Origin: Lactobacillus johnsonii ATCC 33200
GTDB taxonomy: Bacteria > Bacillota > Bacilli > Lactobacillales > Lactobacillaceae
DNA: 64,000 bases
Direction of reading: 5' to 3'
Assembly (NCBI RefSeq): GCF_000159355.1
Contig: NZ_GG670121.1
Location: forward strand, 394,358-458,357
In this document: piece after piece, positions 1 to 64,000 of the stretch
How positions within the stretch are numbered: the first letter of the stretch is position 1
Layout: every line of letters starts with the position of its first letter
The notes under the pieces: generated by a model
Told to the model about the DNA's origin: nothing
Database searches by the model: none
Seen by the model: the letters and a program-made list of their open reading frames with translations, nothing else
Translations under genes and position numbers: made by a program

Positions 1-1182
1 GGCTCTTAAGCTTGTTAATGGGGTCCTAAGTTCATGTGAAACGTTAGACACAAATTGCTGTTGTTCCCGTTCATTTTTTTGCTGTTGCGTAATATCATGC
101 AAAACACAAACTAGACCTGAAACAAAGCCAGTTACACGCTGAATTAAAGAAAAGTTAGCATGTAAAATCATTTCATCTCTTGTATTGTCATTTACCCGCA
201 CAACTAATTCTTGTTGCGTACTTAAAAGATCTTGAATTGTAACATCTTTTAAGCCAAGCAAATTAGTAATCGGTTTTCCAATAACATCTTTTTCAGTTTT
301 GCCTAAAAAGTCTAAGGCAGTTTCATTAATGATAGTAATATTTCCGTGACGATCAGTCGCAATAACCCCATCTGTCATATGGGTCAAAACATTATCTAAC
401 CGTCTTCGCTCACTATCAGAAATCTCTTGAGTTCTCTCAATTCGTACCGACAAAGTGTTAAATGCTTCAGCTAATTGCCCTAACTCATCTTGCGCATAAA
501 CCCGGACGTGTCCCGAATAATCTCCATTTGCGACCCGTAAAGCTTGCTTACGCATTTCTTCAATCGGCCGAGTTATGGCCCGGGAAATTACCAAGGCAAC
601 TACCGCACCTAAGACAGCCGCAATTAACGAGGCAATCAAGAAGTAAAGAGAAACTTGCCGTAAGTTATTGAATACACCCTGTAAACTTGCTCTTACATAA
701 ATAGCTCCCACAGGCGTATTAGTTCCATTAGCAGATGTTAATGGCGAGATTTGTACCATATAGTTTCCATTATCATTAATTACTTTAGAAACTTGTTTTC
801 CATTTGAAAGCACGCTTTTTATATCTGCATTACTGGTTCGTTGTCCAATTCGATTCTGATCATTAACATTTGAAACAGCTCGGATCACGCCTTTATTATC
901 TACTACCATTAATTGACTAATATCGCCAAGATTATAATTTGAAATAATCTGGCTTAGTTGTTGATTTGCACTCTTATTATTTGCCCTACTCAATTGACTA
1001 GCAATTTGGTTAGTAATAATGTTTGGTACTTGAATTGAAGACTCAAAATTCTGAATTGAGTTTTGTTCAAGCTGTCTAGTAAAAGATGCCCCAACTACTT
1101 CAATCGTTGCTAGTAGTAGCAACATAAAAATTATTGCGATTTTAAAATTAATAGAATTAAATACACTTTTTATTTTCTTCAT
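1..1182 (-). CDS. walK: WalK (VicK/YycG) sensor histidine kinase, 3' end cut by window edge
   Basis: This is the membrane sensor kinase of the essential WalRK system, which controls cell-wall metabolism. The visible 394 codons read: a short cytoplasmic N-terminus, a membrane segment at about residues 12-33, an extracellular sensor domain of about 150 residues, a second membrane segment near residues 180-205, a HAMP segment (DELGQLAEAFN), a PAS domain, and the start of the HisKA domain with the phospho-acceptor H-box SHELRTPLTSL. The ATP-binding half lies outside the window. The ATG at 1182 has an AGGA element about 5 bases upstream. walR lies just upstream in the same orientation, separated by a terminator-like hairpin. 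Identity is firm from the domain order, the H-box and the pairing with walR. Confidence 0.95.
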   Translation of the reverse strand, partial: MKKIKSVFNSINFKIAIIFMLLLLATIEVVGASFTRQLEQNSIQNFESSIQVPNIITNQIASQLSRANNKSANQQLSQIISNYNLGDISQLMVVDNKGVIRAVSNVNDQNRIGQRTSNADIKSVLSNGKQVSKVINDNGNYMVQISPLTSANGTNTPVGAIYVRASLQGVFNNLRQVSLYFLIASLIAAVLGAVVALVISRAITRPIEEMRKQALRVANGDYSGHVRVYAQDELGQLAEAFNTLSVRIERTQEISDSERRRLDNVLTHMTDGVIATDRHGNITIINETALDFLGKTEKDVIGKPITNLLGLKDVTIQDLLSTQQELVVRVNDNTRDEMILHANFSLIQRVTGFVSGLVCVLHDITQQQKNEREQQQFVSNVSHELRTPLTSLRA

Positions 1183-1194
1183 TGGTCCTAATTG

Positions 1195-1223
1195 CAAAAA
1201 AAGCCACTATCACTAGTGACTTT
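1195..1223 (-). terminator. Intrinsic-terminator-like hairpin between walR and walK
   Basis: On the minus strand a ten-base stem (AAAGTCACTA with TAGTGGCTTT, allowing G-U pairs) and a four-base loop are followed by seven T. It lies in the 46-base gap between walR and walK. It may reduce readthrough into walK or mark a processing site, because walR and walK are normally co-transcribed. Confidence 0.6.
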
Positions 1224-1228
1224 GATCC

Positions 1229-1936
1229 TTATTCATCTGATGGGTTTTTAACGTAATATCCTACTCCACGTCTGGTAACTAAAATTGTTGGTGAACTTGG
1301 ATTGTCTTCGATCTTTTCCCGCAAGCGTCGAACAGTTACATCCACAGTTCTAACATCTCCAAAATAGTCATAGCCCCAAACGGTTTGCAGTAAATGTTCT
1401 CTAGTCATTACTTGTCCCATATGCTGTGCTAAATAATGAAGTAATTCAAATTCACGATGCGTTAATTCAATTTTTTCACCATTTTTTTCAACCATATAAG
1501 CTTCAGGCATAATCACAAGATTGCCAATGGTAATATTTTTGTCTTCATCATCTTCAGTAGCTTTTTGAGTCAAGTCACGTCTACGCAAGTTTGCCTTTAC
1601 TCTAGCAACTAATTCTCGGTTAGAAAAAGGCTTAGTAACATAATCATCTGCTCCCATTTCAAGACCTAACACCTTATCAATCTCAGTGTCTTTAGCCGTT
1701 ACCATAATAATTGGCATATCATGAGTTTGGCGCACTTCACGTGCAACCTCTAAGCCGTCTTTTTTTGGTAACATCAAGTCAAGAATCATTAAATCGGGAT
1801 CATACTCCTCAACTTTTTTAACAGCTTCTTCGCCGTCGTATGCAGTGTCGACATCAAAGCCTTCCTTAGTCAGATTAAATTTAATAATGTCAGAAATTGG
1901 TTTTTCATCGTCAACGACTAAAATCTTCTTTGGCAT
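1229..1936 (-). CDS. walR: WalR (VicR/YycF) OmpR-family response regulator
   Basis: This is the DNA-binding response regulator of the WalRK two-component system. The 235 residues comprise an N-terminal receiver domain (about 1-120; acidic pocket DDE near residue 9, phosphorylation Asp in [12 protein letters not shown] near residue 53, conserved Lys in YVTKPF) and a C-terminal OmpR/PhoB winged helix (about 135-230; [34 protein letters not shown]). Length is normal for the family. A GAGGAGG ribosome binding site precedes the ATG, and a TATAAT box lies on the minus strand at 1966-1971. It is the first gene of an operon that continues into walK and beyond the left edge. Confidence 0.97.
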
Positions 1937-2011
1937 ACTGATGCCTCCTCAATATTAATAACTCTATTATACTGTTTTCCCCACTTTTTTTAAACTTATG
2001 CAAAAAAAAGC

Positions 2012-2040
2012 TTGCACTTTCTTTACTTTACTGGCATAAT
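2012..2040 (+). promoter_or_regulatory. Promoter of first tRNA-Lys
   Basis: TTGCAC at 2012-2017 and CATAAT at 2035-2040 are separated by 17 bases, about 20 bases upstream of the tRNA. A very similar element (TTGCAT at 2223, CATAAT at 2245, 16-base spacer) precedes the second copy, so both tRNAs have their own promoter. Confidence 0.75.
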
Positions 2041-2061
2041 ACTATTTGTTGGTTATCCAAT

Positions 2062-2134
2062 GGGTGGTTAGCTCAGCTGGCAGAGCAACGGACTCTTAAT
2101 CCGTGGGTCCAGGGTTCGATCCCCTGACCACCCA
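2062..2134 (+). tRNA. tRNA-Lys (anticodon CTT), copy 1
   Basis: The 73-base cloverleaf has acceptor arms GGGTGGT/ACCACCC, D arm GCTC/GAGC, anticodon stem ACGGA/TCCGT with loop CTCTTAA, and T arm CAGGG TTCGATC CCCTG. The anticodon is CTT, reading AAG lysine codons. The CCA end is not encoded after the discriminator A. Confidence 0.97.
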
Positions 2135-2141
2135 TATTTTT

Positions 2142-2172
2142 AAAAGACATCGCATCTACGGTGTCTTTTTTG
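2142..2172 (+). terminator. Terminator of first tRNA-Lys
   Basis: AAAGACATCG pairs with CGGTGTCTTT around a short loop and is followed by a T run. Together with the promoter it makes the first tRNA-Lys a complete single-gene unit. Confidence 0.8.
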
Positions 2173-2222
2173 TTTCTAATTTTCTTCAATTTAATTTATA
2201 TCAATTTTCTCAAAAAAAGTTC

Positions 2223-2250
2223 TTGCATTTTTATTTTTTTTTGGCATAAT
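2223..2250 (+). promoter_or_regulatory. Promoter of second tRNA-Lys
   Basis: TTGCAT at 2223-2228 and CATAAT at 2245-2250 have a 16-base spacer. The flank from the -10 box into the tRNA is nearly identical to the copy 210 bases upstream. Confidence 0.75.
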
Positions 2251-2271
2251 AGTATCTGTTGGTTATCCAAT

Positions 2272-2344
2272 GGGTGGTTAGCTCAGCTGGCAGAGCAACG
2301 GACTCTTAATCCGTGGGTCCAGGGTTCGATCCCCTGACCACCCA
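2272..2344 (+). tRNA. tRNA-Lys (anticodon CTT), copy 2
   Basis: This 73-base sequence is identical to the copy at 2062-2134, including the CTCTTAA anticodon loop. Upstream and downstream flanks are also alike, so the whole promoter-tRNA-terminator unit of about 210 bases has been tandemly duplicated. Confidence 0.97.
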
Positions 2345-2351
2345 TATTTTT

Positions 2352-2382
2352 AAAAGACATCGCAATTGCGATGTCTTTTTTT
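2352..2382 (+). terminator. Terminator of second tRNA-Lys
   Basis: This is a perfect palindrome, AAAAGACATCGC against GCGATGTCTTTT, followed by a run of T. Confidence 0.85.
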
Positions 2383-2398
2383 GTTTCTAAATTTTTTC

Positions 2399-2404
2399 TA
2401 TAAT
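2399..2404 (+). promoter_or_regulatory. TATAAT -10 box directly before the acyltransferase/GT8 operon
   Basis: A perfect TATAAT ends only seven bases before the ATG at 2412. Transcription would begin at or next to the start codon, and no ribosome binding site lies between. A -35 box is not obvious because the upstream DNA is the tRNA-Lys terminator. Confidence 0.45.
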
Positions 2405-2411
2405 TAATATC

Positions 2412-3188
2412 ATGAATACTAAACCATCTAAACATCATACTATCTACTACAATTCCACAACCGATGACGTTGTTGAAAGTAAAAGACAAGACTTTACCTT
2501 GCCAGACAATTACCAAATCATTAAACACACTCCACTTAATTATCTGATGCGTTTTTTAGCTGCTGGTTTTGCTTATCTTTTTACTTATGGCATAATGCAT
2601 GTCAAAGTAATAGGTAAGGATAAGTTATCTAAATATAAAAATGAAGGATATTTTATTTACGGAAATCATACCCAAATGGTTAATGACGTCTTCATGCCCC
2701 TAACCTTATTTGGCTGGAAAAATTACTATGCCATTGCTAATCAAGCAAATTGGGGAATTCCAGTTATTGGGAAAACGCTCCTGCCCTATGGAGGTCTACC
2801 AGTCGGCAAAAATATTAAACAAGCTATTAAATTACTTAAAGCTGTTAAAACCTTAACTAAAGAAAATGCTCATATTGTAATCTATCCAGAAGCTCATGTC
2901 TGGCCTTACTATACCAGCATTCGGTCCTTTCCAGAAACTAGCTTTAATTTTCCAGTTCAGGCAAATAAGGCAAGTTTTGTAATGACGACAACTTATCAAA
3001 AACGCAAATTTGGCAAGCATCCCAAAATTACTGTTTATATTGATGGTCCCTTCTTCCCGGACTCTACCTTGACCAAAAAAGAGCAACAAAAAAAACTCCA
3101 TGATCAAGTATTCGAGCAATTAAAAAAGCGATCTAAGAATAGCGACTATCAATATTATCACTATCAAAAACGAGAAATTGGAGACTAA
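2412..3188 (+). CDS. PlsC-like lysophospholipid acyltransferase family protein
   Basis: This is probably a membrane-associated acyltransferase of the LPLAT/PlsC superfamily, which moves an acyl chain from acyl-ACP or acyl-CoA to a lipid or sugar-lipid acceptor. The 258 residues contain a hydrophobic stretch at about 47-65, the acceptor-site motif YGNHTQMVND (an H-x5-D spacing rather than the usual H-x4-D), and the downstream block IVIYPEAHVW in place of the canonical EGTRS. The N-terminal YY..DDVVES segment resembles other lactobacillar members, which supports this start despite the missing ribosome binding site. It is the first of five plus-strand genes and slightly overlaps the ribosome binding site of the next. 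The exact substrate cannot be read from the sequence. Confidence 0.75.
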   Translation: MNTKPSKHHTIYYNSTTDDVVESKRQDFTLPDNYQIIKHTPLNYLMRFLAAGFAYLFTYGIMHVKVIGKDKLSKYKNEGYFIYGNHTQMVNDVFMPLTLFGWKNYYAIANQANWGIPVIGKTLLPYGGLPVGKNIKQAIKLLKAVKTLTKENAHIVIYPEAHVWPYYTSIRSFPETSFNFPVQANKASFVMTTTYQKRKFGKHPKITVYIDGPFFPDSTLTKKEQQKKLHDQVFEQLKKRSKNSDYQYYHYQKREIGD

Positions 3189-3189
3189 A

Positions 3190-4014
3190 ATGAATATTAT
3201 GTTTTGCGGCGACTCTCACGCCGAAGATGGTATTTTAATTGCAACTCTATCTTTATTAAAAAATACCTCCGCTCCCCTGCACCTCTATATCTTAACTATG
3301 CAGGCAGAAGGATATGAAGCTTTTGATGAGCAAGCTTTTAACTTAATCAAAAAAATCATTAAAGAAAAAGATCCAAACAACACTGCTGAATTAATTGACT
3401 GTACTGAGTTGTTCAAAAAAGAACCTCCTCGCGCTAACATGGAAACTCGCTTCACACCTTATGCCATGCTCAGATTATTTGCGGACCAAATTCCACAAAT
3501 CCCTGATCGCATCTTGTACTTAGATGACGATATTATTGTACGTAAGGATATTAGTGATTTTTATAACCAAGACTTAACTAATGTGGAATTAGTTGGTGTT
3601 TTAGATTTCTGGGGTCGCTTTTTCTTCCATAATCTTCACAGCCACAAAACTTTTGACTACCTTAACTCCGGAGTTTTGCTTTTAAATATGAATGAAATTA
3701 AAAAGACAAGATTATTTGCAAAAGTTCGAGAAAAAATGAGCGATAAAAAAATGCTCCTTCCCGACCAATCTGCCTTAAATAAACTTGCGACCGAAAAAAG
3801 AATTGCTCCTCGCTGCTACAACGAACAGTACCGGCTCCATTCTGATACAAAAATCCAACATTTTACTACTAGCTTTCGCTTTAAACCCTACTTCCACACT
3901 TTAACAGTTAAACCTTGGGATGTAGAACGTGTTCATAGCGTCTTGAAATTACATGAATATGATGATTTACTTAAGCAGTACACAGAACTTAAGCCGCTTT
4001 TAAAGCAGCGCTAA
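3190..4014 (+). CDS. GT8 family glycosyltransferase (first of three)
   Basis: This is predicted to be a retaining glycosyltransferase of family GT8, transferring a hexose from a nucleotide sugar. The 274 residues start with the N-terminal beta strand NIMFCGD. The metal-binding aspartate cluster is YLDDDIIV, followed by the family block YLNSGVLLLNM and the acidic PDQSALN motif. The C-terminal KPW remnant reads TVKPW. I chose the ATG at 3190, with GGAG seven bases upstream, over a TTG at 3178 that lies in the preceding gene. It is shorter and more divergent than the next two GT8 genes. Transcription is probably coupled with the flanking acyltransferase genes; the acceptor is unknown. Confidence 0.85.
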   Translation: MNIMFCGDSHAEDGILIATLSLLKNTSAPLHLYILTMQAEGYEAFDEQAFNLIKKIIKEKDPNNTAELIDCTELFKKEPPRANMETRFTPYAMLRLFADQIPQIPDRILYLDDDIIVRKDISDFYNQDLTNVELVGVLDFWGRFFFHNLHSHKTFDYLNSGVLLLNMNEIKKTRLFAKVREKMSDKKMLLPDQSALNKLATEKRIAPRCYNEQYRLHSDTKIQHFTTSFRFKPYFHTLTVKPWDVERVHSVLKLHEYDDLLKQYTELKPLLKQR

Positions 4015-4039
4015 ATTATTATATAGATGGAGTTTGAGA

Positions 4040-4990
4040 ATGACTATTCCAGTTTTTTACACAATTAGTGATAATTACACACCTTACGCAGCTGTTTCGA
4101 TTCAGTCTTTAATTGATCATGTTGATCCAAAGAAGGACTATACAATCACTCTTTTAGTCCAAAGTATTAGTGATGAACATAAAAAGAGTCTCGAAGATCT
4201 TTCAACTGAAAATGTTCATGTTAATATTTTCCATATCGATGATGAAATGGTAGCTCCAATTCACAATAGTGAAGAAAATTATTTACGAGCACAATTCTTT
4301 ACCATGTCTATTTTCTACCGTCTCTTTATCCCTAATCTTTTCCCGCAATATGATAAGGCCGTTTACTTAGATGCCGACACAATTATCTGCACTGATATTG
4401 CTGAACTCTACAATACTGAAATTGGCGATAACATGTTTGCGAGTGTCCCTGATATGTCAATTAGATTTATTAAACCGCTACAAGTTTATATTAAGGAATG
4501 CCAAGGCATCTTCCCACCAGAAAAATACATCAATAATGGTGTGATTTTATTCAATATGAAAGAATTTAGAGATAAAAAATTCGTTGATAAATTCTATTCA
4601 TTAATTGAAAAATATCATTTTGACAATATTGATCCTGACCAAGCTTATATGAATGAAATTTGTGAAGATAAGATCTATCACTTACCGCTTGAGTGGGATG
4701 CAATGCCTAATGAACATATGGATGAAATCAAAGATCCAAAAATCGTTCACTACAACCTTTTCTTTAAGCCATGGCACTTTGCAGATGTTCAATATGGTCA
4801 ATATTTCTGGGATGTTGCTAAAAAATCCCCATACTATGATGAGCTAAAAGAACAATTGGACAGCTTTACTGATGAAGATCGTAAAAAAGCCCGCGCTGAT
4901 CTTGATTGGATGATTAAAAAAGTCGATGAAATTAAAAATGAAGATGTAACTTGGGCAAAAGTTAAAAAGACTACGTCCGTAAAAATATAA
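4040..4990 (+). CDS. GT8 family glycosyltransferase (second of three)
   Basis: This GT8 glycosyltransferase of 316 residues begins MTIPVFYTISDNYTPYAAVS. It carries the DxD metal motif in YLDADTIIC, the INNGVILFNM block, the DPDQAYMNE motif and the C-terminal HYNLFFKPWHF segment, equivalent to the HxxGxxKPW motif of GT8. The ATG at 4040 is preceded by GATGGAG at good spacing; a TTG six bases upstream is a less likely start. It is an obvious tandem paralogue of the next gene: same length, same N-terminal motif, and the near-identical segment ENYLRA.FFTMSIFYRLFIP. It is probably a cytoplasmic, membrane-peripheral enzyme acting on a glycolipid or glycoprotein. Confidence 0.88.
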   Translation: MTIPVFYTISDNYTPYAAVSIQSLIDHVDPKKDYTITLLVQSISDEHKKSLEDLSTENVHVNIFHIDDEMVAPIHNSEENYLRAQFFTMSIFYRLFIPNLFPQYDKAVYLDADTIICTDIAELYNTEIGDNMFASVPDMSIRFIKPLQVYIKECQGIFPPEKYINNGVILFNMKEFRDKKFVDKFYSLIEKYHFDNIDPDQAYMNEICEDKIYHLPLEWDAMPNEHMDEIKDPKIVHYNLFFKPWHFADVQYGQYFWDVAKKSPYYDELKEQLDSFTDEDRKKARADLDWMIKKVDEIKNEDVTWAKVKKTTSVKI

Positions 4991-5002
4991 AGAGGCACTA
5001 AA

Positions 5003-5953
5003 ATGACTATTCCAGTTTTTTATAGTATTAGCGATGACTTTACTAAATACGCTGCAGTATCTTTAAATTCATTAGTTAAGAATTCTAATCCAGAAAATGA
5101 CTACACAGTTATCTTTCTAAACCAAGATCTATCTAAAGAACACCAAGATCAATTGGCAGCTTTGGGTAATGACCATGTACACGTTGAATTCTTCCACATT
5201 GATGAGAAATTAGTAAAGCCGATCCAAGATAGAAAAGAAAATTATCTTCGAGCTGACTTTTTCACCATGTCTATCTTTTACCGCCTCTTCATTCCTGATC
5301 TTTTCCCGCAATACGATAAGGCAATCTACATCGACAGCGATACAGTAGTCACTGATGACATTGCTAAGCTATACAATACAGAATTAGGCAATAATTTATT
5401 TGGCGCATGTACTGATTCTTCTATTCAATATGTAGATAAAATGGTGAAATATATCAAAGATGTCCTAGACCTTGATCCTAAAAAGTATATTAACTCTGGA
5501 ATGCTCGTCTTAAATTCTAAGGCCTTTAGAGATGAAGGCTTTATTCCTCATTTTATGGACTTGCTTGAGAAGTATCATTTTGACTGTATTGCTCCAGATC
5601 AAGACTATTTGAATGAAATTGGCGATGGCCGAATCTTGCATCTTGATCCTCGCTGGGATGCAATGCCTAATGAAAATACAGAACCCCTTCCTAATCCAGG
5701 TTTAATTCACTATAACTTATTCTTTAAGCCATGGCACTTTGATAATGTTCAATATCAAGATTACTTCTGGAAGTACGCTAAAGAAACACCCTTCTATGAA
5801 GAATTACATGCTGAATTAGATAATTATACTGATGAGGAACGTACCGAAGATCGAGCTAAGTTAGATCATATGCTTGAAAAAGAAGATAGCACCGTCGTTG
5901 ATCCCAATAATTGGGCTCACGTAAAAGCGAAAGGCGAAAGGATTAAACTATGA
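5003..5953 (+). CDS. GT8 family glycosyltransferase (third of three)
   Basis: This 316-residue tandem paralogue of the preceding gene lies 12 bases downstream. It has a DSD metal motif in YIDSDTVV, the block YINSGMLVLNS, the APDQDYLNE motif and the C-terminal HYNLFFKPWHF. The last bases overlap the start of the following acyltransferase in an ATGA arrangement, which implies translational coupling. The duplication with changed DxD residues (DAD against DSD) suggests related but distinct donor or acceptor specificity. Confidence 0.88.
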   Translation: MTIPVFYSISDDFTKYAAVSLNSLVKNSNPENDYTVIFLNQDLSKEHQDQLAALGNDHVHVEFFHIDEKLVKPIQDRKENYLRADFFTMSIFYRLFIPDLFPQYDKAIYIDSDTVVTDDIAKLYNTELGNNLFGACTDSSIQYVDKMVKYIKDVLDLDPKKYINSGMLVLNSKAFRDEGFIPHFMDLLEKYHFDCIAPDQDYLNEIGDGRILHLDPRWDAMPNENTEPLPNPGLIHYNLFFKPWHFDNVQYQDYFWKYAKETPFYEELHAELDNYTDEERTEDRAKLDHMLEKEDSTVVDPNNWAHVKAKGERIKL

Positions 5954-6810
5954 TTATCGGCGAAAATCGTGCACAAGTTATCGAAAATATCAAAGCAGCC
6001 GTTAAAAAAGGTAAAATGCACGCTAAAGTTGAATTGGGCGATCCGATTCTTACTAAAGATGAAAGAATCAAACTAGTTAACGATTATTGGAAACAACAAA
6101 AAAAGCTGAGCCATAAATTTAAAAATATTATCGCCCAAACTATTATCAATCTTGATACTTTAGTCTTAATGGCTCATACCCAAATCAAAGACAAACAAAG
6201 AGCTAAAGGACCGCAACATGGTGCAATTGTAACGACTAATCACTTTAAGCAAACTGATAGCCTGCCAATTAAAAAATTAGCTAATCGCTGCCATAAAAAG
6301 CTCTATGTTGTAATTGAAGACTCCAACCTAAAATTGCCAGGTTTCTTCGGCTTTTTAATGAATAACATTAATGCTATTCCAATTGTTCAAAGCTACCAAT
6401 ACTTGGGGCGAGAATTTCCAAAGCACTTGCAGAAAGTCTTTGATAAAAAGGGATGGGTCTTAATCTACCCTGAACAAGAAATGTGGTATGACTACCGTAA
6501 ACCTCGCCCCCTTCAAAAAGGTGCTTATTACTACGCAGCTAAGGCTAAGGTACCGATTATCTCCTGCTTTGTAGAAATTCAAGATCTTCCAGAAATGGAA
6601 AAAAATAGTAGAGAATTCCACAAGACACGCTATATTCTTCACGTCTTACCGACAATCTACCCAGTTGATCGCCTGACAGTTGATCAAAACGCTAAAAGAA
6701 TGCGGGACATTGATTATATGCAAAAGAAAAAGGCTTATGAAAAAGCCTATGGTAAGAAATTAACCTATGATTTCGACTACGATGATATTGCGGGTTATGT
6801 AAAAGAATAA
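5950..6810 (+). CDS. PlsC-like acyltransferase, last gene of GT8 cluster
   Basis: This is an LPLAT-superfamily acyltransferase of 286 residues. It has a canonical H-x4-D motif (TTNHFKQTD near residue 95), a substrate-binding block YPEQEMWYDYRKPRPLQKG (about 174-192) and VPIISCFVEI. The start overlaps the previous stop by four bases. It differs from the first gene of the cluster but has an equally long close paralogue at 45181-46041, which is interrupted by a stop codon. Flanking three GT8 genes with two acyltransferases suggests synthesis of an acylated glycolipid or glycopolymer; this is inference from context only. Confidence 0.78.
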   Translation: MIIGENRAQVIENIKAAVKKGKMHAKVELGDPILTKDERIKLVNDYWKQQKKLSHKFKNIIAQTIINLDTLVLMAHTQIKDKQRAKGPQHGAIVTTNHFKQTDSLPIKKLANRCHKKLYVVIEDSNLKLPGFFGFLMNNINAIPIVQSYQYLGREFPKHLQKVFDKKGWVLIYPEQEMWYDYRKPRPLQKGAYYYAAKAKVPIISCFVEIQDLPEMEKNSREFHKTRYILHVLPTIYPVDRLTVDQNAKRMRDIDYMQKKKAYEKAYGKKLTYDFDYDDIAGYVKE

Positions 6811-6821
6811 ATATTTAAACA

Positions 6822-6871
6822 AAAGATTGATGTACGAATGCTATACAAAGCTAAGAACATCAATCTTTTTT
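6822..6871 (+). terminator. Terminator of the acyltransferase/GT8 operon
   Basis: AAAGATTGATGT (6822-6833) pairs with ACATCAATCTTT (6857 onward) across a loop of about 23 bases and is followed by T residues. Confidence 0.8.
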
Positions 6872-6944
6872 AATGTTTTTATTACAATCACTTTCCTAAG
6901 TATTGTATTACATTAATTAAATAACATAATAAGTCGTTATTTTT

Positions 6945-6973
6945 TTGATTTATTCAATTAAGTAGACTACAAT
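6945..6973 (+). promoter_or_regulatory. Promoter of the bile (cbsT1-cbsT2-bsh) operon
   Basis: TTGATT at 6945-6950 and TACAAT at 6968-6973 are spaced by exactly 17 bases. They lie about 85 bases upstream of the first start codon, leaving a long leader with no clear hairpin. Confidence 0.6.
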
Positions 6974-7059
6974 ATGACTGGCTATAGTCAAAACTCACTT
7001 GTTTAATAATATTTAAGTTATAAAGTTAATAGTATTTTATCAGAAAGAAGAGAGATACG

Positions 7060-8419
7060 ATGTCAAACGATCTATCAAGTGATAGGCACAAGGTGGTCAG
7101 TAAAGGCTACAAATACTTTATGGTGTTTCTCTGTATGTTAACTCAAGCAATTCCTTACGGAATTGCTCAATTAATTCAACCTTTATTTGTTCACCCTCTG
7201 GTTAATACTTTTCACTTTACATTAGCTTCTTATACCTTAATTTTTACTTTTGGGGCTGTCGTAGGATCTCTAGTTTCACCAATGGTTGGTAAAGCTTTGC
7301 AAAAAGTTAATTTTAAAACTTTGTATTTGATTGGTATTTGCCTTTCAGCCGGAGCATATGTAATTTTTGGAATTAGTACGAAGCTACCTGGTTTCTATTT
7401 AGCCGGAATTATTTGTATGGTTGGTTCAACCTTTTATTCTGGTCAAGGTGTCCCTTGGATTATCAATCACTGGTTTCCATTCAAGGGCCGCGGGGTTGCC
7501 CTTGGATTAGCCTTTTGCGGGGGATCCATTGGGGATATTTTCTTATAACCTATTACCCAGGCAATTTTGAAGCACTTTATGACTGGTAATACCAAGACTG
7601 GTCATTTAACTTCCATGGCTCCATTCTTCATTTTTGCCGTTGCTCTTTTAGTTGTTGGTCTAATAATTTCCGCTTTTATTAGAGTACCAAAGAAAGATGA
7701 AGACGTAGCTTCTGCCGAAGAAATTAAAAAGAATCGACATGAAGCTGCTCAAAAACATGCTCATGAATTTCAGGGTTGGAACGGTAAACAAGTTCTTCAC
7801 ATGAAGTGGTTCTGGATCTTTAGTATTGGATTTTTAATTATTGGCCTAGGGCTAGCTTCATTTGAATGAAGACTATGCGGCCTTTTTGGATACTAAATTA
7901 TCCTTAACAGAAGTCGGAATGATTGGTTCAGTATTCGGAATTGCTGGTATTATCGGCAATATTTCTGGCGGTTACTTATTTGATAAGTTTGGTACCGCTA
8001 AATCCATGGCTTATGCAGGAATCATGTTGATTATCGCTATTTTGATGATGATCCTAATTAGTACACATCCCTATGGAGATCGTATTAATTTATACGCTGG
8101 TATGGGCTGGGCCTTTACTAGCGGGTTATCGGTCTTTAGTTATATGTCTGGACCTGCTTTCATGGCCAAGAGTTTATTTGGTGCCAAAGCACAAGGGGTT
8201 AACTTAGGCTACATTAGTTTAGCCTATGCAATTGGTTTTGCTATTGGTGCCCCACTCTTTGGCGTTATCAAAGGTGCTACTAGCTTTACCGCTGCTTGGT
8301 GTTTTACTATCTTCTTTGTTGCAATTGGTTTTATATTATTAATTTTTGCAGCTGTTAAAATTAAACAAATTCAAAAAAATATTGTCGTGAAAAAGCCTAA
8401 TATTATTTTAGATAAGTAA
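7060..8419 (+). pseudogene. cbsT1: cbsT1-type bile-salt MFS transporter, inactivated
   Basis: This is a relic of a major-facilitator transporter of the oxalate/formate-antiporter-like group that accompanies bile salt hydrolase in L. johnsonii. It aligns end to end with the intact paralogue at 8443-9798 but carries two lesions. The first is a TAA at 7546-7548 where the paralogue has CAA (Gln). The second is one extra base near 7858-7866, where GLGLASLNEDYAAF of the paralogue becomes a frameshift after GLGLAS. Three open pieces remain (7060-7548, 7567-7869, 7862-8419). The promoter, the AAGAAGAGAG ribosome binding site and the downstream operon are intact. The two independent lesions argue against a single sequencing error. 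Suppressed or split expression cannot be excluded. Confidence 0.88.
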
Positions 8420-8442
8420 TTAGTTAGAAAGAAGGTAATTAC

Positions 8443-9798
8443 ATGTCTACTGATGCCGCTACTAAAGATAAAGTAGTAAGCAAGGGCTATAAGTACTTCA
8501 TGGTTTTCCTGTGTATGTTAATCCAAGCTATTCCTTATGGAATTGCTCAAAACATTCAGCCTTTGTTTATCCACCCTTTAGTTAATACTTTCCACTTTAC
8601 CTTAGCATCGTACACATTAATTTTTACATTTGGTGCAGTTTTTGCTTCAGTTTCTTCTCCATTTATTGGTAAGGCATTAGAAAAGGTTAACTTCCGACTA
8701 ATGTATCTAATTGGTATTGGTCTTTCTGCCATTGCCTACGTAATTTTTGGAATTAGTACAAAGCTAGCAGGATTCTATATAGCCGCTAGTATTTGTATGG
8801 TTGGTTCAACTTTTTTCTCGGGACAAGGTGTACCATGGGTTATTAACCACTGGTTCCCAGCAAAAGGACGTGGAGCTGCTTTAGGAATTGCCTTCTGTGG
8901 TGGTTCTATTGGTAATATCTTTTTACAACCAGCAACTCAAGCCCTTTTAAAGCACTACATGACAGGTAATACTAAGACCGGTCATTTAACCTCTATGGCA
9001 CCATTCTTTATCTTTGCCGTAGCTTTATTAGTAATCGGTGTAATTATCGCCTGCTTCATTAGAACGCCTAAGAAAGACGAAATTGTCGTTTCTGATGAAG
9101 AACTAGCTGAAAGCAAGAAAGCTGAAGCCGCAGCTAAAGCTAAAGAGTTTAAAGGCTGGACTAGTAAACAAGTGTTACAAATGAAATGGTTCTGGATTTT
9201 CAGCCTTGGTTTCTTAATCATTGGTTTAGGCTTAGCTTCTTTAAATGAAGACTATGCAGCCTTCCTTGATACTAAGCTTTCTTTAACCGATGTTGGTTTA
9301 GTTGGATCAATGTACGGTGTTGGTTGTTTAATCGGAAATATTTCTGGTGGTTTCTTATTCGATAAATTTGGTACAGCAAAGTCAATGGCCTATGCTGGTT
9401 GTATGTATATTTTATCTATTCTAATGATGATCTTTATTAGCTTCCAGCCATATGGCTCATCTATTAGCAAGGCTGCTGGTATTGGCTATGCTATCTTTTG
9501 CGGCTTAGCTGTATTTAGTTACATGTCAGGCCCAGCCTTCATGGCAAAAGACCTCTTTGGTTCAAGAAATCAAGGTGTCATGCTTGGATACGTTGGTTTA
9601 GCTTATGCAATCGGCTATGCAATCGGCGCTCCACTCTTTGGAATTATTAAAGGGTCTGCAAGCTTTACAGTTGCTTGGTACTTTATGATTGCCTTTGTTG
9701 CAATTGGTTTTATTATTTTGGTATTTGCCGTTATCCAAATTAAGAGATATCAAAAGAAATATATTGTAGAGCAAGCAGCAAAAACTAATGCTAAATAA
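8443..9798 (+). CDS. cbsT2: cbsT2-type MFS transporter next to bile salt hydrolase
   Basis: This is a 12-helix major-facilitator permease of 451 residues in the oxalate/formate-antiporter-like group. In L. johnsonii, genes of this type (cbsT1/cbsT2) next to bile salt hydrolase were reported to promote conjugated bile acid uptake; the assignment here rests on that arrangement and remembered sequence. N- and C-terminal halves each show six hydrophobic segments, separated by a charged cytoplasmic loop (about residues 205-240, KKDEIVVSDEELAESKK). A GGxFDKFG motif (GGFLFDKFGTAKS) sits in the loop between the second-half helices. The ribosome binding site AAGAAGG precedes the ATG, and the hydrolase follows 14 bases after the stop. 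With cbsT1 dead, this is the only working transporter of the operon. Confidence 0.85.
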   Translation: MSTDAATKDKVVSKGYKYFMVFLCMLIQAIPYGIAQNIQPLFIHPLVNTFHFTLASYTLIFTFGAVFASVSSPFIGKALEKVNFRLMYLIGIGLSAIAYVIFGISTKLAGFYIAASICMVGSTFFSGQGVPWVINHWFPAKGRGAALGIAFCGGSIGNIFLQPATQALLKHYMTGNTKTGHLTSMAPFFIFAVALLVIGVIIACFIRTPKKDEIVVSDEELAESKKAEAAAKAKEFKGWTSKQVLQMKWFWIFSLGFLIIGLGLASLNEDYAAFLDTKLSLTDVGLVGSMYGVGCLIGNISGGFLFDKFGTAKSMAYAGCMYILSILMMIFISFQPYGSSISKAAGIGYAIFCGLAVFSYMSGPAFMAKDLFGSRNQGVMLGYVGLAYAIGYAIGAPLFGIIKGSASFTVAWYFMIAFVAIGFIILVFAVIQIKRYQKKYIVEQAAKTNAK

Positions 9799-9812
9799 GG
9801 AGGATTTTAGAA

Positions 9813-10763
9813 ATGTGTACTGGTTTAAGATTCACAGATGATCAAGGAAATTTATACTTTGGCCGTAATCTAGATGTTGGACAAGATTATGGCGAAGGCG
9901 TTATTATCACGCCGCGTAATTATCCTCTTCCATATAAGTTCTTAGATAACACCACTACTAAAAAGGCAGTTATTGGAATGGGTATTGTGGTTGATGGTTA
10001 TCCATCATACTTTGACTGCTATAACGAAGATGGATTGGGGATTGCCGGTTTAAACTTCCCACATTTTGCTAAATTTAGTGTTGGTCCTATTGATGGCAAA
10101 ATCAACTTAGCCTCTTACGAAATTATGCTCTGGGTTACTCAAAACTTTACTCATGTTAGTGAAGTAAAGGAAGCCTTAAAGAACGTTAACTTAGTCAATG
10201 AAGCTATTAACACATCATTTGCTGTTGCCCCTCTTCACTGGATCATTAGTGATAGTGACGAAGCCATTGTTGTTGAAGTTTCAAAGCAATATGGAATGAA
10301 GGTCTTTGATGATAAAGTTGGCGTTTTAACTAATAGCCCTGACTTTAACTGGCAGCTTACTAACCTTGGTAACTACACCGGTTTAAGCCCACATGACGCT
10401 ACAGCCCAAAGCTGGAATGGTCAAAAAGTTGCTCCTTGGGGTGTAGGAACTGGTAGCTTAGGCCTGCCAGGTGACAGTATTCCAGCCGACCGTTTTGTTA
10501 AAGCAGCTTACTTAAGCGTAAACTATCCAACTGCCAAAGGTGAAAAAGCAAACGTTGCTAAATTCTTCAACATCTTAAAGTCTGTTGCCATGATCAAAGG
10601 CAGCGTGGTCAACGATCAAGGCAAGGACGAATATACTGTCTATACTGCCTGCTACTCTTCTGGAAGCAAGACTTACTACTGTAATTTTGAAGATGATTTT
10701 GAATTAAAGACTTATCAACTAGACGATAAAACAATGAATTCAACTGGTCTTATTACTTACTAA
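9813..10763 (+). CDS. bsh: Conjugated bile salt hydrolase (choloylglycine hydrolase)
   Basis: This cytoplasmic Ntn-hydrolase cleaves the glycine or taurine amide of conjugated bile salts. The 316 residues begin MCTGLRF, so removal of Met exposes the nucleophile Cys2. The expected active-site residues are all present: Arg18, Asp21, Asn81, Asn174 and Arg227. Length is typical (about 316-325), and the sequence matches my memory of the L. johnsonii beta-type enzyme. A strong ribosome binding site, AGGAGG, lies 10 bases before the ATG. It is the last gene of the cbsT1-cbsT2-bsh operon and is followed by a strong terminator. The enzyme should be functional even though cbsT1 is not. Confidence 0.96.
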   Translation: MCTGLRFTDDQGNLYFGRNLDVGQDYGEGVIITPRNYPLPYKFLDNTTTKKAVIGMGIVVDGYPSYFDCYNEDGLGIAGLNFPHFAKFSVGPIDGKINLASYEIMLWVTQNFTHVSEVKEALKNVNLVNEAINTSFAVAPLHWIISDSDEAIVVEVSKQYGMKVFDDKVGVLTNSPDFNWQLTNLGNYTGLSPHDATAQSWNGQKVAPWGVGTGSLGLPGDSIPADRFVKAAYLSVNYPTAKGEKANVAKFFNILKSVAMIKGSVVNDQGKDEYTVYTACYSSGSKTYYCNFEDDFELKTYQLDDKTMNSTGLITY

Positions 10764-10810
10764 TTTTTATTATTTATATCCTATATTCCCAACAAATTTA
10801 CTAAAAACAA

Positions 10811-10838
10811 AAAAGCCACCTATTTCAGGTGGCTTTTG
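10811..10838 (+). terminator. Terminator of the bile operon
   Basis: AAAAGCCACC pairs with GGTGGCTTTT around a seven-base loop. The flanking A and T runs let it work in both directions, serving bsh and possibly pepI. Confidence 0.85.
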
Positions 10839-10916
10839 TCGTATACAAGTGTTTAATTTTAGAAAGGACTGTTATTATAGCATGATATGTAGCTACGGTC
10901 AATATAATTTTCTTTT

Positions 10917-11831
10917 TTATTCACCTTTAAAACTGCCATCTTCAACTTCACGAATAAAGTCAGCCAAATGTTTGTAGTAAACATCTGGATTATCAACCAT
11001 ATGATGGTGACCTCCATCAGGAGTAGTAACTAGGCGTGAATTTGGAATTTCTTTTTGCATAATTTTAGCAGTAGAAATTGGCATAGTTTCATTTTCACCG
11101 AAAGTAATTAAAGTTGGTACTTTAATATTCTTAAGTTGGTCTCTAAAGTGCCAATCTTTAAGCTTACCAGTAATAACAAATTCATTATCACCTTGGAAGA
11201 CATTATAAACATCACTGCCACCAAGATCCTTTAAGTGATAAAGCTTTGAAGGTTGCTTTCTATCAACAAAATTAATATTTAAAATTTGTACATCATCTTG
11301 GTAGCGTTGATTATCATAATCATTATTTTTTTCACATTCATGCATGAAATCAATTTCTGTTTGAGGAAGAACTTCTTGCCTTCTTCTATTTACAGAATCA
11401 ACATACTCATCAATTTCATCAACCATTGAAGAAATAATGGCTCCCTTTAAATGTTGGCCATATTTAACCGCATATTCTTGCACTAAGAGGCCGCCCCAGC
11501 TTTGGCCAATTAAGTAGAAATTATCTAGGCCAAGCTTTTCACGCACTTCATCAACTTCATCTAAAAAATATTCATAAGTCAAATACTTCTTAGCAATTTC
11601 TGGATCTGAGTAGTCTGGTTGATCAGAGTAAAGTGACCCTAGTTGATCATACATAGTTACTTGAACATTAAGTCCCTGTTTCTTTAATTGTTCTGCAGCA
11701 TCTTCCCAATATTCATGATTTCCACCAGGACCACCGTGAAGTGCTAATAAATGAATGTCACCTTCACCTTGAGTATTAGTCCACAAGTGATAACCGTTGT
11801 CTAAAGTAATAATTTTAGTGCCAGTTCTCAT
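10917..11831 (-). CDS. pepI: Proline iminopeptidase (alpha/beta hydrolase, family S33)
   Basis: This cytoplasmic aminopeptidase removes N-terminal proline from peptides, a late step in use of proline-rich casein or mucin peptides. The 304 residues carry the oxyanion-hole motif HGGPGGNHEYW (about 32-42), the nucleophile elbow GQSWGG (Ser near residue 110), the acid region FGENETMP and the catalytic His in DGGHHHMVDNP. The ATG follows AAAAGGAG. menG lies 32 bases upstream on the same strand, so the two may be co-transcribed. Length and motifs fit lactobacillar PepI/PepIP. Confidence 0.93.
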   Translation of the reverse strand: MRTGTKIITLDNGYHLWTNTQGEGDIHLLALHGGPGGNHEYWEDAAEQLKKQGLNVQVTMYDQLGSLYSDQPDYSDPEIAKKYLTYEYFLDEVDEVREKLGLDNFYLIGQSWGGLLVQEYAVKYGQHLKGAIISSMVDEIDEYVDSVNRRRQEVLPQTEIDFMHECEKNNDYDNQRYQDDVQILNINFVDRKQPSKLYHLKDLGGSDVYNVFQGDNEFVITGKLKDWHFRDQLKNIKVPTLITFGENETMPISTAKIMQKEIPNSRLVTTPDGGHHHMVDNPDVYYKHLADFIREVEDGSFKGE

Positions 11832-11863
11832 AAAATTCTCCTTTTTAGTTTTTATTTTATATT

Positions 11864-12586
11864 TTATCTCATTTTCTTTTTAATTCCGATATGAATTGCA
11901 CCAGCACCTAAATTTAATTTGGTTATTGTTACATTTTTAAAGCCATCTTGCTCAAGCATTTCCTTTAAACGCGTAGCTGAAATAAATTTAGCCGTAGTAT
12001 GTGATAAGTACTTATAATCGTCAACATTAGCACCCAATAACTTAGCAAAATTAGGAAATAGTTTGAAGTAACTCTCCCACCCTAACTTAATAATTCGATT
12101 AGTTGGCTGTGAAGTCTCTAGAATTCCAACTTTTCCACCTGGCTTTAAAACCCGATAAATTTCCTTCAAAACTTGATCTGCATCAGGAACATTACGTAAA
12201 CCAAAACCAATTGTTACAATATCAAAGCTTTGATCTGGATAAGGCAAATGCATTGCATCCCCTTGCTTTAACTGAATTTCTTTTTGTAAATTTTGCACCC
12301 TGATCTTTTTATCAGCTAAGTCGAGCATTTTTTGATTAAAATCTAGTCCAATTACATTGCCAGAAGGGCCCACTTGTTTTGCTAAGGCAATTGTTAAGTC
12401 ACCAGTCCCGCAACATAGGTCTAAAGCAAAATCTCCGGCTTTTATTTTTAATTTTTTAAATAACTTTTTCCGCCAACCATTTTGTGTTCCTAAGCTAATC
12501 AGATTATTCATCTGATCATAATGCGGAGCAACTCGTGTAAATAAATCATGTACGTCTTTTTCCGGTACCTTATTAGTTAAACTCAT
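11864..12586 (-). CDS. menG: Demethylmenaquinone methyltransferase / UbiE family
   Basis: This SAM-dependent class I methyltransferase is predicted to methylate demethylmenaquinone; 240 residues from the chosen start. Motif I is ALDLCCGTGDL (about residues 50-60). The UbiE signatures are DLFTRVAPHYDQMNNLISLG at the N-terminus and IGFGLRNVPDADQVLKEIYRVLKPGG in the middle. I place the start at the ATG at 12586, preceded by GGTGAT, rather than the upstream ATG at 12640, which would add 18 atypical residues overlapping the brnQ terminator. No other menaquinone genes lie in the window, so the real substrate may be a scavenged quinone or another compound. Confidence 0.85.
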   Translation of the reverse strand: MSLTNKVPEKDVHDLFTRVAPHYDQMNNLISLGTQNGWRKKLFKKLKIKAGDFALDLCCGTGDLTIALAKQVGPSGNVIGLDFNQKMLDLADKKIRVQNLQKEIQLKQGDAMHLPYPDQSFDIVTIGFGLRNVPDADQVLKEIYRVLKPGGKVGILETSQPTNRIIKLGWESYFKLFPNFAKLLGANVDDYKYLSHTTAKFISATRLKEMLEQDGFKNVTITKLNLGAGAIHIGIKKKMR

Positions 12587-12613
12587 TTTTATCACCAAAC
12601 TTATTATCCCAAC

Positions 12614-12646
12614 AAAAAAGCTATGATTCAAATGAACCATAGCTTT
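12614..12646 (-). terminator. Terminator of brnQ
   Basis: AAAGCTATG and CATAGCTTT form the stem; on the minus strand a T run follows. It lies between the brnQ stop codon and menG. Confidence 0.8.
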
Positions 12647-12648
12647 CC

Positions 12649-14013
12649 TTAAATTCGATTAGATTTACGACGCCAAATGTGAACTAAACTCCCAATAACT
12701 AACCCTAAGATTGTCGGTACAACCCAGGCTAGGCCAACATTAGCAAATGGCAAATACTGAAGTCTAATACGACTAACAGCATTGTAGAATGACGTTTCAG
12801 CAATTGGTGCTGGCAAGTTTGTAATTAAATCAAAAGTAGCTGGTATTAAAGTTAATGCCATTGTTATTTGATAGATTACCCTATCTTTTTTGAAAAATGG
12901 TGAGAATAAAGACAAGATAATCAAAACAATTGCTAAAGGATACAAAAACATTAAAACAGGAAGCGACCAGTGAATAATTTTATCTAGTCCTAGATTTGCA
13001 GTTGCAAATGATCCAATACAAGCGATGGTTAACCATCCCTTATAACTAAATTTTGTATAATGAGCTGCAAAATCTAGTGCAAAAGCTGCTAAAACCCCAA
13101 CCGCTGTCGTTAAACAAGCTAAAAATACTAAAACAGCTAATAAAGCTTGACCAAAGATGCCAGCATAATATCTAACGATATGGGATAACAGAACCCCGCC
13201 ATCACTAGTTATTCCAAAATGTCCTAATGACATTGCTCCGACCATAATTAACAAAGTATAAATTACTCCGATAGCAATAACTGCTATTAAGCCAGACTTT
13301 GCTGTAATTTTTGCTGTTTCAATTTCATTGTTACCAATTAATTCTTTAATAGCTGTTACCACGGTTACGCCAAAAGCAAGACCGGCTAAAGCGTCCATCG
13401 TGTTATATCCTTCTAAAAATCCTTTTACTATTGTTCCTTGAGCATAAGCTTTGCTAACGGGAACAGTTCCTAAATTACCTAACGGACGGGCAAAGGCAAT
13501 AACAAAAACTAGAAATAGTAAAACTAGAAAAATAGGATTTAAAATTTTACCTAAAGAAGACAGGATGTCGCTTTCGTTATATGCAATAACAAAAACGATT
13601 GCAAAAAAGATAGCGGTAAAAACAATCAATCCGCCGCCTTGAAATTGCTTAGGAAGAAGCGGGGCTACCCCTACCGTATATGCAACGGTCGCATTTCTTG
13701 GTGCTGCAAATAACGGTCCCATTGTTAATTGGATCAAAGTCATAAACAAAAGAGCAAAAACTTTTCCTACTGGTAATCCAATTTGATAAATGCCATTACT
13801 ACGAGTAATTGCAACGGCTAGGAGTGAAAGTAGCGGTAAAACTACCCCAGTAATTGAAAAACCAATTGCTGCTGGTCCCCAATTTTTACCAGCAAGCTGG
13901 CCTAAATGAAGTGGGAAAATTAAGTTTCCTGCACCAAAGAATAGTGCAAAAATCATTGATGCTACAATTAAATATTGTTTTGTCGTCAGCTTCTTTTCCT
14001 GCGCTTCTTTCAA
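12649..14013 (-). CDS. brnQ: Branched-chain amino acid carrier BrnQ (LIVCS family)
   Basis: This sodium- or proton-coupled importer takes up leucine, isoleucine and valine. The 454 residues form about 12 membrane helices with the family-specific N-terminal segment FALFFGAGNLIFPLHLGQLAG (about residues 19-39), GFSITGVVLPLLSL, and FLEGYNTMDALAGLAFG in the middle. Length is normal for BrnQ. A GGAGG ribosome binding site precedes the ATG. It is a single-gene unit bracketed by terminators. It fits the amino acid auxotrophy of this group. Confidence 0.94.
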   Translation of the reverse strand: MKEAQEKKLTTKQYLIVASMIFALFFGAGNLIFPLHLGQLAGKNWGPAAIGFSITGVVLPLLSLLAVAITRSNGIYQIGLPVGKVFALLFMTLIQLTMGPLFAAPRNATVAYTVGVAPLLPKQFQGGGLIVFTAIFFAIVFVIAYNESDILSSLGKILNPIFLVLLFLVFVIAFARPLGNLGTVPVSKAYAQGTIVKGFLEGYNTMDALAGLAFGVTVVTAIKELIGNNEIETAKITAKSGLIAVIAIGVIYTLLIMVGAMSLGHFGITSDGGVLLSHIVRYYAGIFGQALLAVLVFLACLTTAVGVLAAFALDFAAHYTKFSYKGWLTIACIGSFATANLGLDKIIHWSLPVLMFLYPLAIVLIILSLFSPFFKKDRVIYQITMALTLIPATFDLITNLPAPIAETSFYNAVSRIRLQYLPFANVGLAWVVPTILGLVIGSLVHIWRRKSNRI

Positions 14014-14054
14014 TTATATTCCTCCAAAAAATTAATTATTTTTAGTATTTTAGC

Positions 14055-14092
14055 AAAAAAACGCTGTAAACTCTAGTGTTTACAACGTTTTA
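14055..14092 (-). terminator. Terminator of the flavoprotein gene
   Basis: On the minus strand AAACGTTGTAAAC pairs imperfectly with GTTTACAGCGTTT, followed by a T run, just below the stop at 14104. Confidence 0.75.
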
Positions 14093-14103
14093 ATCGATTA
14101 ATA

Positions 14104-15954
14104 CTATTTTTCTAATTCATCATTTGCGCTATTTGCGGCAATTCTACCAAAAGTAAAGATATCAGCAAGCGAATTTCCACCTAAACGGTTACCTGCGTGA
14201 ATTCCGCCGGCTACTTCTCCAGCAGCATAAAGACCAGGAATTTGCTTATCATCTTTATCTAAGACATGAGCACCTGTATCAATCTTCAAACCACCCATAG
14301 TATGGTGGATGGCTGGCTTTCTCGGGGTTGCATAGAATGGAGCAACTTCGCATTTTAGATTAAAGGCTGATTTTTCAAAATCTGGATCTTTTCCTGCTTC
14401 AACATAAGAATTATATTTCTCAATGGTCTCAACTAAAGTATCAGGATCCATTCCAACTTGCTTAGCTAAATCTTCTAAACTATCAGCTCTAAACAAGGTA
14501 CCGGCTTTAACCTGTGCATCAATTGATTCTTGAGTTGTGTTATAAGCAGTATCTTTGATCTTATCGTCAGCAATTAAATAGAACAAGCCACCATGATCGA
14601 TAGCCGCCTTGGTTAAGACATCACGTTCTGCAAATTCATTTACGAAACGCTTCCCCTTTTGATTAACCATAATATAGTTTTCTGGTGGAGTTTGTAGACC
14701 AGTAAATAGTTCACCAGTCTTTGGATCAGAAACGGGCATCATCTGAATAAAGCCCATTCCAACTAAGTCTGCACCTGCCTCTTTACCAAGATTAATTCCG
14801 TCCCCAGTAATTGCAGGAGAATTAGTAGTGGCAATATTATCATCAATATGCTTCCAGTAAGTATTGTATTTTTGAACCATTGGTGTATTTGCCCCAAATC
14901 CACCAGCAGTTAAAATTACAGCCTTAGCATTAACAGTGATTGTACTGCCATCTGGTCTTTTAGCAATAACGCCTTTAACTTGACCATCTTCAATAATCAA
15001 GTGCTCAGCTCGAGTATCGGTCAGAATTCTTCCACCATGATCCTTTACCCAATCACCTAAAACATGAATAAAGGCATAACCCATTGGTTCAACTGGCTTG
15101 TGCCCTCTTCTCCATAAGGCGCCTACTGGCATTGTTACTTGACTGCGATCGAATTTGACTCCTAAATCGCTTAACCAATGCACTGAGTACAAGGCATTAT
15201 CGATTAATTCTTTGACTAAAGCATAGTTACCATGAATTTCATTTCCATTTAAGTCGGTTCTCTTACCACCTAAATAGGTTTGAATTTCATGAAGTAATTT
15301 TGAATCAAATAGATAGTCAGCACCAGAAGCTACATATCCTTTTATTTGTTTTTGTAATTTTTTAAAGTCTTCTTGATACTCTGGATCGATCTCTTCAAGT
15401 GGAGTTGCTGCTAGTTCTTCTAAGGTTTCTTTTTCACCGGCTAAAGCTTTAAATTTATTTTGCCAATCTGGTTCTGCAGCATTCATTGGACCACCAGCAC
15501 GACTAGTATTTCCTCCAATTTGTGGGAACTTTTCAAGTACAATGACATCTTTACCATGTTGAATACTTCTAGCAGCGGCAGCTAGACCTGCACCACCAGC
15601 TCCAACAACTAAAACATCAGTTGTATAAGTCTCATTTTTAGCTCTTTGTTCCTTTGGTTTAGCTCGGTTTTTCCACTCATCTGGATCTCCACCAGCTTCA
15701 CTAATTGCCAATGCTACTCCATCAATAACACCATGACTAGAGATAGTAGCACCACTAACTGTATCAACATTTAAAGTCTGATTTTCAACAATTTCTTCAG
15801 GCAAACGTCTAAATACTTCGTCAGCTACTCCCTTAGTTTCACCTTTAGCGTCTACCTTAATATCTTCAATCTTATTTTCGGAAAGAGTAACTTCCATAGG
15901 CATGAAACTTGCACCATGTCCTTGAGCTTTTACGTTATATTTTCCTGATTTCAT
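14104..15954 (-). CDS. FMN- and FAD-binding fumarate reductase-like flavoprotein
   Basis: This is a soluble flavocytochrome-c-type reductase of 616 residues, likely passing electrons to fumarate or a related unsaturated acid (urocanate-type substrates are also possible). The N-terminal FMN-binding domain (about 1-95) contains [10 protein letters not shown], the motif in which ApbE-type enzymes attach FMN covalently to Thr. The FAD-binding domain starts at about residue 112 with [14 protein letters not shown] and ends with [41 protein letters not shown]. No haem motif and no signal peptide are seen. A LysR regulator lies upstream on the same strand, and a 16-base palindrome sits in the intervening region. 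No ApbE gene lies in the window. Confidence 0.88.
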
Positions 15955-16040
15955 AATTTCCCTACCCTTTCTTAAATATTTTCACCTAAATTATAAGTTA
16001 TTAAATCTACAGGCTTAAATATCTTTTTTACAAATTACTA

Positions 16041-16056
16041 ATAACAAATTTGTTAT
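16041..16056. promoter_or_regulatory. Perfect palindrome, candidate LysR operator of the flavoprotein gene
   Basis: ATAACAAATTTGTTAT is a perfect 16-base palindrome containing T-N11-A spacing, the usual LysR-type signature. It lies about 87 bases upstream of the flavoprotein start, whose -10 box (TATAAT on the minus strand) is at 15990-15995. The adjacent TTACAAATTAC looks like a degenerate second half-site. Confidence 0.5.
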
Positions 16057-16085
16057 AGCGGACACAGTATGACGTTTCATTTACC

Positions 16086-17012
16086 TTATCTAATAATGGG
16101 CTGTAAATTTTTCTTTTTAAATTCTTCAACTAAATTTTTTAAAGCTTGCGATTTTGTTTTTTCAGCTTTTGTTGCAATAAAGAAAGTAACGTTAATTAAG
16201 TCATAGCTTAAGGGAAAAAGGTTAATTGGCGTTTCACCAATTTTTTTAATGATGCTAGCAGTGGAGATAGTTAATCCCATCCCATGAATTGCTAGACTAG
16301 TTGCAGTAATAATGTTTTTAGATTCTAAAACAACTCGTGGTTCTAAATGAAATCGTTGGAAAACTCCATTGACTTGGTGCCGAATAGCCGAACCAGGAAC
16401 ACTTAAAACAAAAGGTTCTTGTAATAAGTCTTTTAGGTTTAAGTCATCTGGTTTAAGAATGAATTTTCCTTCCTGGTAATACGGAGATGAAGGTGAAATT
16501 ACTACATAGTATCTTTCACCACCATTACTTACAATATCTAAGTTTGAATCAATTGCCTCTGGAGTTTGACCAATATAGCAATCAATATTTCCACTTAGTA
16601 AATTTCTTTCACTTTCTCTTGGGAAATTTTCAAAAAGTTGTATTTCTACTCGAGGATTTTTCTTTAAAAAATCTGGCAGTATTTCTGGTAGTAAATAAGT
16701 GCCTAGACTCTCTAAAATTCCAATTCTGATGATTTCTTTATTAGGATGTGTATATTGGGCTAATTTTTTATTTAATTGTTGTTTGTTATAAGAAATATTT
16801 TCTAAATATTGATAATACAGTAAGCCTGCTTGAGTCAATGCATAGGGCTTTTTATCCCGATCAATAATTGGCGTTCCTAAACGGTCTTCTATTCTTTTTA
16901 TTAACTGGGTGAGATAGGGTTGAGAAATGTAGAGCTTTTTTGCTGCTTTCACAAAACTATCTTCTTTGAGTAATACATCAATAAAATGCTGTATTTCTTC
17001 TGGGTTATTCAT
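16086..17012 (-). CDS. LysR-family transcriptional regulator
   Basis: This 308-residue regulator has an N-terminal winged helix-turn-helix (about 1-60: FIDVLLKEDSFVKAAKKLYISQPYLTQLIKRIEDRLG, read in parts) and a C-terminal periplasmic-binding-like effector domain (about 90-300). The start at 17012 is preceded by AAGGAAAC. It is encoded immediately upstream of, and in the same direction as, the fumarate reductase-like gene, with a palindrome between them, so control of that gene is the simplest proposal. The effector is unknown. Confidence 0.9.
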   Translation of the reverse strand: MNNPEEIQHFIDVLLKEDSFVKAAKKLYISQPYLTQLIKRIEDRLGTPIIDRDKKPYALTQAGLLYYQYLENISYNKQQLNKKLAQYTHPNKEIIRIGILESLGTYLLPEILPDFLKKNPRVEIQLFENFPRESERNLLSGNIDCYIGQTPEAIDSNLDIVSNGGERYYVVISPSSPYYQEGKFILKPDDLNLKDLLQEPFVLSVPGSAIRHQVNGVFQRFHLEPRVVLESKNIITATSLAIHGMGLTISTASIIKKIGETPINLFPLSYDLINVTFFIATKAEKTKSQALKNLVEEFKKKNLQPIIR

Positions 17013-17048
17013 TGTTTGTTTCCTTAATATAGTTTTTATATTATAAAC

Positions 17049-17089
17049 AAAAGAGCTATGGATACCTCAAATTTACCATAGCTCTTTTG
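17049..17089 (-). terminator. Terminator of the amino acid permease
   Basis: AAAAGAGCTATGG pairs with CCATAGCTCTTTT around a 14-base loop. It lies about 110 bases past the permease stop and just upstream of the LysR gene. Confidence 0.8.
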
Positions 17090-17197
17090 CTTTACATATT
17101 AACTTGAATACAATTTGAATGTAATATTATTAGTTATATTTTACAAGTAAAAATGTTTAATTTATTAATTTTTTTGCTTTTATTTAGTCTGTTTAAA

Positions 17198-18625
17198 TCA
17201 GTGATGATAATGATAAATTACCAGTGGCAAAATTGTAACGATAAGGCACAGACCAATCATTGTCCAAACATAAACGCCTTTTAATTCAGTCGGTGTTCCC
17301 TGCGCCGGGATAAAGGAAATAAAGAAGGCTACTACAGTTATTACCAGGGCAATAATTGCGATTATTACCCCTAAGCCCTTGCTCCTTGTCATATAATAGC
17401 TGCGCTTTAGATTTCCATGTTTCACCTTTAAAACGATGTAAGAGACCAACATTAAAATGTAGACCATCAAGTACTGAGCAGTCGTAGCAGCTAAAGAAAC
17501 ATTAAAAGCAAAATCAGAGTTCTTACCACTAGTGAAAGTAATTAAAATTGCAGATGCAGTTACAATCAAAGTCTGTAAAACAATCAACCGCATCGGTACG
17601 TCACGATCAGTAGATTTAGCGAAGAACTTAGGCATATAGCCTTCTTTAGCAGCTTCAAACATCCCCTGACTAGGACCAGCAAGCCAATTTCCAAGTTCTC
17701 CAATAATACCAGCTGCCAGTAACACACCGATAAACTTCTTAATAACATCCCCTGGTAAGCCAATTGAATCTAAAATTTTTCCAAAGGCATAGACAAAACC
17801 AGTTGAATTTTGAATTTGATTTTTCGGAATTGTCATTCCAATTGCGGTACTACCAAGTAAGTCAAAAGAAATAGCAGTCACAGCTAAAGCGAGCATAACA
17901 GTGGAATACTTTTTAGGATTTTCCAAATATTTTGCATGCGGAGCAGATGCTTCCCCACCACAAAATGCCAACACAAATGGCACAAAAGCTACTAAGGTAG
18001 CCCCAGTTAAGTGATGTGGAAAGATATTATTCCAGCTTAAATGCATATATAGGGGACGTCCTTGAAAGAGATATACAAAGAAGGTAATAATTAGCAAAAT
18101 TACCGGTAAAGCTATTCCAAGTCCAAATAACCACTCTGCAATATGGCCTATTTTCTTAACTCCTACCATTTCGACAAGAGTAATTGACCAGATAATTACC
18201 ATCATCAATAGAAATCTAATACTTGGTGTTGTGTTAAACCAAGGAGTATCAAAGGTAATAGATAAGACACCAATAATTACGTACATCATTGTGTTCATCC
18301 CAACAGTAATGTGAATCCATTGATAAAACATAGCTGTCCAGCCAGCTCTATCTCCTAATGACCCCTTTACCCAAGTAAAAATTCCACCCTTATCCCAGCC
18401 GTCAACTGAAGCCACTTCTCCTGCCATTTGCGTAATTGGTACAAACCATATTAAGCCTGCTAATAGCAAATAAAAAACTGCTGTTGGACCAGTTTTTCCA
18501 AATGGAGCCAACTCATTAACTGAGATAACCATTGATGAAGTCATGGCGAATAACTTCAATACTGTTAACCGATTATACTTTTCGTCTTCTTCTAATTTGG
18601 TCAAAGACTCGCCTTTATCAGACAC
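17198..18625 (-). CDS. APC-superfamily amino acid permease (GadC-like group)
   Basis: This membrane transporter of 475 residues has about 12 hydrophobic segments and belongs to the amino acid-polyamine-cation superfamily. The segment FVLAFCGGEASAPHAKYLENPKK resembles the helix 6 region and following loop of glutamate/GABA antiporter-type members. I chose the GTG at 18625 because GGAGG lies seven bases upstream; an ATG at 18679 would add 18 basic residues without a ribosome binding site. The -10 box TATAAT is on the minus strand at 18660-18665, and the transcript would start in an 18-base palindrome. No decarboxylase gene is next to it, so the substrate is not settled. Confidence 0.82.
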   Translation of the reverse strand: MSDKGESLTKLEEDEKYNRLTVLKLFAMTSSMVISVNELAPFGKTGPTAVFYLLLAGLIWFVPITQMAGEVASVDGWDKGGIFTWVKGSLGDRAGWTAMFYQWIHITVGMNTMMYVIIGVLSITFDTPWFNTTPSIRFLLMMVIIWSITLVEMVGVKKIGHIAEWLFGLGIALPVILLIITFFVYLFQGRPLYMHLSWNNIFPHHLTGATLVAFVPFVLAFCGGEASAPHAKYLENPKKYSTVMLALAVTAISFDLLGSTAIGMTIPKNQIQNSTGFVYAFGKILDSIGLPGDVIKKFIGVLLAAGIIGELGNWLAGPSQGMFEAAKEGYMPKFFAKSTDRDVPMRLIVLQTLIVTASAILITFTSGKNSDFAFNVSLAATTAQYLMVYILMLVSYIVLKVKHGNLKRSYYMTRSKGLGVIIAIIALVITVVAFFISFIPAQGTPTELKGVYVWTMIGLCLIVTILPLVIYHYHH

Positions 18626-18635
18626 AATTTTTCCT

Positions 18636-18653
18636 CCGAAAAAGTTTTTTCGG
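18636..18653. promoter_or_regulatory. Palindrome overlapping the ribosome binding site of the amino acid permease
   Basis: CCGAAAAA and TTTTTCGG are eight-base arms separated by two bases. On the minus strand it begins at the predicted transcription start and its last bases run into the GGAGG site of the permease. It could be a repressor operator or a small 5' hairpin that masks ribosome binding. Confidence 0.45.
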
Positions 18654-18703
18654 AAATTAATTATACACTTCTTCCTCAAAATTGGTCTAAAAACTTTAAA
18701 AAT

Positions 18704-18741
18704 AAAAAAGCTAGATTTACTTAATCAAATCTAGCTTTTTT
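18704..18741 (-). terminator. Terminator of the Mub-repeat gene
   Basis: AAAAAGCTAGATTT and AAATCTAGCTTTTT form a 14-base perfect stem with an eight-base loop, directly after the stop at 18747. Confidence 0.88.
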
Positions 18742-18746
18742 ATCTC

Positions 18747-21401
18747 CTATTTCATCCATGGAAAAATATGCCTTAAAACTTTACGCTCTTGTTCATTTTG
18801 TCCATCTACCTGTGTAGCTTCTTTCTTAGAAGCCATCTCCGCTTTCTTTTCTTCCTCTGTTTTTAATGACTGCTCTTCCTCCTTTGCACCTTTTTCTTCC
18901 GCTTTCTTCTTAGGTTTTATATCTTTGCTTTTTTCTTGCTCTATTTTTTTAGATTCTACTTTTAATTCACTCATCTCATCAAAAGTATAATATTTAACCG
19001 GTGTATTTTCGCTAGTATCTTTTACCGTAATTGTTGCTCGATCTGGAATATAATTCATAATTCTCGGTACACCTTGTGTTTTAATCACTTTAGTTGCATC
19101 GCTTGGATCGGTTACATATGGTGGCTGTTCTACACCAATTAAAACATTTCCTTTTGTATCAACTGGTACTATCCGCCCATTGGCTTTATAAGTTACCGTG
19201 AAGTTTAGATCGGCTTTTTTTACTTTTTCTTCATCAATTATATTTTTGTCTGCATGATAACCATCAATGACTGGTGTTTTTACGGATATATATTGCTTCT
19301 TGTCTACCAACCATCCTGTTGTATACTTACCGGCATCTACTAATTCACCCGTATTATCATCAACAGTCAAAGTTCTCGTCCAATTAGCACCCTGAATTCT
19401 AGTAATTGGGGTCTGGTCTCCAGCTCCCTGATATTTAATTATTTCTTTAACTGGGACACTATACAAAGTTGGTTTAATCGGACGATAAGGATGTTCGCTA
19501 TTCACAGGAATATAGCGTGGTTTTAAGGTATAGGCCACCTTAATATCCGTAAAAGGATCATTGACAGAAATTGTATTTTTAACTGGTGCATATCCTGGCA
19601 CTTCTGGTACTTCTTCAGTAAAGAGGACACGCACAGGATCATATGGATCATTAACATATGTTGGGTGCATAGCATTTTTAATTTCATTTCCATGCTCATC
19701 AACCGGGATCATCTTTCCAAGCGGAGTATAGGTAATTGTAGCCATTAAGTCAGTTTCCGTAACTGGGTGTTCGCCAATTAAGCCAATATTTGCGGCGAAG
19801 CCCTTAATTACAGGTGTAGGAGTTGCTTCAAAAATATCTTTATCATCTACCCAGTCGGTCGTATACATACCGTTTTCAATAATTTCTTTACTTACTTCAT
19901 CATAAGTAATTGTTCTTGTCCAACGCACTGTTTGTTCGGCATCTGGAGGAGTCTGGTCTCCAGCTCCTTGATAATGAACTCGGGCGGTAACAATTCGGCG
20001 GTAATATGCCGGACTTATTACTTCTTGGGGATGTTTTTCATCGACTGCAACATATTTATGAACTAATAAATATGGAATTTCATAATTACGACTTGGGTCT
20101 GCAATTTCCACTTCTTTAATTTGTTTTAAGACAATATTTTTTAGGTCTAATTCCGGTAAAACGACCTTAGTTGGATCAATTGAATTGGTAATTAGTTGCT
20201 TTTTATCTATTTCTGAAAATTCATTATGATTTACATCAACAGGAATTAAATATCCGTTTGAATAGTATTTAACTTCTTCAGTTACATCTTGTTTTTCTAC
20301 TGGTGAGGCTACTACTTCACGAATCCTAGTATGATATCCCGAAACTACAGGCACGGAGACTGACGGGTAAGTTTCACTACTATGCCATTGACTTGTGTAT
20401 TCTCCTGGAATAATTTTTTTAGTTACGAGATCAACTGTTAGGTTCCGTTTTAAAATAGCTGTTTGAACTACATCATCTAGCTTTTTATTATCTATTCCTG
20501 AAAAACGAATTTTTCTATGAACTTCTTTTTCGTACAAACTTGCATCAATTCCTGAAAATGGATGTTCAGAATTAACAACTTGTTTTTTATGCTTTAAAAC
20601 CATAAAAAAGATTTGAACATAGTCTCTACTATTTCCAAAAACAGGCTTCTGTTCCTCAGAATCAAAATCATTAGTAACAACTTCATATCCCTTAGCTGTT
20701 AAATTTTTCAAAACCTCTGCGGTATTATAAGGTATTTCTTTTCCAGGTTTTCCTTTTAATTCTCCAGAAGTTGCTAATTCGCGGTTGTTATCATCAACGT
20801 CAATAAATTTTATTTCAGCTTTTTGCCTTCTAGCATTTTTCTTATTGGGTGAATAAGTGACTACATATTCATACTTCGGGTGTTGAATAGTTGCTGTCTC
20901 TCTACCAATTACTGCCTTATCAGGTGTATAGTTCATCACAGTTGGGCTTGCAACTAAAGGAAAGGAATACTTTTCTGGTTGCCAGGTATTAGTTAATAAT
21001 TTTTTCTTAGTGACTTTGTCATAAATAATTTTTCTATTACAAGCAACCTCAGTAACCTTGTCAGGAATACTTTGATCGAGTCCAACATAGTGAACTACTT
21101 GTTCACCTTTCATTTGGACATCCTCTAAATGGCAACCATACTTTAAATTTTTGGCAGTTATTTCTTCTTTACCATGTTTAAAAGTAAGTGTGAATTCTTG
21201 AGAGTCTTCATTAAAGAAATTTACTTTATCATTTGGATCAAAAGGATTATTAATCAGTACATAACCAGCAGCTAGTATTTTTCTTATCTCATCTTCTGTC
21301 CTGTAGTCTATTCTTTCTCCTACTTTTCCCTCTAACTCTCCTGAATTTGCAAGTTCAACCAAATTATTGTCTAGGTCTACATATTTAACAACAACTGACA
21401 T
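18747..21401 (-). CDS. MucBP/Mub-repeat protein lacking signal peptide and cell-wall anchor
   Basis: This 884-residue repeat protein is of the mucus-binding type. Two MucBP-like segments (VKYVDLDNN.LVELANSGEL at the very N-terminus and IKFIDVDDNNRELATSGEL near 195) alternate with Mub B-type units beginning near residues 105, 302, 477 and 657; the last two share YQGAGDQTP and WTRT motifs about 180 residues apart. A charged Lys/Glu-rich tail (about 810-875) ends in RHIFPWMK. There is no signal peptide, no LPxTG motif and no C-terminal membrane helix, so normal surface display is not explained. The GAGGGA ribosome binding site supports the start. A strong terminator follows. It may be a truncated adhesin, or be exported or retained by another route. 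Confidence 0.85.
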   Translation of the reverse strand: MSVVVKYVDLDNNLVELANSGELEGKVGERIDYRTEDEIRKILAAGYVLINNPFDPNDKVNFFNEDSQEFTLTFKHGKEEITAKNLKYGCHLEDVQMKGEQVVHYVGLDQSIPDKVTEVACNRKIIYDKVTKKKLLTNTWQPEKYSFPLVASPTVMNYTPDKAVIGRETATIQHPKYEYVVTYSPNKKNARRQKAEIKFIDVDDNNRELATSGELKGKPGKEIPYNTAEVLKNLTAKGYEVVTNDFDSEEQKPVFGNSRDYVQIFFMVLKHKKQVVNSEHPFSGIDASLYEKEVHRKIRFSGIDNKKLDDVVQTAILKRNLTVDLVTKKIIPGEYTSQWHSSETYPSVSVPVVSGYHTRIREVVASPVEKQDVTEEVKYYSNGYLIPVDVNHNEFSEIDKKQLITNSIDPTKVVLPELDLKNIVLKQIKEVEIADPSRNYEIPYLLVHKYVAVDEKHPQEVISPAYYRRIVTARVHYQGAGDQTPPDAEQTVRWTRTITYDEVSKEIIENGMYTTDWVDDKDIFEATPTPVIKGFAANIGLIGEHPVTETDLMATITYTPLGKMIPVDEHGNEIKNAMHPTYVNDPYDPVRVLFTEEVPEVPGYAPVKNTISVNDPFTDIKVAYTLKPRYIPVNSEHPYRPIKPTLYSVPVKEIIKYQGAGDQTPITRIQGANWTRTLTVDDNTGELVDAGKYTTGWLVDKKQYISVKTPVIDGYHADKNIIDEEKVKKADLNFTVTYKANGRIVPVDTKGNVLIGVEQPPYVTDPSDATKVIKTQGVPRIMNYIPDRATITVKDTSENTPVKYYTFDEMSELKVESKKIEQEKSKDIKPKKKAEEKGAKEEEQSLKTEEEKKAEMASKKEATQVDGQNEQERKVLRHIFPWMK

Positions 21402-21536
21402 TACTTATTCCCTCATCTATCTTGATCAAATCTTAATAACATATAGTAGCTTACTTATCATTCTTTTTCCCTAACCATTATCATAAGGCACCCTATATTG
21501 ATAAGCAAAAGAAAATATATTTTTTATAGCATTAAC

Positions 21537-21552
21537 AGTTTCACATGAAACA
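21537..21552. promoter_or_regulatory. parS-like ParB-binding palindrome
   Basis: AGTTTCACATGAAACA matches the Firmicute parS consensus TGTTTCACGTGAAACA at 14 of 16 positions. It lies in the ldhD upstream region, on the origin-proximal side of the chromosome, where parS sites are expected. Confidence 0.5.
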
Positions 21553-21610
21553 TCTGCAAAAGAAGTTTCAAAAAAATCAGATTTTGTGTTTTTATTAACA
21601 AACTCAAGTG

Positions 21611-21616
21611 TATAAT
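21611..21616 (+). promoter_or_regulatory. -10 box of ldhD
   Basis: TATAAT lies 42 bases before the start codon. The -35 region is AT-rich without a convincing TTGACA match at 17 bases. A strong GGAGG ribosome binding site follows at about 21644. Confidence 0.55.
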
Positions 21617-21654
21617 AAAAGACGGTCATACTATTAATTTTGACGGAGGTTTAA

Positions 21655-22671
<1,017 letters not shown>

Positions 22672-22691
22672 AAATCAAATTATGATGATCA

Positions 22692-22724
22692 AAAAGATCT
22701 TGAGATTTTCTCAAGGTCTTTTTT
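22692..22724 (+). terminator. Terminator of ldhD
   Basis: AAAGATCTTGAGA pairs with TCTCAAGGTCTTT around a three-base loop and is followed by a T run, ending just before the next gene's ribosome binding site. Confidence 0.88.
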
Positions 22725-22747
22725 CTACCCTAAAGGATTTTTTATTA

Positions 22748-23323
22748 ATGAAATTACTTCTTACCGGCGACAGTATTATTGCACGCTCTGAAAATCATTC
22801 TATTCCAGAAATTAACTTTCAATTGCAAAAACTAAATTCGTATCAGATTTACAATACAGCTATCTCGGGAATCAATTCTGGTGGCCTTGGCCTCTCTTTA
22901 CCCAATTTGGTATTCAATCAGCCAAAATGCGATTATCTGATTATTTTAGTTGGCACTAATGACCTAGCAGTACACAAGCAAGTCCCTGTGCAACAATTTG
23001 AAGATAATCTAAAATTAATTGCTTCTAGCATTATTTGGCTCTATTACCCAGAAAAGGTTATCTTTGTTACCCCACCTGCAGTTGATGAAAATAAGCAAAA
23101 AGTGCGAAATAACCTCTTAGTGCAGGAATATAGTAACATAATCAAACACGTTACAAAGAAATATAAATTTTTATTTATTGATCTGGCAAGTAAGATGCAG
23201 GCAAGTAAAAATTTCCCAGAAATTTTCAATGGTAAAAAGAATGATGGACTCCATTTTGGTGTTAAGGGTTATGAGCTCTTAGCAAAATTAATTGTCCAAA
23301 AATTAAATCAAATTTCTAATTGA
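22748..23323 (+). CDS. SGNH/GDSL-type esterase or lipase
   Basis: This small cytoplasmic hydrolase of 191 residues is in the SGNH superfamily, probably a carboxylesterase or deacetylase. Block I is LLLTGDSIIAR (Ser nucleophile near residue 8), block III is VGTNDL, and block V is DGLHFGVKGYE with the catalytic Asp-x-x-His. I chose the ATG at 22748, preceded by AAAGGA, because an earlier in-frame start at 22625 would lie inside ldhD and across its terminator. Block II Gly is probably in the ISGINSGGLG segment. The natural substrate is unknown. Confidence 0.83.
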   Translation: MKLLLTGDSIIARSENHSIPEINFQLQKLNSYQIYNTAISGINSGGLGLSLPNLVFNQPKCDYLIILVGTNDLAVHKQVPVQQFEDNLKLIASSIIWLYYPEKVIFVTPPAVDENKQKVRNNLLVQEYSNIIKHVTKKYKFLFIDLASKMQASKNFPEIFNGKKNDGLHFGVKGYELLAKLIVQKLNQISN

Positions 23324-23381
23324 CTTCTGCCAGATATTCGAGTAAAGTTTAGCTAATTTAATATTAAAACGTTGCTTCTAA

Positions 23382-24551
<1,170 letters not shown>

Positions 24552-24567
24552 AATTTAGATTTGTAAT

Positions 24568-24595
24568 AAAAAAAGCACCACGAGGTGCTTTTTTT
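24568..24595 (+). terminator. Terminator of guaB, probably bidirectional
   Basis: AAAAGCACC and GGTGCTTTT form the stem around CACGA or similar, with flanking A and T runs. It also ends the convergent oxidoreductase gene. Confidence 0.88.
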
Positions 24596-25930
24596 CTATC
24601 TCAAAATTCCTTCAATTTTATCGGCCAGTGCAGGATAAATTGGCAATACATTTCGATGCCACTCATTTTTATTAATTCTTAGACCAATAATTGGTACAAA
24701 ATAATTTATGTCGTTAACTGCACTCATACTTATTTCACTAACCCCAACAATGTAATTGGCTTTATCATAAACGACAGTTAACAAGCCCCTCTCCTTTTGA
24801 CCAGCATATAAACTACTTTGGCTTAGTTCGTATTCTCTAATTTCGAAATTATCTCCATCTTCAAGAACACTATCAGGATTGATTCCGGCTTGAGCTAGTT
24901 GCGGAAAAGCAAATACTCCTGTTCCCATAGCTGGATAATTAATCGTTTGAGTAAGCCCCTTTTCAAGAGAATTAAAGAGGTATTGTGCTTGAAATTCTGC
25001 AACCGGTGTTAAGTTGGGCACATCTTGGCTTGTAACGTCTCCAATTGCATAAATATTCTTAACGTTTGTTTGAAGGTGGAGGTCTACATCAATACCTCGA
25101 GTTGAATAATTAATTTGAGCAGCTGATAAATCCAGTTTTTCAATATTCGGCATCCGTCCACTCGCATTCACTACATAGTCAGTTACAATTGGACCGCCTT
25201 GATTCAATTCAACAACATATTTATCGCTTAATTGAGTAATCCGAGTTGGCTCCGTTTCAAATTCAAATTGAATACCTCGTTGCTTCATTCTAACTACTAA
25301 TTCACGACTATATTTTTGATAAAAATGGCGTAACACCCGATCTCCTCTGACTAAGATCGTTACTTGACTACCAGCAGCAGCTAAAAATGTCGCTAATTCT
25401 ATTGCTACATAACCACCGCCAATAAAAGTAGTGTGTTCAGGTAATGTGCTTAAAGATAAAACATCAGAACTATCGTGTAAGAACTTCGCTCCTGGAATTG
25501 AGAGCTCATGGGGCCTTCTTCCGGTAGCAATTATAATTCTATTTCCCTGGAAATATTGTCTATTTACTTCAATTGTTTGTCGATCAACAAAATGCGCACT
25601 TCCGCTAATTACATCACTGATTTTGCTAATATTTTTTCTTGTTTCATTTGGCCAGCTTGCAAATCGCGCCTTTTTGTCTTTCATTAGTTGAGCCCAATTT
25701 AATTTTCCGCCTTGAGAAATTATTCCATCTTTTTCAAATTGCCAATTAGATAAAATGGTTTGAGCTGCTCCATCTAAATATATTTTTGGTTCACAGCCAA
25801 CATTCGGGCAAGTCCCACCAAACAAACCACTTTCGACGGTTAAAATAGACTTATGTTGTGTATCTAAGAGCTTAACTAATTTATAAGCTGCAGGCCCAGT
25901 TCCTAAAATTATATAATCATATTTTTTCAT
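24596..25930 (-). CDS. Pyridine nucleotide-disulfide oxidoreductase (glutathione reductase-like)
   Basis: This FAD/NAD(P)H flavoenzyme has 444 residues. FAD-binding IILGTGPAAYKLV is at the N-terminus. The redox-active disulfide is GGTCPNVGCEPK (about residues 39-50), the second dinucleotide site is TFIGGGYVAIELA, and the GDV segment is NIYAIGDVTSQD. The C-terminal dimerisation domain ends YPALADKIEGILR, lacking the His-Pro-x4-Glu dyad that serves as catalytic base in glutathione reductase and lipoamide dehydrogenase. It could reduce a small disulfide other than glutathione, quinones or peroxide partners. The name glutathione reductase should be used with care. It is a single-gene unit. Confidence 0.82.
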   Translation of the reverse strand: MKKYDYIILGTGPAAYKLVKLLDTQHKSILTVESGLFGGTCPNVGCEPKIYLDGAAQTILSNWQFEKDGIISQGGKLNWAQLMKDKKARFASWPNETRKNISKISDVISGSAHFVDRQTIEVNRQYFQGNRIIIATGRRPHELSIPGAKFLHDSSDVLSLSTLPEHTTFIGGGYVAIELATFLAAAGSQVTILVRGDRVLRHFYQKYSRELVVRMKQRGIQFEFETEPTRITQLSDKYVVELNQGGPIVTDYVVNASGRMPNIEKLDLSAAQINYSTRGIDVDLHLQTNVKNIYAIGDVTSQDVPNLTPVAEFQAQYLFNSLEKGLTQTINYPAMGTGVFAFPQLAQAGINPDSVLEDGDNFEIREYELSQSSLYAGQKERGLLTVVYDKANYIVGVSEISMSAVNDINYFVPIIGLRINKNEWHRNVLPIYPALADKIEGILR

Positions 25931-26115
25931 AACGTTGCCTCATATCTTTCTTTTATTTTCAGTTTATCAAAAAGTTGTATGAGACCGCTATCATAAGTAC
26001 TCGGGATTTTTATAAAAAAACAAAAAAACAATTATTTGCGTAATTAATAGTGTATTGTGAATAGCCAAACTCCATTCATAATCTCATATATCCTACAATC
26101 ATATTTACAATACAC

Positions 26116-26141
26116 AAAAAGCAGCTTTTACAGCTGCTTTA
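26116..26141 (-). terminator. Terminator of the AI-2E family gene
   Basis: AAAGCAGC and GCTGCTTT form the stem with a T run on the minus strand. The stop codon at 26139-26141 overlaps the hairpin. Confidence 0.8.
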
Positions 26142-27188
26142 TTTTTTATCTTCAATTTTCAAAATTTGTGGCTTTTTCTTTTTAACTGATTTTACCCCGA
26201 GGATATCTAGTAAAAATGTAAAGATCGGCACACCAACAATTAGACCCCAGGTTCCCAAAAAGTGTTCTCCGACTAGTAAAACAACGAAGGTATAAAAGAT
26301 TGGTAATTCTGTTTTGCTTGCCATAAACTTTGGATTCAAAATATAGGCTTCAATGGCATGAATAATCATAATCACAATAAAGATATAGATTACATACCTC
26401 AGTCCCCCAACTGAATAAGCAACTAAACTTAGGGGAATTAAGGAAATAATAACTCCAGCAACCGGAATTAAGCTAAGAATAAATACCATCAATCCTAAAG
26501 CTATAATTTGCGGCATTCTCATAATAATTAAGCAGATTATTGTCATCGCGGTATTACATAAAGCAATAAAAAATTGTGCTTCTAAGACAACACCAAAAGT
26601 ATTAACAAACTTATTGCCAAAATATGCTACATCTTCAAATAACCATGATAAGTGACGGCTCTGCAAAAAAGTATGAGAGAATTCAATCATGGAATTAAGC
26701 TCAATCGTATAGAAAAAGCTCATGATCAGCGACATAAAGAACGCTATAGTTAATGTTCCAAAATTAGTTAAAGCATGAACTAAAATAGTTACACCATGTT
26801 TTGCCTGTGTTGTAATTTCACTATTGCTAATGTAATGACTTAAGTAACGTGATACCCAGTTCATATCATCTGATTGATAGAATTTGATCAGAGAATGACT
26901 CATTTTTATAATTTGCTTAATTAAAATCGGCACATAGATCGTAATCGCAAAGTAAATAAGTGCAATTACTAAGAGATAAGCAAGAACTACAATTACCTGC
27001 GCGGGTAAGCTAGGTATTTTCTTTTGAGTAAATCGAATTAAATGCACAATTAAATATGTAAAAATAAACGTCAGCAATATGGTGTTCATCATCGAGCGAG
27101 CTGCATATAAAACGAGAATAATTAAACAGAGGGCCACAAGACGATGTACAGTTGTATTTTCTTTAAATTTATCCCACGCTTGTTCCAT
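26139..27188 (-). CDS. AI-2E (PerM/YdiK) family membrane transporter
   Basis: This polytopic membrane protein has 349 residues and about eight hydrophobic segments. The family signature PVAGVIISLIPLSLVAYSVGG lies in the middle and IIHAIEAYILNPKFMASKTELPIFYTFVVLLVGEHFLGTWGLIVGVP (read in parts) near the end. Members of this family export autoinducer-2 or act as sodium-proton antiporters; the sequence alone does not tell which. The tail is basic and cytoplasmic. It stands alone, with a terminator at its stop codon. Confidence 0.88.
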   Translation of the reverse strand: MEQAWDKFKENTTVHRLVALCLIILVLYAARSMMNTILLTFIFTYLIVHLIRFTQKKIPSLPAQVIVVLAYLLVIALIYFAITIYVPILIKQIIKMSHSLIKFYQSDDMNWVSRYLSHYISNSEITTQAKHGVTILVHALTNFGTLTIAFFMSLIMSFFYTIELNSMIEFSHTFLQSRHLSWLFEDVAYFGNKFVNTFGVVLEAQFFIALCNTAMTIICLIIMRMPQIIALGLMVFILSLIPVAGVIISLIPLSLVAYSVGGLRYVIYIFIVIMIIHAIEAYILNPKFMASKTELPIFYTFVVLLVGEHFLGTWGLIVGVPIFTFLLDILGVKSVKKKKPQILKIEDKK

Positions 27189-27280
27189 TTAGTTCACTTG
27201 CCTCTCTATTTTCTACTTATTATACACTTATCTTTCTCCTAAGAGCCCGGCAGCAAACTTTTAATTAACTATAAGAATGC

Positions 27281-27286
27281 TATAAT
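27281..27286 (+). promoter_or_regulatory. -10 box of small membrane protein gene
   Basis: TATAAT lies 33 bases before the ATG at 27319. The -35 region is weak. Confidence 0.4.
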
Positions 27287-27318
27287 ATCTATATATAGGA
27301 AATGAAAGCGGTATCTAA

Positions 27319-27552
27319 ATGAGAAAATTATGGTGGCTAGCAAATATTTATTGGATAATTTTGATTATGTATGGCGGCGGTAAACTCTTTACATATGGTT
27401 TTGATACCTCTGAATTAGGTGAAACCGCTAGTTATGCATTGATTCTCTTAGTGCTCATCTCTGCTAGCGTGTTAATTATCGAATTTCAAGCTGCCTGGGG
27501 TATCTGGCTTCACAATTTTGATAAAAAAAATCATCATGATAATAAGATTTAA
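27319..27552 (+). CDS. Small membrane protein, two helices
   Basis: This 77-residue protein has two hydrophobic segments (about 5-25 and 39-62) and a short basic, His-rich tail. It begins MRKLWWLANIYW and resembles the DUF3923 type of small Firmicute membrane proteins, though I am not certain. A TATAAT box upstream, an AGGAAATGAAAGCGG purine stretch before the ATG and a strong terminator directly after the stop support a real gene. No function can be assigned. Confidence 0.7.
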   Translation: MRKLWWLANIYWIILIMYGGGKLFTYGFDTSELGETASYALILLVLISASVLIIEFQAAWGIWLHNFDKKNHHDNKI

Positions 27553-27553
27553 A

Positions 27554-27583
27554 AAAAGAAGATGTTTCAAACATCTTCTTTTA
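27554..27583. terminator. Bidirectional terminator
   Basis: AAAAGAAGATGTTT pairs with AAACATCTTCTTTT, with A and T tracts on each side, between the convergent small membrane protein gene and the lipoprotein hydrolase gene. Confidence 0.88.
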
Positions 27584-27588
27584 TTTTG

Positions 27589-28476
27589 CTATTGTAGCCA
27601 TAAAAAATTAATAATTTGTTTCTCTACCTGTTTATTATAAGTTAATTGCCCATGTTCCGCATTCTTGCCAGTTATTGTGACTACGCGATAGCTTTTAGCC
27701 ATAGGAGCAACTAAATATTCTAATGAAAGAGATGAAGCATTTTTTACAATCCCATCGGAATTTCCACCAATATTACCAATAATGTTCAAGACGTCTATTT
27801 CTTTGGTTGGATAAAGAGTTCGTAATTTTGCCATTTCACGGTAGGTGGCATTCATTTTATTTGGCTTTCCTTCATTATTAACTCGAAGATTAGCAGGCTG
27901 TCTAATAGCAATTGGCAGCTGCTTAAAATCAAGCCCATCAAAATGTCCACCAATTGAGACTTGCTTATTTAATCTTGGTAAATTTGGATTGTGAGCAGCT
28001 TGCAGGAGATAATACATAATTGAAGTATTTCCCAGGGAATGTCCCACCATATTTACCTTTTTAATTCCATACTCATTTTGTAAAGTCTGGACTACATTTC
28101 TGGCGTAACATCCATTTTCTTTAAAATCAAGTTGAACGTTATTTCGATAGTTTACCTCTACAATTGGATTAACAGCGTTATTTGGAATAGTACCAATCAG
28201 TTTAACCTTTCCATTGGCATCTACATCGGCTCTAATGACAGAATTAGTCACTCCAGCTTCTTGAGCAGCTTTTACCATATTCTCTTCTCCACGATAATTA
28301 CTTAGTCCACCATGGAAAAATAATGTTGGAATTACATTAAGATTGTTTTTCGGCGTTTCACTTTTTTCAACATAGTATTTATGTGCTGCATCAGCTCTAT
28401 TAGGTTTGTTTTGAAAACTGCATCCAGTCAAAACTAACGCTACTAGAGCAATTAAGGAGACTAGTTTAATTTTCAC
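27589..28476 (-). CDS. DUF915-type alpha/beta hydrolase lipoprotein
   Basis: This is a predicted membrane-anchored extracellular hydrolase of 295 residues. The start is a GTG at 28476, with GGAGG about 11 bases upstream; it is followed by a basic-hydrophobic signal peptide and lipobox LTGC (Cys near residue 19). The fold is of the alpha/beta hydrolase DUF915 group. It has the oxyanion segment PTLFFHGGLSNYRGEENM, the nucleophile elbow VGHSLGNTS (Ser near residue 151), and the late His in NAEHGQLTYN. An ATG at 28494 is in frame, but the GGAGG lies inside that extension, so the GTG is preferred. Substrate unknown. It is probably a lipase- or esterase-like enzyme on the outer face of the membrane. 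Confidence 0.83.
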   Translation of the reverse strand: MKIKLVSLIALVALVLTGCSFQNKPNRADAAHKYYVEKSETPKNNLNVIPTLFFHGGLSNYRGEENMVKAAQEAGVTNSVIRADVDANGKVKLIGTIPNNAVNPIVEVNYRNNVQLDFKENGCYARNVVQTLQNEYGIKKVNMVGHSLGNTSIMYYLLQAAHNPNLPRLNKQVSIGGHFDGLDFKQLPIAIRQPANLRVNNEGKPNKMNATYREMAKLRTLYPTKEIDVLNIIGNIGGNSDGIVKNASSLSLEYLVAPMAKSYRVVTITGKNAEHGQLTYNKQVEKQIINFLWLQ

Positions 28477-28564
28477 TCTTATCTCATCCTCCATTTTCGC
28501 AACTTAAAATTTACCAAATAATTATTATGAATTTCTATAATTTATTCTAAACTATGCTTAATTC

Positions 28565-31414
28565 TTAACTAAAAAGCAAATCATAGATGGCTTGATTTAA
28601 CGGATGCTTGAGAATCAGATTCATTCCAACTGTACTCTTTTGCTTTAAACCTATTTTTTCTTCTTTAACAGAATCTCTTTGGATATCGGCAGTACCTAAG
28701 TAATAAAATTCCTTTCCTGCTGCATCGCTTTGCTTAACAAATAGGTGTAATTTCATATCTTTTGTATTAAGCAGCCGTTTTACCTCATCTGAATCAATGT
28801 GACGCGGCGTACGGGTATACCAGCGCAGACTATGTCCATTTTCTAAAGTATTATGATAGCGGGCATTTCTCTTCTTCTTTGAATCTTTTTGGTAAGTGAT
28901 AAAAATTGGCGTTTCTTTTTCACCAACCCGATAACCATACATTGGTGCTGAAACGTCCTTAGGCCAGTTTAAGAGACGACAAACGTCCTTACGATCATAT
29001 TGCTTATACAAAGTAAATTGTTGATCAGAATCATATTCTTTTGAAAGCACCAAGCCTGTTTTTATAACATCGTTAAATAGGTTTTTAAATTGCTGATTAG
29101 CCCGTAAGTTCTGTGAAAGTTGACTTGAAAATAGATAGTGCTTTCCTGTCTTTTCAATTAATGGAATATTTCCATACTGCTCTTTTTTCGTTGTTTTTCC
29201 TTGTTTCACGTCAAAAAATTCTAAGGATAAAACTTTCCCAATTGAATCTAGTACAGCATCATTTACATAGCAATTTTTTCCTTCGAGTAATTGCAGATAG
29301 GATGCTTCACTTACCTTTTCCTTAACTAAACAGCTTTCTAAGAGCAATAATTCATGCGGTCTTTTGCCAAATAGCAACTCCTTCGTTACAAAAGATAAAA
29401 CAGAACTTTGATAATCTGTTAGCTCGACTTTTTCTCCCATTTTCTTTAAAAAATCGCCATAGTGGGCTAAAAGGTGATTTTTAGCAAAAACAGTTGGAGC
29501 GGTTGTTCCATATTGGTAAAAGTCATATAAAAGAGGGGCGCGCCCCAGTTTTGCCTTTAAATCTTCATAGGACTTTTTCAGCTCCCGCATGCTATCTAGT
29601 TTTATTTTTTCAAGTGAATCTAAAATCCTTTGTGAAGCTACCTCAGTAAAGTTAATTGTTGAAACATCGATAACTTGCGGTACTTTACTTTCTCTAATAA
29701 CTTGATCTTTGTCACGACTCTTATCACCATTTAAGGCAATTGGAATTAGATAGTTATTCTTATAATTACCCAGGAAATCAATTACAGTTACATAGTCTTT
29801 TCCCGGAAATTTACGCAGCCCACGCCCTAGTTGTTGAATAAAAATAATACTCGATTGGGTATTTCGGAGCATCACAATCTGATTTAGGGATGGAATATCG
29901 ATTCCTTCATTAAATAGATCTACGGTAAATATATATTCTAATTCACCATTTTCTAACTTCTTAGTTACTTTTACTCGCTTCTTCTGACTGTCCTCATTAG
30001 TCAGAGCCTGTGCAAGGTGTCCATCTTGCGTAAATAATTCTGCTAACTTTCGTGCTTCTTCTTGCCGACTGCAAAATACTAAACCTTTAGCTTTTTTACC
30101 GCAATAGCCATAGTAATCAAGCTGTTTAAGGACATAATCAACTCGCTTTTCAGCAACTAAGTTTTTTAATTTACTAGTTTCAGTAATTACCTCATCGCCT
30201 ACCGTATAATCTTCTACTCCCACATAGTGAAACGGTGTTAACATCTGCTCATTCAAGGCATCCTTTAGCCTAATTTCATAAGCTAAGTGATAATCAAATA
30301 CTTCATAGATGTTTTGCTTATCCATTCTTTCAGGTGTAGCAGTCATTCCTAGTAAAAATTTAGGCGTAAAGTGTTCTAAAATTTTTTGATAAGTTGGAGC
30401 GGCCACTCGATGGGCTTCATCAATTAAAATATAATCGAATTCTTTTGGATCCAATTTCCCTAAAACTTTGTCCTGACTTAAAGTTTGAATGGTTCCAAAA
30501 AGATACTTTTTATTAAAATCATGCTTATTTCCAGTTAATAAACCATAGTCCTCACGACTTCCGCCAATTATCTTATAAAAACCCTCTAAAGATTTTTTAG
30601 CAATTTGTTCTCTATGTACTAGATAAAGAAACTTTTTAGGGTTATATTCTCGAACTGCAAATGCTCCCAAATAGGTTTTTCCCGTCCCAGTGGCAGAAAC
30701 AACCAGGGCTCTTTTTGCATCCTCATTTACTAGAGCAGTTAAATTATTTAGAGCAGCTTTTTGCATTTTATTAGGCAAAATATCTTCTTTTCGATCAGTT
30801 GCCAAATGCATAGCTGTCTTTTTGACAGACTGCCAATTTTTCTCATATTCTCTAATCCAGGAATTGGTAAGTGGAAGGCTAGTAGTCAACGCAATCTGAA
30901 TTTGATTGTTAACTTCTTGAAATAAGTGACCATTTTCATGAGATGTTACTTTTAATCCCCACTCGCAATTTTTCAATAAAGCTGATCTAGTAAAATTTGC
31001 ACTCCCAATTAAAATAGTTTGATAATCTTCATGATTAAAAATATATCCCTTAGCGTGAAAACCAGCTTCTTCACTTAGCCGAACTTTCAGGTTCGGTATT
31101 TTCATTAATTCCTTGAAAACTTTCGGACTATTAAAGCCAAGATAAGTACCTGTAATTAACGTACCGCTAATTCCTTTTTTAGCTAGTTCCGACATCACTA
31201 ATTTAAATGGAACAAGCATATTTTCAGAAATAAATGCAACTGCCCAAGTAAAAGAAGTAGCTGACAATAATTCTTGCCGCAAAGTAAACCAGATCTTGTT
31301 CTCCTTATCATTACTTACTAACTGGGGACTCAAGAATTCATTGCCATTATTTTTATCCTTATCGTATAACCCATTCAAAATTGCTTCTTTTAAAACGTTA
31401 TCCACAGCCTTCAC
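28565..31414 (-). CDS. PLD-nuclease / DEAH helicase / DUF3427 protein
   Basis: This large multidomain nucleic-acid enzyme has 949 residues. The N-terminal phospholipase-D-like nuclease domain (about 35-180) has the HKD-type motif FHAKGYIFN plus IGSANFTRSAL. A superfamily 2 helicase core (about 210-590) has Walker A SATGTGKTYLG, Walker B IDEAH, motif III GMTATP and motif VI QQLGRGLRKFPGK. The remaining C-terminal region (about 640-949) is of the DUF3427 type. Such proteins occur scattered in Firmicutes and are suspected of DNA repair or defence roles; no partner methylase or nuclease lies next to it. The start is a GTG at 31414 with a weak GATGGGA; DnaA-like boxes overlap this start region. 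It stands between exoA and a lipoprotein gene. Confidence 0.85.
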   Translation of the reverse strand: MKAVDNVLKEAILNGLYDKDKNNGNEFLSPQLVSNDKENKIWFTLRQELLSATSFTWAVAFISENMLVPFKLVMSELAKKGISGTLITGTYLGFNSPKVFKELMKIPNLKVRLSEEAGFHAKGYIFNHEDYQTILIGSANFTRSALLKNCEWGLKVTSHENGHLFQEVNNQIQIALTTSLPLTNSWIREYEKNWQSVKKTAMHLATDRKEDILPNKMQKAALNNLTALVNEDAKRALVVSATGTGKTYLGAFAVREYNPKKFLYLVHREQIAKKSLEGFYKIIGGSREDYGLLTGNKHDFNKKYLFGTIQTLSQDKVLGKLDPKEFDYILIDEAHRVAAPTYQKILEHFTPKFLLGMTATPERMDKQNIYEVFDYHLAYEIRLKDALNEQMLTPFHYVGVEDYTVGDEVITETSKLKNLVAEKRVDYVLKQLDYYGYCGKKAKGLVFCSRQEEARKLAELFTQDGHLAQALTNEDSQKKRVKVTKKLENGELEYIFTVDLFNEGIDIPSLNQIVMLRNTQSSIIFIQQLGRGLRKFPGKDYVTVIDFLGNYKNNYLIPIALNGDKSRDKDQVIRESKVPQVIDVSTINFTEVASQRILDSLEKIKLDSMRELKKSYEDLKAKLGRAPLLYDFYQYGTTAPTVFAKNHLLAHYGDFLKKMGEKVELTDYQSSVLSFVTKELLFGKRPHELLLLESCLVKEKVSEASYLQLLEGKNCYVNDAVLDSIGKVLSLEFFDVKQGKTTKKEQYGNIPLIEKTGKHYLFSSQLSQNLRANQQFKNLFNDVIKTGLVLSKEYDSDQQFTLYKQYDRKDVCRLLNWPKDVSAPMYGYRVGEKETPIFITYQKDSKKKRNARYHNTLENGHSLRWYTRTPRHIDSDEVKRLLNTKDMKLHLFVKQSDAAGKEFYYLGTADIQRDSVKEEKIGLKQKSTVGMNLILKHPLNQAIYDLLFS
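29202..29217. promoter_or_regulatory. Weak parS-like site inside the helicase gene
   Basis: TGTTTCACGTCAAAAA matches the parS consensus TGTTTCACGTGAAACA at 14 of 16 positions, with both mismatches in the right half. Coding constraint could explain it. Confidence 0.25.
31398..31406 (+). promoter_or_regulatory. Perfect DnaA box
   Basis: TTATCCACA is an exact consensus DnaA 9-mer, overlapping the first codons of the PLD-helicase gene. It forms a cluster with the pair at 31459-31476. Confidence 0.55.
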
Positions 31415-31427
31415 TTCCCATCTAAAT

Positions 31428-31456
31428 TAAAAAAGAAGACCTAAACGATCTTCTTT
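31428..31456 (-). terminator. Terminator of exoA
   Basis: AAAGAAGA and TCTTCTTT form the stem, with a T run on the minus strand. It lies between exoA and the helicase gene, inside the DnaA-box cluster region. Confidence 0.72.
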
Positions 31457-31458
31457 AC

Positions 31459-31476
31459 TTATCCACAAGTGGATAA
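31459..31476. promoter_or_regulatory. Inverted DnaA box pair
   Basis: TTATCCACAAGTGGATAA holds the exact DnaA box TTATCCACA on the plus strand and TTATCCACT (one mismatch) on the minus strand, head to head within 18 bases. It lies in the short gap after the exoA stop codon. Confidence 0.55.
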
Positions 31477-32304
31477 TTATAAATTAATTTCTAGCATAAT
31501 TGGACAATGATCTTTACGATCTCCGGTATCGATCATTTCTGATTTAGTTACCTGATCAGCAATTCTATCAGAAACAATGTAATAGTCAATTCTCCAGCCC
31601 GAGTTATTGTCTTTACTAGTTCGTACCCTTTGAGCCCACCATGAGTAAACACCTTCTACATTACCGTGGACCTTTCTAAAAGTATCAGTAAAGCCAAGCT
31701 TCAATAATTTATCAAAGCCTTGACGCTCTTCATCAGTAAAGCCAGCGTTATGGTGGTTATTTTCGGGGTGTTTCAAATCAATTGGAGTATGGGCAACATT
31801 ATAGTCACCACTCGCAATTACTGGTTTACTTTTATCTAATTTTTGTAAATATTCTGTATACTTTTCATCCCAAATTTGGCGATCTTTTAATCGCTTCAAT
31901 TCATTACCAGAATTAGGAGTATATACTTGAGTAACATAATAATTATCGAATTCTAAGGTTAAAATTCGTCCCTCATAATCCATTGTATCCGGTGCGCCAA
32001 TAGCTGGCTTGGTTACCTCAGGCGTTAAAGTGTTTTTATATAAAAACATCGTCCCGGCATAGCCTTTTCTTGCTGGCTCTTCAGAAGAACGCCAGACATA
32101 GTCATAGTTAGGGAATATCTCTGCAAGAACTTCTTGGTGCTTCTTCGTTGGACCAGTAGAACGTAATTTTGTTTCTTGAATAGCAATAATATCGGCATCT
32201 TTTTCTTTTATTGTATTTAAAACGCTACGCGTAAGTTGGGCACGCGGTGAATCACTGGTTAAAGCAGCATTAAGGGAATCAATATTCCATGAAATTAAAC
32301 GCAT
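31477..32304 (-). CDS. exoA: Exodeoxyribonuclease III / AP endonuclease (ExoA/XthA)
   Basis: This base-excision-repair endonuclease cleaves at abasic sites and removes blocked 3' ends. The 275 residues belong to the EEP/ExoIII family: LISWNIDSLNA at the N-terminus, IIAIQETKL (metal-binding Glu near residue 43), VYTPNSGNELKRL, ASGDYNVAHTPIDL (Asp and Asn), SWWAQRVRTSKDNNSGWRIDY and a C-terminal DRKDHCPIMLEI with catalytic Asp-His. Length is normal. The gene is flanked by terminators and is probably monocistronic. Confidence 0.95.
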   Translation of the reverse strand: MRLISWNIDSLNAALTSDSPRAQLTRSVLNTIKEKDADIIAIQETKLRSTGPTKKHQEVLAEIFPNYDYVWRSSEEPARKGYAGTMFLYKNTLTPEVTKPAIGAPDTMDYEGRILTLEFDNYYVTQVYTPNSGNELKRLKDRQIWDEKYTEYLQKLDKSKPVIASGDYNVAHTPIDLKHPENNHHNAGFTDEERQGFDKLLKLGFTDTFRKVHGNVEGVYSWWAQRVRTSKDNNSGWRIDYYIVSDRIADQVTKSEMIDTGDRKDHCPIMLEINL

Positions 32305-32377
32305 TGTTATCTCTTTTCTTACCTAGATTTTTATATCATATCCATTATACTATGAAAATTTAAAAGGCCGCCCATAG

Positions 32378-32406
32378 AAAAAAGCAGTCGACTAAGACTG
32401 CTCTTT
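32378..32406 (-). terminator. Terminator of the csbD-glsB pair
   Basis: GCAGTC and GACTGC with flanking A and T runs (AAAAGAGCAGTC...GACTGCTTTTTT on the minus strand). Confidence 0.78.
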
Positions 32407-32440
32407 TGAGAGAGAATTTTTAAATTGTGTTAAATATGAT

Positions 32441-32707
32441 TTATGAATGAGCTTTTGACCCAAATAGCATAGTCATAATCCATGAAACTAAGATAACTAA
32501 AATAATAGCTCCTAATAACGATGGAATAATTGCCATTCCCGCAACCTGCGGACCCCAGGCACCCAGCAAAGCCTCACCTAAGGATGAGCCTACTAGCCCA
32601 GCAATAATATTTGCAATCCAGTTCATTGAGCCGCCTTTATGAGTAATGGCTCCTGCAATCAACCCGATTACGCCTCCGACAATCAAAACCCAAATCCAGT
32701 GAAGCAT
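32441..32707 (-). CDS. GlsB/YeaQ/YmgE family stress-response membrane protein
   Basis: This 88-residue integral membrane protein has three hydrophobic segments and the family's glycine-rich signatures WVLIVGGVIGLIAGAI, IIAGLVGSSLGEALLG and the C-terminal helix AIILVILVSWIMTMLFG. Members of this transglycosylase-associated family are induced by stress in Gram-positive bacteria; no enzymatic activity is established. A GGAGG ribosome binding site precedes the ATG. The csbD-like gene lies 39 bases upstream on the same strand, making a likely two-gene stress operon. Confidence 0.9.
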   Translation of the reverse strand: MLHWIWVLIVGGVIGLIAGAITHKGGSMNWIANIIAGLVGSSLGEALLGAWGPQVAGMAIIPSLLGAIILVILVSWIMTMLFGSKAHS

Positions 32708-32746
32708 GGGGATCGCCTCCTATTTCTAAAATATACAATGAGTAGA

Positions 32747-32911
32747 TTATTCTAAGTCTTCTTTTACTTCAGTAGCTTTAGATTTCACCTTTCCTTTAGC
32801 TTGTTGAGCTTTTCCTTCGACCTCACGAGCTTTATCACCAGTGATTTTTCCTTCTACTTCTTTAAGCTTACCTGCTACCTTGTCTTTAATTCCATGTTTA
32901 TCTTCCATCAT
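32747..32911 (-). CDS. CsbD-like small stress protein
   Basis: This 54-residue hydrophilic protein is rich in Lys and Glu (starts MMEDKHGIKDKVAGKLKE, ends ATEVKEDLE). It has the CsbD pattern of amphipathic repeats (KEVEGKITGDKAREVEGK, KGKVKSKA). A second ATG follows directly (32908), and AAGGAAG lies about ten bases upstream. CsbD proteins are general-stress (SigB-type) proteins of unknown biochemical function. The gene sits immediately upstream of the glsB-like gene; the two are often found together. Confidence 0.87.
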   Translation of the reverse strand: MMEDKHGIKDKVAGKLKEVEGKITGDKAREVEGKAQQAKGKVKSKATEVKEDLE

Positions 32912-33234
32912 AATTAGGCTTCCTTTCCTAAAAATACATAAAAGATTGATTTAGCTAGCTATTTTTAATCTTTGTATGACTTACGATTGATTAACTTAAT
33001 CATATCAAGTCCTGATGAATAAAGATATTCTACTGCCTACAGAGCAATAAGCTTAAGACTTCCTTAATAACTTATTATGTATAGTATACAAATACGTTAA
33101 TTTAGCTTATAAAGAATTCTATTAAATCAAAGTACAAAATAAGATTTAATAGGATTTTTTGACAAATATCCCTAAGATCTTGAGAGAATTGATTCACAAG
33201 TGCTGCGTCATTAGTTGAACATTAATTTTATAAG
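32912..33234. other. Gene-free region between csbD-like gene and MFS transporter
   Basis: This 323-base AT-rich stretch contains the likely promoter of csbD-glsB (TATACT on the minus strand near 33085) and a strong hairpin at 33116-33160. I found no ORF with a ribosome binding site on either strand; the short ATG frames on the minus strand end after 3 to 5 codons. Confidence 0.5.
33116..33160. terminator. Hairpin with T tract below the MFS gene
   Basis: ATTCTATTAAATC (33116-33128) pairs with GATTTAATAGGAT (33143-33155), followed on the plus strand by T6. On the minus strand, where the MFS gene runs, the tail TTCTTTAT is a weaker T tract. It may serve as the MFS terminator or insulate against plus-strand transcription. 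Confidence 0.55.
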
Positions 33235-34509
33235 CTATTTATTTACTACAACAGCGGATTTAACTTCTTCTGTGTTTATTTTAGTTTTAACACTCAATTT
33301 AACTGCGACAAACAAAATAATAATTTCTACTGCTAAGAGTGCAAATAATGCATATCTAACATCGCCTAAGCCTGAAATAGTAGTTAATACTGTAGTCATT
33401 ACTGGTGAAGTTGCCATGATAATTGTATTAAGCAAGCCTACACTTGAAGCTAAAATCTTACGATCAATTGTCGTAACTAACCATTGTTGCATTTTAAGTG
33501 AAGCAGTACTTACTATTAAAGCTAATAAGAAGTAAAATGGCATAATTGCAAAAATATTAGCAAACACTGCAGCTACTGTAGTGGCTACACTTAAATCAAT
33601 AGCAACAATAACCATAAAGAAAACAGATTGCTTTTTAAATAATTGTGGTCCAAAAGTACTACCTAAGATTGCACCAACACTTACTACCAAACCAATTACT
33701 GCAAGAGTAAAGCTGTAAGTGGAAATAATCATTGTTGAGCGATTACCCGCCATAATAATTGGTAATAAGGAACCCATAGAAGTTAATGCACCGTTAAGAA
33801 GTGCAATTACTAAAACTACTGATAACAAGCCTGAAGCCTTCTTGATTTGAGTATATGAAGTCTTCATTGTCGCAAAGAATTTTTGCTCATTTACTTCTTG
33901 TGGTTCAATAGGCTGATTATCTTTCTTATGACGAACTCCTACACTAGCATATAACAGGCCAGCTGCTAAGAAGGTAAATGCATTAACGAAAGCTAAGTTT
34001 GAGTAATACAAGAAAAGCAAGAGACCTGATCCAACAAACTGAGCTACAGTAGTAATCACTTGACTAATACCATTGGTAAAGCCTTCTGCTTGTGCAAATT
34101 CATCTTCTCCAACTAAATCAACAATTAATGGAGCACTCAAGCCTCCAGCATAAGTACCAGCCATATCAGAGATAAAGTTAATAATTACTACTGCGATTAC
34201 TAAGCCCCATTGAGATACATTAGTAACAAACAATATCCCAACTAAACTATAGAGGGCAAATCTAACTAGAGACATTAAGAAGATGTTCTTAAACTTTTTT
34301 CTTGTTCTATCAGCTAAGTAGCCACCAAAGATATCAAATAATCTTGGCAGTGATTCAGAGATTGCAATTAATGATAAGGCAAGAGAATAATTTTGTAATT
34401 TACTTGCATAAGTCATAAACGCTAAATAAAAAAGAATGTCACCAGCACTAGATAAGAAACTAGCGACTGAAAATCTTCTGTAATCTCTGTTCTTCAAAAA
34501 TACGTTCAT
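33235..34509 (-). CDS. MFS transporter beside Rgg-like regulator
   Basis: This 12-helix major-facilitator protein of 424 residues starts MNVFLKNRDYRRFSVASFLS. The loop between helices 2 and 3 carries GGYLADRTRKKFK, the motif-A equivalent. The architecture fits efflux-type MFS permeases (drug or peptide export). GGAGT lies seven bases before the ATG. The upstream region (34510-34698) contains an element, TCGTATTTGAATT at 34586-34598, that recurs between the Rgg-like regulator and pepO, suggesting common control. The substrate is unknown; export of a small peptide or toxin is possible by context. Confidence 0.85.
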   Translation of the reverse strand: MNVFLKNRDYRRFSVASFLSSAGDILFYLAFMTYASKLQNYSLALSLIAISESLPRLFDIFGGYLADRTRKKFKNIFLMSLVRFALYSLVGILFVTNVSQWGLVIAVVIINFISDMAGTYAGGLSAPLIVDLVGEDEFAQAEGFTNGISQVITTVAQFVGSGLLLFLYYSNLAFVNAFTFLAAGLLYASVGVRHKKDNQPIEPQEVNEQKFFATMKTSYTQIKKASGLLSVVLVIALLNGALTSMGSLLPIIMAGNRSTMIISTYSFTLAVIGLVVSVGAILGSTFGPQLFKKQSVFFMVIVAIDLSVATTVAAVFANIFAIMPFYFLLALIVSTASLKMQQWLVTTIDRKILASSVGLLNTIIMATSPVMTTVLTTISGLGDVRYALFALLAVEIIILFVAVKLSVKTKINTEEVKSAVVVNK

Positions 34510-34585
34510 AATATTTAACTCCGTTTTTCATATGTTTTAATGTTGTTTTAATATTATCAAGGAATTAAAATTATTTTTAAAATAG

Positions 34586-34598
34586 TCGTATTTGAATT
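34586..34598. promoter_or_regulatory. Candidate Rgg operator, MFS promoter copy
   Basis: TCGTATTTGAATT here matches TCGTATTCGAATT on the minus strand at 35584-35596, upstream of the regulator and pepO, at 12 of 13 positions. It lies about 77 bases upstream of the MFS start codon. Confidence 0.4.
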
Positions 34599-34654
34599 TT
34601 TTTTGGAAGAAAGAGAGTTTTTCACATATAACATCTAATGAAAAAATTATGGTA

Positions 34655-34696
34655 TCTAAAAACCTCTTGAGTCGTACTGATTCAAGAGATTTTTAG
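34655..34696 (-). terminator. Terminator of the Rgg-like regulator gene
   Basis: CTAAAAACCTCTTGA and TTCAAGAGATTTTTAG form a long stem around a ten-base loop, directly below the stop codon at 34699. Confidence 0.83.
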
Positions 34697-34698
34697 AC

Positions 34699-35565
34699 TT
34701 ATTGATCTTTATATTCATCAAAAAATTTTTTCATTTCTTCACCGTATATCTGCATCCCTCCCCATTCACAGCTTTCTAAAATCAACTTACATTTTCTTAT
34801 ATGCTCTTGTTTTTTATCAAAATGATATGCAATCAATTCTTCATAAAAAGTCAGCATTTCACGATAAAAAAAGAAGTCGGGGATTACTTTTATTTGATTT
34901 ATTAAATTAATAATTTCATCTGTCTTATCATACTTTTTCTCTTTAATAGCTTGCCCCAATACGTTCAATACAATTGCAAATAGAATCTCTTCTTGCCTCT
35001 CTATTGGTTTTCTTTCTAATACCTTATTTATCTGTCTTATTATTTGTAAGTTGCTATCAAAATCATATAAATCTATAAAATTAGCATAAAGAGACAGCTT
35101 ATGTGTATTATATTCTGGCATCATAAATATCTTTTCTTTTAACTTAGTTCTCAACTTTTCATCAAAAGTTTCTGGATCATCTTTTTCTAATTCTATAAAT
35201 CCATCAATTATTAATAGAGCCTCTTCTTTTAATTCTGGATTCAAATCTAACTTTTGCGCCTTTTCCCTGATTTTTCTTATTTGATCTATTGCCTGCTCCG
35301 AATAACTAGCTTCAGTTATTTCTTCCATGAGTTTATTAATTTTATCAATCTGCCATTGATTTGGATCAATTTCTAATTTTTCAAAAAATTCTTTAACTGG
35401 AATTCCGTTATGATTTAAAATTTCCAACAAATCATCTGCGGTAATTCGATGTATATCCTTTTCAACTTTTGAATAATATGACTGACTAACAATTCCAGCA
35501 ATAAATTCTCTTTGATTTTTACCTTGTTTTATTCGATAGTCTTTAAGCAATTCGCCAATAGTCAT
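34699..35565 (-). CDS. Rgg/MutR-type XRE transcriptional regulator
   Basis: This 288-residue regulator has an N-terminal helix-turn-helix of the XRE type (about 5-60: IGELLKDYRIKQGKNQREF...SQSYYSKVEKDIHRI...LLEIL). An all-alpha repeat domain follows, as in peptide-sensing Rgg/MutR/GadR proteins. Such regulators often bind short hydrophobic peptides and control adjacent genes. It is divergent from pepO (100 bases) and upstream of an MFS gene on its own strand. A shared sequence element is found in both control regions. The AGGTGTAAAAG sequence before the ATG acts as the ribosome binding site. The cognate peptide gene was not found. Confidence 0.85.
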   Translation of the reverse strand: MTIGELLKDYRIKQGKNQREFIAGIVSQSYYSKVEKDIHRITADDLLEILNHNGIPVKEFFEKLEIDPNQWQIDKINKLMEEITEASYSEQAIDQIRKIREKAQKLDLNPELKEEALLIIDGFIELEKDDPETFDEKLRTKLKEKIFMMPEYNTHKLSLYANFIDLYDFDSNLQIIRQINKVLERKPIERQEEILFAIVLNVLGQAIKEKKYDKTDEIINLINQIKVIPDFFFYREMLTFYEELIAYHFDKKQEHIRKCKLILESCEWGGMQIYGEEMKKFFDEYKDQ

Positions 35566-35583
35566 CTTTTACACCTCAAAATA

Positions 35584-35596
35584 ATTCGAATACGAA
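35584..35596. promoter_or_regulatory. Candidate Rgg operator between regulator and pepO
   Basis: AATTCGAATACGA on the plus strand (minus: TCGTATTCGAATT) includes the near-palindrome ATTCGAATACGAAT. It lies 19-31 bases from the regulator start and about 70 bases before pepO, and recurs at 34586-34598 upstream of the MFS gene. Confidence 0.42.
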
Positions 35597-35665
35597 TTTT
35601 ATTAAAATAATATTAACTATTTGTTAAATTTAATTCAACAATTAAATTTAAAGGAGTAATTAATT

Positions 35666-37613
35666 ATGAATACTTTTAAAATTCGTGGTGGCTTAGGTGA
35701 TTCTGCTGTAGCAAATACCAATGTTAAACTTCAAGACAACTTATACTTAGCTACTAATTCACAGTGGCTTGAAAAAGCAAAAATTCCAGCCGATCGTCCA
35801 CTTATGGACAGTTTCGTAGAATTAGACACTAAAATTAGAAAACAAATTCTGAAGAATTTTGATAACTTCGCTTTTAATAAGAAGAAGTTGCCGGACTTAG
35901 ATAATTTGGACAAAGCTATCACTTTGTATAAGCTAACTTTAGATTTTGATAAGAGAAATGCTGATAGTGCTCAACCAATCAAACCTGATCTCCAAAAGCT
36001 GCTTTCTTTATCTAGGTTCTCTGATTTTAACCAAAATTTAGCTCAATTAATTAAAGATGCTTTTTCCTTACCCCTCTATTTTTATGTAGATGCAGATATG
36101 AGGAATACTTCTCAAAATTCCTTGTATTTTGCTTCACCAAATTCATTTTTACCAGATGCCTCCGCTTATAAGGATCCTTCTTCCGAAGAACTATTGAACA
36201 CTTTCGAAAAGCAATCGGCTAAGCTCTTAACTCTAGCCGGTCTTAGTTCTGAAGACAGTAAACAAATTGCCACTAATGCAGTTCGATTTGATAAAAAATT
36301 AGCCAAACATAAAAAATCTCAAGAAGAAATAAATGATTTTGCTAGCATGTATAATGCTTATTCAACTCAACAATTTGCTTCTTCTTTCGAATTTTTAGAT
36401 ATAGAGCAGCTCTTAAATAGCCTTTTCTCTAAAGTACCTGAAAAAATTATTGTTATCGAACCAGATTATTTAAAGCACATTAATGAACTTGTTAATCCCG
36501 AAAACTTCGAAGAACTTAAAAGTTGGATATTAGTAAAATTTGTCAATAGTTCCGCTGACTATCTTTCGGAAGAATTTCAAAAGGCTGCTTTTCCCTACAA
36601 GCAGGCGGTAGAGGGTGTTAGAGAATTACCTTCTACAGAAAAACAAGCTTACAGGATTGCTAACAGAGTATTTGCGGAAGTCATTGGTATTTATTACGCC
36701 CAATCATATTTTGGCTCAACCGCAAAAGCTAATGTTGAGCAAATGATTAATAAAATGCTTGAAACTTATAAGCAAAGATTGCAAGATAACAGCTGGCTTA
36801 GTGAATCTACTAAAAATGAAGCACTTAAAAAACTCGATCATATAACCCTAAAAATTGGCTATCCCGATAAAATTAGTGACGTATATAATGACATTCAAGT
36901 TTCAGCAAATAAATCATTATATGAAAATATATCTGCTGCTAATAAGACATGGGTACAGTATAGTTTTAATGAGTTATATAAACCAGTTGACCGGACTCTT
37001 TGGGGACCAGATGTTCCAGCAAATTTAATCAATGCTTTCTATGATCCAACAAAAAATGATATTACTTTCCCTGCTGCAATTCTGCAAAAGCCTTTTTTAT
37101 AGTTCAGATAATACCTTGAGTGAAAATCTAGGTGGTATTGGTGCAGTCATTGCTCATAAAATTACCCATGCTTTTGATCCCAACGGGTCCAAATTTGACG
37201 AATTTGGTAATATCCGTAACTGGTGGAGTAAAGAAGATTACAACAAATTTACTGAACTTTCACAAGCTGAAATAGAATTATTTGATGGTATTATTTGTGG
37301 TGGCCTTAAGACTAATGGTAAGTTAACCGTTGGAGAGAATGTAGCCGACTTAGGTGGATTAACTGTTGCTGTAGAAACCGCAAAAAAGGAAAATGGTAAT
37401 CTACAAGAGTTATTTCAAGCATGGGCTAAAATTTGGTGTGGTAAGATGATGCCCCAATTTAGAAAATCAATCATTGCCTATGATTCTCATGCCCCAAGTG
37501 AACTCAGATCAAATGTACCTGCTCAGTGCATTGGTGATTTCTACCAAACTTTTAATATCCAGCCAACCGACGGAATGTGGCTTGATCCCGAGAAGAGGGT
37601 TCATATTTGGTAA
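35666..37613 (+). pseudogene. pepO: Neutral endopeptidase PepO (M13), frameshifted and with mutated HExxH
   Basis: This was a cytoplasmic M13-family metallo-endopeptidase of about 648 residues. The N-terminal M13 domain spans most of the first frame (35666-37102). An extra T in the run at 37093-37098 shifts the frame where QKPFYSSDNTLSENLGGIGAVIAH would be expected. The second frame (to 37613) carries the catalytic domain with GENVADLGGL and a normal C-terminus RVHIW. The zinc motif reads HKITH (37155-37169) instead of HEITH: the catalytic Glu is Lys, a GAA to AAA change. Two independent inactivating changes make a dead gene likely, although the homopolymer alone could be a read error. AAAGGAG precedes the ATG. 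Confidence 0.87.
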
Positions 37614-37929
37614 GAAAAGTAAATTTTACTGGGAATTTTTGGTTAGGACAAAAAAACAAGGAAGATTTAGCTAAAAATTATATTTAAATAGAAATTACGT
37701 ATTGAGTAGTTTCAGATCTCACTCTTTAACACATCAACGTACCTCTTTTTTTGACCTACACGTACACTTAGACTGGTCATTCAGGAATACAGGTGATTCA
37801 GTGCAAAAGAGCCTTATTAGATCAAAATCATTGGTCTAGTAGGGCTCTTTTGCCATCTATTATTTGTTTTCTTTTCTTATTTCGGCATACAATAAACCTA
37901 ACAACGTATATATGAAAGAAGTCACAATT
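37614..37929. other. Gene-free region between pepO remnant and ClC gene
   Basis: This 316-base region holds one strong hairpin (37803-37853) and the ClC ribosome binding area. I see no ORF with a ribosome binding site and no tRNA. An in-frame TTG at 37864 would extend the ClC gene but lacks support. Confidence 0.5.
37803..37853 (+). terminator. Long terminator hairpin downstream of pepO
   Basis: AAAAGAGCCTTATTAGATC pairs with GGTCTAGTAGGGCTCTTTT using several G-U pairs, with a loop of about nine bases. It lies about 190 bases after the pepO stop and just before the ClC gene. Confidence 0.72.
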
Positions 37930-39264
37930 ATGAAGCCTGCTAAAGATTTTCTTAGACGTCCCTTCACTACCCGAGTGCCCCAGCTTTTAGTTCAAAGCAT
38001 CATTATCGGATTAATTATAGGGATGATTGTCAGTATTTTCCGTTTTGTTATCGATAAAAGCATTCATTTTTTATACTTTCTCTATCCCTATCTCGCAGCC
38101 CATCCCCAATGGATAAGCCTATATACCATCTTTACATTCTTTATCTGTATCCTTGTGAGCAAAATTATTAAACCATATTTACTAGACTTATCTGGTTCAG
38201 GTATTCCTCAAGTCGAAGCAACCTTAATGGGAGAACACGAAGTTGATTGGTTCCCCGTCTTATGGCGAAAATTCGTAGGCGGCCTCTTAGTAAGCTCAAT
38301 GGGACTTTTTCTTGGGCGAGAAGGACCGTGCATCCAAATGGGGGCTTTAGTAGGTCAAGGTTTTGCAGAAAACATTTTTGAATGTAGTGAAGAAGATAGA
38401 CGCTTACTTCAATGCGCTGGAATTGCGGCTGGCCTTAGTGCAGCGGTCTCAGCCCCACTTGCAGGTGTATTTTTTCTTGTTGAAGTCATTACCCATTCTT
38501 TTAAACCTAAAGAATGTATCAGTGCCTTAGGAGCCGCTGCTTCAGCTGACTTAGTTACCATTATATTTTTTGGAACGCGGCCCTGTCTTTATCTTCCAAT
38601 TGCTAAAAAATTACCCGTTCACTCCTACTGGTCCTTAATTACAGTCGGAATTGTAGCAGGTCTAATGGCATATGGATATCAACGGTCTCTTTTAAATACT
38701 AAATGGCTTTTCAACAAGCTAAAAATTATTCCGATGCAATACCACAGTATTGTTCCCCTTTTATTAGTTATTCCAATTGGTCTTGCTTTTCCTCATGTTT
38801 TGGGCGGATCACATTACTTAATCGATTCACTCTTTCACAATCCATTAATTATCCAAGAAGAAAAACTAGGGCAGCTTTCATGGATTTTAATCCCAGTTGT
38901 CTTCTTTCTACTAAGACTAATTTTTTCTATGATTTCTTATTGTAGTTCTATCCCTGGCGGTACTTTTATGCCTATTTTAGTTTTAGGGGCTTTAATGGGG
39001 ACGATTTTTGCGACTGTCTTTATCCACTTAGGCCTCATTTCTACTGACAACTATACTAATATCATTATTGTCTCTATGGCAGCCTACCTGGGGGCAATTT
39101 TGCGAGCCCCATTTACCGCAATTATTTTGTTGACAGAAATGATCGGAACCGTAGAACAAGTTCTGCCAATGATTATGAGTGTCTTTATTGCTTATCTAAT
39201 TCTAGCTCTCTTAGGTGGAGAACCAATCTACACGGTCCTACGCAAGCAAATGGAATTCAAATAA
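37930..39264 (+). CDS. ClC-family chloride channel/transporter with Val at the proton-glutamate position
   Basis: This polytopic ClC protein has 444 residues from the chosen ATG at 37930, preceded by AAAGAAG at eight bases; an ATG at 37912 is the alternative. It has the selectivity signatures GSGIPQVE (about 89-96), GREGPCIQMG with gating Glu131, and GTFMPILVLGALMG. Using EcClC spacing, the residue 55 positions after the gating Glu, which is the proton-shuttle Glu203 in exchangers, is Val186 (sequence FLVEVITHS). The gating Glu is kept. This suggests passive chloride conduction or an altered coupling mechanism. No CBS domain is present. A strong terminator follows. Confidence 0.88.
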   Translation: MKPAKDFLRRPFTTRVPQLLVQSIIIGLIIGMIVSIFRFVIDKSIHFLYFLYPYLAAHPQWISLYTIFTFFICILVSKIIKPYLLDLSGSGIPQVEATLMGEHEVDWFPVLWRKFVGGLLVSSMGLFLGREGPCIQMGALVGQGFAENIFECSEEDRRLLQCAGIAAGLSAAVSAPLAGVFFLVEVITHSFKPKECISALGAAASADLVTIIFFGTRPCLYLPIAKKLPVHSYWSLITVGIVAGLMAYGYQRSLLNTKWLFNKLKIIPMQYHSIVPLLLVIPIGLAFPHVLGGSHYLIDSLFHNPLIIQEEKLGQLSWILIPVVFFLLRLIFSMISYCSSIPGGTFMPILVLGALMGTIFATVFIHLGLISTDNYTNIIIVSMAAYLGAILRAPFTAIILLTEMIGTVEQVLPMIMSVFIAYLILALLGGEPIYTVLRKQMEFK

Positions 39265-39292
39265 TTACTTTACTTACATTTTTATTAACACC

Positions 39293-39328
39293 AAAAAAGG
39301 AAGTTCATTAATCAGAACTTCCTTTTCT
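39293..39328 (+). terminator. Terminator of the ClC gene
   Basis: AAAAGGAAGTTC pairs with GAACTTCCTTTT around an eight-base loop. Confidence 0.85.
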
Positions 39329-39517
39329 TATAAAATATATTTATGAATTGCAATAGCTAGAGTATCGTCGACTTAATAAAAAATATAAATATTAACAATC
39401 CTAATCGTGACTTCTACTAGAGCTATTTCACACTTTTAATATAGCACCTTTTCATAAATAATGAAAGCGTTTTACTATAAAATTATTTAGCTTAATCTAC
39501 CAAAATAGTGCAGCAAT

Positions 39518-41437
39518 TTATCCTAAATATGGATACTGGGCATGACTTGGTACCTCATTCCAAACAACTGTATGACCTGCGCCATGGGAGCAGAAAACTG
39601 AGTTAGGAGTATTGTTAATGTCAGATAATGGATCATAAGCCATTTCTTCAATAATATCAGCACTATCTTTACATTCTCGATAACCCAAGAATAAACATTC
39701 TAGCTGTCCACTACCATGCGTGTAGTTTCTAACTTCAGTGGCATAATCCTGCATCTGAGCTACCGGTGCTTGACCGGTAATCGTAGTGACGTTCCCACTA
39801 CTTTCTCCGAGTTCAAATTTTCCACCCATTCTCTCAAAATCATTAATTGCCCGACCAACTTGATCCTGATTAATTCTTAGAGTGAATTGGTACCAAGGTT
39901 CAAGTAAATAAACTTGTTTTCTAGCTTTTAGCTCCATTAATCCTTGCCGCACTGCACGATAAGTTGCCTCACGAAAATCTCCGCCAACTGTATGAACATT
40001 GCTTCCCCGGCCTCCAACCAGAGTAATTTCAAGATCGGTAATAGGCGCCCCAGTTAAGACACCTAAGTGTTCTTTATTAGATAAACTCTCCATCACTTGA
40101 TCTTGCCATTTTTTAGGCAAAACTTCTAAACTACACTTATTTTTGAAAACTAAGCCGCTTCCGTTTTTACCAGGAGTGAGTAACAGGTGAACTTCTGCAT
40201 AGTGCCTTAAAGGTTCAAAGTGACCAACCCCTTCAACTGAAGCTTTAATACTTTCTTGGTAAAGAATCTTGCCCTGAGTAAATTCAACTTCTAAATTAAA
40301 GCGATCGAGTAATAGTTGCTGGAGAATTTCTAATTGAATCTTTCCCAAAACATCAATACTTATCTCTTCTGTCTGCTTGTTCCACTTAACATGGAGTTGA
40401 GGGTTCTCATCTTCAAGCTGTTTTAATGCTTGCAAGCAAGCATTTGTGTTAGCTGAATCAACTTTTACTGCATAAGTTAGAACCGGCTGAACGGTAAAAT
40501 TAGTCTGATCATTTTCAAAGCCTAATCCTTGTCCCGGGTAGGTACTTTTCAAGCCACTAACAGCAATAATTTTGCTAGCTTCTGCCTGGGGAATAACTTG
40601 ATACTTAGTGCCGTTATAGCGACGAATTTCATTTACCTTTTCATCGGGAAATATTTCGGTCTTGGCTTTTAAACTACCACCCGTAATCTTTACCCAAGTT
40701 AATCGTTCGCCCTTTTCATTATAAGAAACCTTGAAAATCCTAGCTCCAAAGTCATTAGGATACTTTCTTCCATCAGTCCACTTATCTAAGCCTGATAAAA
40801 ATTCGTCTATTCCAATTAATTTTAAAGCTGCTCCAAAATATACTGGAAAAATCTTTCTTTTATTAATTAATTTTTTGACTGCATTATCTTCTATTTTTCC
40901 AAGTTCTAGATATTGATCTAATGTTGTTTCATCTACAGTAGCTACTTTTTCATAAAAATCTTCATCTTGATTGTCAAACTCAATAAAATTGTCATCCAGC
41001 TCATTAAGTTGCTTAAGAATATTCTCCTTATCAGCCTTCAAGGTATCCATTTTATTAACAAAGATAAAAACTGGAATTTGATGCTTTTTTAGTAAGCTCC
41101 AAAGAGTGCGGGTGTATCCAGTTACCCCTTCACTGGCTGATACAACTAAGATGGCATAATCTAAAACACTTAACGTCTCTTCCATTTCTTGAGCGAAATC
41201 AATATGGCCTGGCGTATCTAAAATTTGTAATTCACTATTACCGGTTTGAATACACGCAACATGGGAAAAAATCGTAATCCCTCGTTTCTTTTCTAAATCA
41301 TCACTGTCTAAATAGGCAGTTCCTTTATCAACTGCACCTAATTTTCTCAATGTGCCACTTTTGTAGAGCATCCCTTCTGACAAGGTAGTTTTTCCAGCAT
41401 CTACATGGGCTAAAATTCCTGTTGTTAGTTTTTTCAT
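39518..41437 (-). CDS. TetM-type ribosomal-protection GTPase (EF-G-like paralogue)
   Basis: This translational GTPase has 639 residues and the domain order of the TetM/TetO family. The G domain starts at residue 1 with G1 AHVDAGKTT, switch KRGITIFSH, G3 DTPGH and G4 NKMD. EF-G-like domains II to V follow (SVEGVGHFEPLRHYAEVHLLL; VGGRGSNVHTVGGDFREATYRA). It is shorter than EF-G (about 695) and matches TetM length, but it sits in a housekeeping neighbourhood without mobile-element signs. The C-terminus (FCSHGAGHTVVWNEVPSHAQYPYLG, read in parts) differs from that of classical tetracycline resistance proteins. It is more likely an old chromosomal paralogue than an acquired resistance gene. Resistance cannot be asserted. 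Confidence 0.82.
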   Translation of the reverse strand: MKKLTTGILAHVDAGKTTLSEGMLYKSGTLRKLGAVDKGTAYLDSDDLEKKRGITIFSHVACIQTGNSELQILDTPGHIDFAQEMEETLSVLDYAILVVSASEGVTGYTRTLWSLLKKHQIPVFIFVNKMDTLKADKENILKQLNELDDNFIEFDNQDEDFYEKVATVDETTLDQYLELGKIEDNAVKKLINKRKIFPVYFGAALKLIGIDEFLSGLDKWTDGRKYPNDFGARIFKVSYNEKGERLTWVKITGGSLKAKTEIFPDEKVNEIRRYNGTKYQVIPQAEASKIIAVSGLKSTYPGQGLGFENDQTNFTVQPVLTYAVKVDSANTNACLQALKQLEDENPQLHVKWNKQTEEISIDVLGKIQLEILQQLLLDRFNLEVEFTQGKILYQESIKASVEGVGHFEPLRHYAEVHLLLTPGKNGSGLVFKNKCSLEVLPKKWQDQVMESLSNKEHLGVLTGAPITDLEITLVGGRGSNVHTVGGDFREATYRAVRQGLMELKARKQVYLLEPWYQFTLRINQDQVGRAINDFERMGGKFELGESSGNVTTITGQAPVAQMQDYATEVRNYTHGSGQLECLFLGYRECKDSADIIEEMAYDPLSDINNTPNSVFCSHGAGHTVVWNEVPSHAQYPYLG

Positions 41438-41646
41438 TTTTCTAGTTTTCTAAATGTAATCAGTTCGTATATTAGTGTTTATTATACTATGATAGTCTTG
41501 TACAAGTAATAAGTGAGGTTGTAATGTTATTTATCTGAGAAGAAAAATCCTAACCATTCTTAATAAAAACTTATCTACCCTTTCTCCTTAATTCGTAATA
41601 TGATTAATATCAAAAGATAATTGATTTTTATAAGAAGGTTCGAAAT

Positions 41647-41832
41647 ATGTTTTCACTTTTATTAGCCTTATTAATTATTTGGCTGTTCTGGAAACTAGGA
41701 ATTGGCATTTTGAAGATCGTCGGTTTCTTAATCGTGATCGGCCTGCTATTTGCCTTCGTTTCTTATCTAGTATTGCCTCTTCTGGCTTTAGTAGCCTTAG
41801 GCGGCTTATTAGGACTAGTATTTTCACATTAA
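41647..41832 (+). CDS. Small hydrophobic membrane protein
   Basis: This 61-residue protein is almost entirely hydrophobic, with two membrane segments (about 2-35 and 37-58) and the tail GLVFSH. I do not recognise the family; the composition recalls small envelope-stress membrane proteins. AAGAAGG lies ten bases before the ATG, and a strong terminator begins three bases after the stop, so it is a self-contained unit. Confidence 0.65.
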   Translation: MFSLLLALLIIWLFWKLGIGILKIVGFLIVIGLLFAFVSYLVLPLLALVALGGLLGLVFSH

Positions 41833-41834
41833 CC

Positions 41835-41862
41835 AAGAGCGGCCTTATGGCTGCTCTTTTTT
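41835..41862 (+). terminator. Terminator of small membrane protein gene
   Basis: AAGAGCGGCC and GGCTGCTCTT form the stem around TTAT, followed by T6. Confidence 0.83.
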
Positions 41863-41951
41863 GTACCTATAGCATTTTCTTTGACTTTACTATCTATAGT
41901 ATTTTAGACTGAAAGAAAACAGCTTAATATATTTAATTCGAGGTAATCTAT

Positions 41952-42791
41952 ATGCCGATAAAAATTATTACAGATTCAACTGCGAATATCACAGCTGATC
42001 AAATCGATGGAATTGATCATGTTACTGTTCCTTTATCACTTCACGTTGATGGCAAGCTTTGGCTCGATACGCCTGATATTGATTTAGATAAATTTCTCTA
42101 CACCTTAAAGCATACTAAAAACAAATCAACTTCTGCCTGTCCAAATGTAAATGACTGGCTTAAGGCCTTTGAAGGCAGCGACGCAATCTTTGTCATTACT
42201 TTAACTAGCGCACTCTCTGGTAGTTATAATTCAGCTACCCAAGCTGCTAAGATTTATCATGAAAAGAATCCAAAAGCTAAAATTTTAGTCTTTGATTCTC
42301 GCTCAGCTGGTCCACAATTAAGACTACTTGCGGAAAAGATTGCTAGTTTGGCAAGTGCTGGAAAATCTTTTGAAGAGATTGTTAAAGCAACGGAAGAATA
42401 CCAACACCACCTTGATTTAATGTTTACCTTACAAGATTTAACTAACTTAGGTAACAATGGCCGAATTCCACCAGCTGTCGCAAAGATTGCTGGTTTACTG
42501 AAGCTATTTGTTATTGGAACAGCAAACAATAAAGGTGAGTTTGAACTTTTAGGGAAAGCTCGCGGCGCTAAGAAAGCTAGAAGAAAATTATTAGATGATA
42601 TGGTTAAAGCTGGCTATCGCGGAGGCCGCGTTCAAATCGACCATGTACAAAATGAAGGCTCTGCTTTAAGCATGAAAGAAATTATCTTAGATAACTTCCC
42701 AGATGCTAAAGTTACCATTGGCGAATGCGGCGCACTTTGCAGCTTCTATGCTGAAGAAGGCGGCTTAATGGTTGGTTTTGAAAAAGAATAG
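41952..42791 (+). CDS. DegV family fatty-acid-binding protein
   Basis: This 279-residue protein has the DegV/EDD fold: KIITDSTANI at the N-terminus, STACPNVNDWL, the SALSGSYNSA fatty-acid carboxylate site and FDSRSAGPQLRLLAEKI. It ends with GECGALCSFYAEEGGLMVGF. Family members (FakB-like) present fatty acids to a kinase or carry them in the cytoplasm. The start follows CGAGGTAATCTAT. It is a single gene with its own terminator; no FakA gene is adjacent. Confidence 0.92.
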   Translation: MPIKIITDSTANITADQIDGIDHVTVPLSLHVDGKLWLDTPDIDLDKFLYTLKHTKNKSTSACPNVNDWLKAFEGSDAIFVITLTSALSGSYNSATQAAKIYHEKNPKAKILVFDSRSAGPQLRLLAEKIASLASAGKSFEEIVKATEEYQHHLDLMFTLQDLTNLGNNGRIPPAVAKIAGLLKLFVIGTANNKGEFELLGKARGAKKARRKLLDDMVKAGYRGGRVQIDHVQNEGSALSMKEIILDNFPDAKVTIGECGALCSFYAEEGGLMVGFEKE

Positions 42792-42799
42792 GGTAATAC

Positions 42800-42825
42800 A
42801 AAAGGAGTGCCTAAGCACTCCTTTT
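42800..42825. terminator. Bidirectional terminator between degV-type and HAD genes
   Basis: AAAAGGAGTGC and GCACTCCTTTT form a perfect 11-base stem with a four-base loop. Confidence 0.9.
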
Positions 42826-43531
42826 AATATACTTTCTTAAAATCATTTTGCATTAATTTAACAAATTCTGGATATGTTTCAACTTCAAATAAGGGATGAA
42901 GTCCAATATTATCCTTACGGTGACGGTGATTATACCAAATACTATCAAAGCCATATTTTTCAGCACCTAAGATATCTGACTGCAATCCATCCCCAAAGAA
43001 TAAAGTCTCATTTGGTCCAATCTCTGTACGACTAAAGAAATAATCAAAAGCATGCGGATTTGGCTTAGAATAATGAGCTTCTTCAGACGTTACAATCAAA
43101 TCAAAGTAGTCTTTGATACCTGCTAATTCTAAGCGATGACGCTGCATAAACTTTTCACCATTACTTAAGACTGTTAACTTATAGCCTTGTTTTTTGGCAA
43201 ACTTCAGCGTATCTTCCACACCTGGTAGCAACTGATGAGCTTCACCAAAGTAAGAGCGATATTCATTCATCCATTCATTTCCATCTACTTCTAGACCGAA
43301 ATGTTCCTTAATAAAATCATGAAATGTCATCTCGCTTAATTCTTCATAAGTAATTTCACCCAATTCAAGTCTGCGCCAAAGTCCTTGATTGTAAGTATGG
43401 TATTGTTTCTGCAAGTCAGAGGAGAGAGGCAGCTTATGCGATTTAAACAATGCATGCAGGGATGAATCTTCCGTAGCAGCAAAGTCAATTAAAGTATCAT
43501 CAACGTCAAAAATTAATTGTTTATATTTCAT
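42824..43531 (-). CDS. HAD-superfamily hydrolase, YjjG-type nucleotidase
   Basis: This cytoplasmic phosphatase of 235 residues is in the haloacid dehalogenase superfamily. Motif I is FDVDDTLIDF (nucleophile Asp), the cap domain is helical, motif II is TVLSNGEKFMQ, motif III Lys is in HYSKPNPHAFDYFF, and motif IV is FFGDGLQSDILGA. The sequence resembles pyrimidine 5'-nucleotidase YjjG, which removes non-canonical nucleotides. I place the start at the ATG at 43531 (AAGAAGGG upstream), not the TTG two codons earlier. The gene converges with the degV-type gene. Confidence 0.88.
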   Translation of the reverse strand: MKYKQLIFDVDDTLIDFAATEDSSLHALFKSHKLPLSSDLQKQYHTYNQGLWRRLELGEITYEELSEMTFHDFIKEHFGLEVDGNEWMNEYRSYFGEAHQLLPGVEDTLKFAKKQGYKLTVLSNGEKFMQRHRLELAGIKDYFDLIVTSEEAHYSKPNPHAFDYFFSRTEIGPNETLFFGDGLQSDILGAEKYGFDSIWYNHRHRKDNIGLHPLFEVETYPEFVKLMQNDFKKVY

Positions 43532-43662
43532 GAGCAACCCTTCTTCGATTTAAGTTAGTATTTCGATTATAACAAAAGTTGAGAAATTTTAATTTTATTC
43601 ATCTTCACAGTGATAAGATAATATGGACGTATATTTAATATATTATTGGAGGGAAAGCAATT

Positions 43663-44352
43663 ATGACACGTGCACAAATGAAACAAGCGTCTAAAGACCA
43701 ACTACGTGGCAATTGGGGCTGGGCTATTTGTCTAACTATTTTTGCCTGGTTATTTAACGCCATTATCATGGATATTAATCGTTGGATCTGGACTGGAAAA
43801 GATTTTACCTACTCAATCCTTCGCTATAACAATGAAACATTAATTCAAGGTTATAAGCCTGGTTATGATCTCTCGACATTTATTGTCGGCTTAATTACTG
43901 GTTTAGTTTTATGGGGAGTTGCTTATACTATCCTAGATTTCGTTGAAACAGGAAATATGGAAACTTGGTACACTGGTATTTTTAGTGCCTACAGCAATGG
44001 ACGTTTCAAGAACAGTTTATTTACTCTCTTCATGGTTAATATTTTTACTGCATTATGGACGATCCTACTCATTATTCCTGGCATTATTAAGGGATATTCT
44101 TATGCCATGACGCCATATATCTTAAAGGATAAATTTGCTGCCGGACAAACTGATATAGGAGCAACCGAAGCGATTACTGAAAGTCGTCATTTAATGGACG
44201 GCCACAAGATGGACTTATTCGTTTTAGACTTAAGTTTCATTGGCTGGGGCTTACTTGGTATCATTACTTGCGGAATTGGATTCATCTGGATTACTCCTTA
44301 CTACCGTCAAACTAAGACTAACTTCTATCATTCATTAGTTGCTAATAATTAA
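43663..44352 (+). CDS. DUF975 family integral membrane protein
   Basis: This 229-residue protein has about five hydrophobic segments and a DUF975 beginning (MTRAQMKQASKDQLRGNWGWAI). The family hallmark of a central IIPGIIKGYSYAMTPYILKD region is followed by ITESRHLMDGHKMDLF. Function unknown. GGAGGGAAAGC lies before the ATG, and a perfect terminator follows the stop. Confidence 0.88.
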   Translation: MTRAQMKQASKDQLRGNWGWAICLTIFAWLFNAIIMDINRWIWTGKDFTYSILRYNNETLIQGYKPGYDLSTFIVGLITGLVLWGVAYTILDFVETGNMETWYTGIFSAYSNGRFKNSLFTLFMVNIFTALWTILLIIPGIIKGYSYAMTPYILKDKFAAGQTDIGATEAITESRHLMDGHKMDLFVLDLSFIGWGLLGIITCGIGFIWITPYYRQTKTNFYHSLVANN

Positions 44353-44366
44353 AAATTGCCCAATAA

Positions 44367-44405
44367 AACCGTTATAGTACAGATACTATAACGGTTATTT
44401 TTTAT
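44367..44405 (+). terminator. Terminator of DUF975 gene, probably bidirectional
   Basis: AACCGTTATAGTA and TACTATAACGGTT form a perfect 13-base stem, followed by a T-rich tract that overlaps the stop codon of the convergent gene. Confidence 0.88.
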
Positions 44406-45049
44406 TCATCAACTAAAGTAATTCTTTCTTTATGGTGCTTTGGATGAACAATTTCATTTACAACCAAGCGAGCCATTGTTCCAGAAGTTACTTTAGATTC
44501 ATTGTTGTTATTAAAGAGAAGAGTATTGTTACCTAGCATATAACCTGCAGCCTCTGGACCCGCTTCAAAGGTCAATGCTGGTGAAATTCCAAGCCAATCT
44601 ACATCTTCAACTTGCTTTAAGTAGTTTAATTCGTTTAATTGCTCTTGAGGAGTATTAATCCAGTTTTCTGAACCAGTTAATTTCTTAATATCTTCCACTA
44701 CCAAGTGGTTATCAATTCCAGTTCTAAGACTACCTGCACCTAAGATAAAGATCACTCTAATATCCTTGTTCTTAGCTAGACCACATAATTTAGTTGCTAG
44801 CTTTACTTGATCCTTTGCCTTTTCAGGAGTTGTACCAAAGGCATCAACAATCACATCAAAGTTTTCTAGTAAGCTATCATTCATTGTTAAAACATCGTCA
44901 ATTAAAAGGTGAGCATCTTTACCAAGAACTCTTTCGGCCTTTTCTTTATCTCTGACAATGCCTGTAACTTCGAGATCTTTATTTTCACTAGCTAATTTAT
45001 AAATAGCACTTCCCGCCATTCCAGAAGCACCAATAATACCTACTTTCAT
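44402..45049 (-). CDS. NAD(P)-binding NmrA/SDR-like oxidoreductase
   Basis: This Rossmann-fold protein of 215 residues has nucleotide-binding VGIIGASGMAGSAIY at the N-terminus and the atypical short-chain dehydrogenase layout seen in NmrA-like and flavin-reductase-like proteins (FDVIVDAFGTTPE, VIFILGAGSLRTG, DWLGISPALTFEAGP). No Tyr-x3-Lys catalytic pair is evident. The substrate is unknown. AGGAGGAAT precedes the start. Confidence 0.85.
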   Translation of the reverse strand: MKVGIIGASGMAGSAIYKLASENKDLEVTGIVRDKEKAERVLGKDAHLLIDDVLTMNDSLLENFDVIVDAFGTTPEKAKDQVKLATKLCGLAKNKDIRVIFILGAGSLRTGIDNHLVVEDIKKLTGSENWINTPQEQLNELNYLKQVEDVDWLGISPALTFEAGPEAAGYMLGNNTLLFNNNNESKVTSGTMARLVVNEIVHPKHHKERITLVDE

Positions 45050-45180
45050 TTAGGGATTCCTCCTTTTATATTTTATTCTTTCACCTTAGCTTAGCATGAA
45101 TGAAGATAAGTGGGATAATATTTGGTTTTAAAAAATAAAATAGAGCCTGGAATCTACCCTAAAAATTTGTAGAACTAGTT

Positions 45181-46041
45181 ATGATTATTGGTAAAAAGCG
45201 GCAAGAGGTTATTTTTAATATTAAAAGATGTGTTAAGGAGAAAAAATTTAACGCAAAAGTTGAACCAGATGATCCAGTTTTAAGTAAAAAATATTGCCTA
45301 AAATTAGTAGAAAAATTTTGGGCTAATCATAATAGTCCCTTTTCTAAAGCTATTAATATACTTGCACGCAGAATCCTTAACGTCGGAACGCCCCTTTTAA
45401 CCTTAAATACCAAAATTGATAATCCTAAATCTCTTGGCAAGATTTCTTCAGCTATTATAACTTGTAATCACTACAACCAATTTGATTGTCTCCCTCTTAA
45501 ACGGCTTGCTATGAAATATCATAAGCGATTATATTTTGTTATCGAAGATACTAATTTAAAACTACCAAACTGGATTGGCTTTTTAATGAGGAATATTGAT
45601 AGCATCCCCGTAACTGCTAGTTTTCGCTATTTAGGACGTGAACTACCAAAATACTTAAATAAAATCTTTTCTAAGAAAAATCACTGGGTTGTGGTATATC
45701 CAGAACAAGAATTATGACTTAATTATCGAAAACCTCGTCCTCTGCAAAAAGGCCCCTATTATTATGCAGCTAAAATGAATGTTCCAATTATTTCATGCTT
45801 TGTAGAAATTAAGGACACTAACAAGCAAGAAAAATTGCATCCTGAATTTAACAAAACACGTTGGATTCTTCATGTTCTACCTACTATTTATCCTGATCCC
45901 AAACTCTCACTTGCTCAAAATATAGAAAAAATGCGTAAAGTTGACTACCTTCAAAAGAAAGCAGCATATGAAAAATATTATGGGAAGAAGTTAGATTATA
46001 CTTTTACAGATTGGGACATTGCTAGCTATAAGAAAAAATAG
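45181..46041 (+). pseudogene. PlsC-like acyltransferase copy interrupted by a TGA
   Basis: This is a paralogue of the acyltransferase at 5950-6810: both are 861 bases long, start MIIG, and align throughout. The H-x4-D motif is TCNHYNQFD. At 45715-45717 a TGA replaces the TGG (Trp) of the intact copy, in the block YPEQE(M/L)W before NYRKPRPLQKG. The reading frame continues cleanly to the normal stop at 46041 with no other lesion. No good ribosome binding site or GT partner genes are present. It looks like a recently inactivated orphan duplicate; a truncated 178-residue product would lack half of the active region. Confidence 0.83.
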
Positions 46042-46075
46042 ATTTTCCGCTTCTAATAACAGAAAATCTATCTTT
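46036..46075. terminator. Terminator between acyltransferase relic and Eis-like gene
   Basis: ATAGATTTTC and GAAAATCTAT form a ten-base stem with a 14-base loop, flanked by A and T runs; it can serve both converging genes. Confidence 0.75.
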
Positions 46076-46077
46076 AA

Positions 46078-47241
46078 TTAAAAGTAATCATAAAACGAAA
46101 CTTCACCCTTTATAAAATCATTATCTACTGGATGATGTTCCTTAATAAATCCTAATCGAACAGCTTGTTTCAAAGTTAAGTGACCTAATAAAACTTTTGT
46201 CCAATTAGTTAAAGAGCCGCTATAATCGGGATCTTTTTCATTTTTTCTCACTTTGGTCTCTTTGTTTATCTGATCAATCTCCCAAGTCCCATTATTTTCA
46301 GCAACTATTTCATCATCAGTTATTTCGATATTAATTTTACCGCTATTAGTTAAGTGCAAGGCCTCTAATACTTGTTCAACATTAATTATTCGAGTCATCA
46401 TGTAAGGTAAAATTTGCACTTTTAATCCTTCCTGCTCTGGGAAAAATTCGCCTAGTAAGCTTGATTCTGGCATTTTCACATAGTATTTCAAATCACTTGA
46501 AGAATGACTAGCAATAATGCTTAATAAGGCTTTCGCTGCTTGAGGCGTTTTATAGTACAGCTCTTCCACCCTAAAGTCTCTATCCCGAATGCGATAGAAC
46601 ATATAACCAGCTGGCTGATTATTTTTATCAAAGTAGACACAAATAAATCTGCCAGGATAATAGGTATCTAGACGATCCCACCACCACTCTTCACGATCAA
46701 CAGTATTTCTTTGGTTATTTTGATTCAGCTTATCTTGATATAACTTTATGACTGCTTCTTTTAAGTTGAAATCTTTCCATTTTCCTCGGACAATTTTTCC
46801 TTCTTTAATTGGTTTAAAAAAGCGCAAATAAGCCGGATTTAATTCATACATTTTTTCATAAATAGCATTTTCATAACCATAACGTCGATAAAAACTTTCA
46901 GAAAATGGTGCTAGATTAGAAATAGCGTAGTTCTGCTTGTACAATTCCAAAATAATTTCATTCATCAAGCGATTAATATCACCTTGACCGCGATTTTCCG
47001 GATATGACGCTACATAACCAACTCCACCCATTTTCACCTTTTTAGCAAAGATTCTACTTTCAAATTCATTGACCATGATGTAACTAGCTAGTTTTCCATC
47101 TTTATATTCGCCAAAGCCCATACTATGATCATATCTGCTTAAAAAGTTAGCATCTTGGCGAAGGTCATTAGTTTTTAAAAAAGAATATTCAACTAATGGA
47201 GCAATTTGATCTAAAGTTTGACTATCTTTATTTAGTTTCAT
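46078..47241 (-). CDS. Eis-like GNAT acetyltransferase with SCP2-type C-terminal domain
   Basis: This cytoplasmic acetyl-CoA-dependent N-acetyltransferase has 387 residues. The first GNAT domain holds the acetyl-CoA motif VGYVASYPENRGQGDINRLM (about 71-90) and an aromatic catalytic candidate in SESFYRRYGYE. A second degenerate GNAT unit (about 150-270) and an SCP2-like C-terminal domain (about 280-387) follow, as in the Eis family. The chain ends in Phe, as in Eis, where the terminal carboxylate takes part in catalysis. The acceptor amine is unknown; aminoglycoside or polyamine acetylation is a family possibility only. Confidence 0.87.
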   Translation of the reverse strand: MKLNKDSQTLDQIAPLVEYSFLKTNDLRQDANFLSRYDHSMGFGEYKDGKLASYIMVNEFESRIFAKKVKMGGVGYVASYPENRGQGDINRLMNEIILELYKQNYAISNLAPFSESFYRRYGYENAIYEKMYELNPAYLRFFKPIKEGKIVRGKWKDFNLKEAVIKLYQDKLNQNNQRNTVDREEWWWDRLDTYYPGRFICVYFDKNNQPAGYMFYRIRDRDFRVEELYYKTPQAAKALLSIIASHSSSDLKYYVKMPESSLLGEFFPEQEGLKVQILPYMMTRIINVEQVLEALHLTNSGKINIEITDDEIVAENNGTWEIDQINKETKVRKNEKDPDYSGSLTNWTKVLLGHLTLKQAVRLGFIKEHHPVDNDFIKGEVSFYDYF

Positions 47242-47334
47242 CGACTTTTACCTTTTCTAAGATTTTTTTGAAATATCAATTTATCAGATAATATACGTCT
47301 ATATTTTCATTATACTAAGATAAAAGCGCAACAA

Positions 47335-47366
47335 AAAAGTCCTAACCACCTGGTTAGGACTTTTAA
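47335..47366 (-). terminator. Terminator of tRNA-Thr copy 1
   Basis: AAAAGTCCTAACC pairs with GGTTAGGACTTTT around a four-base loop, directly below the tRNA on the minus strand. Confidence 0.88.
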
Positions 47367-47370
47367 ATTG

Positions 47371-47443
47371 TGCTGACTAAAGGATTCGAACCTTCGACCT
47401 CATCATTACTAGTGACGTGCTCTGCCAACTGAGCTAAGTCAGC
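47371..47443 (-). tRNA. tRNA-Thr (anticodon AGT), copy 1
   Basis: The 73-base cloverleaf has acceptor GCTGACT/AGTCAGC, D arm GCTC/GAGC, anticodon stem CGTCA/TGATG (one G-T pair) with loop CTAGTAA, and T arm GAAGG TTCGAAT CCTTT. The anticodon is AGT, reading threonine ACN codons with an A at position 34. CCA is not encoded. Confidence 0.95.
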
Positions 47444-47540
47444 GTTTCTCACAACGTTAACTAGTATAGCAGATGATTTTGGAAAAAGCAAAACTTTTTT
47501 ACACTAAAATTAATTACTTAATTAAAGATGTATTTATTAT

Positions 47541-47568
47541 TTGCTTTTTAATAATATCATGATATTCT
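47541..47568 (+). promoter_or_regulatory. Promoter of the attenuated permease transcript
   Basis: TTGCTT at 47541-47546 and TATTCT at 47563-47568 have a 16-base spacer. Transcription would start near 47575, about 20 bases before the leader ATG. An alternative -10, TATAAA at 47571, is also possible. Confidence 0.5.
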
Positions 47569-47596
47569 AATATAAAATCATTTAGGAGTTAAAACC

Positions 47597-47665
47597 ATGA
47601 AATATTTACACCGCACTAATTTAAATACTTCTTCCTCCTCATCTTCCACCTCCAGTGGAACATGA
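47597..47665 (+). CDS. Ser/Thr-rich attenuator leader peptide
   Basis: This 22-residue ORF has a strong ribosome binding site, AGGAG, eight bases before its ATG. It reads MKYLHRTNLN, then Thr11, six consecutive Ser (12-17), Thr18, Ser19, Ser20, Gly, Thr22, stop. The eight Ser codons cover TCT, TCC, TCA and AGT, so both serine codon families are sampled. The stop TGA (47663-47665) abuts an arm (AGTGATT, 47665-47671) complementary to a terminator segment. It is followed by a terminator and a serine/threonine-exchanger-like gene. The role proposed is ribosome stalling on Ser/Thr codons when charged tRNA is scarce. The peptide itself probably has no function. Confidence 0.8.
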   Translation: MKYLHRTNLNTSSSSSSTSSGT

Positions 47666-47718
47666 GTGATTTTGTGTGGCCAAATATTTCCAAAAAAGCC
47701 TAGATTCGCTTAATCACT
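47665..47718 (+). promoter_or_regulatory. Candidate antiterminator arms
   Basis: AGTGATT at 47665-47671 is complementary to AATCACT at 47712-47718. In the terminator conformation the latter pairs instead with AGTGAT at 47729-47734. A ribosome at the leader stop codon would cover the first arm; one stalled at the Ser codons would leave it free. GAGTGATTTTGTG is in fact repeated at both places, as expected for competing arms. Confidence 0.6.
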
Positions 47719-47757
47719 TTTATAGCAGAGTGATTTTTGTGAATCTGGGCTTTTTTT
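47692..47757 (+). terminator. Attenuator terminator before the SteT-like permease
   Basis: AAAAAGCCTAGATTC pairs with GAATCTGGGCTTTTT (one mispaired or G-U position); an inner stem ATCACT/AGTGAT lies at 47713-47734. T7 follows the outer stem at 47751-47757, and the permease ATG is at 47779. No other gene lies upstream that this terminator could serve. Confidence 0.8.
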
Positions 47758-47778
47758 CTTTTAGAAAGGATTATCAAG

Positions 47779-49131
47779 ATGAAACAACAAAACCATCTTA
47801 AGCGTTCATTAGGCTTCTTTTCAGCTATTTCAATTGTTATTGGGACAATCATTGGATCAGGTATCTTTTTCAAACAAGCCTCAGTTCTTCAAAGTGCTCA
47901 TAATTCAACCTTAGCTATTAGTGCTTGTATCTTTGGTGGTGTTATTACACTAGCTGCTGGTTTAACAATTGCTGAAATTGGAGCTCAAATGCCATATACT
48001 GGTGGATTATATGTTTACATCGAGAAGTTATATGGTCGAATTCTTGGTTTTCTAGTCGGATGGATGCAAGTTATCGTCTATGGCCCTGCAATTATTGCAG
48101 CCGTAGGTGGTTTTACCGGTATTCTTATCGCCAATTTCTTTAATCTAGATGATTCCTGGCGCATTTCTCTATCAATCGGGTGCATGCTTTTTATCACTAT
48201 TATTAATTTTTTAGACAATAAGGTAGGGGCAGCATTTTCTTTTATTACTACAATTGGAAAAATGATTCCGATTGCTGCAATTATTATTTTTGGTATCTTT
48301 TGGGGTCAAAATAACGCCCTCGGTCAGACTACCGCTGACGTTAAACAAAGTAGTGGCGGATTTGGAGTTGCTGTGTTAGCTACCTTGTTTGCTTACGACG
48401 GCTGGATTTTAATTGCGAACTTAGGTGGTGAAATGAAAAATCCTCAAAAAGTCCTTCCGCAAGCTATTATCTTAGGAATTATGATTGTTTTAACGATCTA
48501 CACTCTAATTACAGTTGGTATCTTACGCTTTATTCCAGCCGACCTTATTGAGCGACTAGGAGAGGATACAACTAAGTATTTAGCTACAAAAGCTGTTGGT
48601 AATATTGGTGGAAAGCTATTAACATTAGGAATAATTATTTCAATGCTTGGCACTCTCAATGGTAAAATTATTACTTTTCCAAGGATTGTTTATGCTATGG
48701 CTAAAAGAAATGATTTACCATTTTCATCTTATTTAACCTATTTAACTCCAAAAGGAAAATCTCCTATTGTTGCTACTATTTTTATCACTGTATTAGCAAC
48801 TTTAATGCTAGTATTGTTCGATCCTGATCGCTTATCAGACTTATGTGTCTTTACGATATATTGCTTTTATATTTTGGCTTTTTTCGGCATTTTTAAATTA
48901 AGACGAGAAAATTCTAATCGTCCTTTTAGTACTCCGCTCTATCCTTTAGTACCAATCATTGCAATTTTAGGTGGATTATTTATCGTTGTCAGTGAACTAT
49001 TTAATGATCCTGCTGGTGTAGTTCTATTTTTAGGAATAGTAGCTGTTGGCCTACCTATTTTTTACTATCTTAAGCGTAAGGAAAAAATAAGTAGAAATAA
49101 GGCGATAGAAATAAATGAAAATCATGATTAG
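47779..49131 (+). CDS. SteT-like serine/threonine exchanger (APC/LAT family permease)
   Basis: This 12-helix amino acid transporter has 450 residues. It closely follows B. subtilis SteT as I remember it: VIGTIIGSGIF in helix 1, GLTIAEIGAQMPYTGGLYVYIE, LLATLFAYDGWI-type helix 6 (VLATLFAYDGWILIANLGGEMKNP) and GTLNGKIITFPRIVYAMAKRNDLP. SteT exchanges serine, threonine and related amino acids. AGAAAGGA lies 11 bases before the ATG. Expression is predicted to depend on the leader peptide and terminator upstream, whose Ser/Thr codons match the expected substrate. A terminator follows, shared with tRNA-Thr copy 2. Confidence 0.88.
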   Translation: MKQQNHLKRSLGFFSAISIVIGTIIGSGIFFKQASVLQSAHNSTLAISACIFGGVITLAAGLTIAEIGAQMPYTGGLYVYIEKLYGRILGFLVGWMQVIVYGPAIIAAVGGFTGILIANFFNLDDSWRISLSIGCMLFITIINFLDNKVGAAFSFITTIGKMIPIAAIIIFGIFWGQNNALGQTTADVKQSSGGFGVAVLATLFAYDGWILIANLGGEMKNPQKVLPQAIILGIMIVLTIYTLITVGILRFIPADLIERLGEDTTKYLATKAVGNIGGKLLTLGIIISMLGTLNGKIITFPRIVYAMAKRNDLPFSSYLTYLTPKGKSPIVATIFITVLATLMLVLFDPDRLSDLCVFTIYCFYILAFFGIFKLRRENSNRPFSTPLYPLVPIIAILGGLFIVVSELFNDPAGVVLFLGIVAVGLPIFYYLKRKEKISRNKAIEINENHD

Positions 49132-49134
49132 CAT

Positions 49135-49169
49135 AAAAAAAGACGCTAGATAAACTAGCGCCTTTTTTG
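49135..49169. terminator. Terminator shared by the permease and tRNA-Thr copy 2
   Basis: AAAAAGACGCTAG and CTAGCGCCTTTTT form the stem around ATAAA, with A and T tracts on both sides. Confidence 0.85.
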
Positions 49170-49178
49170 TTCTTATAG

Positions 49179-49251
49179 TGCTGACTAAAGGATTCGAACC
49201 TTCGACCTCATCATTACTAGTGACGTGCTCTGCCAACTGAGCTAAGTCAGC
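49179..49251 (-). tRNA. tRNA-Thr (anticodon AGT), copy 2
   Basis: This is identical over 73 bases to the copy at 47371-47443 and in the same orientation. The two copies form direct repeats flanking the SteT-like permease and its leader. Flanking sequence beyond the tRNA is not conserved apart from two bases. Confidence 0.95.
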
Positions 49252-49351
49252 TTATTTATATGATAATTATGTATTTAATCATATATTTTATTAATACACA
49301 AGAGTTTTTTTGATTTTTTAGTTAAGTTAGTAATATTTTATTTTGTTATTC

Positions 49352-49366
49352 TGGAAAACGCTTTCA
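49352..49366. promoter_or_regulatory. cre-like catabolite repression site
   Basis: TGGAAAACGCTTTCA contains the core GAAAACGCTTTC and fits the cre consensus WTGNAANCGNWNNCW with one mismatch. It lies 93 bases before the glycosidase-like gene at 49459, which fits sugar-related control by CcpA. Confidence 0.45.
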
Positions 49367-49458
49367 AATAATGTTACTATGTCAGTGTAGCTTAATATAA
49401 TAAGTTACATTAACAAAAATTACTAATATTAATTGAGTATGAATATTGAGGATATAAC

Positions 49459-51477
49459 ATGAGCTACATTTATACATTACGTTACGTTTTTGATCCACGT
49501 ACCAACACACCTGAAAAAGATGAGAAACTCTTAAATTTTGTACAAAAAGCAAAAATTGATGACGTAGCTTTCATTATTAACGGTGAAGAATTAAACCATA
49601 GCCACTTAACAAAAGAAGAGACTCAAGTTTGGTTGGATGCCATTATCCCCCTACAAAAGCAACTGGCTAAACTTGGTGTTACGACTAGTTTAAATCCATG
49701 GACAACCATTATGCACTCAGACCGTGGATTTAGTGTTAATCCTAAGATTGGCTTTAATACTTTTGTAGATATTAATGGTAATACGGCTAAAGATATGGCT
49801 TGTCCTGCAGATCCTACTTGGCGTAAATATTTAGCTCAGAGATATGCACAATATGCCTCAATTCATCCTCGTCGGTTATGGATGGAGGATGACTTTAGAC
49901 ACTATAACCATACTCCTCTAAAATTGATGTGCTTCTGCGACTATCATATGAAACTATACCAAGAAAAACTAGGTAAGGATGAAAGTCGAGAAGAATTTGT
50001 CAAAAATATGTTAAAGCCTGGAGAACCTACCATTGAACGAAAAATTTATCTTAATCAAGCTCGCAAGGAAATGATTGAAAACGAGCATTTGATTGAACAA
50101 GCAGTTCATAAGGTAAGTCCAGATACTGATATGGGACAAATGACTTCATTTCCAGACTGGCACGCTATTGAAGGCAGAGACTGGGCTAAACTATTTGATG
50201 CTCAAGCTGGTCCTGGACACCCACGTGTAGCCCGGCCTCACCTACCAGCTTATAACGAAGTAGCTCCTTTGATTTATGGGCGCAAATTCGAAGAATATAG
50301 CCGTACTACTGCTGCGTTTTTAGGCCCACATGCTGAATTATATCCAGAACTAGAAAATTCAATGTGGACTCCGCAAGTAAAATCTAATACCTTTATTGCT
50401 TTTCAAATTATTACGACCGCCCTTCTTGGTGCAAAGGGCATTATGCTTAATATCTTTGATATGATGGGCAACGGAATTAATGAAGATTGGGGCTATGGCA
50501 AGATGCTTGCAGATATTAAACCATTTGCTTCTGCCTTATCTAACCACCGTCTCAATATGAAAGAATTAAGAGGTATTAAAGTTCTAGTAGATCAGGATTC
50601 TGCTTATACTGCTCATACTACTTTGGGCAAAGAGCCAGAAGAATTGCTTCCTCATGAAAAAAACTGGGCTAGTCTTTTAGCCAGTTTTAGCTTTGCAACA
50701 ACTATTTTGCCTATTCAAAATAATTTTGAAATCGAAGATCAAACAATTGCAATCGCTGGTCAACTGCTGCGCAATCTTACAGATAGTCAAATCACTAAAC
50801 TAATCACACAAAATACAGTTCTACTTGATGGTGAAAGTATTCAAGTTTTGCTTGATCGAGATTTAGGTAACTTACTCCATATTCAATCTGCTAAATGGCA
50901 TGCAGCTAAAAGTGGATATCAATCATTTGAACAAGCAGATGGTGTTACTGTTCAAGGCGTTAAAAATCCACGTATTACCATGCTTCAACACACTGGTAAT
51001 TATTTACAGCTTGATTATCAACCAAATAGCAATGTCAAAATTTGGAGTTCGGCTTATAATTCTATCGATCAAAAACTTGGAAATTTCATGGCAGTTATTG
51101 ATGACCATATAATTGTCCTTCCCATGGATCAAGATCCAAAACACGGTTGGGAATCACAATTTTCTTCATATAAACAAGGGTTGATGCAACAAATTATGGC
51201 TAACGTTGAACCTACTGACTACTTAATCAATATGCCTCACGTTAAATTAAACATTCAAGAAAATGGTAAAGTAGTCTGGCTAGCTAATTTCAACTTAGAT
51301 AGTTATACAGAGATTAAATGGCACATCAGTGAGCCTTTACCATCTACTACGGCTACCTTAATTAGAAAGCATGGTAGGAGCATTGAAAAGGAAGCAGTTA
51401 AAATTGATGTGAGAGATAATATTGCTACAATTAAAGCTTCCCTTTTACCTCTTGAAACTATTCAACTGATATTTTAG
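49459..51477 (+). CDS. Glycoside-hydrolase-like protein of unknown specificity
   Basis: This 672-residue cytoplasmic protein has no signal peptide. The N-terminal half looks like a TIM-barrel carbohydrate enzyme: LRYVFDPRTNTPEKDEKLLNF, GVTTSLNPWTTIMH, RRLWMEDDFRHYNH (acidic residues placed like an acid/base), ALLGAKGIMLNIFDMMGNG and WGYGKMLADIKPF, reminiscent of the beta-galactosidase/GH42-like superfamily. The C-terminal third is a beta-rich domain ending ASLLPLETIQLIF, the kind of terminal domain found in GH-A clan enzymes. I cannot name the family with certainty. GAGGATATAAC serves as ribosome binding site. A cre-like site upstream and lack of an adjacent sugar transporter suggest an orphan sugar-utilisation gene. 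Confidence 0.65.
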   Translation: MSYIYTLRYVFDPRTNTPEKDEKLLNFVQKAKIDDVAFIINGEELNHSHLTKEETQVWLDAIIPLQKQLAKLGVTTSLNPWTTIMHSDRGFSVNPKIGFNTFVDINGNTAKDMACPADPTWRKYLAQRYAQYASIHPRRLWMEDDFRHYNHTPLKLMCFCDYHMKLYQEKLGKDESREEFVKNMLKPGEPTIERKIYLNQARKEMIENEHLIEQAVHKVSPDTDMGQMTSFPDWHAIEGRDWAKLFDAQAGPGHPRVARPHLPAYNEVAPLIYGRKFEEYSRTTAAFLGPHAELYPELENSMWTPQVKSNTFIAFQIITTALLGAKGIMLNIFDMMGNGINEDWGYGKMLADIKPFASALSNHRLNMKELRGIKVLVDQDSAYTAHTTLGKEPEELLPHEKNWASLLASFSFATTILPIQNNFEIEDQTIAIAGQLLRNLTDSQITKLITQNTVLLDGESIQVLLDRDLGNLLHIQSAKWHAAKSGYQSFEQADGVTVQGVKNPRITMLQHTGNYLQLDYQPNSNVKIWSSAYNSIDQKLGNFMAVIDDHIIVLPMDQDPKHGWESQFSSYKQGLMQQIMANVEPTDYLINMPHVKLNIQENGKVVWLANFNLDSYTEIKWHISEPLPSTTATLIRKHGRSIEKEAVKIDVRDNIATIKASLLPLETIQLIF

Positions 51478-51482
51478 TAATC

Positions 51483-51509
51483 AAGAAGAGCATTAGCTCT
51501 TCTTTTTTA
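51483..51509 (+). terminator. Terminator of the glycosidase-like gene
   Basis: AAGAAGAGC and GCTCTTCTT form the stem around ATTA, followed by a T run. Confidence 0.85.
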
Positions 51510-51593
51510 TAGATAAATGTCTTCTGCTTTTATCTTTAAGCCAAAAAGCATTAAAATAAAAATAATACAACCCTTAATGAGAGGACTTTTATC

Positions 51594-52736
51594 TTGAGTA
51601 AAATACTTGATTATGTTCGCTGGCGAGGGGACCTCACGCTTGATCGAGAACCATTCAATAGTTTAGATGCTGGACTTTTTGCAGCATTTGCTTATCTTCC
51701 TTTTGATTCTAGTGTTAAAGGGCATACTCTCGAAGCAGCTACAAAACGTTTAATACAAAAAAAGACATTAATTCATTCAGATAAAGTAGAAGCTCAATTA
51801 ATCAACCTTAGTGATCGATATAAAAATATGCGCTTTTTAGACTGGTCTCATCTTTCCCAGAAAAAGCCACCAGTCCAGTTCACAGCCATGACAATTGAAT
51901 TAGATCCTCAGACTATTCTAGTAGCCTATCGAGGAACTGATGGATCCATGGTCGGACTTAATGAAGATGTAGATATGAGTTATCAGCCAGAAATTTTTGG
52001 ACAAAATGTAGCAGCAGACTATTTAGATAAAATTGCTCAGACTTATCCTGATAAGCAAATTTATACTACTGGTCATTCAAAAGGTGGAAATTTTGCTGCT
52101 TATGCTATCTCTGCTGTTTCACCTAAAATTCAAGATCAAATAATAAAAGCATATAGTTTTGACGGTCCTGGCTTTATGAAAGAAACTTATGATCAACTAG
52201 AATTTCAAAGAGCTATTCCCAAGATGATCACCTATGTTCCTGAAGGATCAATTTTTGGAATGATGCTTGATCATCCCGAACGTGTCATCGTAGTTAAAAG
52301 TAAGATGAAACATTTAATGCAGCAACATAATCCTCTTCATTGGGAAGTTGCTCGAAATGGCTTTGTTCTGGCTCCTTTTCTCAGTAATGCCAGCAGAATT
52401 ATTAGGAGTACATTTATTTCCTGGAATACAAAAATTCCACGTGAAAAACGTGAAGAGCTCTGGCTTGCTTTCTTTACTGCTCTAGAATCCCAAGAAATTA
52501 CCGATGCTAGCCAACTAACAACTAATAAAATTCGTGGCGCAATCCAATTTAGTCATGCTTATCTTTCATTAGATCCCAAAACTCGCTTAATTGCTAATGA
52601 AATAGTATCTGATATTGCCACGACAGCACGTCAATACATTAATCTTCCATTTCTTAACCATACTGAACATCTAGAGCCCCTTGGCAACGATTCAAGTAAA
52701 GGTCCAATTGTTGATGATTCATATGATGGAAGTTAA
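51594..52736 (+). CDS. Mbeg1-like (DUF2974) alpha/beta hydrolase
   Basis: This 380-residue protein of the DUF2974/Mbeg1-like lipase group starts with TTG (MSKILDYVRWRGDLTLDREP), preceded by GAGAGGA at about eight bases. The N-terminal signature DYVRWRGDLT, the segment TILVAYRGTDGSMVGLNEDVDMSY, and the nucleophile elbow TGHSKGGNFAAYA (Ser near residue 165) are typical. A late His is in DHPERVIVV. The function in lactobacilli is unknown. The gene ends beside a parS-like palindrome and a bidirectional terminator. Confidence 0.85.
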   Translation: MSKILDYVRWRGDLTLDREPFNSLDAGLFAAFAYLPFDSSVKGHTLEAATKRLIQKKTLIHSDKVEAQLINLSDRYKNMRFLDWSHLSQKKPPVQFTAMTIELDPQTILVAYRGTDGSMVGLNEDVDMSYQPEIFGQNVAADYLDKIAQTYPDKQIYTTGHSKGGNFAAYAISAVSPKIQDQIIKAYSFDGPGFMKETYDQLEFQRAIPKMITYVPEGSIFGMMLDHPERVIVVKSKMKHLMQQHNPLHWEVARNGFVLAPFLSNASRIIRSTFISWNTKIPREKREELWLAFFTALESQEITDASQLTTNKIRGAIQFSHAYLSLDPKTRLIANEIVSDIATTARQYINLPFLNHTEHLEPLGNDSSKGPIVDDSYDGS

Positions 52737-52739
52737 ATT

Positions 52740-52755
52740 TGTTTCATGTGAAACA
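52740..52755. promoter_or_regulatory. parS-like ParB-binding palindrome (best match)
   Basis: TGTTTCATGTGAAACA matches the parS consensus TGTTTCACGTGAAACA at 15 of 16 positions. It lies between converging genes, free of coding constraint, on the origin-proximal side of the window. It differs from the consensus only at the central base. Confidence 0.65.
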
Positions 52756-52758
52756 CAA

Positions 52759-52788
52759 AAAAGGCAACTTCAAATGAAGTTGCCTTTT
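52759..52788. terminator. Bidirectional terminator between Mbeg1-like gene and fructokinase
   Basis: AAAAGGCAACTTCA and TGAAGTTGCCTTTT form a 14-base stem with A and T tracts. Confidence 0.9.
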
Positions 52789-52800
52789 TACTATATATTT

Positions 52801-53685
52801 TTATTGATTTTTCAAAGCTTCCTTAGCTAGTTCAAAGTCACCTAAAGTGGCAGAACCATTATCTTCAACTGCTGGACGTACAATTAATTCGTCAACGTCT
52901 GGCGTTGCGACATAATTATTATTAAATTCTCTAAAGAATCCACGAACTTGAACCAAGTCTTGATCATTGAGTACTGATCCACCAACAACCATTACATCTG
53001 GGCGCATAGTCATGTAAGCATTGAATAATAATTGAGCTACATAGTATGAAACATAGGTAAATACCTTATGGTCTCTAGGTAGTTTTTCACCTGGAATACC
53101 AGTTCTTCCTTCTAGAGAAGGTCCAGCTGCCATTCCTTCAACACATTTATTTCCATGAAATGGACATTTCCCAGTATAGTTGTCGCCAGGGTAAGGAGTG
53201 ACTAGCATGTGGCCCATTTCTGGGTGATTATTTAAACCAATAAATCTACCTGCTTGTACCGCGCCGGCACCAATTCCTGTCCCAATTGTTACATAGAAAT
53301 AAGTCTTAGCATCATCTTTTCCACGTGCAATATACTCACCATAACAAGAAGCATTCACGTCCGTAGTCATTACCACAGGAATACCTAATTCTTTTTCAAA
53401 AGTGCCTTTAACATTGGTTCCTGACCAACCACGCTTAGGTGTATCTAAGATATAACCAAATGTTCTAGAATTTGGATTGATGTCAATTGGACCAAAAGTA
53501 CCAATTCCCAAAGCAGCTACTGGATGCTCTTTAAAGAATTCAATACTTTTTGCTAAAGTTTCTTTTGCATCTGTTGTTGGAATTCTCTTCTTAGCTACAA
53601 TTTTGCAAGTTTCTGTATCTTGAACTGCCAAGATAAATTTAGTTCCACCAGCTTCAATACTACCGACATATTTATTTTCTACCAT
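52801..53685 (-). CDS. scrK: Fructokinase (ROK family)
   Basis: This cytoplasmic sugar kinase phosphorylates fructose with ATP. The 294 residues contain the ROK start SIEAGGTKFILAV with the phosphate loop, GIGTFGPIDIN, the catalytic Asp in TTDVNASCYGEY, TIGTGIGAGAV, and the zinc-binding segment HPEMGHM...GKCPFHGNKCVEGMAAG (His and three Cys). Zinc-type ROK proteins with GPSLEGRTG are fructokinases. GAAGGTGTAAG precedes the start. It stands alone, without sucrose transport genes in the window. Confidence 0.9.
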   Translation of the reverse strand: MVENKYVGSIEAGGTKFILAVQDTETCKIVAKKRIPTTDAKETLAKSIEFFKEHPVAALGIGTFGPIDINPNSRTFGYILDTPKRGWSGTNVKGTFEKELGIPVVMTTDVNASCYGEYIARGKDDAKTYFYVTIGTGIGAGAVQAGRFIGLNNHPEMGHMLVTPYPGDNYTGKCPFHGNKCVEGMAAGPSLEGRTGIPGEKLPRDHKVFTYVSYYVAQLLFNAYMTMRPDVMVVGGSVLNDQDLVQVRGFFREFNNNYVATPDVDELIVRPAVEDNGSATLGDFELAKEALKNQ

Positions 53686-53781
53686 TCAACTTACACCTTC
53701 TCATTCACTTAACTTTACTAAAAAGATATACTTTTAACTATTATAGTATAGCCAATTAATGAAACGCTTACAAATCTTTTT

Positions 53782-55155
53782 TTAAGCCTCGCTATGTGTA
53801 TAGTCAAGATTTGAAAAACGGTTATATGGCTTAGAGAACATTAATTTAACTGTTCCACGTGTACCAGAACGGTTTTTCTCGATAATTACTTCTACTTCGC
53901 CGTTATCTTCTTCTGCTTCTACTTCGCCCTCATCATCTTCGTCGCGCTCATCACGATAATAATCATCACGATAAAGGAAGGCAACAATATCGGCATCTTG
54001 TTCAATAGACCCAGATTCACGAATATCAGATAAAACTGGACGCTTATCTTGACGTTGTTCAACTGAACGAGAAAGTTGTGAGAGGGCAATAACAGGAATA
54101 TGTAATTCTTTAGCTAATTTCTTTAATTGACGTGAAATTGCAGAAACTTCTTGTTGACGAGATTCACTGCGTGGTCCTTCAATTAGCTGCAAGTAGTCAA
54201 TTACAATTAAGCCTAAATTTCCTTTTTCTTTAGCTAATCTACGGGCTTTAGCTCGAATCTCACTCATTTTAATTCCCGGCGTATCATCAATGTAGATACT
54301 GGTATTATCTAGTGAACCAGCTGCTACAACTAGCTTACGCCACTCTTCATCAGTCAGCTGACCGGTTCTAAGATGCTGTGAATCAATTAGTCCCTCAGAA
54401 GCTAGCATTCTTTGAACTAATTGCTCAGCTCCCATTTCAAGAGAGAACATAGCAACGGTTTTGTCAGTTTTTAGTCCAACAAATTGTGCCACATTAAGAG
54501 CAAAAGCAGTTTTACCAACCCCAGGACGAGCGGCCAAGATAATTAATTCATCATCGTGAAAACCAGTTGTCATCTTATCTAATTCAGAAAATCCAGATGG
54601 TAAACCAGTCACCATATTTCCATCATCAGGAATCGAGTTAATTTCTTCCATAGCCGTGTTTAATACATCATGAATAGATTTGAACCCACCACTTGCATTA
54701 TCCTGGGAGACCCCCATTATTTGGCTTTCTGCATCATCTAAGATATCAGTTACATCATCAGAGCCTTCAATTGCATTTTGAATAATCCTTTGACTAGTAG
54801 AAATTAGATTTCTAAGAATAGCTTTTCGCTTTACAATTTTTGCGTAGTAAGTAACATGGGCTGCTGTCGGAGTTGCCATTGATAGTTCCGTAACGTAGGC
54901 AATGCCTCCAATATCATCCACTTGATTATTTTTCTTTAACTCATCTTGTAAAGTAACTGGGTCAATTACTTCCTCACGATCTGAGATATTAAGCATTGCC
55001 TGAAAAACAATTCTATTTGCATGTTCATAAAAATCATCAGGCTGTAATACATCCGAAGCATCAATAATTGCTTCGGGATCTAAAAAGACGGCCCCTAGGA
55101 CCGCCTTTTCTGCTTCACTATCATGGGGAATTTGTTGAGAAACAACATTATCCAT
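53782..55155 (-). CDS. dnaB: Replicative DNA helicase DnaB
   Basis: This hexameric helicase unwinds DNA at the replication fork. The 457 residues contain the N-terminal DnaB domain (about 8-110; IPHDSEAEKAVLGAVFLD) and a RecA-like C-terminal ATPase with Walker A ARPGVGKTAFALN (about 208-220), FSLEMGAEQLVQRM, Walker B LIVIDYLQLIEG and LSQLSRSVEQRQDKRPVLSDIRESGSIEQDAD (read in parts). It lies two bases after rplI in the conserved Firmicute order gdpP-rplI-dnaB. Length is normal. A weak parS-like site falls inside it near 53851. Confidence 0.97.
   Translation of the reverse strand: MDNVVSQQIPHDSEAEKAVLGAVFLDPEAIIDASDVLQPDDFYEHANRIVFQAMLNISDREEVIDPVTLQDELKKNNQVDDIGGIAYVTELSMATPTAAHVTYYAKIVKRKAILRNLISTSQRIIQNAIEGSDDVTDILDDAESQIMGVSQDNASGGFKSIHDVLNTAMEEINSIPDDGNMVTGLPSGFSELDKMTTGFHDDELIILAARPGVGKTAFALNVAQFVGLKTDKTVAMFSLEMGAEQLVQRMLASEGLIDSQHLRTGQLTDEEWRKLVVAAGSLDNTSIYIDDTPGIKMSEIRAKARRLAKEKGNLGLIVIDYLQLIEGPRSESRQQEVSAISRQLKKLAKELHIPVIALSQLSRSVEQRQDKRPVLSDIRESGSIEQDADIVAFLYRDDYYRDERDEDDEGEVEAEEDNGEVEVIIEKNRSGTRGTVKLMFSKPYNRFSNLDYTHSEA
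53851..53866. promoter_or_regulatory. Weak parS-like site within dnaB
   Basis: TGTTCCACGTGTACCA matches TGTTNCACGTGAAACA at all but two positions. It encodes a conserved part of dnaB, so coincidence is possible. Confidence 0.25.
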
Positions 55156-55157
55156 TA

Positions 55158-55613
55158 TTAGTCTTGCTCCGTAATGTGAACGCGAATTACTGCTTCTACG
55201 CCTTTAAATAATTTAACAGGTACATTTGTATACCCTAATGATTTAATTGGTTCTGGAAGCTCTAATTTACGCTTATCAACCTTGATTCCGTATTGCTTTT
55301 CAAGTCCTTCAACAATCTTCTTACTTGAAATAGAACCAAATAAGCGAGAATCAGTACCAGCCTTAGACTTAAAGTTAACAATAGTTTTGTCGTCTTCAAG
55401 TTTTTTCTTAATATCTTCAGCAGCAGCCTTTTCTGCTTCATAAGCATCTTTTTCAGCTTTTTGAACACGTTTTAAGGTATTTAAGTTAGAACTAGTAGCT
55501 TCTTTAGCGTATCCATTTTTAATCAAGAAGTTTTGAGCATACCCATCAGGTACGTTCTTAACTTCTCCGCGTTTACCTTTACCCTTCATGTCTTTAATAA
55601 AAATAACTTTCAT
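55158..55613 (-). CDS. rplI: Ribosomal protein L9
   Basis: This large-subunit protein binds 23S rRNA. The 151 residues start [21 protein letters not shown] with the L9 signature [13 protein letters not shown], have the long connecting helix (about 40-75) and a C-terminal domain with [11 protein letters not shown] prefer the ATG at 55613 (AGGAG eight bases upstream) over a GTG three codons earlier that is part of the ribosome binding region. It is the middle gene of gdpP-rplI-dnaB. Confidence 0.97.
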
Positions 55614-55624
55614 AAGTTTCACTC

Positions 55625-57643
55625 CTATTCATTTTCTTTGAGGTAGTCATTAACTGCTTCCAAGAGCTTAACTTTAGCTTCTTCGATTGTTATCCCCTTG
55701 AGCTGAGTTGCGGCATTAGATAAGTGACCGCCTCCGCCTAGTTTCTCCATAATTACTTGAACGTTAACATTACCCATTGAACGAGCTGAGATACCAACTG
55801 CATCTTTACTCCGTCTAGTTAATGCAAAACTGGCATCTACATGTTCAAGAGATAAAGCTGTATCGGCTGCTTGAGCAGTAATAATGGGATCATAAAGCTT
55901 ATTTTCTTCACCCACTAAGAGAGCCATATCTGGTTCAATCATGTCAATCGTAGAAACTAAGTGACTTCTTTGCAAGTAATTATCGATATTTTCTTTCAAA
56001 AGTTCAGATACAACTTGCGTATCTGCTCCAATTGACCGTAAATAACTTGCTGCATCAAAAGTTCTAGTTCCAGTTCTCAAGGAGAATTCCTTTGAGTCGA
56101 CTGTAATACCAGCTAGCATAGCTGATGCTTCTAAATCAGTCAAGACACCTTCTCCGCCTTGAGGTTGGTACTCAATCATTTCAGTTACAAGCTCACAAGT
56201 CGAAGATGCATACGGCTCAATGTATACCAGCATTGGATTTTCAGGGAATTCTTCCCCGCGGCGGTGGTGATCAATAATAATTAATCGATTCTTCAACCGG
56301 TCGTAAAGTTCTGGATCATAAGTAATACTGTACTTAGAGTGATCTGTTAAAACTAGTAAAGACTCATCTGTTGCTTCTTCTAAAGCATCTTTAGGCGAAA
56401 TAAATACATCTTTATCGATACCGGCAGCTTGCATTTTAGCAATCAAACGTCCCACGTCATAATTAACGTGATCAACATCTAAAACAACACTAGCTTTTAC
56501 ACCATGAATTCGAGCAATTTTTACAATTCCAATTGCAGAGCCAATCGCATCTAAGTCAGGATTTCGATGCCCTTGAACAAAAACATGGTCAACGCCCTTA
56601 AATAATTCTACCAAGGCCTGAGAAACCATTCTAGCTCTTACCCGAGTTCGTTTCTCCATTGGATTAGATTTTCCACCATAAAAATGAGCTTCATGACCCG
56701 ATTGTTTTACAACAACTTGGTCTCCACCACGTCCTAAAGCTAAATCTAAGTTAGATTGAGCTTGATCAGCAATTTCATTTAAGCTTTCTGAGCCAAATGC
56801 AATCCCAATAGACAAGGTCAATGGCATATTCTTTCGACTTGATTCAGTTCTAACTTTATCCAAAATAGAGAACTTATCTTCTTCCATCTTGGCCAAATCA
56901 TGCATATGCGTCAACAAAATAAAGTGATCTTCATCAATACGCTTAAGATATGAATTAAATTGTCCAGCGTAATTGCTGAGGGCATTTTGGACATATGAAC
57001 TCATATTTGTTAAGTTCTGATCACTCATAGATTGACTTAATTCATCATAATTATCAATAAATATTAAGCCAATTGCTAATCTCTCCTGTTTATACTTTTC
57101 CTCAATATTGGCATAGAGCGTAATATCAAGTAAATATACGACACCCAAGTCATCTTGGACAACCATTTCAAACTTTCGGTCGCCCCATTTAATAATTTTA
57201 TTTTGATTGCTATTTGACTTAATAGCATCATCAACATATTTAGCTAACTCTTTATCTACTGACGAGATAGAAGAGCCAATAATATCTTTACCATGCAAAT
57301 ACATTTGCAGATAAGGATTAATCCATTGAATTTGTCGATCTTTATCATAAAGCATAATTCCGAGAGGCATTTTAATCATAGCCTCTTGTTCCCCACGCTT
57401 TATGCGGTATGAAAGATTAGCAGCATAATTATTAGTATTCCCAGCTAGAACATAAATTCCATATATTACAAAAATAATTGTTAAGATGAACAGCAGCACC
57501 ATAGCAAGTCCAAAAAGTGGACTAATTAATGTCCCAATAATCGCTCCTAATAAGGATAAAACAAGGACAATAATCAATGATGCTGTTAAACGTGTATCTT
57601 TAACAAATTCAGGCAATTCTAATTTGCGTAAAAAGCCTTTCAT
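55625..57643 (-). CDS. gdpP: Cyclic-di-AMP phosphodiesterase GdpP
   Basis: This membrane-bound phosphodiesterase degrades the second messenger c-di-AMP, tuning potassium, osmotic and cell-wall homeostasis. The 672 residues contain two N-terminal membrane helices (about 18-65), a PAS-like domain (about 85-160), a degenerate GGDEF domain (about 170-300), a DHH domain ([15 protein letters not shown] near 350; ITDHS and [11 protein letters not shown]) and a C-terminal DHHA1 domain ending [15 protein letters not shown]. All DHH catalytic motifs are intact. It is the first gene of the gdpP-rplI-dnaB operon; rplI starts about 11 bases after its stop. Confidence 0.97.
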
Positions 57644-57713
57644 TGAAATTCCTTCCTGTTTATAGCATTAATATCATCAAAAATAATATACTGCATCATT
57701 TTATATTATACAT

Positions 57714-57751
57714 CAAAAAATGCTTGCTTATCATCTAAGCTAAGCAAGCAT
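57714..57751 (-). terminator. Terminator of the CorA-like gene
   Basis: ATGCTTGCTTA and TAAGCAAGCAT form an 11-base stem with a ten-base loop, followed by six T on the minus strand. Confidence 0.85.
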
Positions 57752-58668
57752 CAGAGCATGTTATGTCGACGTAAATACCAAAGCAAAATTGCCATTACAA
57801 TAATCGAACCTACAGTAATTATCACCCAGTCAAATGGATTATGAAAAATAGGCAAATCAACATTCATCCCAAAGAATCCTGTTACAATAGTTGGAATTGT
57901 TAAAAGAAGTGACCATACAGTCAAAAACTGCATGGTATTGTTTAAGTTATTATTCAGAATGTTGTTGGACGTCTTAGAGATTTCTTCAGTCACTTCACTA
58001 TAAATTTTGATCATTTGTGAAGATTGCTGAACTTCAATGATAATATCGTCACACATTTCCTCTTCAGAAGCATTCATATGAAGTCCTGATTTTTTATTTT
58101 TTAGACTTTCAAGCATCATTAGATTAGTTCTAATTGAACTAGATAAATAAACCAAACTTTTTTCAACTTGTGATAATTCTTGTAAGTCTTTATTATGAAT
58201 TCGCTCACTTAAGTTATTATCTAAAACTAATCGTTGAATGTTTAGCTGGCTAAGTGCCCTTTGAAAGTATTTCGTAACGGCAAAAAGAATAGCAAAAATC
58301 AATTCTTTTTCACTATGAATATGCTCATCGGGGCGTTGCCTAAATTCTTCAATCATATAAGTTGTATCAGGAGAATGAACAGTAAAAAGCGTATGATCGA
58401 CCATTAAAAACTTAATTGGTAAAGTCGTAAAATGATCTGCATCAGCTGTTGGCCAAACTGGAACATCGTAAACCAACAAATCACTGTTAGTAATATAATC
58501 ATGATCAAAGTGAGGACGTTCGTGAAGGTCGGTAATATAAGAGATAATCTCTGATGTCAAATCAAAATCATCTTTTAATAATCTAATATCATGATCGTCA
58601 CAGTTATAAATATCGTACCATTTGTAGTCAAAATCAATGTTTCCGGCTAGTTTTTGCTTAATAATCAT
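57751..58668 (-). CDS. CorA-family divalent metal transporter
   Basis: This is a homopentameric Mg2+ or related metal channel of the MIT family. The 305 residues contain a cytoplasmic alpha/beta N-terminal domain, a long helical stalk (about 150-240) and two C-terminal membrane helices joined by the selectivity motif GFFGMNVDLP (GMN near residue 270). The tail is basic (WYLRRHNML). AGGGATTGTC before the start is a moderate ribosome binding site. It lies between gdpP and the rpsF-ssb-rpsR operon with its own terminator. Confidence 0.9.
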   Translation of the reverse strand: MIIKQKLAGNIDFDYKWYDIYNCDDHDIRLLKDDFDLTSEIISYITDLHERPHFDHDYITNSDLLVYDVPVWPTADADHFTTLPIKFLMVDHTLFTVHSPDTTYMIEEFRQRPDEHIHSEKELIFAILFAVTKYFQRALSQLNIQRLVLDNNLSERIHNKDLQELSQVEKSLVYLSSSIRTNLMMLESLKNKKSGLHMNASEEEMCDDIIIEVQQSSQMIKIYSEVTEEISKTSNNILNNNLNNTMQFLTVWSLLLTIPTIVTGFFGMNVDLPIFHNPFDWVIITVGSIIVMAILLWYLRRHNML

Positions 58669-58714
58669 GACAATCCCTCCATTTACTTCTTTTATAATAC
58701 CGCAAAAAACAAAA

Positions 58715-58745
58715 TAAAAAGAGTAGCATAAGCTACTCTTTTTAT
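58715..58745 (-). terminator. Terminator of the rpsF-ssb-rpsR operon
   Basis: AAAAAGAGTAGC and GCTACTCTTTTT form the stem around a short loop, with a T-rich tail on the minus strand below rpsR. Confidence 0.83.
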
Positions 58746-58761
58746 TAATTGTGATCTGTTA

Positions 58762-58998
58762 TTAGTCTTCTGCGACGAATGGCAATAAGCCCATAACACG
58801 AGCTCTCTTAATAGCAACAGTCAACTTACGTTGATTCTTTGCGCTAGTGCCAGTGACACGACGTGGTAAGATCTTACCTCTTTCAGAGATAAAACGTTTC
58901 AACAAATCAACATCCTTGTAGTCGATGTAGTCAATGTGGTTAGCTGCAATAAAGTCAACCTTACGACGACGACGGCCACCTCTTCTTTGTTGAGCCAT
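58762..58998 (-). CDS. rpsR: Ribosomal protein S18
   Basis: This small-subunit protein pairs with S6 on 16S rRNA. The 78 residues have a basic Arg-rich N-terminus ([14 protein letters not shown]), then [28 protein letters not shown], the S18 signature, and the end [13 protein letters not shown]. It is the last gene of rpsF-ssb-rpsR. AGAAAGGATC precedes the start. Confidence 0.98.
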
Positions 58999-59022
58999 AT
59001 CAAAGATCCTTTCTAATTAAAA

Positions 59023-59541
59023 TTAAAATGGGAGATCATCATCTGAGATGTCAATTGTGCTACCGGAATCTGCAAATGGATCTTGCGGTTTATTGCTTTC
59101 TCCACTAGCAGGAGCATTGTTCATGCTTGGTGCACTTGATCCACCAAAATTATTGGTACTTGGAGCATTTCCTCCTTGGGGAGCAAAATTGCCACCATTA
59201 GTTTGACGATTCTCACGATCACGACGTGATTCTAGTAAAGAGAAATTATCAACAATGACTTCAGTCACGTATACTCTCTTACCGTCTTTATCATCGTACG
59301 TTCTAGTTTGAATCCGACCTTGAATACCAACTAATGAACCCTTTGAAGTAAAGTTAGCAAAATTTTCTGCTGCTTTACGCCAAATTACACAGTTGATGAA
59401 ATCAGCACCACGTTCACCTTGACTATTGGTATATTGACGGTCAACAGCTAGAGTAAACGTAGCAACTGAGATTCCACTCCCGGTTGTACGTAAATCAGGA
59501 TCACGTGTTAAACGGCCAACAAGTACAACATTATTAATCAT
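59023..59541 (-). CDS. ssb: Single-stranded DNA-binding protein
   Basis: This essential replication protein has 172 residues with an OB fold at the N-terminus ([64 protein letters not shown], read in parts). A Gly/Asn/Pro-rich linker (about 110-160) leads to the acidic C-terminal tip ISDDDLPF, which recruits replication partners. It sits between rpsF and rpsR in the standard Firmicute order. Confidence 0.98.
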
Positions 59542-59574
59542 ACTTTTGTCCCCTTCCTAATTCACGAAAACAAA

Positions 59575-59871
59575 TTACTTGTCTAATTTTACAGTCATTG
59601 AACGTAAAATTTGGTTATCAATACGAGAAAGACGACCAAATTCATCAACTGGTTCAGAGTTTTCTGCAACGAAAGTCATAATGTGATAAGTACCTTCACG
59701 GTATTTTTCAATTTCGTATGCGAAACGTCTCTTACCCCAATCTTTAGATTCAAGTTCTTCAGCACCGTTGTCAGTAACAACTTTATCGAAACGATCGATC
59801 AATGCTTTCTTTGAATCTTCGTCAATATCAGGCTTGATGATGTAAGTAACTTCGTACTTAGTTTTTGCCAT
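59575..59871 (-). CDS. rpsF: Ribosomal protein S6
   Basis: This small-subunit protein has 98 residues with the S6 ferredoxin-like fold: [16 protein letters not shown], the S6 signature [24 protein letters not shown], and the C-terminal [14 protein letters not shown] strong AGGAGG precedes the ATG. It heads the rpsF-ssb-rpsR operon. The leader upstream can fold into hairpins. Confidence 0.98.
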
Positions 59872-59965
59872 AATAATTGCACCTCCTCTTGGACTAAATG
59901 GTTCTTGTTAAAATCAAGAACAAGGAGTAATGAATAATATTACTCACAATGCTTGATTTTATCAC
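59872..59965 (-). promoter_or_regulatory. Structured leader of the rpsF operon
   Basis: GTTCTTG (59901-59907) and CAAGAAC (59915-59921) form a tight hairpin about 30 bases before the rpsF start. Upstream of it, GAGTAATATTATTCATTACTC can fold as a second one. In many bacteria S6:S18 binds a leader upstream of rpsF; I could not match the known CCG-type binding motif here, so regulation is only suggested. Confidence 0.3.
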
Positions 59966-59971
59966 ATAAAC

Positions 59972-60052
59972 AAAAAATTACCAAATATTTTTTCACGTGA
60001 TCCTGAGTTTCATTACTCAATTATTATTACGCAAAAAATTTGGTAATTTTTT
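59972..60052 (-). terminator. Terminator of gyrA
   Basis: AAAAAATTACCAAAT and ATTTGGTAATTTTTT form a 15-base perfect stem with a long loop of about 51 bases. The loop contains TTTCACGTGA, half of a parS motif. Confidence 0.7.
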
Positions 60053-60057
60053 ATTTA

Positions 60058-62547
60058 TTAATTTTCTTTTACTGGTTCTTCTTCAGCAGTGCTTTCTTCG
60101 TCTTCATCACTAGCTTTAGGAACGGCAGTAATACTTGCTACTTGTGCACCATCGTCAACCTTGATTAAACGTACACCCAATGTAGCTCTTCCAGTTTGAG
60201 AAACATCGTCCACATCAAATCGAATCATGACTCCCGCACTGGTAATTAGCATAATATCTTCATCGCCATTAACTACTGTTACACCGGCTAAAGGACCGTT
60301 CTTTTCAGTAATATTTGCAGTCTTAATTCCTTTACCGCCACGTCCCTTAACTGGGTATTCAGAAGCTGCAGTACGTTTTCCATATCCTTTTTCAGAAATT
60401 ACTAATACTTCTGAATCAGGTTCTAGAATATCAGATCCAACGACATAATCGTTATCTCTTAAATTGATTCCACGGACACCAGCTGCTGTTCTTCCCATCG
60501 AACGAACATCTTTTTCATTAAAGGTAACTGCATAACCTAAATGGGTACCGATAATAATATTTTGTTTTCCATCGGTAGTTAAAACATTATTCAGTTCATC
60601 CCCGTCTCGCAAAGTTAAGGCAATTAACCCACTTCGACGAATATTCTGGAATTCACTGACTTTTGTTCTTTTAACTGTTCCCATCTTAGTAACAAAGAAG
60701 AGATAGTTATCGTCCGCTCCTTCGGGTACATTGATTACAGCTTGAATTTTTTCACCTTTATCAAGTTCCAGTAGGTTAACTATTGGCAAGCCTTTAGCAT
60801 TTCTTCCAAATTCTGGAATTTCATAAGCTTTCTTTGAGTAAACCTTCCCTAAGTTAGTGAAGAATAGTAAAAAGTCATGGGTACTTGAGAAGATTAAATG
60901 ATTGATGAAATCATCATCTTGCACTCCCATTCCCTTTATTCCACGCCCACCACGGTTTTGAACCTTGAATTCATCCGCTGACATACGCTTAATGTAGCCA
61001 TTATGAGTTAGAGTTAAAAGAACATCTTTTTGTTCAATTAAATCTTCATCTTCAATTGAAACTGCTTCACCTTCGGCAATCTTAGTACGACGATCATCAC
61101 CAAAACGCTTTTGAATATCAAGTAACTCGTTATAAATAATCTCATCAATTCGTTCTGGTTTAGCTAAGATATCTTTGTAATCTGCTATTTTTGCTTTCAA
61201 ATCTTGATATTCAGCTTCAATTTTATCGCGCTCTAAGCCTGTTAAACGCACCAATCTCATATCTAAAATAGCTTGAGATTGACGATCGTCTAAGCCAAAG
61301 TTTTGAATTAATTGTGCCTTAGCAATATCACTATTTTGTGAACCGCGAATAATCTTAATGATCTCATCAATATGATCAAGGGCAATTCTTAATCCAGCTA
61401 AAATATGTGCTCTCGCTTCAGCCTTCTTTAATTCAAACTTAGTTCTACGGGTAATAACATCTTCTTGGTGGTGAAGGTAGTACTCAAGCATTTGCTTCAA
61501 GGTTAAGAAATGAGGGGCACCATTAACGATGGCCACCATATTCATTCCGAAGTTTGCTTGCATTTGGGTTTCTTTAAATAAATTATTCAAAACCACACTA
61601 GCACTTGCATCGCGGCGAATATCAATGGTAATTCTCATACCAGTCTGATCTGATTCATCCCGTACACCAGTAATACCATCAATTGTCTTTTCACGGGCTA
61701 AATCAGCTATCTTTTTAACTAATTCAGCCTTATTTACTAAATAAGGAAGTTCCGTAACTACAATTCGCTCGCGACCATTTTTTTCAGTTTCAATCTCGGT
61801 CTTTGCCCGAACAATGATATTTCCTTTTCCGGTTTCATAGGCACGGTAAATACCTCCGCGTCCCATCACAATTCCACCAGTTGGAAAATCTGGACCAGGA
61901 ATAACTTTCATTAAATCCTTGGTAGTAACATCGGGGTTATCCATCAACATGTGAATGCCGCGAATTACTTCTGCCAAATTATGTGGCGGAATATTTGTTG
62001 TCATACCAACAGCAATACCACTAGCACCATTAACAAGTAAATTAGGAATTCGTGCTGGCAATACTACTGGTTCATTTTCTGTATCATCGTAGTTACGTTG
62101 CCAATCAATAGTTTCTTTATTGATATCACGAAGCATTTCAACCGCAATTTTGCTCATCTTTGCCTCGGTATAACGCATTGCGGCTGGTTCATCCCCATCG
62201 ACAGAACCAAAATTTCCGTGTCCATCAACTAACATGTAACGATATGAAAAGTCTTGGGCCATATGGGCCATAGCTAAATAGATTGAAGAGTCACCATGCG
62301 GGTGGAATTTACCCATAACTTCCCCAACAATTCTAGCACTCTTCTTATATTGCTTATCGGGTGTAACTCCTAATTCATGCATTCCGTAAAGAATACGACG
62401 TTGTACAGGCTTTAGACCATCTCGAACATCAGGTAGGGCACGAGCCACAATAACCGACATAGCATAATCTAAGAATGATGTACGCATGGTATGGGTTAAA
62501 TCAACATTACGTATTCTGTGATCTTGAGGTTGATTTTCGTTAGCCAT
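60058..62547 (-). CDS. gyrA: DNA gyrase subunit A
   Basis: This is the DNA-cleaving subunit of gyrase, which introduces negative supercoils. The 829 residues contain the winged-helix and tower domains with the active-site Tyr in [11 protein letters not shown] (about residue 124) and the quinolone region [10 protein letters not shown] with Ser at the usual resistance position, so no obvious quinolone-resistance change there. The C-terminal beta-pinwheel has the GyrA box [11 protein letters not shown]. The acidic tail ([18 protein letters not shown]) is typical. It follows gyrB by ten bases. AGGAGGC precedes the start. Confidence 0.98.
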
Positions 62548-62557
62548 CTAAAGCCTC

Positions 62558-64000
62558 CTAAGCATCTAAATTCTCAACGTATTTTGCGTTCTTTTCAATA
62601 AATTCTCGTCTTGGACCTACTTCATTACCCATCAAGAGGTCAAATATCTTGTCAGCATCTTCAGCATATTCAGGACTTACTCGATCTAAACGACGATTTT
62701 CTGGGTTCATGGTAGTTTCCCATAATTGCTCTGGATCCATTTCACCTAGTCCCTTATAGCGTTGAACAACTGGCTTAGGACTTGGTTGCAAGGTACCTAA
62801 ATAATCGTGTAATTCTTCATCAGTATCGAGATATTTCTCTACCTTACCTTGACGAACTTGATATAGAGGCGGACGAGCAATGTAAACATATCCCTTTTCG
62901 ATCATTGGACGCATATAGTTGTAAAAGAGCGTCAAAAGCAGAGTTCGAATGTGAGCACCATCGACATCGGCATCTGTCATGATAATCAATTTATGGTATC
63001 TTGCCTTTGAAACGTCAAAATCAGCACCAAATCCTGTACCTAAAGCGGTAAAGAGGGATCTAATTTCTTGGTTAGCAAGAATTCTATCCATTGAAGCTTT
63101 TTCAACGTTCAAGATCTTACCTCTAATTGGCAAAATTGCCTGGGTTAAACGAGAACGTCCTTGCTTTGCAGATCCACCGGCAGAGTTACCCTCAACGATA
63201 AATAACTCTGAAATACTTGGGTCATTACTGGTATTGTCAGCTAATTTTCCTGGCAAGTTAGCAATTTCAAGTCCTGACTTCTTCCGTGTAACTTCACGTG
63301 CACGCTTAGCAGCAGTTCTAGCTCTTTCAGCAAGTTGTCCTTTTTCAACAATCTTACGACCAACAGAAGGATTTTCCATTAAGAAACGACTAAACGTTTC
63401 TGAAAATGCTCGATCGACTGCAGTTCTAGCATCTGAGTTTCCAAGCTTAGTCTTAGTCTGACCTTCAAACTGAGGATTAGGGTGCTTAACAGATACAACA
63501 GCTGTAATTCCTTCACGAATATCTTCACCAGATAAGTTATCATCTTTATCCTTCAAGATTTTAGCCTTATGAGCATAATCGTTAACTACACGAGTTAGAG
63601 CAGTCTTAAAGCCGGCTTCGTGCATCCCACCTTCATAGGTGTGAATATTGTTTGCAAAGGTCATTAAAGTGGTTTTATAGCCATTGGTGTATTGCAATGC
63701 AACTTCAACATCAATACCTTCATAATTACCTTCAACATAGATTGGTTCATCAAATAACACTTCTTGACCTTTGTTTAAAAAGGCAACGTATTCTTTGATT
63801 CCACCTTCAAAGTGGTAAACATCAGTTTCAGCACTTTCTTTACGCTTATCGGTAAAGGTTAATTTTAAGCCTTTGTTTAAGAAAGCAAGTTCACGAATTC
63901 TGTTCTTTAAAATTTTATCGTCGAAAGTTGTAGTTTCGGTAAAAATATCTGGGTCAGGATAGAAATGAACGATTGTTCCATGTTCTTCAAGAGGAACGGT
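62558..64000 (-). CDS. gyrB: DNA gyrase subunit B, 5' part cut by window edge
   Basis: This is the ATPase subunit of gyrase; the visible 480 residues are the C-terminal three quarters. The frame is open to the edge: [18 protein letters not shown], then the transducer segment [21 protein letters not shown] and [22 protein letters not shown], then the TOPRIM domain with [30 protein letters not shown] and the metal-binding [21 protein letters not shown]. It ends [15 protein letters not shown]. The ATP-binding GHKL fold lies beyond position 64000. gyrA follows after ten bases. Confidence 0.98.

Follow-up and report, generated by a model that had tools for sequence, protein, structure and literature searches.

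Candidate Serine-Sensing Leader-Peptide Attenuator of an Amino-Acid Permease Gene in Lactobacillus johnsonii and Related Leaders in Lactobacillaceae

Introduction

Lactobacilli of the gut and of foods depend largely on amino-acid import, and they carry many amino-acid permeases without an assigned substrate. Here we analyzed a 64,000-nucleotide stretch of DNA (the window) from the 1.78-Mb genome of Lactobacillus johnsonii ATCC 33200, in which a short serine-rich open reading frame (ORF) and a terminator precede an amino-acid permease gene. This locus raises the question of whether the ORF acts as a sensor whose translation decides if the permease is transcribed. Attenuators of the trp/his/thr type in Proteobacteria combine a short ORF, a run of regulatory codons, and the pairings 1:2, 2:3, and 3:4, with the stop codon located within region 2. 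An earlier sequence-only reading of the window had assigned this logic to the leader, with serine and threonine as the sensed amino acids and a SteT-like transporter as the regulated protein. The comparisons described below indicate that the window leader is very probably a ribosome-mediated (leader-peptide) transcription attenuator that senses charged tRNA-Ser and controls the amino-acid permease.

Results

Layout of the Leader and Proposed Mechanism

The leader at positions 47541–47778 and the permease gene consist of the following parts.

47541–47568, + strand: promoter-like pair, composed of TTGCTT (47541–47546), a 16-nt spacer, and an extended −10 TGATATTCT (47560–47568), assigned from the sequence
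47584–47588, + strand: AGGAG, ribosome-binding site of the leader ORF, assigned from the sequence; an RBS-like block also precedes the upstream ORF (uORF) in aligned leaders
47597–47665, + strand: leader peptide ORF MKYLHRTNLNTSSSSSSTSSGT, 22 codons, translation predicted from the sequence
47638–47647, + strand: region 1 CTCATCTTCC, the protector 5′ arm, located within the Ser codons (covariation of helix 1:2 and minimum-free-energy fold)
47657–47680, + strand: region 2, comprising the protector 3′ arm GGAACATGAG (47657–47666) and the antiterminator arm AGTGATT (47665–47671) (near-invariant motif)
47698–47718, + strand: region 3 GCCTAGATTCGCTTAATCACT, the terminator 5′ arm, which would also pair with region 2 (fold, covariation, and duplex energy)
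47729–47757, + strand: region 4 AGTGATTTTTGTGAATCTGGGC with a T7 tail, forming the 3′ arm of the intrinsic terminator (covariation of helix 3:4 and fold)
47779–49131, + strand: LAT-type APC amino-acid permease, 450 aa (NCBIfam and PDB matches)

The ORF contains 8 Ser codons, of which 6 are consecutive (47630–47647), together with 4 Thr codons, and an in-frame TCA codon is located at 47639–47641. Its stop codon is overlapped by region 2. AATCACT at 47712–47718 belongs to region 3 and AGTGAT at 47729–47734 to region 4, and the permease ATG is at 47779. Every element named in the sequence-only reading (AGGAG, the 22-codon ORF, the Ser run, AGTGATT, AATCACT, AGTGAT, the terminator, and the permease start) was located exactly where it had been placed, but the protector hairpin arms (47638–47647 and 47657–47666) had been overlooked. 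The leader folded with −63.6 kcal/mol versus −34.1 ± 4.5 kcal/mol for shuffled sequences (z = −6.6). A simple consensus scan of the window did not call the promoter-like pair TTGCTT/TGATATTCT, and a simple terminator scan of the window did not call the leader terminator, whose stem is interrupted. The −10 block ATGATATTCTAAT was wholly or partly retained in the aligned orthologous leaders.

These parts would operate as follows. When serine is plentiful, the ribosome would cross the Ser codons, reach the stop codon, and cover region 2, so that hairpin 3:4 would form and transcription would terminate. When charged tRNA-Ser is scarce, the ribosome would stall at the TCN codons of region 1, opening hairpin 1:2; the freed region 2 (GAGTGATT...) would pair with region 3, no terminator would form, and the permease would be transcribed. 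Ribosome stalling, a serine response, and the permease substrate are what we infer in this scheme.

Conservation of the Ser Leader

The Ser content of the leader by itself is not beyond chance: three runs of at least 6 Ser codons were counted in six frames of the window (20 shuffled windows together gave one), and short ORFs with at least 8 Ser numbered four, as compared with 0–5 per shuffled window. What places the leader ORF beyond chance is its conservation. A search of 75 Lactobacillus genomes gave 25 permease copies of at least 65% identity in 21 genomes, and inspection of all 25 upstream regions revealed a Ser-rich uORF in 22 of them, several of which are near-copies of each other; the leader of locus L029 has just four Ser codons. 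The three leaderless copies are each the first gene of a tandem pair. A terminator-bearing leader without a Ser-rich ORF, which the sequence-only reading had set out as the case against itself, was found for none of the 25 copies, as the three exceptions have no leader motif. The leader was also absent at all 9 inspected loci of a paralogue that is 37–39% identical.

In Limosilactobacillus (g6), the Ser leader was present at 17 of the 22 loci inspected. The permeases of the relatives at L060, L061, L062, L063, and L064 have no Ser leader, so it was lost, or never gained, in some lines. The named loci number 79, of which 50 form the Lactobacillus/Limosilactobacillus clade as assigned by title and identity (L127 counted in). 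The Ser leader was found at 42 of the 49 clade loci with upstream DNA and was lacking at 7, the remaining locus having no upstream DNA. None of the 29 named loci outside the clade exhibited a Ser leader with the motif; three of them (L181, L182, and L184) are Weissella loci having Asn or Asp/Asn leaders, as judged by eye. Likewise, no Ser-rich uORF with the GAGTGA motif was detected at 57 orthologue loci (L065–L121) of genera besides Lactobacillus, Limosilactobacillus, and Weissella, where a few Ser-containing ORFs had a chance-like appearance. At L183, a Ser-containing ORF with a GTG start, located 232 nt upstream, was taken for chance and set aside. As a separate observation, L127 lies on a contig labelled Bacteroides sp. 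that bears a Lactobacillus-like permease and a Ser leader; this contig has probably been binned or labelled wrongly.

In Lactobacillus and Limosilactobacillus, the terminator was conserved jointly with the Ser run, the protector hairpin, and the region-2 motif GAGTGATTT. The motif of region 2 is almost invariant and fixed in position, although the stop codon moves in frame and place.

Covariation of Hairpins 1:2 and 3:4

The comparison of orthologues that the sequence-only reading had proposed turned out in its favor, since it gave both a conserved Ser run and compensatory changes in stems 1:2 and 3:4. Covariation was evaluated for 38 of the 45 leaders collected, omitting 7 near-duplicates; the cells given below count sequences and are not independent events. 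In the protector, a CTCA... 5′ arm in the Ser run pairs with a ...TGAG 3′ arm that runs directly into GAGTGATTT, with CTCAAG/CTTGAG, CTCAAT/ATTGAG, CTCAGT/ACTGAG, and CTCAAC/GTTGAG as the usual compensations. Helix 1:2 was paired in 94.4% of cells and exhibited two-sided changes at 5 of 9 pairs, while the values for helix 3:4 were 80.4% and 10 of 10. For the two helices together, 104 two-sided cells were observed versus 33.3 ± 7.5 in shuffled alignments, a number reached by 0 of 500 shuffles. The covariation score exceeded all 500 shuffles, and every slid register scored lower; pairs with two-sided changes numbered 15 versus 10.2 ± 1.6 (1 of 500 as high). A second set of 19 of the 22 Lactobacillus leaders, which overlaps with the 38-leader set, gave 41 two-sided cells versus 12.9 ± 3.3. 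At the level of sequence, this comparison established the Ser-codon ORF, the two hairpins 1:2 and 3:4, and the overall layout.

Pairing 2:3 and the Constitutive-Terminator Alternative

Pairing 2:3 was retained in 90.4% of cells with region 2 nearly invariant, and its covariation among the aligned leaders showed no excess over shuffles. The energy of the 2:3 duplex in the window was −13.4 kcal/mol versus −8.3 ± 2.3 kcal/mol for shuffled sequences (7 of 300 as low), and the duplex energy was matched by at most 11 of 300 region-3 shuffles in 18 of 19 leaders, the exception being L016 (76 of 300). When region 3 was swapped across these 19 leaders, no general advantage of the cognate partner was detected (ranks 1–15 of 19, the window 12th); the mean duplex energies were −16.4 kcal/mol for cognate and −14.2 kcal/mol for swapped pairs, and the exceptions were L028 and L029, whose region 3 pairs weakly with most of the other leaders. 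Complementarity makes pairing 2:3 plausible, while covariation leaves it unproven.

A constitutive premature terminator, accompanied by a uORF that is translated but senses nothing and only adjusts basal expression or the translation of the permease, would need no helix 2:3, for which neither covariation nor the swaps spoke, and the very strong terminator (approximately −29 kcal/mol) would suit it. However, such an arrangement leaves unexplained why a covarying protector 1:2 lies inside the Ser run, why region 2 is near-invariant, and why leaders of the same design with Thr codons precede another permease, so that we consider it improbable.

The behavior predicted for the attenuator was examined by folding the RNA between a ribosome and the terminator loop, the ribosome edge being assumed to lie 13 nt past the start of the A-site codon. 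A ribosome stalled at TCA left all 38 leaders with 11–17 expected 2:3 pairs. One placed at the stop codon abolished pairing 2:3 (less than 1 expected pair) in 33 of 38; in the five exceptions the ORF ends 12 nt after TCA, leaving region 2 partly free. The stalled 2:3 pairs averaged 14.2 over the 38 leaders versus 8.2 with region 3 shuffled, and in 26 of these leaders no more than 2 of 40 shuffles reached the observed value; for the window the excess was modest, at 11.1 expected pairs versus 6.6 ± 3.5 (reached by 3 of 40). In the absence of a ribosome, 2:3 still formed partially (mean 9.2 expected pairs); therefore, the fold model predicts neither a cleanly off default state nor strong default termination when the leader is untranslated. 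These modeled folds agree with the switch and are not decisive for the window leader alone. Joint conservation, the covariation of 1:2 and 3:4, and the masked folds together support the trp/his-type logic put forward in the sequence-only reading.

Putative Sensor Codons and the Arrest Alternative

Codon positions were counted from the in-frame TCA of the hairpin arm in the 38 leaders, for which TCA at position 0 was the entry condition of the alignment; no leader was lost through it. Ser was found at −3, −2, −1, 0, and +2 in 34, 34, 37, 38, and 35 of the 38 leaders, respectively, with position +1 being variable (A, S, T, V, and I). TCN made up 30 of the 34 Ser codons at −3, all 34 at −2, and 35 of the 37 at −1; among those at +1 and +3, 8 of 11 and 11 of 20, respectively, were AGY, meaning that TCN is used nearly throughout −2 to 0 and AGY is commoner further 3′. 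Such a bias resembles the sensing of serine through TCN codons in sinR of B. subtilis, as described in the accessible text of PMC3862929, and the two may be connected. Since the codons at −3 to −1 lie outside the stem save one base, the Ser at these positions is not explained by base pairing, and the mixture of TCN and AGY at the Ser positions indicates selection on the amino acid. The joint Ser/Thr sensing claimed earlier stood for Ser only: the Thr codons vary among orthologues, and sensing of Thr by the window leader was rejected. Sampling of all serine isoacceptors also held in part, in that TCN and AGY are both used but unevenly along the run.

Conservation of the peptide is mostly limited to these Ser codons, with a varying N-terminus and varying residues in between. 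This bears on attenuators of the erm/msrD kind, in which a uORF is combined with competing hairpins, and in which the stall is caused by the nascent peptide or a drug rather than by a shortage of Ser-tRNA. Their layout is common to the window leader, and a poly-Ser peptide is unusual; an arrest of this kind is nevertheless very unlikely here, given a peptide conserved chiefly at Ser codons, an amino-acid permease as the downstream gene, and Thr codons in front of ThrP-like permeases. A metabolite riboswitch or T-box concealed in the leader has next to no likelihood, for even though 18 T-box matches, of which 7 exceed the cutoff, occur in the host genome and the four orthologous loci inspected in genus g27 all have T-box matches below the gathering score, the window leader gave no Rfam match at threshold (the best relaxed match was Thr_leader, RF00506, 21.1 bits versus a gathering score of 55) and no T-box match (RF00230), either at the gathering threshold or with E relaxed to 5, no Rfam match covered the leader at 20 representative loci, and the conserved elements fit a ribosome-mediated switch.

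The Downstream Permease

The permease scored 176 bits against the NCBIfam model TIGR00911 (L-type amino acid transporter), not reaching the curated cutoff of 702, and 293 bits against PDB 6f2g; it shares 78% identity with a protein of Lactobacillus kalixensis and 97% with a protein from an uncultured Lactobacillus. These matches place it among the LAT-type APC permeases related to 6f2g; the name SteT given in the sequence-only reading is a family-level guess. The substrate is presumably serine or small neutral amino acids. Apart from this, the leader-permease cassette lies between two identical tRNA-Thr(AGT) genes (47370–47443 and 49178–49251, − strand), direct repeats separated by 1.8 kb that may stem from an insertion or a duplication. 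At L012, a tRNA identical in sequence was seen by eye downstream of the permease.

Leaders with Thr, Asn, and Mixed Codons

The Ser leaders were used to build a covariance model (R2), which was run on the window genome and on 397 Lactobacillaceae genomes, in 62 of which matches were obtained at E ≤ 0.01. The window genome gave 14 matches at E up to 10, comprising the element itself (7.5e-22), its antisense, and 12 others from E 0.089; inspection of 4 of these 12 weak matches found none with a uORF and a permease, and the element itself is the one convincing match. Inspection of 34 further R2 places identified 26 Thr-rich leaders before ThrP-like genes (one of which, L291, is Ser-rich to an equal degree) and one Thr/Ser leader before a LAT-type gene, with nothing at the other 7. 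The Thr-rich uORFs, of which MMINLHINDNNKLNTTTTSTTV is an example, precede a different permease from that of the window. For the one Thr-leader permease scanned, the best NCBIfam model was ThrP (Thr/Ser transporter) with 557 bits, below the curated 850.

A second model (R3) was built from 20 Thr leaders, so that many of its matches arise by construction. At E ≤ 1e-4 it matched 45 of the 397 genomes and 6 of 40 genera; three of the 45 genomes match solely through Ser leaders, as judged by coordinates. The 48 matches are divided into 30 with returned loci, 10 fetched additionally, L295 known already, 6 weak ones, and 1 left out. Each of the 30 returned loci has a Thr-rich uORF and, behind it, a ThrP-like gene of 64–100% identity to one reference, and the 10 fetched places are alike, while the six weak matches (E 2e-6 or higher) coincide by coordinates with leaders of LAT-type permeases. 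R3 had no match in the Lactobacillus genomes of the 397-genome sample and none at E < 0.1 in the window genome, where a weak cross-match to the window element appeared at E 0.118. In all, Thr-run leaders with a CTCAACCAC/GTGGTTGAG-type hairpin were recognized at L269–L296 (minus L285 and L293), L312–L341, and L343–L352 in six genera. The ThrP-like gene at L288/L312 (G439) is a 246-aa ORF that matches in two pieces and is therefore possibly frameshifted in the assembly.

In Weissella, the 26 loci of a first homologue comprised 15 with Asn-run leaders, 2 with Asp/Asn leaders, and 9 with none. Many of the loci L181, L182, L184, and L202–L222 have Asn or Asp/Asn leaders with an antiterminator of the GTGATTGGG : CCAATCAC type, and the leader is absent at L206, L207, L208, and L220. 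In 15 of the 17 Asn or Asp/Asn leaders of the first homologue, the 2:3 duplex was matched by at most 25 of 300 shuffles; the Asn case is weaker because AAT repeats are of low complexity. For a second homologue, 5 of 20 matches were inspected, of which four read ...TTSSDST... and one ...STTSTSS. Outside Lactobacillaceae, 246 genomes of the order gave 8 weak matches, and none of them combined a Ser- or Thr-rich leader with a downstream permease; one of the eight (L304) is near a contig end, where the downstream gene is not visible. It is likely that these leaders constitute an undescribed group of Lactobacillaceae attenuators on amino-acid permeases, with Ser leaders on LAT-type genes of Lactobacillus and Limosilactobacillus, Asn, Asp/Asn, and Thr/Ser leaders on Weissella homologues, and Thr leaders on ThrP-like genes in at least six genera.

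Evolution of the Putative Switches

In a tree of 50 permease proteins, the leader types clustered with 6 changes versus 21.2 when shuffled, a clustering that near-copies favor and to which a long-branch warning applies. All 25 Ser-leader proteins fell in one Lactobacillus-Limosilactobacillus-Ligilactobacillus clade, together with 6 leaderless proteins. As an observation in its own right, the permeases of L. jensenii and L. psittaci grouped with that of Limosilactobacillus coleohominis (L159 and L153 versus L136 and L144; 90/97), for which horizontal transfer is a possible explanation. The genus g27 orthologues (L109, L113, L115, and L117) exhibited the T-box matches mentioned above, two each in L109 and L113, with a best E per locus between 2.8e-11 and 7.7e-9 and none at the gathering score; in the specifier region UUAGCC, both GCC (Ala) and AGC (Ser) are readable. 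Unrelated switches would therefore govern homologous genes.

Discussion

The attenuation mechanism proposed here is classical, while Ser, Thr, and Asn attenuators on transporters of lactobacilli appear to be a new group. Among the papers listed by searches of the open-access literature, at most 20 per search, none dealt with a Ser, Thr, or Asn leader-peptide attenuator of lactobacilli. Where leader codons name the sensed amino acid, they provide a testable substrate prediction for each transporter; if the proposal is true, the codons predict each transporter's cargo, and sensing of serine may depend specifically on TCN codons. The classical leader-peptide design coexists with T-boxes in one genome, and the homologous permeases, some preceded by Ser, Asn, or Thr/Ser leaders and others by a T-box, form a natural series for the gain, loss, and recoding of switches.

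The window leader is like the trp/his/thr-type attenuators in its ORF, its codon run, the pairings 1:2 and 3:4, a plausible pairing 2:3, and a stop codon in region 2. Those attenuators belong to biosynthetic operons of Proteobacteria, whereas the window leader precedes a permease, uses Ser codons, and occurs in the T-box-rich Lactobacillaceae, as exemplified by the 18 matches of this genome. Among low-GC Gram-positive bacteria, ribosome-mediated attenuation would be shared with a His leader attenuator on hisS/hisZ in bacilli (accessible text of PMC2965389) and with branched-chain leaders on biosynthetic genes in S. aureus, L. monocytogenes, L. lactis, and streptococci (accessible text of PMC6123439); unlike the window leader, the cases given in those portions of the two papers include no Ser, Thr, or Asn transporter. 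For other organisms, the consulted part of PMC8632094 describes leaders with Cys codons and possibly with Phe codons. With sinR, the window leader would have TCN serine codons as the sensor in common; as far as the same part of PMC3862929 goes, they lower the product of the coding gene itself and no attenuator is mentioned, whereas the window leader would be an attenuator. Finally, the orthologue of SteT/ykbA in the B. cereus group is under a Thr T-box, according to the available text of PMC2494555. This SteT-like APC permease is of a type related to the window permease, which would likewise be controlled through tRNA charging, but the T-box binds uncharged tRNA directly, whereas the translated ORF is the presumed sensor in the window leader.
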